From a bacterium (GTDB taxonomy: Bacteria > JAMCPX01): 17,980 bases of DNA. The stretch lies in the NCBI GenBank assembly GCA_021792615.1, contig JAJYUJ010000046.1:1-17980 (forward strand), given 5' to 3'. Of this stretch, positions 1 to 17,980 are shown in pieces. A program made the position numbers and the translations under genes. Numbering within the stretch: position 1 is the first letter of the stretch; every line of letters begins with the position of its first letter. The notes beneath the pieces were generated by a model. It ran no database searches and was not told the DNA's origin. It was given only the letters and a program-made list of their open reading frames with translations.

Positions 1-76
1 GAAATATTTGTTAACCCGGACGATTGCGGAACACGCAGAGAGTCGTTTGCCTCCGGTCCCGGAGAAAAAAGAAGAC

Positions 77-505
77 TTATTTCCTGGCCCGTTTTACCTT
101 CATGTACTTATACCCCATGAACCCTGCGATGATCGCGATACCGAGCAGCGCCTGTCCTGTCGATTTCGCTATGAGCCCGTAGGCCAGGGAAAGCACGCCG
201 GTCAGGAGAATGGAATATTCGAACCCGAACAGCCTTACCAGAAGGTTTTGTTTTGGCTTGAGCTCATCCATACTCCCGTGAGCGGGCATGAACTTGAACT
301 GCAAAACGGTCGTTAATTGTTTTGTGAACTTTGCCGAGATGGCAGGATAGGTGGTTTGCAGCCCTTTGTATCTTACGAGGGCTTCTTTTTCGAGATTGTA
401 TTTCACGCAGGCGTTTACATACTGCTGGTTCAGCGCCTCATTCGAGGGATCCGTTTCAACATTTTTCCACAATTCCTGTTCGGTCATAATGACAAGCTTA
501 ATCAT
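77..505 (-). CDS. Small hypothetical membrane protein
   Basis: I do not recognise the family. With the ATG at 505 the product is 142 aa. The N-terminal half is soluble, mainly helical and rich in Asn, Glu and Tyr (motif NEALNQQYVNACVKYNLEKE), resembling a single TPR-like helical pair. The C-terminal half has two adjacent hydrophobic helices (ILLTGVLSLAYGLIA and ALLGIAIIAGFMGYKYM) and a basic tail (KVKRARK), which suggests a hairpin membrane anchor with a cytoplasmic C-terminus. The start is uncertain: TTG at 523, ATG at 505 and ATG at 487 are all in frame and none has a clear Shine-Dalgarno sequence. The gene diverges from ruvX across a short intergenic space. No terminator is visible downstream. 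Real coding is supported by the coherent membrane topology and the absence of a competing plus-strand gene. Confidence 0.7.
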   Translation of the reverse strand: MIKLVIMTEQELWKNVETDPSNEALNQQYVNACVKYNLEKEALVRYKGLQTTYPAISAKFTKQLTTVLQFKFMPAHGSMDELKPKQNLLVRLFGFEYSILLTGVLSLAYGLIAKSTGQALLGIAIIAGFMGYKYMKVKRARK

Positions 506-608
506 ATCTGTATTTTTTTTCAACTGTATTTTTCGGATTGAAGATGGCTGTGCGTAAGAGCAACCTTCTGCTTGACTTTAGAGGACTTCATTGTAAATCT
601 TACTATTT

Positions 609-1040
609 ATGAAAAGACTGCTTGCAATAGATTACGGTGACGTAAGGATGGGATTGGCTGTAAACGATGCCCTCGGTATAACCGCCCAGGGTGTCTGCAG
701 CTTCAAAAGGACGTCCTTAAAAAACGATATGGAAAAAATAAAAGAAGTAATGGTGTCCCATCATGTGGAGGAGATCGTTGTCGGCATGCCTTTTATGCCG
801 GGCGGAGACAAAGGGCGCAAAGCAAAAGAGGTGGACGTCTTCATCGGGATATTGAAAGAACATTTTCCGGTACCTGTGGTCGAATGGGACGAACGGTATA
901 CGACCGTACAGGCCGAAGAGATACTCGATAGTTCCGGCGTCAGCTTAAAAAAGAAGAAGTCCGTCGTCGATATGCTTGCCGCAACCTTTATCCTGGAAAG
1001 CTACATGGAGAATCTGAAAAAAAAGAATGAGCTGCAATAG
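609..1040 (+). CDS. ruvX: RuvX/YqgF, Holliday junction resolvase-like nuclease
   Basis: RuvX/YqgF proteins are RNase H-fold nucleases linked to Holliday-junction resolution and, in some bacteria, to 16S rRNA processing. The 143-aa length is normal for the family. The N-terminus has the RNase H-fold signature AIDYGDVRMGLAV with the catalytic Asp. The centre has VVGMPFMPGG and VVEWDERYTT, and the C-terminal helix has VVDMLAATFILESYM with the second conserved acidic position. The ATG at 609 has no Shine-Dalgarno sequence. A weak TTGACT (572-577) with an AT-rich -10 region near 594-599 would place the transcript start very close to the ATG, so translation may be nearly leaderless. metK follows 76 nt downstream on the same strand. 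Confidence 0.93.
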   Translation: MKRLLAIDYGDVRMGLAVNDALGITAQGVCSFKRTSLKNDMEKIKEVMVSHHVEEIVVGMPFMPGGDKGRKAKEVDVFIGILKEHFPVPVVEWDERYTTVQAEEILDSSGVSLKKKKSVVDMLAATFILESYMENLKKKNELQ

Positions 1041-1116
1041 TATTAGTTGCAATTTTATTATTTTGTATATATAGCAAGAATTTCTAACCGGCAAAAAACA
1101 ATAAAAGGAGATATGA

Positions 1117-2274
1117 ATGAAGAACAACTATTTGTTTACATCGGAGTCCGTGACCGAGGGACATCCGGACAAGCTTGCGGACCAGGTGTCGGATGCGATC
1201 CTCGATGCGGCACTTGCACAGGACAAATACTCGCGGGTTGCCTGTGAGACGCTCGTAACGACAGGGCTTGCGGTTATCGCAGGCGAGATAACCACAAAGG
1301 GCACCCTGTTATACTCGGATATTGCCCGTGAGGTAATAAAAGATATAGGGTATAACGATCCTGAGATGGGATATGACTGGAGATCGTGCGGTGTCATCGT
1401 TTCGGTAAAACAGCAGTCGCCGGACATTGCGATGGGTGTTAACCGCGGTAAGAATAAGCTCGGCGCAGGTGACCAGGGCATGATGTTCGGGTACGCGACC
1501 AATGAAACAAAAACACTGATGCCCGCTCCGATATCGTATGCAAATGCCCTTGCGAAGAGGCTGGCTGAGGTAAGAAAGAACGGTACCTTGAAGTTTTTAA
1601 GGCCTGACGGAAAATCGCAGGTTACCTTCGAGTATGAGAACAACAGACCCGTCGGTATCAAGACGGTCGTCATAGCAGCTCAGCATTCGGAGGACGTATC
1701 CAACGACAAATTAAAGGAAGGCATTATTGAAGAGGTCATAAAGAAAGTCATCCCTGCGAACCTGATAAGAAAAGAGACTCGCTACTTTATAAATCCGACG
1801 GGCAGGTTCGTTATCGGAGGTCCCCACGGTGACACGGGGCTTACCGGCAGGAAAATCATCGTCGATACATACGGCGGATTCGGCAGGCACGGCGGCGGCG
1901 CATTTTCGGGCAAGGACCCTTCGAAGGTGGACAGGAGCGGTTCCTACATGGCACGGTATATAGCGAAGAATATCGTGGCATCAGGCCTTGCAGACCGGTG
2001 CGAGGTCCAGCTCGCTTACGCAATCGGTGTTCCGGACCCCGTTTCCATTATGGTAGATACCTTTGGAACGGGCAGGACAGAGAACGGACGGCTGGAGAAG
2101 GCCGTTGCAAAGGTGTTCATGATGGACCCCGCAGGTATCATAAAAGAGCTGAGCCTGTTGGAGCCGAAGTACAGGAAGACCGCAGCTTATGGACATTTCG
2201 GAAGGACGGAAAAAGGATTTACCTGGGAAAGGACCGACAAGGCAAATGCTCTTTTGAAAGAGGTGAACAGATGA
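1117..2274 (+). CDS. metK: S-adenosylmethionine synthase
   Basis: MetK condenses methionine and ATP into S-adenosylmethionine in the cytosol. The 385-aa product has the family hallmarks in order: N-terminal [24 protein letters not shown] (ATP/methionine site), the [16 protein letters not shown] signature near residues 115-130, and the glycine-rich [28 protein letters not shown] region (P-loop-like, near residue 255) that is diagnostic of bacterial SAM synthetases. A strong AAAGGAG lies 6 nt before the ATG. The stop codon overlaps the ahcY start as ATGA, so the two are very probably translationally coupled. The 76-nt gap upstream is too small for a SAM riboswitch, and none is visible. Confidence 0.98.
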
Positions 2275-3530
2275 AAGGTTACGATGTAAAGGATATAAAG
2301 CTTGCACAGACAGGGAAGCAGCGTATTGAATGGGCGTATAAATCGATGGGTGTTCTGCAGCTTATCGAAAAAGATTTCGCAAAGCGCAGGCCCCTCAAGG
2401 GACTCAAATTGGCTGCATGCCTGCATGTAACGACAGAAACGGCGAACCTGATGAGGGTCTTGAAAGTGGGGGGCGCGGATGTGTCCCTGGCTGCTTCGAA
2501 TCCCCTGAGTACGCAGGACGATGTTGCGGCATCTCTGGTAAAGCACTTCGATGTGCCGACCTTTGCCATTAAAGGCGAGGATACGAAGACCTATTACCGT
2601 CATATAGATTCCGTACTTGCATCATCCCCGGTGATCACCCTGGACGACGGAGCAGATCTCGTCAGTACGATCCATATGAAGAAGGGTGCACTGCTGGACC
2701 GCGTGATAGGCGGGACCGAAGAGACGACGACGGGTGTCATACGTCTCAGGAGTATGGCAAAAGAAAAAAAACTCTCCTATCCAATCATATCGGTCAACGA
2801 TGCGTACACAAAGCATCTGTTCGATAACCGGTATGGCACGGGGCAGAGTACTCTCGATGGTATTTTACGGGCGACCAACCGTCTCATATCCGGCTCGGTA
2901 TTCGTCGTGTGCGGGTACGGATGGTGCGGCAGGGGGGTTGCGATGCGCGCAAACGGACTGGGTGGACGGGTTATTATAACCGAAGTCGATCCCATACGGG
3001 CGCTGGAAGCTGTCATGGACGGCTACCATGTTATGCCTATCAATGAAGCGGCAAAGCTCGGAGACATATTCGTTACCGTCACCGGAGATATATCCGTGAT
3101 AACGAAACAGGCCTTTCTGAATATGAAGGACGGCGCCATCGTTGCAAACTCGGGACACTTCAACGTGGAGCTCGATCTCAAAGCCCTGAAATCCATTGCA
3201 AAGTCACGTAAAGAAATAAGGGACTTCGTCGAGGAATACGCACTGCCGAACGGCAAGTCCGTGTATGTCCTTGCAGACGGCAGGCTTGTAAACCTTGCGG
3301 CAGCAGAGGGGCACCCGTCCAGTGTTATGGACATGAGCTTTGCAAACCAGGCCCTCTCCGTTGCATTTTTGAAGGACAACGCCCGCAAACTTGAAAACAA
3401 GGTTTACCCGGTACCCGAAGATATCGACAAGAACATTGCGGTAATAAAATTAAAGACACTCGGCATAAAAATAGATACACTCACTCCCCAGCAAAAAGAA
3501 TATCTTGCTTCATGGGAAAGTGGAACCTAG
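2271..3530 (+). CDS. ahcY: Adenosylhomocysteinase (S-adenosylhomocysteine hydrolase)
   Basis: AhcY hydrolyses S-adenosylhomocysteine, the by-product of SAM-dependent methylation, to adenosine and homocysteine using tightly bound NAD. The N-terminal substrate domain has [22 protein letters not shown] and [10 protein letters not shown]. The NAD-binding Rossmann motif is [20 protein letters not shown], followed by [16 protein letters not shown] and [10 protein letters not shown]. The product is 419 aa and ends ...YLASWESGT, so it lacks the C-terminal ...DHYRY tail of long-form enzymes. This matches the short form typical of archaea and many thermophilic or deep-branching bacteria. I chose the ATG at 2271 (AGAGGTGA just upstream, ATGA overlap with metK); the open frame extends upstream to 1998, but that part lies inside metK. 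Together with metK and the following methyltransferase it forms a methyl-cycle operon. Confidence 0.97.
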
Positions 3531-4236
3531 CCTCGACAGTATCGTAAAATCCGGTTTCAGGTTTTACCAGCCGACTGAGGGCTGCAGGGTCACTATCGAC
3601 ACGATACTCCTGTATGATTTCGCGTCGAAGTATGCAAAGGGCAGGGCGCTTGAAATAGGCTCTGCCTCCGGTGTTACGAGTATTCTGCTGTCGGAAAGCC
3701 CCGGGGTTACCCGGGTGACCGGCATCGAGATAGACCCGGTGTCCTACGGGTTGTCCCTGAAAAATTGTCTCATGAACGATTGCGGGGAAAGGGTTTTATT
3801 CCTGAATGACGACATCAATCATTTCAAGGCACTTTTTAAGCCGCAGTCCTTCGATACCGTTGTAACGAACCCTCCTTTTTATAAGTACGGAGCGGGCAGG
3901 TTAAACAAAAAGCAGGCGGTCGTCACGGCCCGCCATGATAAGCGCCTTGCGCTCGATATTGTTTTCAAAGCTGCGAGGTACCTCCTGAAGCCGAAAGGTT
4001 ATTTCATCATGCTGTTCACCTCTTCCAGGATAGACGAGATGTTTTCGAATACAAAAGGATTCTGCATCGAAGTGCTCAGGTTCATACACCGGAGGCAGGA
4101 TAAGCCAGCCGATGCATTTCTGGTGCTTGCGAGGAAGGGGGGCGGAAGACAGATCAGCATCCATGCTCCCCTGATCGTACATGAGGGGAAAGGATATTCC
4201 AGAGAAGTTGCGGAAATGCTGAGCGGCACGAAATAA
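3505..4236 (+). CDS. TrmN6/YfiC-like tRNA (adenine-N6)-methyltransferase
   Basis: This is a class I Rossmann-fold N6-adenine methyltransferase of the type that modifies A37 of tRNA-Val in E. coli (YfiC/TrmN6). SAM-binding motif I is EIGSASGV (residues 50-57), the acidic motif II region is GIEIDP, and the catalytic motif IV is [11 protein letters not shown] (NPPF at about residues 122-125), which is characteristic of N6-adenine or glutamine methyltransferases. The conserved N-terminus [23 protein letters not shown] also fits this family. No ATG lies near the start; I take TTG at 3505, overlapping the end of ahcY by 26 nt, with GTG at 3520 as the alternative. Position directly after metK and ahcY suggests co-expression of SAM supply, SAM use and SAH removal. 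The exact RNA target is inferred only. Confidence 0.85.
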
Positions 4237-4436
4237 AGAAATTAAAGATTCAAGATTAAAAACTCAAGATTAAGAAATCAAAGATTCAAGATTAAAAACT
4301 CAAGATTAAGAAATCAAAGACTCAAGATTAAAAACTCAAGATTAAGAAATTAAAGATTCAAGATTAAAAACTCAAGATTAAGAAATGAAAGATTCAAGAT
4401 TAAAAACTCAAGATGAAGAAATGAAAGATTCAAGAT
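4236..4436. repeat. 36-bp tandem repeat array (minisatellite), about 5.6 copies
   Basis: Units begin at 4236, 4272, 4308, 4344, 4380 and 4416, an exact 36-bp period, with only a few substitutions between copies; the last unit is partial. Each unit is made of degenerate heptamers in the order AAAGATT, CAAGATT, AAAAACT, CAAGATT, AAGAAAT plus one variable base (T, C or G). The array starts in the last base of the methyltransferase stop codon and ends about 25 bp before the ompA promoter region. There are no unique spacers, so it is not CRISPR. The near identity of units points to recent expansion by slippage. It could act as an AT-rich upstream element or be length-variable; both are inferences. 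Confidence 0.95.
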
Positions 4437-4459
4437 ACGGAAATTCATGCTTGACTGCT

Positions 4460-4488
4460 TTGAATTTGTCCTGTAAGTATACTATAAA
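4460..4488 (+). promoter_or_regulatory. Candidate sigma70-type promoter of the OmpA-family gene
   Basis: TTGAAT (4460-4465) is followed after 17 bp by TATAAA (4483-4488). The predicted start near 4495 would give a short leader that includes the AGGAGG at 4498-4503. An alternative pairing is TTGACT (4451-4456) with TAAGTA (4474-4479), also 17 bp apart. Position between the repeat array and the gene supports a promoter here. Confidence 0.5.
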
Positions 4489-4507
4489 TATAAGCACAGG
4501 AGGTTGT

Positions 4508-6487
4508 ATGAAAAATGTTCTGGTTTTAGCGGGGGCAGCGATGTTTTTTATCAGCACAACGGTTTTTGCCGCATCACCCATGGGTCCTGCCATGAAGGGA
4601 GAGACCGGTATCATGCGGGTCATATCTGCTGAAAGCCTTCCGCAAACAGGCGCAATGTTCGGGGTGGACGGCTTATATTTTCGTGATACAGACCTTCTGA
4701 ATACCGCGGGAGACATCAATCAGAGGATAGAAGGCAATGTCAACCTGACCTACGGTGTAGCGGACTGGCTGGAAGTATTCATCAATGGAGCGAATGCAGC
4801 CCAATCCATAAAGAACAGCACGACAAACAGGAACGATTTATATCAATCGCCCGGCGACCTTACCGGCGGTTTCAAACTGAGCTTCCTCGCATCGCCCGGT
4901 TTTGCAATGGGGGTGGATGCGTTTGCCCACCTGCTCACAGCCCAGGATGCACTCGGGTATCAATGGAATGCGACCAACTTCGGAGCGCGGCTGTTGTGGA
5001 CGGTCGATCTCGATGCCTCGGAGAACGTCCCGTTCAGGCTCAATATAAATCTTGGGTATAAATGGGACCATTCCCGCTATCTATTACAGGCGCCGGATTA
5101 TACGCTGGGACCGTATACGTCCGTGGCACAGATGTATTCCATAGGTTTGCCCAGGAGCGAGGAAGAATATGCGCTGGGAATCTACCATGACGACCAGGTA
5201 ATCGGTGCAGCGGACATCGAACTGCCGGGAACCTATGCAACGCCGTTTATTCAGTATTATACAAATCAGATTATCAATACGGGCAGTAATTCTTCACTGC
5301 CCCATCTGAAGTACAACCAATCTCCGCAGTACGTAACTCCCGGGTTCAGATTTACACCTGCCAAAGGCCTTGCGATCGATGCAGCCGTGGATATCGGTCT
5401 GACAAAGGTCGAGTCTTTACCATCGTCCATAACACCGGGTACCAACGTAAACGTAAGGTCTGTTCCCCTGTGGGATGTTATCGTCGGTGCTAGCTACACG
5501 ATACTCCCCGGTCAGACCGTCGTGATACAGAGAGTCCAGGCGCCGCCGCCCCCGGAAAATGGCAAAATAACGGGTGTGGTTCTTGATGCAAAGACCGGGA
5601 CATCCATTTCTGGCGTCGTTGTAAAATTTGAAGGCACGGACCTGTCCGATATCATAACGGGCGACAGCGGTACCTTTACAAGCTGTCCGATGAACGCAGG
5701 TCCTGTAAAACTCGATTTCTATAAAGACGGCTATCAGCCGGCGTCATTGGACGGTACGATAGTGACCGGGCAGACCACCAGTCAGGAAGTCGTGATGAAG
5801 AAACTGACCCTTATTGGAGCGGTTGCCGGTGTGGTAACGGATACGACCGGCAAGCCGCTGGCATCAGTGATTACCTTTAACAATACCGCCCTGCCTCCGG
5901 CTGCAACGGATCCCACGACCGGCGTTTACTTTGTCAAACTGACACCGGGCAGCTATGAGATGACGGTTTCAGCTCAAGGCTTCATGAGCAGGACCATAAC
6001 GGTACAGGTAAAGAACATGATGAAGACCATCGTTAACTTTACTCTCGAGCCGAAGCAGACAGCGACGCCGACGCCTCCGCCTCCCCCTCCGCCTCCTCCT
6101 GCAGCAGTGAAGAAACCCAGGGTAATACTCGAGAAGGCAAAGAAGAAGATAGAGATCACGGAAGCCATACACTTTGAAACAGGCCGTGCGACGATACTCG
6201 AGGATTCATATTCGTTATTGAATGAGATTGCCCAGGTCCTCCAGAGTAATCCGGATATCAGCGTGAGGATAGAAGGATACACGGACAATGTAGGTTCTCC
6301 GTCATACAACCTCAGATTATCGCAGCAGCGTGCCGAAAACGTCATGAAGTATCTGATCCGGGACGGCGTCTCGCCGGACAGATTAACGGCGAAAGGTTTT
6401 GGTATGATGAACCCCATAGCATCGAATGCAACGGCATCGGGACGGGCAAAAAACAGAAGGGTGGAGTTTACGATAACAAAGGAGTAA
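4508..6487 (+). CDS. OmpA-family outer-membrane protein with two Ig-like (carboxypeptidase-regulatory) domains
   Basis: The 659-aa exported protein most likely ties the outer membrane to peptidoglycan. Residues 1-22 form a signal peptide (MKNVLVLAGA..., cleavage near VFA/AS). About 25-345 is a predicted beta-barrel rich in alternating aromatic strands, with an early GVADWLEVFINGA strand. Two carboxypeptidase-regulatory-like domains follow (about 350-430, starting GKITGVVLDAKTG; about 436-512, starting AVAGVVTDTTGKP). A run of nine prolines in the linker leads to a C-terminal OmpA domain (about 546-659) with EGYTDNVG, NLRLSQQRAENV and the closing NRRVEF. The ATG at 4508 was chosen for its AGGAGG and the perfect signal peptide; an open frame back to 4385 runs into the tandem repeats and would bury the signal peptide. 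A 12-bp hairpin follows the stop. Confidence 0.92.
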   Translation: MKNVLVLAGAAMFFISTTVFAASPMGPAMKGETGIMRVISAESLPQTGAMFGVDGLYFRDTDLLNTAGDINQRIEGNVNLTYGVADWLEVFINGANAAQSIKNSTTNRNDLYQSPGDLTGGFKLSFLASPGFAMGVDAFAHLLTAQDALGYQWNATNFGARLLWTVDLDASENVPFRLNINLGYKWDHSRYLLQAPDYTLGPYTSVAQMYSIGLPRSEEEYALGIYHDDQVIGAADIELPGTYATPFIQYYTNQIINTGSNSSLPHLKYNQSPQYVTPGFRFTPAKGLAIDAAVDIGLTKVESLPSSITPGTNVNVRSVPLWDVIVGASYTILPGQTVVIQRVQAPPPPENGKITGVVLDAKTGTSISGVVVKFEGTDLSDIITGDSGTFTSCPMNAGPVKLDFYKDGYQPASLDGTIVTGQTTSQEVVMKKLTLIGAVAGVVTDTTGKPLASVITFNNTALPPAATDPTTGVYFVKLTPGSYEMTVSAQGFMSRTITVQVKNMMKTIVNFTLEPKQTATPTPPPPPPPPPAAVKKPRVILEKAKKKIEITEAIHFETGRATILEDSYSLLNEIAQVLQSNPDISVRIEGYTDNVGSPSYNLRLSQQRAENVMKYLIRDGVSPDRLTAKGFGMMNPIASNATASGRAKNRRVEFTITKE

Positions 6488-6492
6488 AATGA

Positions 6493-6523
6493 ATGTCTGC
6501 AGCATCTCAGGTGCTGCAGACAT
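6493..6523 (+). terminator. Strong hairpin after the OmpA-family gene, probable terminator
   Basis: Perfect 12-bp inverted repeat: ATGTCTGCAGCA (6493-6504), 7-nt loop TCTCAGG, TGCTGCAGACAT (6512-6523). It lies 6 nt past the ompA stop and is followed by a modest T-rich stretch (ATAACTTTTA), so it could terminate transcription or protect the mRNA 3' end. The poor U-tract leaves read-through into the next small gene possible. Confidence 0.65.
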
Positions 6524-6532
6524 ATAACTTTT

Positions 6533-6742
6533 ATGAAATTAGAAGGCGATCCGCAAGGACTGGAAGAGTTGAAACGCATAAAGGAAGAGAACCTCTTTTA
6601 CCTTAAATTTATCATGAAAGAGGCAAAGAGCAACACGGACAACACTGCCACGTTTAAAGATAAAGCAGGCAGGCAAAAATACAAATTATCGTACGATCCC
6701 GCTACAGACGCCTTTACGGTCTCCCCTCTTGCGGGGGATTGA
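6533..6742 (+). CDS. Small hypothetical protein (69 aa)
   Basis: I do not recognise this 69-aa charged, Lys/Glu-rich protein. It has no signal peptide or membrane segment. The first half is helical (LEELKRIKEENLFYLKFIMKEAK), the second half looks like short beta strands (ATFKDKAGRQKYKLSYDPATDAFTVSP). Its ATG lies 9 nt after the hairpin that follows ompA and has no convincing Shine-Dalgarno sequence. Its last 29 nt overlap the 3' end of the convergent 297-aa gene. The amino-acid pattern (amphipathic helix, then alternating strands) looks like a genuine protein rather than a random frame, but evidence is limited. Confidence 0.5.
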   Translation: MKLEGDPQGLEELKRIKEENLFYLKFIMKEAKSNTDNTATFKDKAGRQKYKLSYDPATDAFTVSPLAGD

Positions 6743-7607
6743 CTTTTGTCCGGTAGAGCGCCCAATCAATGTCAAAGGCGTGCTCCTTTGTCGTATTGTT
6801 CAGTATGTTTTGATACTCCTTTGATTCGAAGTACCGCCTCAAATCACGGGACAGGGGAAGGATCAGCTCTTCGGCCTTCCATTTGAATGCCTCTCCGTCT
6901 TTCAGGTTTTTTACACAGCCGAGGGACACGGCATAAGCAGCGTCGGCGAATGTGTATTTCGACAGGGACTGTTCCAGAGCCTTCAATATGCCCTGCATGT
7001 AAGGGTTGTAGAATTTGAACAGCTCGGAATAGATGACTGCATTATGGTAATACTGGGGGAAATTGAGTATCCCGTCTTTATGCAGATAGGTTGCGACCTT
7101 TACCAGCATATCGCCCACCTGCCGTGCTATGCCGAGGCCCGGGTATTGCTGATCCGGAAGCTGGGGCCTTTCTTTTTTAAATTGTGCGAGCGGGTTCTGC
7201 AGAATAAGCCATTCTATGACCATCATATTGTACGTCCCGTATTTGAATGACGGCAGGTACATGATCTTGGGCCTGAAGACGCTCTCCGAGAGGATGATCT
7301 CTATGAGGAGATGCGCCTTGTCTTTTTTGCCGAAGTATACCCTGAGTATGTGCCGGTGAGGATCATCGGTGTTTATATCGAGCAGCAGGTCGGTGAACCC
7401 TTTTTCGGCCAGCCCTTGTGAAATATGGGATCTTCTCAATACCTTTTCGACCTCTTCTTTTGTAAAGACACCGAGATAAAGGCTGTAGCCCTTTTTCTCA
7501 TTGAGCTGGCGCATCAGTTCTGCTTCCGACAAAGAAAAATCGGTCTCGTTAAATGATATTTCCTGTACTGTTTTTAAGCCTTTGGAAGTGATGCGGGGTT
7601 TTTTCAT
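6714..7607 (-). CDS. Hypothetical protein (297 aa)
   Basis: I do not recognise the family. The 297-aa product is soluble with no signal peptide or transmembrane segment. The N-terminus has a short helical region (FSLSEAELMRQLNEKKGYSLYLGVFTKEEVEKVLRR). It is followed by an alternating strand region with acidic and aromatic residues (FTDLLLDINTDDPHRHILRVYFGKKDKAHLLIEIILSES) that could be a small alpha/beta domain. The rest is helical and rich in Tyr, Phe and Leu (MVIEWLILQNP; GILNFPQYYHNAVIYSELFKFYNPYMQGILKALEQSL). No Shine-Dalgarno sequence is evident before the ATG at 7607. It lies downstream of the aldehyde dehydrogenase gene on the same strand, separated by 84 nt containing a GC-rich inverted repeat, so co-transcription is uncertain. 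Function unknown. Confidence 0.8.
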   Translation of the reverse strand: MKKPRITSKGLKTVQEISFNETDFSLSEAELMRQLNEKKGYSLYLGVFTKEEVEKVLRRSHISQGLAEKGFTDLLLDINTDDPHRHILRVYFGKKDKAHLLIEIILSESVFRPKIMYLPSFKYGTYNMMVIEWLILQNPLAQFKKERPQLPDQQYPGLGIARQVGDMLVKVATYLHKDGILNFPQYYHNAVIYSELFKFYNPYMQGILKALEQSLSKYTFADAAYAVSLGCVKNLKDGEAFKWKAEELILPLSRDLRRYFESKEYQNILNNTTKEHAFDIDWALYRTKVNPPQEGRP

Positions 7608-7624
7608 ACGGCACGAAGTGTGGA

Positions 7625-7644
7625 GGGGCGGGAAATCCCGCCCC
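7625..7644. repeat. GC-rich inverted repeat between the aldehyde dehydrogenase and hypothetical genes
   Basis: GGGGCGGGA (7625-7633) and TCCCGCCCC (7636-7644) form a perfect 9-bp inverted repeat. A T-rich tract (TATTTATTTTTTG) follows only in the plus direction, whereas both flanking genes are on the minus strand. It therefore resembles an intrinsic terminator facing the wrong way: it may stop antisense transcription or simply act as an mRNA-stabilising hairpin. Confidence 0.6.
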
Positions 7645-7691
7645 CTCTCTGAGTATTTATTTTTTGAGACCGGATTTTGAGTGTCCCTTTT

Positions 7692-9185
7692 TTAATCCAG
7701 TACAAGGTCATACCAGAACTTCGCTTTGCGGGGTGCTACGGCAACGTGTATGTGTTTGATCTGCGTGTATTCGTCAAACCCGAAAGTACCGAGTTCCCTC
7801 CCTACGCCGCTCTGCTTGTATCCGCCGAACGGTGCGATTGCATTGAGGAGATGGTAATCGTTTATCCATACGGTGCCTGTCCTGATTGCTTTTGCCACTT
7901 CTATTGCATGCGGGATGTCGCTTGACCAGACGCCGCCGGCAAGCCCGTACATGCTGTCGTTGGCGATCTTTATGGCCTCGTCTGCCGTCTTGAACCTGAT
8001 CACGGACAGGACCGGCCCGAAGATCTCTTCCTGTGCTATTTTCATCTTATTATCTACGTCGGTGAAGATCGTCGGCTCGACATAGAACCCTTTTTTCATG
8101 TTTGCCGGCCTCTTGCCGCCGAGCACAAGCTTCGCCTTCTCATCGAGTCCTGCTTGAATGTAGCCTTCCACGGTCTCCCTCTGTTTTGCAGAGACCACGG
8201 GTCCCATGGTCGTTTCATAGTCCATCTGGTATCCCACTTTTATTCCCTTTGCCCTTGCTATGAGCTTATCCATGAACTTGTCGTAGATCTTCTCGTCGAC
8301 AAGCAGCCGTGTCCCGGATTCACATACCTGACCGGCATGGAGGAATGTACCGAACAATGCACCGTCCACCGCCTCGTCAAGCACCGCATCGGACAGTATA
8401 ATATTCGCAGACTTGCCTCCAAGCTCGAGGGTAACCTTTTTGACGGTCTTGGACGCAAGCTCCATGACCCTGCTGCCGACAGAGGTAGAGCCTGTGATCG
8501 CGACCTTGTCTATCAGGGGGTTGCTTGCGAGCTCTTCTCCGACGACACCGCCGGCACCGGTGACGACATTGACGACACCGGCAGGGATGCCTGCCTCCTC
8601 TATTATCTTGGCGAGTTCAAGCGCGGTCAGCGGCGTGTAGCTTGCCGGTTTTAGAATAACGCAATTACCCGCTGCTATTGCGGGTGCTATCTTCCATACA
8701 GCCATGAGGAGAGGGAAGTTCCACGGAATGATCTGGCCTGCAACGCCGATGGGTTCGCGTACCACAAAATTCCAGCTCACCGAGGGAAAATTGATCCACG
8801 GCAAGGGTTCAAAGAGGTCCTTCTTATAGGCGAGTTCCGCAAAATACCGGAAGTGCTCCACTGCAAGGGGCGTATCTATCATCGAAGCTTTTCGTATCGT
8901 GGCTCCGGAACTCCTCGACTCCAACTCGGCGATTTCGGTTTGTTTCGCAATAAGTCCATCAACGACCTTCAGCATCATCTCCGAACGTTTTTTCTGCTCG
9001 AGCCGTGTCCATACGCCGCTGTCAAAAGCATTTCGTGCAGCCTTGATGGCCTCACGGACATCCTCAACATCTGCCGCAGGGACTTCCGCTACAATCTCTT
9101 CATTGCCCGGGTCCATTACCTTCATCGTCTTGCCTGATTTCGCATCGACCCATTTGCCATTGACAAACATCTGGTACTTTTTCAT
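7692..9185 (-). CDS. NAD(P)-dependent aldehyde dehydrogenase (betaine-aldehyde dehydrogenase-like)
   Basis: Aldehyde dehydrogenases of this superfamily oxidise an aldehyde to the acid through a thiohemiacetal on a catalytic cysteine. The 497-aa product is a full-length class member: IIPWNFPLL with Asn156, the cofactor-binding Lys in CVILKP (179), the Rossmann loop AITGSTSVGSRV (229-240), the general base Glu254 in VTLELGGKSANI, and catalytic Cys288 in AGQVCESGTR. The C-terminus has EEIFGPVLSVIRF, the NDSMYGLAGGVWS block and PFGGYKQSGVGRELG. The start has AAAGGAGGT upstream. Sequence style resembles BetB and related broad-specificity aldehyde dehydrogenases; no choline or glycine-betaine genes are nearby, so the substrate is not assignable. 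It lies 90 nt downstream of the MBL-hydrolase gene and may share its transcript. Confidence 0.95.
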   Translation of the reverse strand: MKKYQMFVNGKWVDAKSGKTMKVMDPGNEEIVAEVPAADVEDVREAIKAARNAFDSGVWTRLEQKKRSEMMLKVVDGLIAKQTEIAELESRSSGATIRKASMIDTPLAVEHFRYFAELAYKKDLFEPLPWINFPSVSWNFVVREPIGVAGQIIPWNFPLLMAVWKIAPAIAAGNCVILKPASYTPLTALELAKIIEEAGIPAGVVNVVTGAGGVVGEELASNPLIDKVAITGSTSVGSRVMELASKTVKKVTLELGGKSANIILSDAVLDEAVDGALFGTFLHAGQVCESGTRLLVDEKIYDKFMDKLIARAKGIKVGYQMDYETTMGPVVSAKQRETVEGYIQAGLDEKAKLVLGGKRPANMKKGFYVEPTIFTDVDNKMKIAQEEIFGPVLSVIRFKTADEAIKIANDSMYGLAGGVWSSDIPHAIEVAKAIRTGTVWINDYHLLNAIAPFGGYKQSGVGRELGTFGFDEYTQIKHIHVAVAPRKAKFWYDLVLD

Positions 9186-9275
9186 TTCGAGACCTCCTTT
9201 ATTTTATTAAAACAAATTATCGTCGTCCGCTGTTTACCGCGAATCTGTTCCTTCAGGGGTAGCCGGTATAGAATA

Positions 9276-9896
9276 CTATTCCTCCTGTGACAGGATTTCA
9301 ACAGGTGTCTTTGCGAGTTTTTTAAACTGCTCGGCCGCTTCCCTTCCTGCAACATCTTTGAGCGTTCCCCAGTGCATGGGTATTGCAAGTTTGGGGTTTA
9401 CCGCATGGACGATCTTCACCGCATTGTCCGCATCCGCCGTATAATTTCCTCCAACGGGCACGAGCAGGATATCGGCTTTCAGGGATTTCATTTCTTCAAT
9501 AAATTCCGTATCGCCGGTGTGGTAAATACTTTCCCCGTTCATGGTTATGATGTACCCGACATTACCGGCGCTTTTCGGATGGAAAGGCTTCGAAGGGTTG
9601 TAGGCGTACACCGCATGGATATCTATGTCTCCGAGGCGGATCTTATCACCGGGTTTGACCGTTCGGATATCTCCGGTAAGGTGCTGCTTTACCGATGCCG
9701 TGGTTATTATGATGGAACCCTGCTTTGTTATCTTCTGAATGTCCGGGACTGAGAGGTGATCGAAGTGATCGTGCGTGACAAGGATGATGTCTGCTTTTGG
9801 TTCGGATTTTTTCAACTGCCATGGGTCGATATAGATTGTTTTACCGTTCGATATTCTGAAGCTTGAATGTCCAAGCCATACAATCTTGTTTTTCAT
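9276..9896 (-). CDS. MBL-fold metal-dependent hydrolase (YtkL/UPF0173-like)
   Basis: This 206-aa protein is a stand-alone metallo-beta-lactamase fold. The first strand carries WLGHSSF with His10. The metal-binding motif THDHFDHLS places His42, His44, Asp46 and His47. The remaining ligands are His126/Asp129 in YHTGDTEF and His175 in IPMHWGT. This compact form, with no extra domain, matches the UPF0173/YtkL-type hydrolases related to UlaG, which act on small phosphorylated or cyclic substrates but are mostly uncharacterised. A strong AAGGAGG lies 6 nt before the ATG. The gene starts just downstream of tRNA-Leu on the same strand, so it may be read through from the tRNA promoter. Substrate unknown. 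Confidence 0.9.
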   Translation of the reverse strand: MKNKIVWLGHSSFRISNGKTIYIDPWQLKKSEPKADIILVTHDHFDHLSVPDIQKITKQGSIIITTASVKQHLTGDIRTVKPGDKIRLGDIDIHAVYAYNPSKPFHPKSAGNVGYIITMNGESIYHTGDTEFIEEMKSLKADILLVPVGGNYTADADNAVKIVHAVNPKLAIPMHWGTLKDVAGREAAEQFKKLAKTPVEILSQEE

Positions 9897-9919
9897 AGCA
9901 ACCTCCTTCTCAAAGCAAT

Positions 9920-10005
9920 TGCCTGGGGCCGGGATCGAACCGGCATGGAGTTTGAGCCCCGAGGGATTTTAAGTCCCTTGCGTCTACCAGTTCCGCCACC
10001 CAGGC
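9920..10005 (-). tRNA. tRNA-Leu(UAA)
   Basis: Read on the minus strand, the 86-nt gene folds into a class II tRNA: acceptor GCCTGGG/CCCAGGC (7 perfect pairs, discriminator A), D-arm with GGCGGAACTGGTAGACGC, anticodon stem AGGGA/TCCCT around loop CTTAAAA with anticodon TAA (9969-9971), a long variable arm and T-arm GCCGG-TTCGATC-CCGGC. The long variable arm and anticodon identify leucine. The 3' CCA is not encoded. The gene is upstream of, and in line with, the MBL hydrolase gene. Confidence 0.97.
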
Positions 10006-10014
10006 ATTGCATAG

Positions 10015-10043
10015 TTTAAATAATATTTTAGGGGCAAAGTCAA
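10015..10043 (-). promoter_or_regulatory. Candidate promoter of tRNA-Leu
   Basis: On the minus strand TTGACT (10043-10038) is followed after 17 bp by TTTAAA (10020-10015). The predicted start lies in the few bases before the mature tRNA 5' end at 10005. The -35 matches 5 of 6 consensus bases, the -10 4 of 6. Confidence 0.45.
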
Positions 10044-10093
10044 ACAAGTCGGGAGCGGTTAAACCGGCGGGTTTTCAGTGTAATTCTTCGTTT

Positions 10094-10122
10094 TTGTTAT
10101 ATAAATCAAAATATGCTAAAAT
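10094..10122 (+). promoter_or_regulatory. Candidate extended -10 promoter of ligA
   Basis: TTGTTA (10094-10099) is followed after 17 bp by TAAAAT (10117-10122), which is preceded by TGC, giving an extended -10 (TGnTAAAAT). A start 7-8 nt downstream would be at about 10129-10130, only four or five bases before the ligA ATG at 10134, implying a leaderless or nearly leaderless mRNA. Confidence 0.55.
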
Positions 10123-10124
10123 AG

Positions 10125-12149
<2,025 letters not shown>

Positions 12150-12195
12150 TCCGCCGAATAAGCCCGGGCAGTACAGACCCCGGATCCCTGTCTGA

Positions 12196-12519
12196 ATGCT
12201 CCCCAGTTTCCCCATACCTTACCCGGATACGACCAATGAGCTCGTCCGCAATTTCCTCTTGGCCGTAATGTCAACACTCGCAAAAGCGGATCGCGAAAGG
12301 ATAAGCGAGCGAACCAAGGCAGGCCTGGCCCGGGTAAAGCGCTCCGGGAAAAAGCTAGGACGTCCGGGGATTACATCGAGCAAACGTGTGCAAGCCCTGA
12401 AGCTGATTAAACAGGGCTACAGTCTTGGGCAGGCAGCCCAACGACTCGGCGTAGGCCGTTCGAGCGTCTTTAATTGGCGAAAAGAACGCGTAGACAGATC
12501 GGGTAGGAAAACAGTATAG
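12196..12519 (+). pseudogene. Serine recombinase (resolvase/invertase) C-terminal remnant
   Basis: The 107-aa frame carries the end of a serine recombinase catalytic domain and its DNA-binding tail: NELVRNFLLAVMSTLAKADRERISERTKAGLARVKRSGKKLGRP is the long E-helix and basic arm, and KRVQALKLIKQGYSLGQAAQRLGVGRSSVFNWRKE is the helix-turn-helix. The N-terminal catalytic half, including the nucleophilic serine, is absent, and a TGA lies directly before the ATG. The first dozen residues (LPSFPIPYP) do not look native before DTTNE, so the junction is probably near 12,225. It starts only 46 nt after ligA and marks the edge of the accessory region. It may still make a DNA-binding fragment but cannot recombine. 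Confidence 0.85.
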
Positions 12520-12547
12520 AAACATTGAAATAGAGTATCAGTTATTC

Positions 12548-12576
12548 TTGACACCAGTTACCTTACAATATATAAT
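12548..12576 (+). promoter_or_regulatory. Perfect-consensus sigma70 promoter of the nucleotidyltransferase module
   Basis: TTGACA (12548-12553), exactly 17 bp, then TATAAT (12571-12576): full consensus at both boxes and at spacing. The predicted start is near 12583. It is the strongest promoter visible in the window and drives the two-gene module from 12614, which has AGGAG at 12600-12604. Confidence 0.88.
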
Positions 12577-12582
12577 GAATCA

Positions 12583-12597
12583 TACCATAGTAGGGTA
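12583..12597. promoter_or_regulatory. Candidate operator (imperfect palindrome at the transcription start)
   Basis: TACCAT-AGT-AGGGTA is an imperfect palindrome (five of six arm bases pair) placed at the predicted transcription start. In addition TTACC (12558-12562) and GGTAA (12594-12598) form inverted pentamers bracketing the -10 box. Autorepression by a module product would fit, but binding is only inferred. Confidence 0.3.
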
Positions 12598-12613
12598 ATA
12601 GGAGATTATTTAA

Positions 12614-12946
12614 ATGATGCTGATATTGAAGGGTGTTTTAAAAGAAGAGCTTGAGAACTCAAAAAGGCGATACTCAGTTTTCAGAGAGGCTTTTGATAAG
12701 CTACCCGTTGGGGTACTTGTAAAGAAAAAAGTGAGCGGCCGAGATTACTATTACCTGATGTTCAGGGAAGGTAAGAAAGTTAAGTTTATTTACAAGGGTA
12801 AGAATGTTTCCCAGGAAGAGATTCAGAAATATGCGGATGCAAAAAAGATGCGGTCTAAATACAGAAGCTTCCTTATAGACTTAAAAAAAGAGATATCCTT
12901 TTTAAAGAAGGCTTTAAATGGAAGAGCAATGCGATCTGTTTCTTAA
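12614..12946 (+). CDS. Small basic protein, candidate antitoxin or partner of the nucleotidyltransferase
   Basis: This 110-aa, strongly basic protein has an N-terminal helix (KEELENSKRRYSVFREAFDKL), a beta hairpin with an aromatic/basic face (GRDYYYLMFREGKKVKFIYKGK) and a long C-terminal helix (QEEIQKYADAKKMRSKYRSFLIDLKKEISFLKKAL). The hairpin resembles those in DUF6788-type proteins, often next to mobile elements; I am not certain of membership. It is followed by, and overlaps by 29 nt, the nucleotidyltransferase gene, so the two are translationally coupled. The order (small gene first, NTase second) and strong shared promoter match type IV-like AbiE and other NTase toxin-antitoxin pairs. 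AGGAG precedes the ATG by 9 nt; ATG at 12617 is an alternative. Confidence 0.75.
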   Translation: MMLILKGVLKEELENSKRRYSVFREAFDKLPVGVLVKKKVSGRDYYYLMFREGKKVKFIYKGKNVSQEEIQKYADAKKMRSKYRSFLIDLKKEISFLKKALNGRAMRSVS

Positions 12947-13631
12947 AGTTTTAACCAAATTTCACAGTTCAGGCGTACTGGATAATGTTGTTCTTATCGG
13001 AAGCTGGAGCACATATTTCTATAAAGACTATTTTTCTGCTCAAAATTATTACCCCACTATAAAGACTACAGACATGGATTTCCTTGTTCCACTGCCTATC
13101 AAAACTAATAAGAAAGTAGATATTGCTGAACTTCTGCGCCCCGATGATTTTAAAGTAATCTTTAGCAACAGCGGCTTTATACAACTTGAACATCCTGGGC
13201 TTACGATAGAGTTTCTTGTTCCTGAACATGGTAAAGGAACTAAAGGACCTTTCATACTTCCTCAATTTGGAATAAGTGCACAACCATTAAAAATGCTCGA
13301 TATTCTTGCCCAAAATACCATAGCGATTGAGTCGAATGGCATAAAGGTTACGGTTCCCCATCCGGCTGCATACGGTTTACACAAACTCATTGTGTCTCAG
13401 AGGAGAACTTCAAAAGAGAAGATGTTAAAAGATCAGGAAAGCGGTTTGTCCGTGCTGCACGCCCTTATTGAAAAAGGGGAATCGGATACAATAAAAACTA
13501 TGTTCAATAAATTACTGCCATCATGGAGAGAAAAGGTACTTGATGCATTGACGAAATATGATGATCAAGATGTAATGCGTGTTTTGAAGCAAACTGAAAA
13601 TATCGAAATACACCGTGGCCGGCACCGGTAA
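12918..13631 (+). CDS. Nucleotidyltransferase-fold protein (GSU2403/AbiEii-like), candidate toxin
   Basis: The 237-aa product has a minimal Pol-beta-type nucleotidyltransferase core: LIGSWSTYFYKDYF (Gly28-Ser29), then KTTDMDFLVP with the metal-binding pair Asp52/Asp54, and a third acidic residue Glu97 in LTIEFLVPE. The helical C-terminus has HPAAYGLHKLIVSQRR and a Lys/Glu-rich stretch. This layout resembles the GSU2403-type nucleotidyltransferase family and AbiEii/MenT toxins, which act on nucleotides or tRNA. The third catalytic position is Glu rather than Asp, which is allowed in some members. AAGAAGG precedes the ATG. It overlaps the small upstream gene and has lower G+C than the housekeeping half. 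A toxin role is inferred from fold and context; it could instead be a plain accessory NTase. Confidence 0.8.
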   Translation: MEEQCDLFLKVLTKFHSSGVLDNVVLIGSWSTYFYKDYFSAQNYYPTIKTTDMDFLVPLPIKTNKKVDIAELLRPDDFKVIFSNSGFIQLEHPGLTIEFLVPEHGKGTKGPFILPQFGISAQPLKMLDILAQNTIAIESNGIKVTVPHPAAYGLHKLIVSQRRTSKEKMLKDQESGLSVLHALIEKGESDTIKTMFNKLLPSWREKVLDALTKYDDQDVMRVLKQTENIEIHRGRHR

Positions 13632-13660
13632 AAACTCCCATTTTTGTCTCAATATTTAGG

Positions 13661-13689
13661 TGTCCAAAAAAGGGGACTTTTTTTGGACA
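13661..13689. repeat. A/T-rich inverted repeat after the nucleotidyltransferase gene
   Basis: TGTCCAAAAAA (13661-13671) and TTTTTTGGACA (13679-13689) form a perfect 11-bp inverted repeat around a G-rich loop (GGGGACT). It lies 30 nt past the stop. It lacks a trailing U-tract (ACAGGGGG follows), so it is a poor intrinsic terminator and may be a small palindromic repeat or an element end. Confidence 0.7.
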
Positions 13690-13746
13690 GGGGGCAGGAG
13701 CTGGCAGACCTAGCATTGAGGATCCTGGCGGATATTTGTAGGACGA

Positions 13747-13890
13747 ATGGTATTCGATGGCAAGTTATCTATCGTTGACAATAATAAAATAATGAAGCTA
13801 AACAAAACAGTGAGGGAAAGTGTTTCGGGGCAAGAATTTGGTTTTGTGAAGTTAAATGGTGGGTTCCATCAGCTGAAAGGTAAGCTATAA
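13747..13890 (+). CDS. Possible 47-aa protein or gene remnant in the 13632-14064 spacer
   Basis: An ATG preceded by AGGACGA opens a 47-codon frame (MVFDGKLSIVDNNKIM..., with FGFVKLNGGFHQLKGKL at the end) closed by TAA. The alternating polar/hydrophobic pattern looks protein-like, but it is too short to assign and could be the tail of a decayed gene. The rest of this 433-nt spacer holds the two inverted repeats listed and a promoter candidate before 14065; I see nothing else. Confidence 0.3.
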   Translation: MVFDGKLSIVDNNKIMKLNKTVRESVSGQEFGFVKLNGGFHQLKGKL

Positions 13891-13965
13891 AAGATAGGGA
13901 TTTCCTTCTCTCATAAGACTCATACCAAAAATAGTATAAAACTTTTTTAAGACAGATAAATATGC

Positions 13966-13984
13966 AAATGACAATGAGTCATTT
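13966..13984. repeat. Short perfect inverted repeat upstream of the 340-aa gene
   Basis: AAATGAC (13966-13972), loop AATGA, GTCATTT (13978-13984). It lies 27 bp before the TTGACA of the candidate promoter, a position that would suit an operator or activator site. No regulator gene is adjacent. Confidence 0.4.
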
Positions 13985-14011
13985 ATGCTATTCTATGAAA
14001 TACGATTTGTC

Positions 14012-14038
14012 TTGACAGGATATTGATTCCTTTATAGG
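14012..14038 (+). promoter_or_regulatory. Candidate promoter of the 340-aa gene
   Basis: TTGACA (14012-14017) is a perfect -35, followed after 15 bp by TATAGG (14033-14038). The spacing is short and the -10 only 4 of 6, so the promoter is moderate or needs an activator. The following leader ends in a strong AGGAGGG 6 nt before the ATG at 14065. Confidence 0.4.
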
Positions 14039-14064
14039 GAGGGTATTAATCAGGAGGGTTCTCA

Positions 14065-15087
14065 ATGCGCGTCTCCCATGTCGGGTTTCATAAGGATATT
14101 TTCAAACCTTCTTTGTCAAAGTCAACCGCTCAAACGGTACTTAATCTGAATAATCAACTAAGTACCATTCAATCAAAATTACAAGCTCAAGATTTTACCG
14201 GCATGACAAAGGACGATATTTTAGGAAGCTTGCTTTATGCCACAGCCATCTCTTATTACGCAGAATACGACGTGATGGATCAGATGCAAGCAAAGGGTAT
14301 AGGAGTAAGAATTGCGAGAGTGCCATCAGAAGTAGTTTTTTCAGTTACTATGAACGTAAGCTATATGTTTGGTGTAGCAACGAGTATAAGCCCGGCTGGA
14401 CTAAAGATGGATGTGCAAAGAAACTTAGAACTCACGCAAGCTACAAATGGAGATAACAACAAAGTAATACAATATATGTCTGCAAGTGGCATGAACTCCT
14501 CAGCACTCGAGAATGGAGTACCAGAACAGCTATTTTCAACATCTACTAATCCTGTGCAAGGCGTATCAGCAATAAAAGCAATTGAGATAGCTAACAATGA
14601 GGGTATACCTATATACATAATAAATCAGTCAAACATCTCCACTGTATTACCACAGCTTCAATTAAGTCCCGATGTAATAAGTGATATACAAGATGCGGTA
14701 AATGCAGGGAAGGCAGTGACTGTATCGCAGACTGATATCACTTACAACGGTTGGACAGGGGTAATGATAGCGTCGCCTGTTGTTGGTGCTATATTAACTA
14801 TCGCATTGGGTGCTATAAACTTATACACAGATATATGTAAAATAACGGGAAAGAATCTAACATCTGATCAAACAAAAATGCTTCTCACAATTGCGATAGG
14901 AATATTTGTTTTTGGCGGAATTGTCACAATAGCTTCAATAGCAAATATCCCAATATTAATTGCGGTGTCAGTAATGTGGATACTTTTTAGTACAGTATTG
15001 GAGTGGTTCATTGATTGGTATGGAAACATAGCATCACACCCCAATACTGGTTTTATAATTATAAAACGAGAAATTTGTGAAATGTGA
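14065..15087 (+). CDS. Conserved N-terminal region fused to hydrophobic C-terminus; candidate polymorphic-toxin tip
   Basis: The 340-aa protein has two parts. Residues 1 to about 232 are soluble, with recognisable blocks: VSHVGFHKDIFKP, SLLYATAISYYAEYDVMDQ, TSISPAGLKMDVQRNL, VQGVSAIKAIEIANNEGIPIYIINQSN and DITYNGWTG. From memory these blocks occur near the C-terminus of much larger secreted transglutaminase-like proteins of deltaproteobacteria, where the part after NGWTG varies. Residues 233-316 instead form three membrane helices (VMIASPVVGAILTIALG; MLLTIAIGIFVFGGIV; IPILIAVSVMWILF) and a short tail. No signal peptide is present. A strong AGGAGGG precedes the ATG. The gene overlaps the next by 11 nt. 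A pore-forming or membrane-targeted tip cassette is my best guess; an anchored enzyme remnant is the alternative. Confidence 0.75.
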   Translation: MRVSHVGFHKDIFKPSLSKSTAQTVLNLNNQLSTIQSKLQAQDFTGMTKDDILGSLLYATAISYYAEYDVMDQMQAKGIGVRIARVPSEVVFSVTMNVSYMFGVATSISPAGLKMDVQRNLELTQATNGDNNKVIQYMSASGMNSSALENGVPEQLFSTSTNPVQGVSAIKAIEIANNEGIPIYIINQSNISTVLPQLQLSPDVISDIQDAVNAGKAVTVSQTDITYNGWTGVMIASPVVGAILTIALGAINLYTDICKITGKNLTSDQTKMLLTIAIGIFVFGGIVTIASIANIPILIAVSVMWILFSTVLEWFIDWYGNIASHPNTGFIIIKREICEM

Positions 15088-15772
15088 AAACTTTAAGAGA
15101 GTATTGTCCGATCTTAAAAAGATAAGAGAAGACAGCGACAGAAAAAGGAAAGAAGCTCTGAAGGAGATCTTTGCTGGGGGGCATCCGTTTATAATTTTCA
15201 AAGCACTCTTTGTCTTACTGTCTATTTTGATAATAATTTGGGTTTCTTGTTTACTAGTGCCTTTCAATTATATTTTCTGGTCAATATCCAACCGCAAAAC
15301 CATAAATTTCTGGCTGCTTGTTTTATTCAACTTAATGATTTTGATATTAATATTCCAGCTTTATAAGTTATTTCAATTTCTACCAACCACCTTATTACTT
15401 CCTGTGGCCATTTTTTCCTGTATTAATGCAGGATTTGGATTTATGGTTTTTATAGTAGCAAGATATACGCTTTTTACCCTTGGAACGGAAAAAATATCAA
15501 GGATAACCATAAACTCATCTGTAGGTTTATATCTTTTCTTACAATTCCTGAATATGTCAATATGGGTGATGCTATTTATGATAATATATTCGCTATATAA
15601 TGCAAACAACTATTCTGCTGTATTTTTATCGGGAGTAATCGGTTTATTATGGGTAACGATGATAGGATTTTTCCTTATCAAATATCCCGAAGACGCAATA
15701 ATAAGGAAGATTAGACTATATGAGCTACAACTATGGAATTGGATTAAAGTTGATAGTGGAAAAGACAAATGA
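15077..15772 (+). CDS. Five-helix membrane protein, candidate immunity or accessory protein
   Basis: I do not recognise the family. The GTG-started 231-aa product has a charged coiled-coil-like N-terminus (residues 1-32, SDLKKIREDSDRKRKEALKEI), then five predicted membrane helices (about 38-62, 76-98, 103-128, 148-174, 180-202) and a short amphipathic tail (IRKIRLYELQLWNWIK). It overlaps the 340-aa gene by 11 nt and its TGA overlaps the ATG of the next small gene (ATGA), so the three form one translationally coupled unit. GAGAAA upstream is a weak ribosome site, consistent with coupling. Membrane immunity proteins often follow membrane-acting toxins, which is why I suggest this role. Codon use is AT-rich, like the neighbours and unlike the housekeeping half. 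Confidence 0.75.
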   Translation: MKCENFKRVLSDLKKIREDSDRKRKEALKEIFAGGHPFIIFKALFVLLSILIIIWVSCLLVPFNYIFWSISNRKTINFWLLVLFNLMILILIFQLYKLFQFLPTTLLLPVAIFSCINAGFGFMVFIVARYTLFTLGTEKISRITINSSVGLYLFLQFLNMSIWVMLFMIIYSLYNANNYSAVFLSGVIGLLWVTMIGFFLIKYPEDAIIRKIRLYELQLWNWIKVDSGKDK

Positions 15773-15897
15773 TAAAGCGTTTAATAAACAAAATTCTAAT
15801 TTTTTGTCTTATTAATACGGCCGGATTAATTTTAATAAACGCTTTTGCCTATGCCCAAACATCTCAACAAATTTCTAATGGATTGACTTTGAGGTAA
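15769..15897 (+). pseudogene. Signal-peptide gene truncated by IS insertion
   Basis: An ATG overlapping the stop of the upstream gene (ATGA) opens a frame with a textbook signal peptide: MIKRLINK, a hydrophobic core (ILIFCLINTAGLILINAF) and an AYA-type cleavage site before QTSQQISNGLT. The host-derived part ends near 15,889, where an IS3-type left end begins, and a stop in the element (TAA 15895-15897) closes the frame after 42 residues. The mature part of the protein is lost. After the element, at 16852-16878, an open frame ending ...AVGKIKGG and TAA sits just before the next gene; it may be the last codons of the same gene. Confidence 0.7.
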
Positions 15898-16848
15898 GCT
15901 GAAAAAAGTAGACACCAAAAGTTAAGTAAATAATAACTTAATGGAGGTGTTAAAATGGAAAGAATACCGTATGGGAAGTACACGAAGGAATTCAGGCAAG
16001 AGGCAGTAAAGGTTGTGATTGATGGTGGATTATCGATATATGAGGCGGGAAAGCGGCTATCCCTTTCCCCTTCCACATTAACCATCTGGGTGAAGGCGTA
16101 TAAATCAGGCAAGCTTTCAGAAGTAGGGAGTACCCAGCGACCATTGAGCGAGCAAGAGATGGAGATAGCTCGGCTGAAACGGGAACTGGCAGAGGTAAAG
16201 ATGGAGCGGAACATATTAAAAAAAAGCGGCAGCGTACTTTGCGAAGGAGTCGCAGCGAGGTGCGCGATGATAAAAGGGATGCGGCTCGGATATTCAGCGT
16301 CTTTTCTTTGCCGGGTTTTGTATGTGTCAGCGAGTGGGTATTACGCACGGCTGAACAGGAAGCCCTCTTGTCGGGAACTGGAGGATACGAGACTGGGAAT
16401 AGAAATACAGGCAGTGCAAAAGCGAACCAGGGAGACATGCGGTTCCGAGCGACTGCAACGTGAATTAGCGGGTCAAGGGATCGAAGTAGGAGTCTGCCGT
16501 ATCCGCAGGCTCCGCAAGGAACTGGGTATTCGATGCAAACAGAAGAGGAAATTCAAGGTAACTACCGATTCCAATCATAAGCTGCCCGTGGCACCGAATC
16601 GTCTTGAGCAAAGATTTGAGGCGACAGGGCCTAACAAGGTGTGGGTAATGGATATCACGTCTATACCTACAGGAGAAGGCTGGTTATACCTTGCCGGACA
16701 TAAGGATATATACACGGGAGAAATCGTTGGGCATGCCATGAGTGATCGTATAACGAAGGGCCTTGTCAGCAGGTCGCTATTTCAGGCCGTGGCTTCAAAA
16801 CGCCCGGCCAGGGGGCTGATGCACCATTCCGACAGGGGGAGTCAGTAC
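15890..16848 (+). mobile_element. IS3-family insertion sequence, right half deleted
   Basis: The left end is placed at TGAGG (15890), with AGTAGACAC ending 26 bp in, a layout like IS3-type ends (TGA...GTGGACAC from memory). A transposase starts 65 bp inside. The element ends abruptly inside orfB at 16848, right after the codons for SDRGSQY; the remaining third of orfB and the right inverted repeat are gone. No complete target duplication can be identified. It disrupts the signal-peptide gene on the left and abuts the ribosome site of the next membrane gene on the right. Confidence 0.85.
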
Positions 16849-16851
16849 TGA
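15955..16851 (+). pseudogene. IS3-family transposase OrfAB, C-terminally truncated
   Basis: The N-terminal part is OrfA: a helix-turn-helix (KEFRQEAVKVVIDGGLSIYEAGKRLSLSPSTLTIWVK) and a leucine zipper (MEIARLKRELAEVKMERNILKK). OrfB has an HTH_21-like region (CGSERLQRELAGQGIEVGVCRIRRLRKELGI) and the DDE core: first Asp in WVMDITSI, second Asp in HHSDRGSQY. The catalytic Glu is missing because the frame ends at TGA right after SQY. OrfA and OrfB are read in one frame through a run of eight A (16218-16225). One base fewer would restore the usual OrfA end (AAAYFAKESQRGAR, TGA at 16268-16270) overlapping the natural orfB ATG at 16267. GGAGG precedes the start. Confidence 0.92.
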
Positions 16852-16881
16852 GGCAGTTGGTAAAATCAAAGGAGGCTAAAG

Positions 16882-17721
16882 GTGACACCAAAATTAACAA
16901 AGAGTTACAGTATTGCATATAGCATTGCTATGGTTTTTATATTGTTAATTCCGGTTCTGTTATATATTAAACGTTTTGATTTAACGTCAATCAGGGATAT
17001 AAATATATCTTTTTTAAATTCTTTAACAACATGGTCCGGCATTAGTATATTGTGTTGGTTAGCTGGATTATTCTTAAGTTCAATGACGATATATTGGGAA
17101 CTATATGACAGTAAATTTACGAGTTCTGGAATTTCTTTGCAAAAACGCCTACAGGCTCTTTGGATTATGGCTTTTATGCCAGCATTGATTGGCTTTTTAT
17201 TAGCATTCTACACATTTGTTAGTAAGCCTGATATAAATGAAAAATATCTTGGTCTTAAGCTGCTTGCGATATTTCTCGGTTTCTATCCTGTTGCGGTTTA
17301 TGCGCTATTAAAAGCAAGACAATATACCATGGCACATTCAGCTATGGATAGCAGAATTGTTCCACCAATAGAAATCCCAAAATATCTAAAATCAAAAAAG
17401 TGGATGGTTATAATATTTATTGTCACCTGTGTTTTATCTTCTTGGATTGGTGCAATCGTAACTATAGGATATATTTCCTATTTTAGGCGAGGATACAAAT
17501 ACAGATATATATTATACTTATTTTTGTTTGTTTTCGGAATGTATGTAACGTGGCTGGAAGAGCCAATAATTAATCACATGAAGCTCGTTCATGTGAATCA
17601 AGCATTAGGATTCCAGGCGTTTGCATTTCATATTACCTACGCCTTATTTTCATCAGTCTTTTACATTTGCATAATAAAAATTATATTACTTTTCAGAAGC
17701 GAATCAGTTAAAACCAGTTAA
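16882..17721 (+). CDS. Seven-helix membrane protein of unknown function
   Basis: I do not recognise the family. The 279-aa product starts at GTG with a perfect AAAGGAGG 6 nt upstream. About seven hydrophobic helices are visible (12-29, 51-73, 91-112, 123-143, 174-199, 208-224, 245-271) with charged loops, including KARQYTMAHSAMDSRIVPPIEIPKYLKSKK between helices four and five and the acidic WLEEPIINHMK loop before the last helix. No signal peptide, catalytic motif or transporter signature is evident. It lies 30 nt past the truncated transposase and was probably the next gene of the same AT-rich operon before the IS event. Paired with the five-helix gene upstream, it suggests a membrane-centred system. 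Confidence 0.78.
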   Translation: MTPKLTKSYSIAYSIAMVFILLIPVLLYIKRFDLTSIRDINISFLNSLTTWSGISILCWLAGLFLSSMTIYWELYDSKFTSSGISLQKRLQALWIMAFMPALIGFLLAFYTFVSKPDINEKYLGLKLLAIFLGFYPVAVYALLKARQYTMAHSAMDSRIVPPIEIPKYLKSKKWMVIIFIVTCVLSSWIGAIVTIGYISYFRRGYKYRYILYLFLFVFGMYVTWLEEPIINHMKLVHVNQALGFQAFAFHITYALFSSVFYICIIKIILLFRSESVKTS

Positions 17722-17765
17722 AATAATACTATTAAGCAAAAAAGTTGTAATAGAGAAAAACCAAA

Positions 17766-17980
17766 ATGAGTAAAATTTCGTTTCTAGATGTTTTAGGTGC
17801 AGGCTTTATATTTCTTCGTTACATAAGGGCAAATGACAATGTCTTAGTGTTTTTTTTGTCTCTTTTCTTTATCGTAATGGCATTATATGAATCAAAATAT
17901 AACCTATCGATTGCTATTATATTAAGCTTTACGATATTAATATTTAGCTTTGCAGCATATTTAAAAGAAACAAGATCGGA
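17766..17980 (+). CDS. Membrane protein, 5' part only (runs off the window)
   Basis: An ATG opens a frame with no stop before the window edge (71 codons). It begins MSKISFLDVLGAGFIFLRYI and contains two strong hydrophobic helices (VLVFFLSLFFIVMALY and SIAIILSFTILIFSFAAYL) separated by a short polar loop (ESKYNL), then a basic stretch (KETRS). A weak GAGA lies about 10 nt upstream. It lies 44 nt after the previous membrane gene on the same strand, so it likely belongs to the same unit. Confidence 0.65.
   Translation, partial: MSKISFLDVLGAGFIFLRYIRANDNVLVFFLSLFFIVMALYESKYNLSIAIILSFTILIFSFAAYLKETRS

What the first reader, a model, noticed from the sequence alone, without database searches (positions are those of the whole stretch)
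14065..15087. Displaced polymorphic-toxin-like tip with a membrane-inserting C-terminus
A soluble N-terminal region with conserved-looking blocks (ISPAGLKMDV, GVSAIKAIEIANNEGIPIYIINQSN, ITYNGWTG) is joined abruptly after NGWTG to three hydrophobic helices. I recall the same blocks near the C-terminus of large secreted transglutaminase-like proteins, followed by differing tails. A short gene carrying only this constant region plus a new tail, with its own promoter and strong ribosome site, followed by overlapping membrane-protein genes, is the organisation expected of an orphan toxin tip plus immunity cassette. If correct, this would be a poorly described toxin family defined by the constant block.
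Basis: partly seen in the sequence, partly recalled or inferred. Interest (0 to 1): 0.8.

Follow-up and report, generated by a model that had tools for sequence, protein, structure and literature searches.

The report
Orphan toxin tip with immunity gene
The gene is a detached, exchangeable killing tip (probably a membrane pore former) of a large secreted antibacterial protein, followed by the gene that protects its owner, and it belongs to a widespread but little-described group of interchangeable toxins built on a dead transglutaminase domain.

Summary
ORF 14065-15087 carries a constant block (aa 23-233) that is 71-82% identical to paralogues and relatives. It then changes abruptly to an unrelated hydrophobic tail (15-23% identity). 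In relatives the same block sits near the C-terminus of ~1000-1100-aa signal-peptide + transglutaminase-like proteins. Their tails fall into dozens of sequence clusters: multi-helix membrane domains, NlpC/P60, M15, and phospholipase-A2-like, caspase-like and nuclease-like ones. Downstream genes co-segregate with tail type (12 of 16 similarities coincide; 0.4 expected). The window's own tail recurs on a full-length 1011-aa protein in another class, followed by a homologue of window ORF 15077-15772 and then the same third gene. So the window holds tip + cognate immunity + start of the third gene, the last broken by an IS3-like element. Orphans in two genera share one nucleotide-exact junction: the giant's start codon and first ~20 codons fused to the constant block, skipping signal peptide and transglutaminase. 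They are under purifying selection (dN/dS ~0.1). The transglutaminase lacks its catalytic Cys. This is a new variant of polymorphic toxin systems, without the RHS repeats described for inactive-transglutaminase toxins. Toxicity, pore formation and export route are inferred, not shown.

The parts
14052..14058 (+). Shine-Dalgarno AGGAGGG, 6 nt before ATG; the surrounding 5' leader is shared with the C13 orphan and resembles that of the giants
   Evidence: Sequence; leader comparison
14065..14130 (+). aa 1-22 (MRVSHVGFHKDIFKPSLSKSTA): N-terminus borrowed from the full-length giant, ending before the giant's signal-peptide hydrophobic core
   Evidence: Codon-level comparison of orphans, giant N-termini and giant internal sequence
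14131..14763 (+). aa 23-233: constant pre-toxin block, found near the C-terminus of SP-transglutaminase giants
   Evidence: 71-82% identity to orphans in own and related genus; profile hits in several phyla
14764..15087 (+). aa 234-340 + stop: hydrophobic variable tail, putative membrane-inserting toxin domain; lacks the GYxxxDPxTGAGAYMISGG motif present in other members
   Evidence: Homologous to the tail of a 1011-aa giant (L085/L141): phmmer best-domain score 26.6 bits vs maximum 13.3 in 300 hydropathy-preserving shuffles
15077..15772 (+). 231-aa, 5-TM protein, 11-bp overlap with the toxin gene: putative cognate immunity protein
   Evidence: Homologue (186 aa) directly behind the homologous tail in L141 (blastp 8e-9; phmmer 29.4 bits vs shuffle maximum 15.5)
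15769..15897 (+). 5' end of third locus gene: secreted alpha/alpha-toroid (squalene-cyclase/prenyltransferase-like) protein, cut off by the insertion
   Evidence: TSQQISNGLT matches TQQISNGLSWLTS of the intact gene behind the homologous pair in L141
15898..16851 (+). IS3-like element fragment (orfA/orfB-like reading frame 15955-16851, truncated) inserted in the third gene; left edge approximate
   Evidence: Reading frame recognised by eye from the ORF list; no terminal inverted repeat of 14 bp or more found

Best explanation
The ORF is an orphan (displaced) toxin tip of a polymorphic-toxin system whose full-length form is a Sec-exported ~1000-aa protein: signal peptide, coiled region, catalytically dead transglutaminase-like domain, constant pre-toxin block, GYxxxDPxTGAGAYMISGG linker, exchangeable toxin tail. 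Shown by comparison: the modular architecture, the tail exchange, the linked and co-segregating downstream gene, the shared orphan junction, and the conservation of the orphan reading frame. Inferred: the window tail is a small colicin-like pore-forming or membrane-depolarising domain that acts on the inner membrane of competing cells after outside delivery; the 231-aa multi-TM protein sits in the producer's inner membrane and blocks it. Because the orphan has no signal peptide it is probably not exported. It is most likely a donor cassette: homologous recombination over the ~640-bp constant block on one side and the immunity/toroid-gene side on the other loads it onto a full-length giant, while its immunity gene protects against kin that deploy this tip.
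For: Five constant-block places in the own genome with at least three kinds of C-terminus. Array in G006 of giants and orphans with different tails, each followed by a small gene, mostly multi-TM. C13 vs G006 orphan: 72% identity in the block but 99% after it, with the downstream genes 99.5% identical. Enzymatic tails: NlpC/P60 E=7.6e-10, peptidase M15 8e-8, prokaryotic PLA2 2.8e-6 just below cut-off. Tail/immunity co-segregation: 12 of 16, permutation mean 0.41, maximum 4 in 10,000. TM-bearing tails are followed by genes with two or more TMs, soluble tails by secreted or one-TM genes (36/3 vs 1/13, Fisher p=9e-9). Window tail + immunity + third gene recur in the same order in another class. 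Nucleotide-exact common orphan junction. dN/dS ~0.1 for orphan blocks. One related tail matches only pore-forming bacteriocins among recognisable hits (Pfam Colicin 0.005, colicin Ib 0.02, pyocin S5 0.05). Catalytic Cys replaced by Ala or Asp.
Against: No experiment. The window tail itself has no Pfam or PDB match, and a profile of seven related tails found no colicin in the PDB. Structure models are poor (mean pLDDT 53). No complete giant was recovered in the host genome, only an N-terminus running off contig C36. No export machinery was identified. CDI and Rhs orphans usually lack a start codon; this one keeps one, so it may be translated.
Confidence: 0.87

Rival explanations
1. The orphan is itself a deployed toxin: a translated, signal-less mini-toxin (constant block + pore domain) released by lysis, like a colicin, or used by an unknown secretion system.
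For: Start codon, strong RBS and a giant-like leader are kept; the same in-frame junction occurs in orphans of two genera with different tails; the reading frame is under purifying selection comparable to giants.
Against: No receptor-binding or translocation domain recognised; no lysis gene seen; the window copy lacks the linker motif; selection measured on the block partly reflects its history inside giants and recent recombination.
Confidence: 0.2
2. Variable membrane anchor: the tail merely tethers a surface protein, and downstream genes are unrelated membrane proteins.
For: Tail of about three hydrophobic helices; no catalytic motif in the window copy.
Against: The same position carries peptidoglycan peptidases and PLA2-like, caspase-like or nuclease-like domains in relatives; downstream genes co-segregate with tail type.
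Confidence: 0.06
3. Decaying remnant: a degenerate leftover of a giant, with loss of signal peptide, transglutaminase and linker motif, and no present function.
For: Loss of the GYxxxDPxTGAGAYMISGG motif; neighbouring third gene destroyed by an IS; another remnant in C26 is truncated after ~93 aa.
Against: Open frame, dN/dS ~0.1, intact overlapping immunity gene, common junction shared by orphans in two genera.
Confidence: 0.12
4. Intracellular toxin-antitoxin or abortive-infection module.
For: Signal-less hydrophobic toxin with an overlapping partner gene.
Against: Homologous tail sits on an exported giant; enzymatic tails attack the envelope; no PADLOC match for the orphan or its partner.
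Confidence: 0.05

Closest known systems
Polymorphic toxins with inactive transglutaminase domain (Zhang et al. 2012, PMC3482391)
   Same: Sec signal + transglutaminase-like domain with lost catalytic residue, interchangeable C-terminal toxins, linked immunity genes, standalone cassettes
   Different: Published description: the domain comes directly after the signal peptide and is followed by an RHS array. Here no RHS repeats were found, the domain starts ~300 aa in, and a different constant block with a GYxxxDPxTGAGAYMISGG motif precedes the toxin. Most tails here are membrane domains, whereas that survey named one pore-forming toxin domain (W-TIP).
Orphan cdiA-CT/cdiI and rhs-CT/rhsI modules (Poole 2011 PMC3150448; Koskiniemi 2014 PMC3967940)
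   Same: Displaced toxin tip + immunity gene with a stretch of homology to the full-length gene, arranged in arrays, IS-interrupted, usable by recombination
   Different: Those mostly lack a start codon and are marked by VENN or DPxGL. These keep the start codon, ribosome site and first ~20 codons of the giant joined at one fixed junction.
Pore-forming colicins/pyocins with inner-membrane immunity proteins
   Same: Hydrophobic helical killing domain with a multi-TM immunity protein; one related tail matches colicin Ib and pyocin S5 weakly
   Different: Much shorter domain (~105 aa in the window), no detectable colicin similarity in the window tail, no colicin receptor or translocation domains

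Membership tests
Polymorphic toxin system | Conserved N-terminal part with interchangeable, unrelated C-terminal domains | tested here: met
   68 tails fall into 36 clusters behind one block; abrupt identity drop
Polymorphic toxin system | Immunity gene directly downstream, specific to the tail | tested here: met
   Sequence-level co-segregation only; same pair in another class
Polymorphic toxin system | Standalone toxin/immunity cassettes near full-length genes | tested here: met
   G006 array of giants and orphans
Polymorphic toxin system | Tail is toxic and neutralised by its immunity protein | not testable with these tools
   Needs expression assay
Inactive-transglutaminase polymorphic toxins (Zhang 2012) | Transglutaminase-like domain with lost catalytic residue | tested here: met
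   PF01841 E=3.5e-17; Cys of 3isr aligned to Ala in L061; Asp at this position in the window's family by inspection
Inactive-transglutaminase polymorphic toxins (Zhang 2012) | Followed by RHS repeats | tested here: not met
   Only Transglut_core found in the giant
Inactive-transglutaminase polymorphic toxins (Zhang 2012) | Domain immediately after signal peptide | tested here: not met
   Domain at aa 333-480 of 1063
CDI/Rhs orphan module | VENN or DPxGL demarcating motif | tested here: not met
   Absent by inspection; a different motif GYxxxDPxTGAGAYMISGG is present in relatives
CDI/Rhs orphan module | Usually no translation start | tested here: not met
   ATG with AGGAGGG, shared across orphans
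Colicin pore-forming domain (PF01024) | Sequence match of the window tail | tested here: not met
   No Pfam or PDB hit for the window tail
Colicin pore-forming domain (PF01024) | Match of related tails | tested here: inconclusive
   One tail (L060) Pfam E=0.0049 below cut-off, colicin Ib 0.02; seven-tail profile finds no colicin in PDB

The most novel reading that the evidence does not exclude
A previously undescribed polymorphic-toxin class occurring in several phyla: dead transglutaminase + new pre-toxin block + envelope-directed tails (many families of minimal pore formers and wall or lipid enzymes), partnered in part of its range with a secreted alpha/alpha-toroid protein. It maintains signal-less mini-toxins through a fixed start-to-tip junction and exchanges tips between genera.
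Probability: 0.6. Interest if true: 0.75.

Novelty: new variant of a known kind. Interest (0 to 1): 0.64.

Why it matters
It gives a concrete definition (block + motif + tail + immunity + toroid gene) for a putative antibacterial system in several little-studied lineages and Geobacter relatives that Pfam and NCBIfam do not name beyond the transglutaminase core. It supplies dozens of candidate membrane toxin/immunity pairs that can be tested in E. coli. The fixed orphan junction makes tip exchange, and the question why displaced tips are kept, directly testable.

Tried and rejected
Family libraries: the window ORF and its partner have no Pfam, NCBIfam or PADLOC match. Structure: two AlphaFold jobs gave mean pLDDT 53 for the window ORF and for the Geobacter giant's C-terminal part, so no fold search was run. 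Viral contigs: no relative of the block, so phage origin is not supported. A shared colicin fold for all hydrophobic tails was not supported by a seven-tail profile against the PDB. The tail was not found in the nine held genomes of the window's own phylum beyond itself, and only a marginal hit in 345 genomes of a Nitrospira MAG's phylum. Promoter prediction is no better than shuffles. The second multi-TM ORF 16882-17721 was considered as another immunity gene, but it matches none of the 55 candidates.

Full report
THE OBSERVATION. ORF 14065-15087 is real: 340 aa, ATG, with AGGAGGG ending 6 nt before it. No library names it (Pfam, NCBIfam, PADLOC). The promoter claim is unproven: the consensus scan equals shuffles. 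The downstream description needs correction. One membrane-protein gene overlaps it by 11 bp (15077-15772). The next overlapping start (15769) opens a secreted-protein gene that stops after 42 codons at an IS3-like insertion.

A CONSTANT BLOCK WITH EXCHANGED TAILS. The own genome holds the block at five places. C13 is 70% identical over aa 3-250, then a different hydrophobic tail. Two copies in C54 (36-41%) end in NlpC/P60-type domains. C26 is truncated. The remaining hit in C36 shares only the first ~24 aa and is the N-terminus of a signal-peptide protein that runs off the contig. A sister-genus genome (G006) carries an array over ~30 kb with three giants (1056-1104 aa) and several orphans (352-399 aa). 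Each is followed by a small gene, and truncated toroid genes lie between them; a fourth giant lies on a separate contig. Window versus these orphans: aa 23-236 are 71-82% identical, aa 237-340 only 15-23%. Conversely, C13 and a G006 orphan are 72% identical in the block but 99% after it, with downstream genes 99.5% identical. That mosaic is recombination of tip plus partner gene.

BEYOND THE FAMILY. A profile of the block hits contigs labelled Deferribacteres, Nitrospira, Alphaproteobacteria, Geobacter argillaceus (an isolate), Desulfuromonadaceae and Pelotomaculum. It also hits 38 of 277 genomes in the class of the Geobacter and 37 of 345 in the phylum of the Nitrospira MAG. Two kinds of protein appear: ~1000-1100 aa with short variable tails, and 1600-3500 aa ones with long immunoglobulin-like tails that are not toxin-like. 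Among the extracted tails (68, including some of the long kind and duplicates) there are 36 BLAST clusters. Recognisable ones: NlpC/P60 (7.6e-10), peptidase M15_3 (8e-8) and prokaryotic phospholipase A2 (2.8e-6, just under the curated cut-off). By eye there are also caspase-like (SGHG...C) and nuclease-like (VEAK) tails, with no Pfam support. Many tails are hydrophobic; one matches the colicin pore domain weakly (Pfam 0.0049; colicin Ib 0.02, pyocin S5 0.05).

COGNATE PARTNER. For 55 cassettes the next gene was extracted. Of 16 pairs of similar downstream genes, 12 also have similar tails; permutation gives 0.41 on average and never more than 4 in 10,000. Seven of these pairs are between genomes. 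Tails with a hydrophobic segment are followed by genes with at least two, and soluble tails by genes with a single N-terminal segment or none (36/3 versus 1/13, Fisher p = 9e-9; simple hydropathy counts, not corrected for shared ancestry). This fits membrane toxins with membrane immunity proteins, and periplasmic enzymes with periplasmic inhibitors.

THE WINDOW'S OWN TAIL. It has one clear relative: the tail of a 1011-aa giant in G204 (class of Geobacter), phmmer best-domain score 26.6 bits against at most 13.3 for 300 hydropathy-preserving shuffles. The gene immediately behind that giant (17-bp overlap) is homologous to window ORF 15077-15772 (blastp 8e-9; phmmer 29.4 bits against at most 15.5 for shuffles). 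Behind it stands an intact >1900-aa alpha/alpha-toroid-CARDB gene whose start (TQQISNGLSWLTS) matches the stump in the window (TSQQISNGLT). Tip, partner and third gene thus recur in the same order in a different class. A lone partner homologue occurs in G294. In 345 genomes of the Nitrospira phylum only a marginal tail hit was seen.

HOW THE ORPHAN IS BUILT. Five orphans in two genera share one junction...TCA ACC GCT | CAA ACG GTA CTC AAT CTG... (a few single-base differences nearby). The left side is the giant's start codon and first ~20 codons; the right side is the first codons of the constant block. Everything between, including the signal peptide and transglutaminase domain, is missing. 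The same junction carries different tails, so it arose once and spread, or tips were swapped behind it. The window copy has in addition lost the GYxxxDPxTGAGAYMISGG motif. Orphan blocks show dN/dS ~0.1, like giants; part of that signal may date from time spent inside giants.

TRANSGLUTAMINASE. The giant's only Pfam domain is Transglut_core (3.5e-17). Against solved structure 3isr the catalytic Cys aligns to Ala in the Geobacter protein, and the position reads Asp in the window's family (by inspection). It is therefore probably not an active enzyme. Zhang et al. 2012 (PMC3482391) described inactive transglutaminases in polymorphic toxins, always right after the signal peptide and followed by RHS repeats. 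Here neither holds.

MECHANISM. Shown: modular tip exchange, linked and tail-specific partner genes, envelope-type enzymatic tails in relatives, loss of the signal peptide in orphans. Inferred: giants are exported and deliver the tip to neighbours' periplasm or inner membrane; the window tip inserts into the membrane; the 5-TM partner blocks it; the orphan is a donor cassette and immunity store, as established experimentally for CDI and Rhs orphans (PMC3150448, PMC3967940). Unlike most of those, these orphans keep a start codon and ribosome site, which leaves open that they are made and used. The export route and the role of the toroid protein (behind 18 of 57 cassettes within limited flanks, three lineages) are unknown.

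LIMITS. No complete giant was recovered in the host assembly; the contigs break in these repeats. Signal peptides and TM segments were judged from sequence and hydropathy, not by dedicated predictors. Both structure predictions have mean pLDDT 53 and were not used. Literature search was limited to the held open-access library; no description of this block was found there.

Noticed in passing
window 15898-16851: IS3-like element with a truncated transposase frame interrupts the third gene of the cassette.
   Followed up: partly
window 16882-17721 and 17767-17980: Multi-TM ORF (279 aa) with no family match, followed by another hydrophobic ORF running off the contig; possibly further immunity genes, but unlike the 55 candidates.
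   Followed up: partly
window 12614-13631: Small ORF overlapping an NTP_transf_8 nucleotidyltransferase gene (Pfam 7e-25), AbiE-like toxin-antitoxin arrangement next to the cassette.
   Followed up: no
window 12196-12519: C-terminal fragment of a serine recombinase/resolvase with HTH.
   Followed up: no
L149:2841-3815 (own genome contig C62): Near-identical copy, by inspection, of a G006 putative immunity gene standing alone with a truncated toroid gene: a lone immunity gene without its toxin.
   Followed up: partly
L011:4490-5002, L149:3812-4312, L065:1833-2264: Truncated toroid genes at different loci all end at the same point (LYLVTNRIQNRI), suggesting a common truncation event or recombination site.
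   Followed up: no
L031:4479-6139 and L093-L104, L123-L133: Longer (1600-3500 aa) transglutaminase-type proteins share the constant block but end in immunoglobulin-like domains, so the block is not confined to toxins.
   Followed up: partly
L063:6001-7631 (Pelotomaculum MAG): The same architecture in a Gram-positive-lineage MAG with a large tail containing a VEAK motif, possibly a nuclease; runs off the locus.
   Followed up: no
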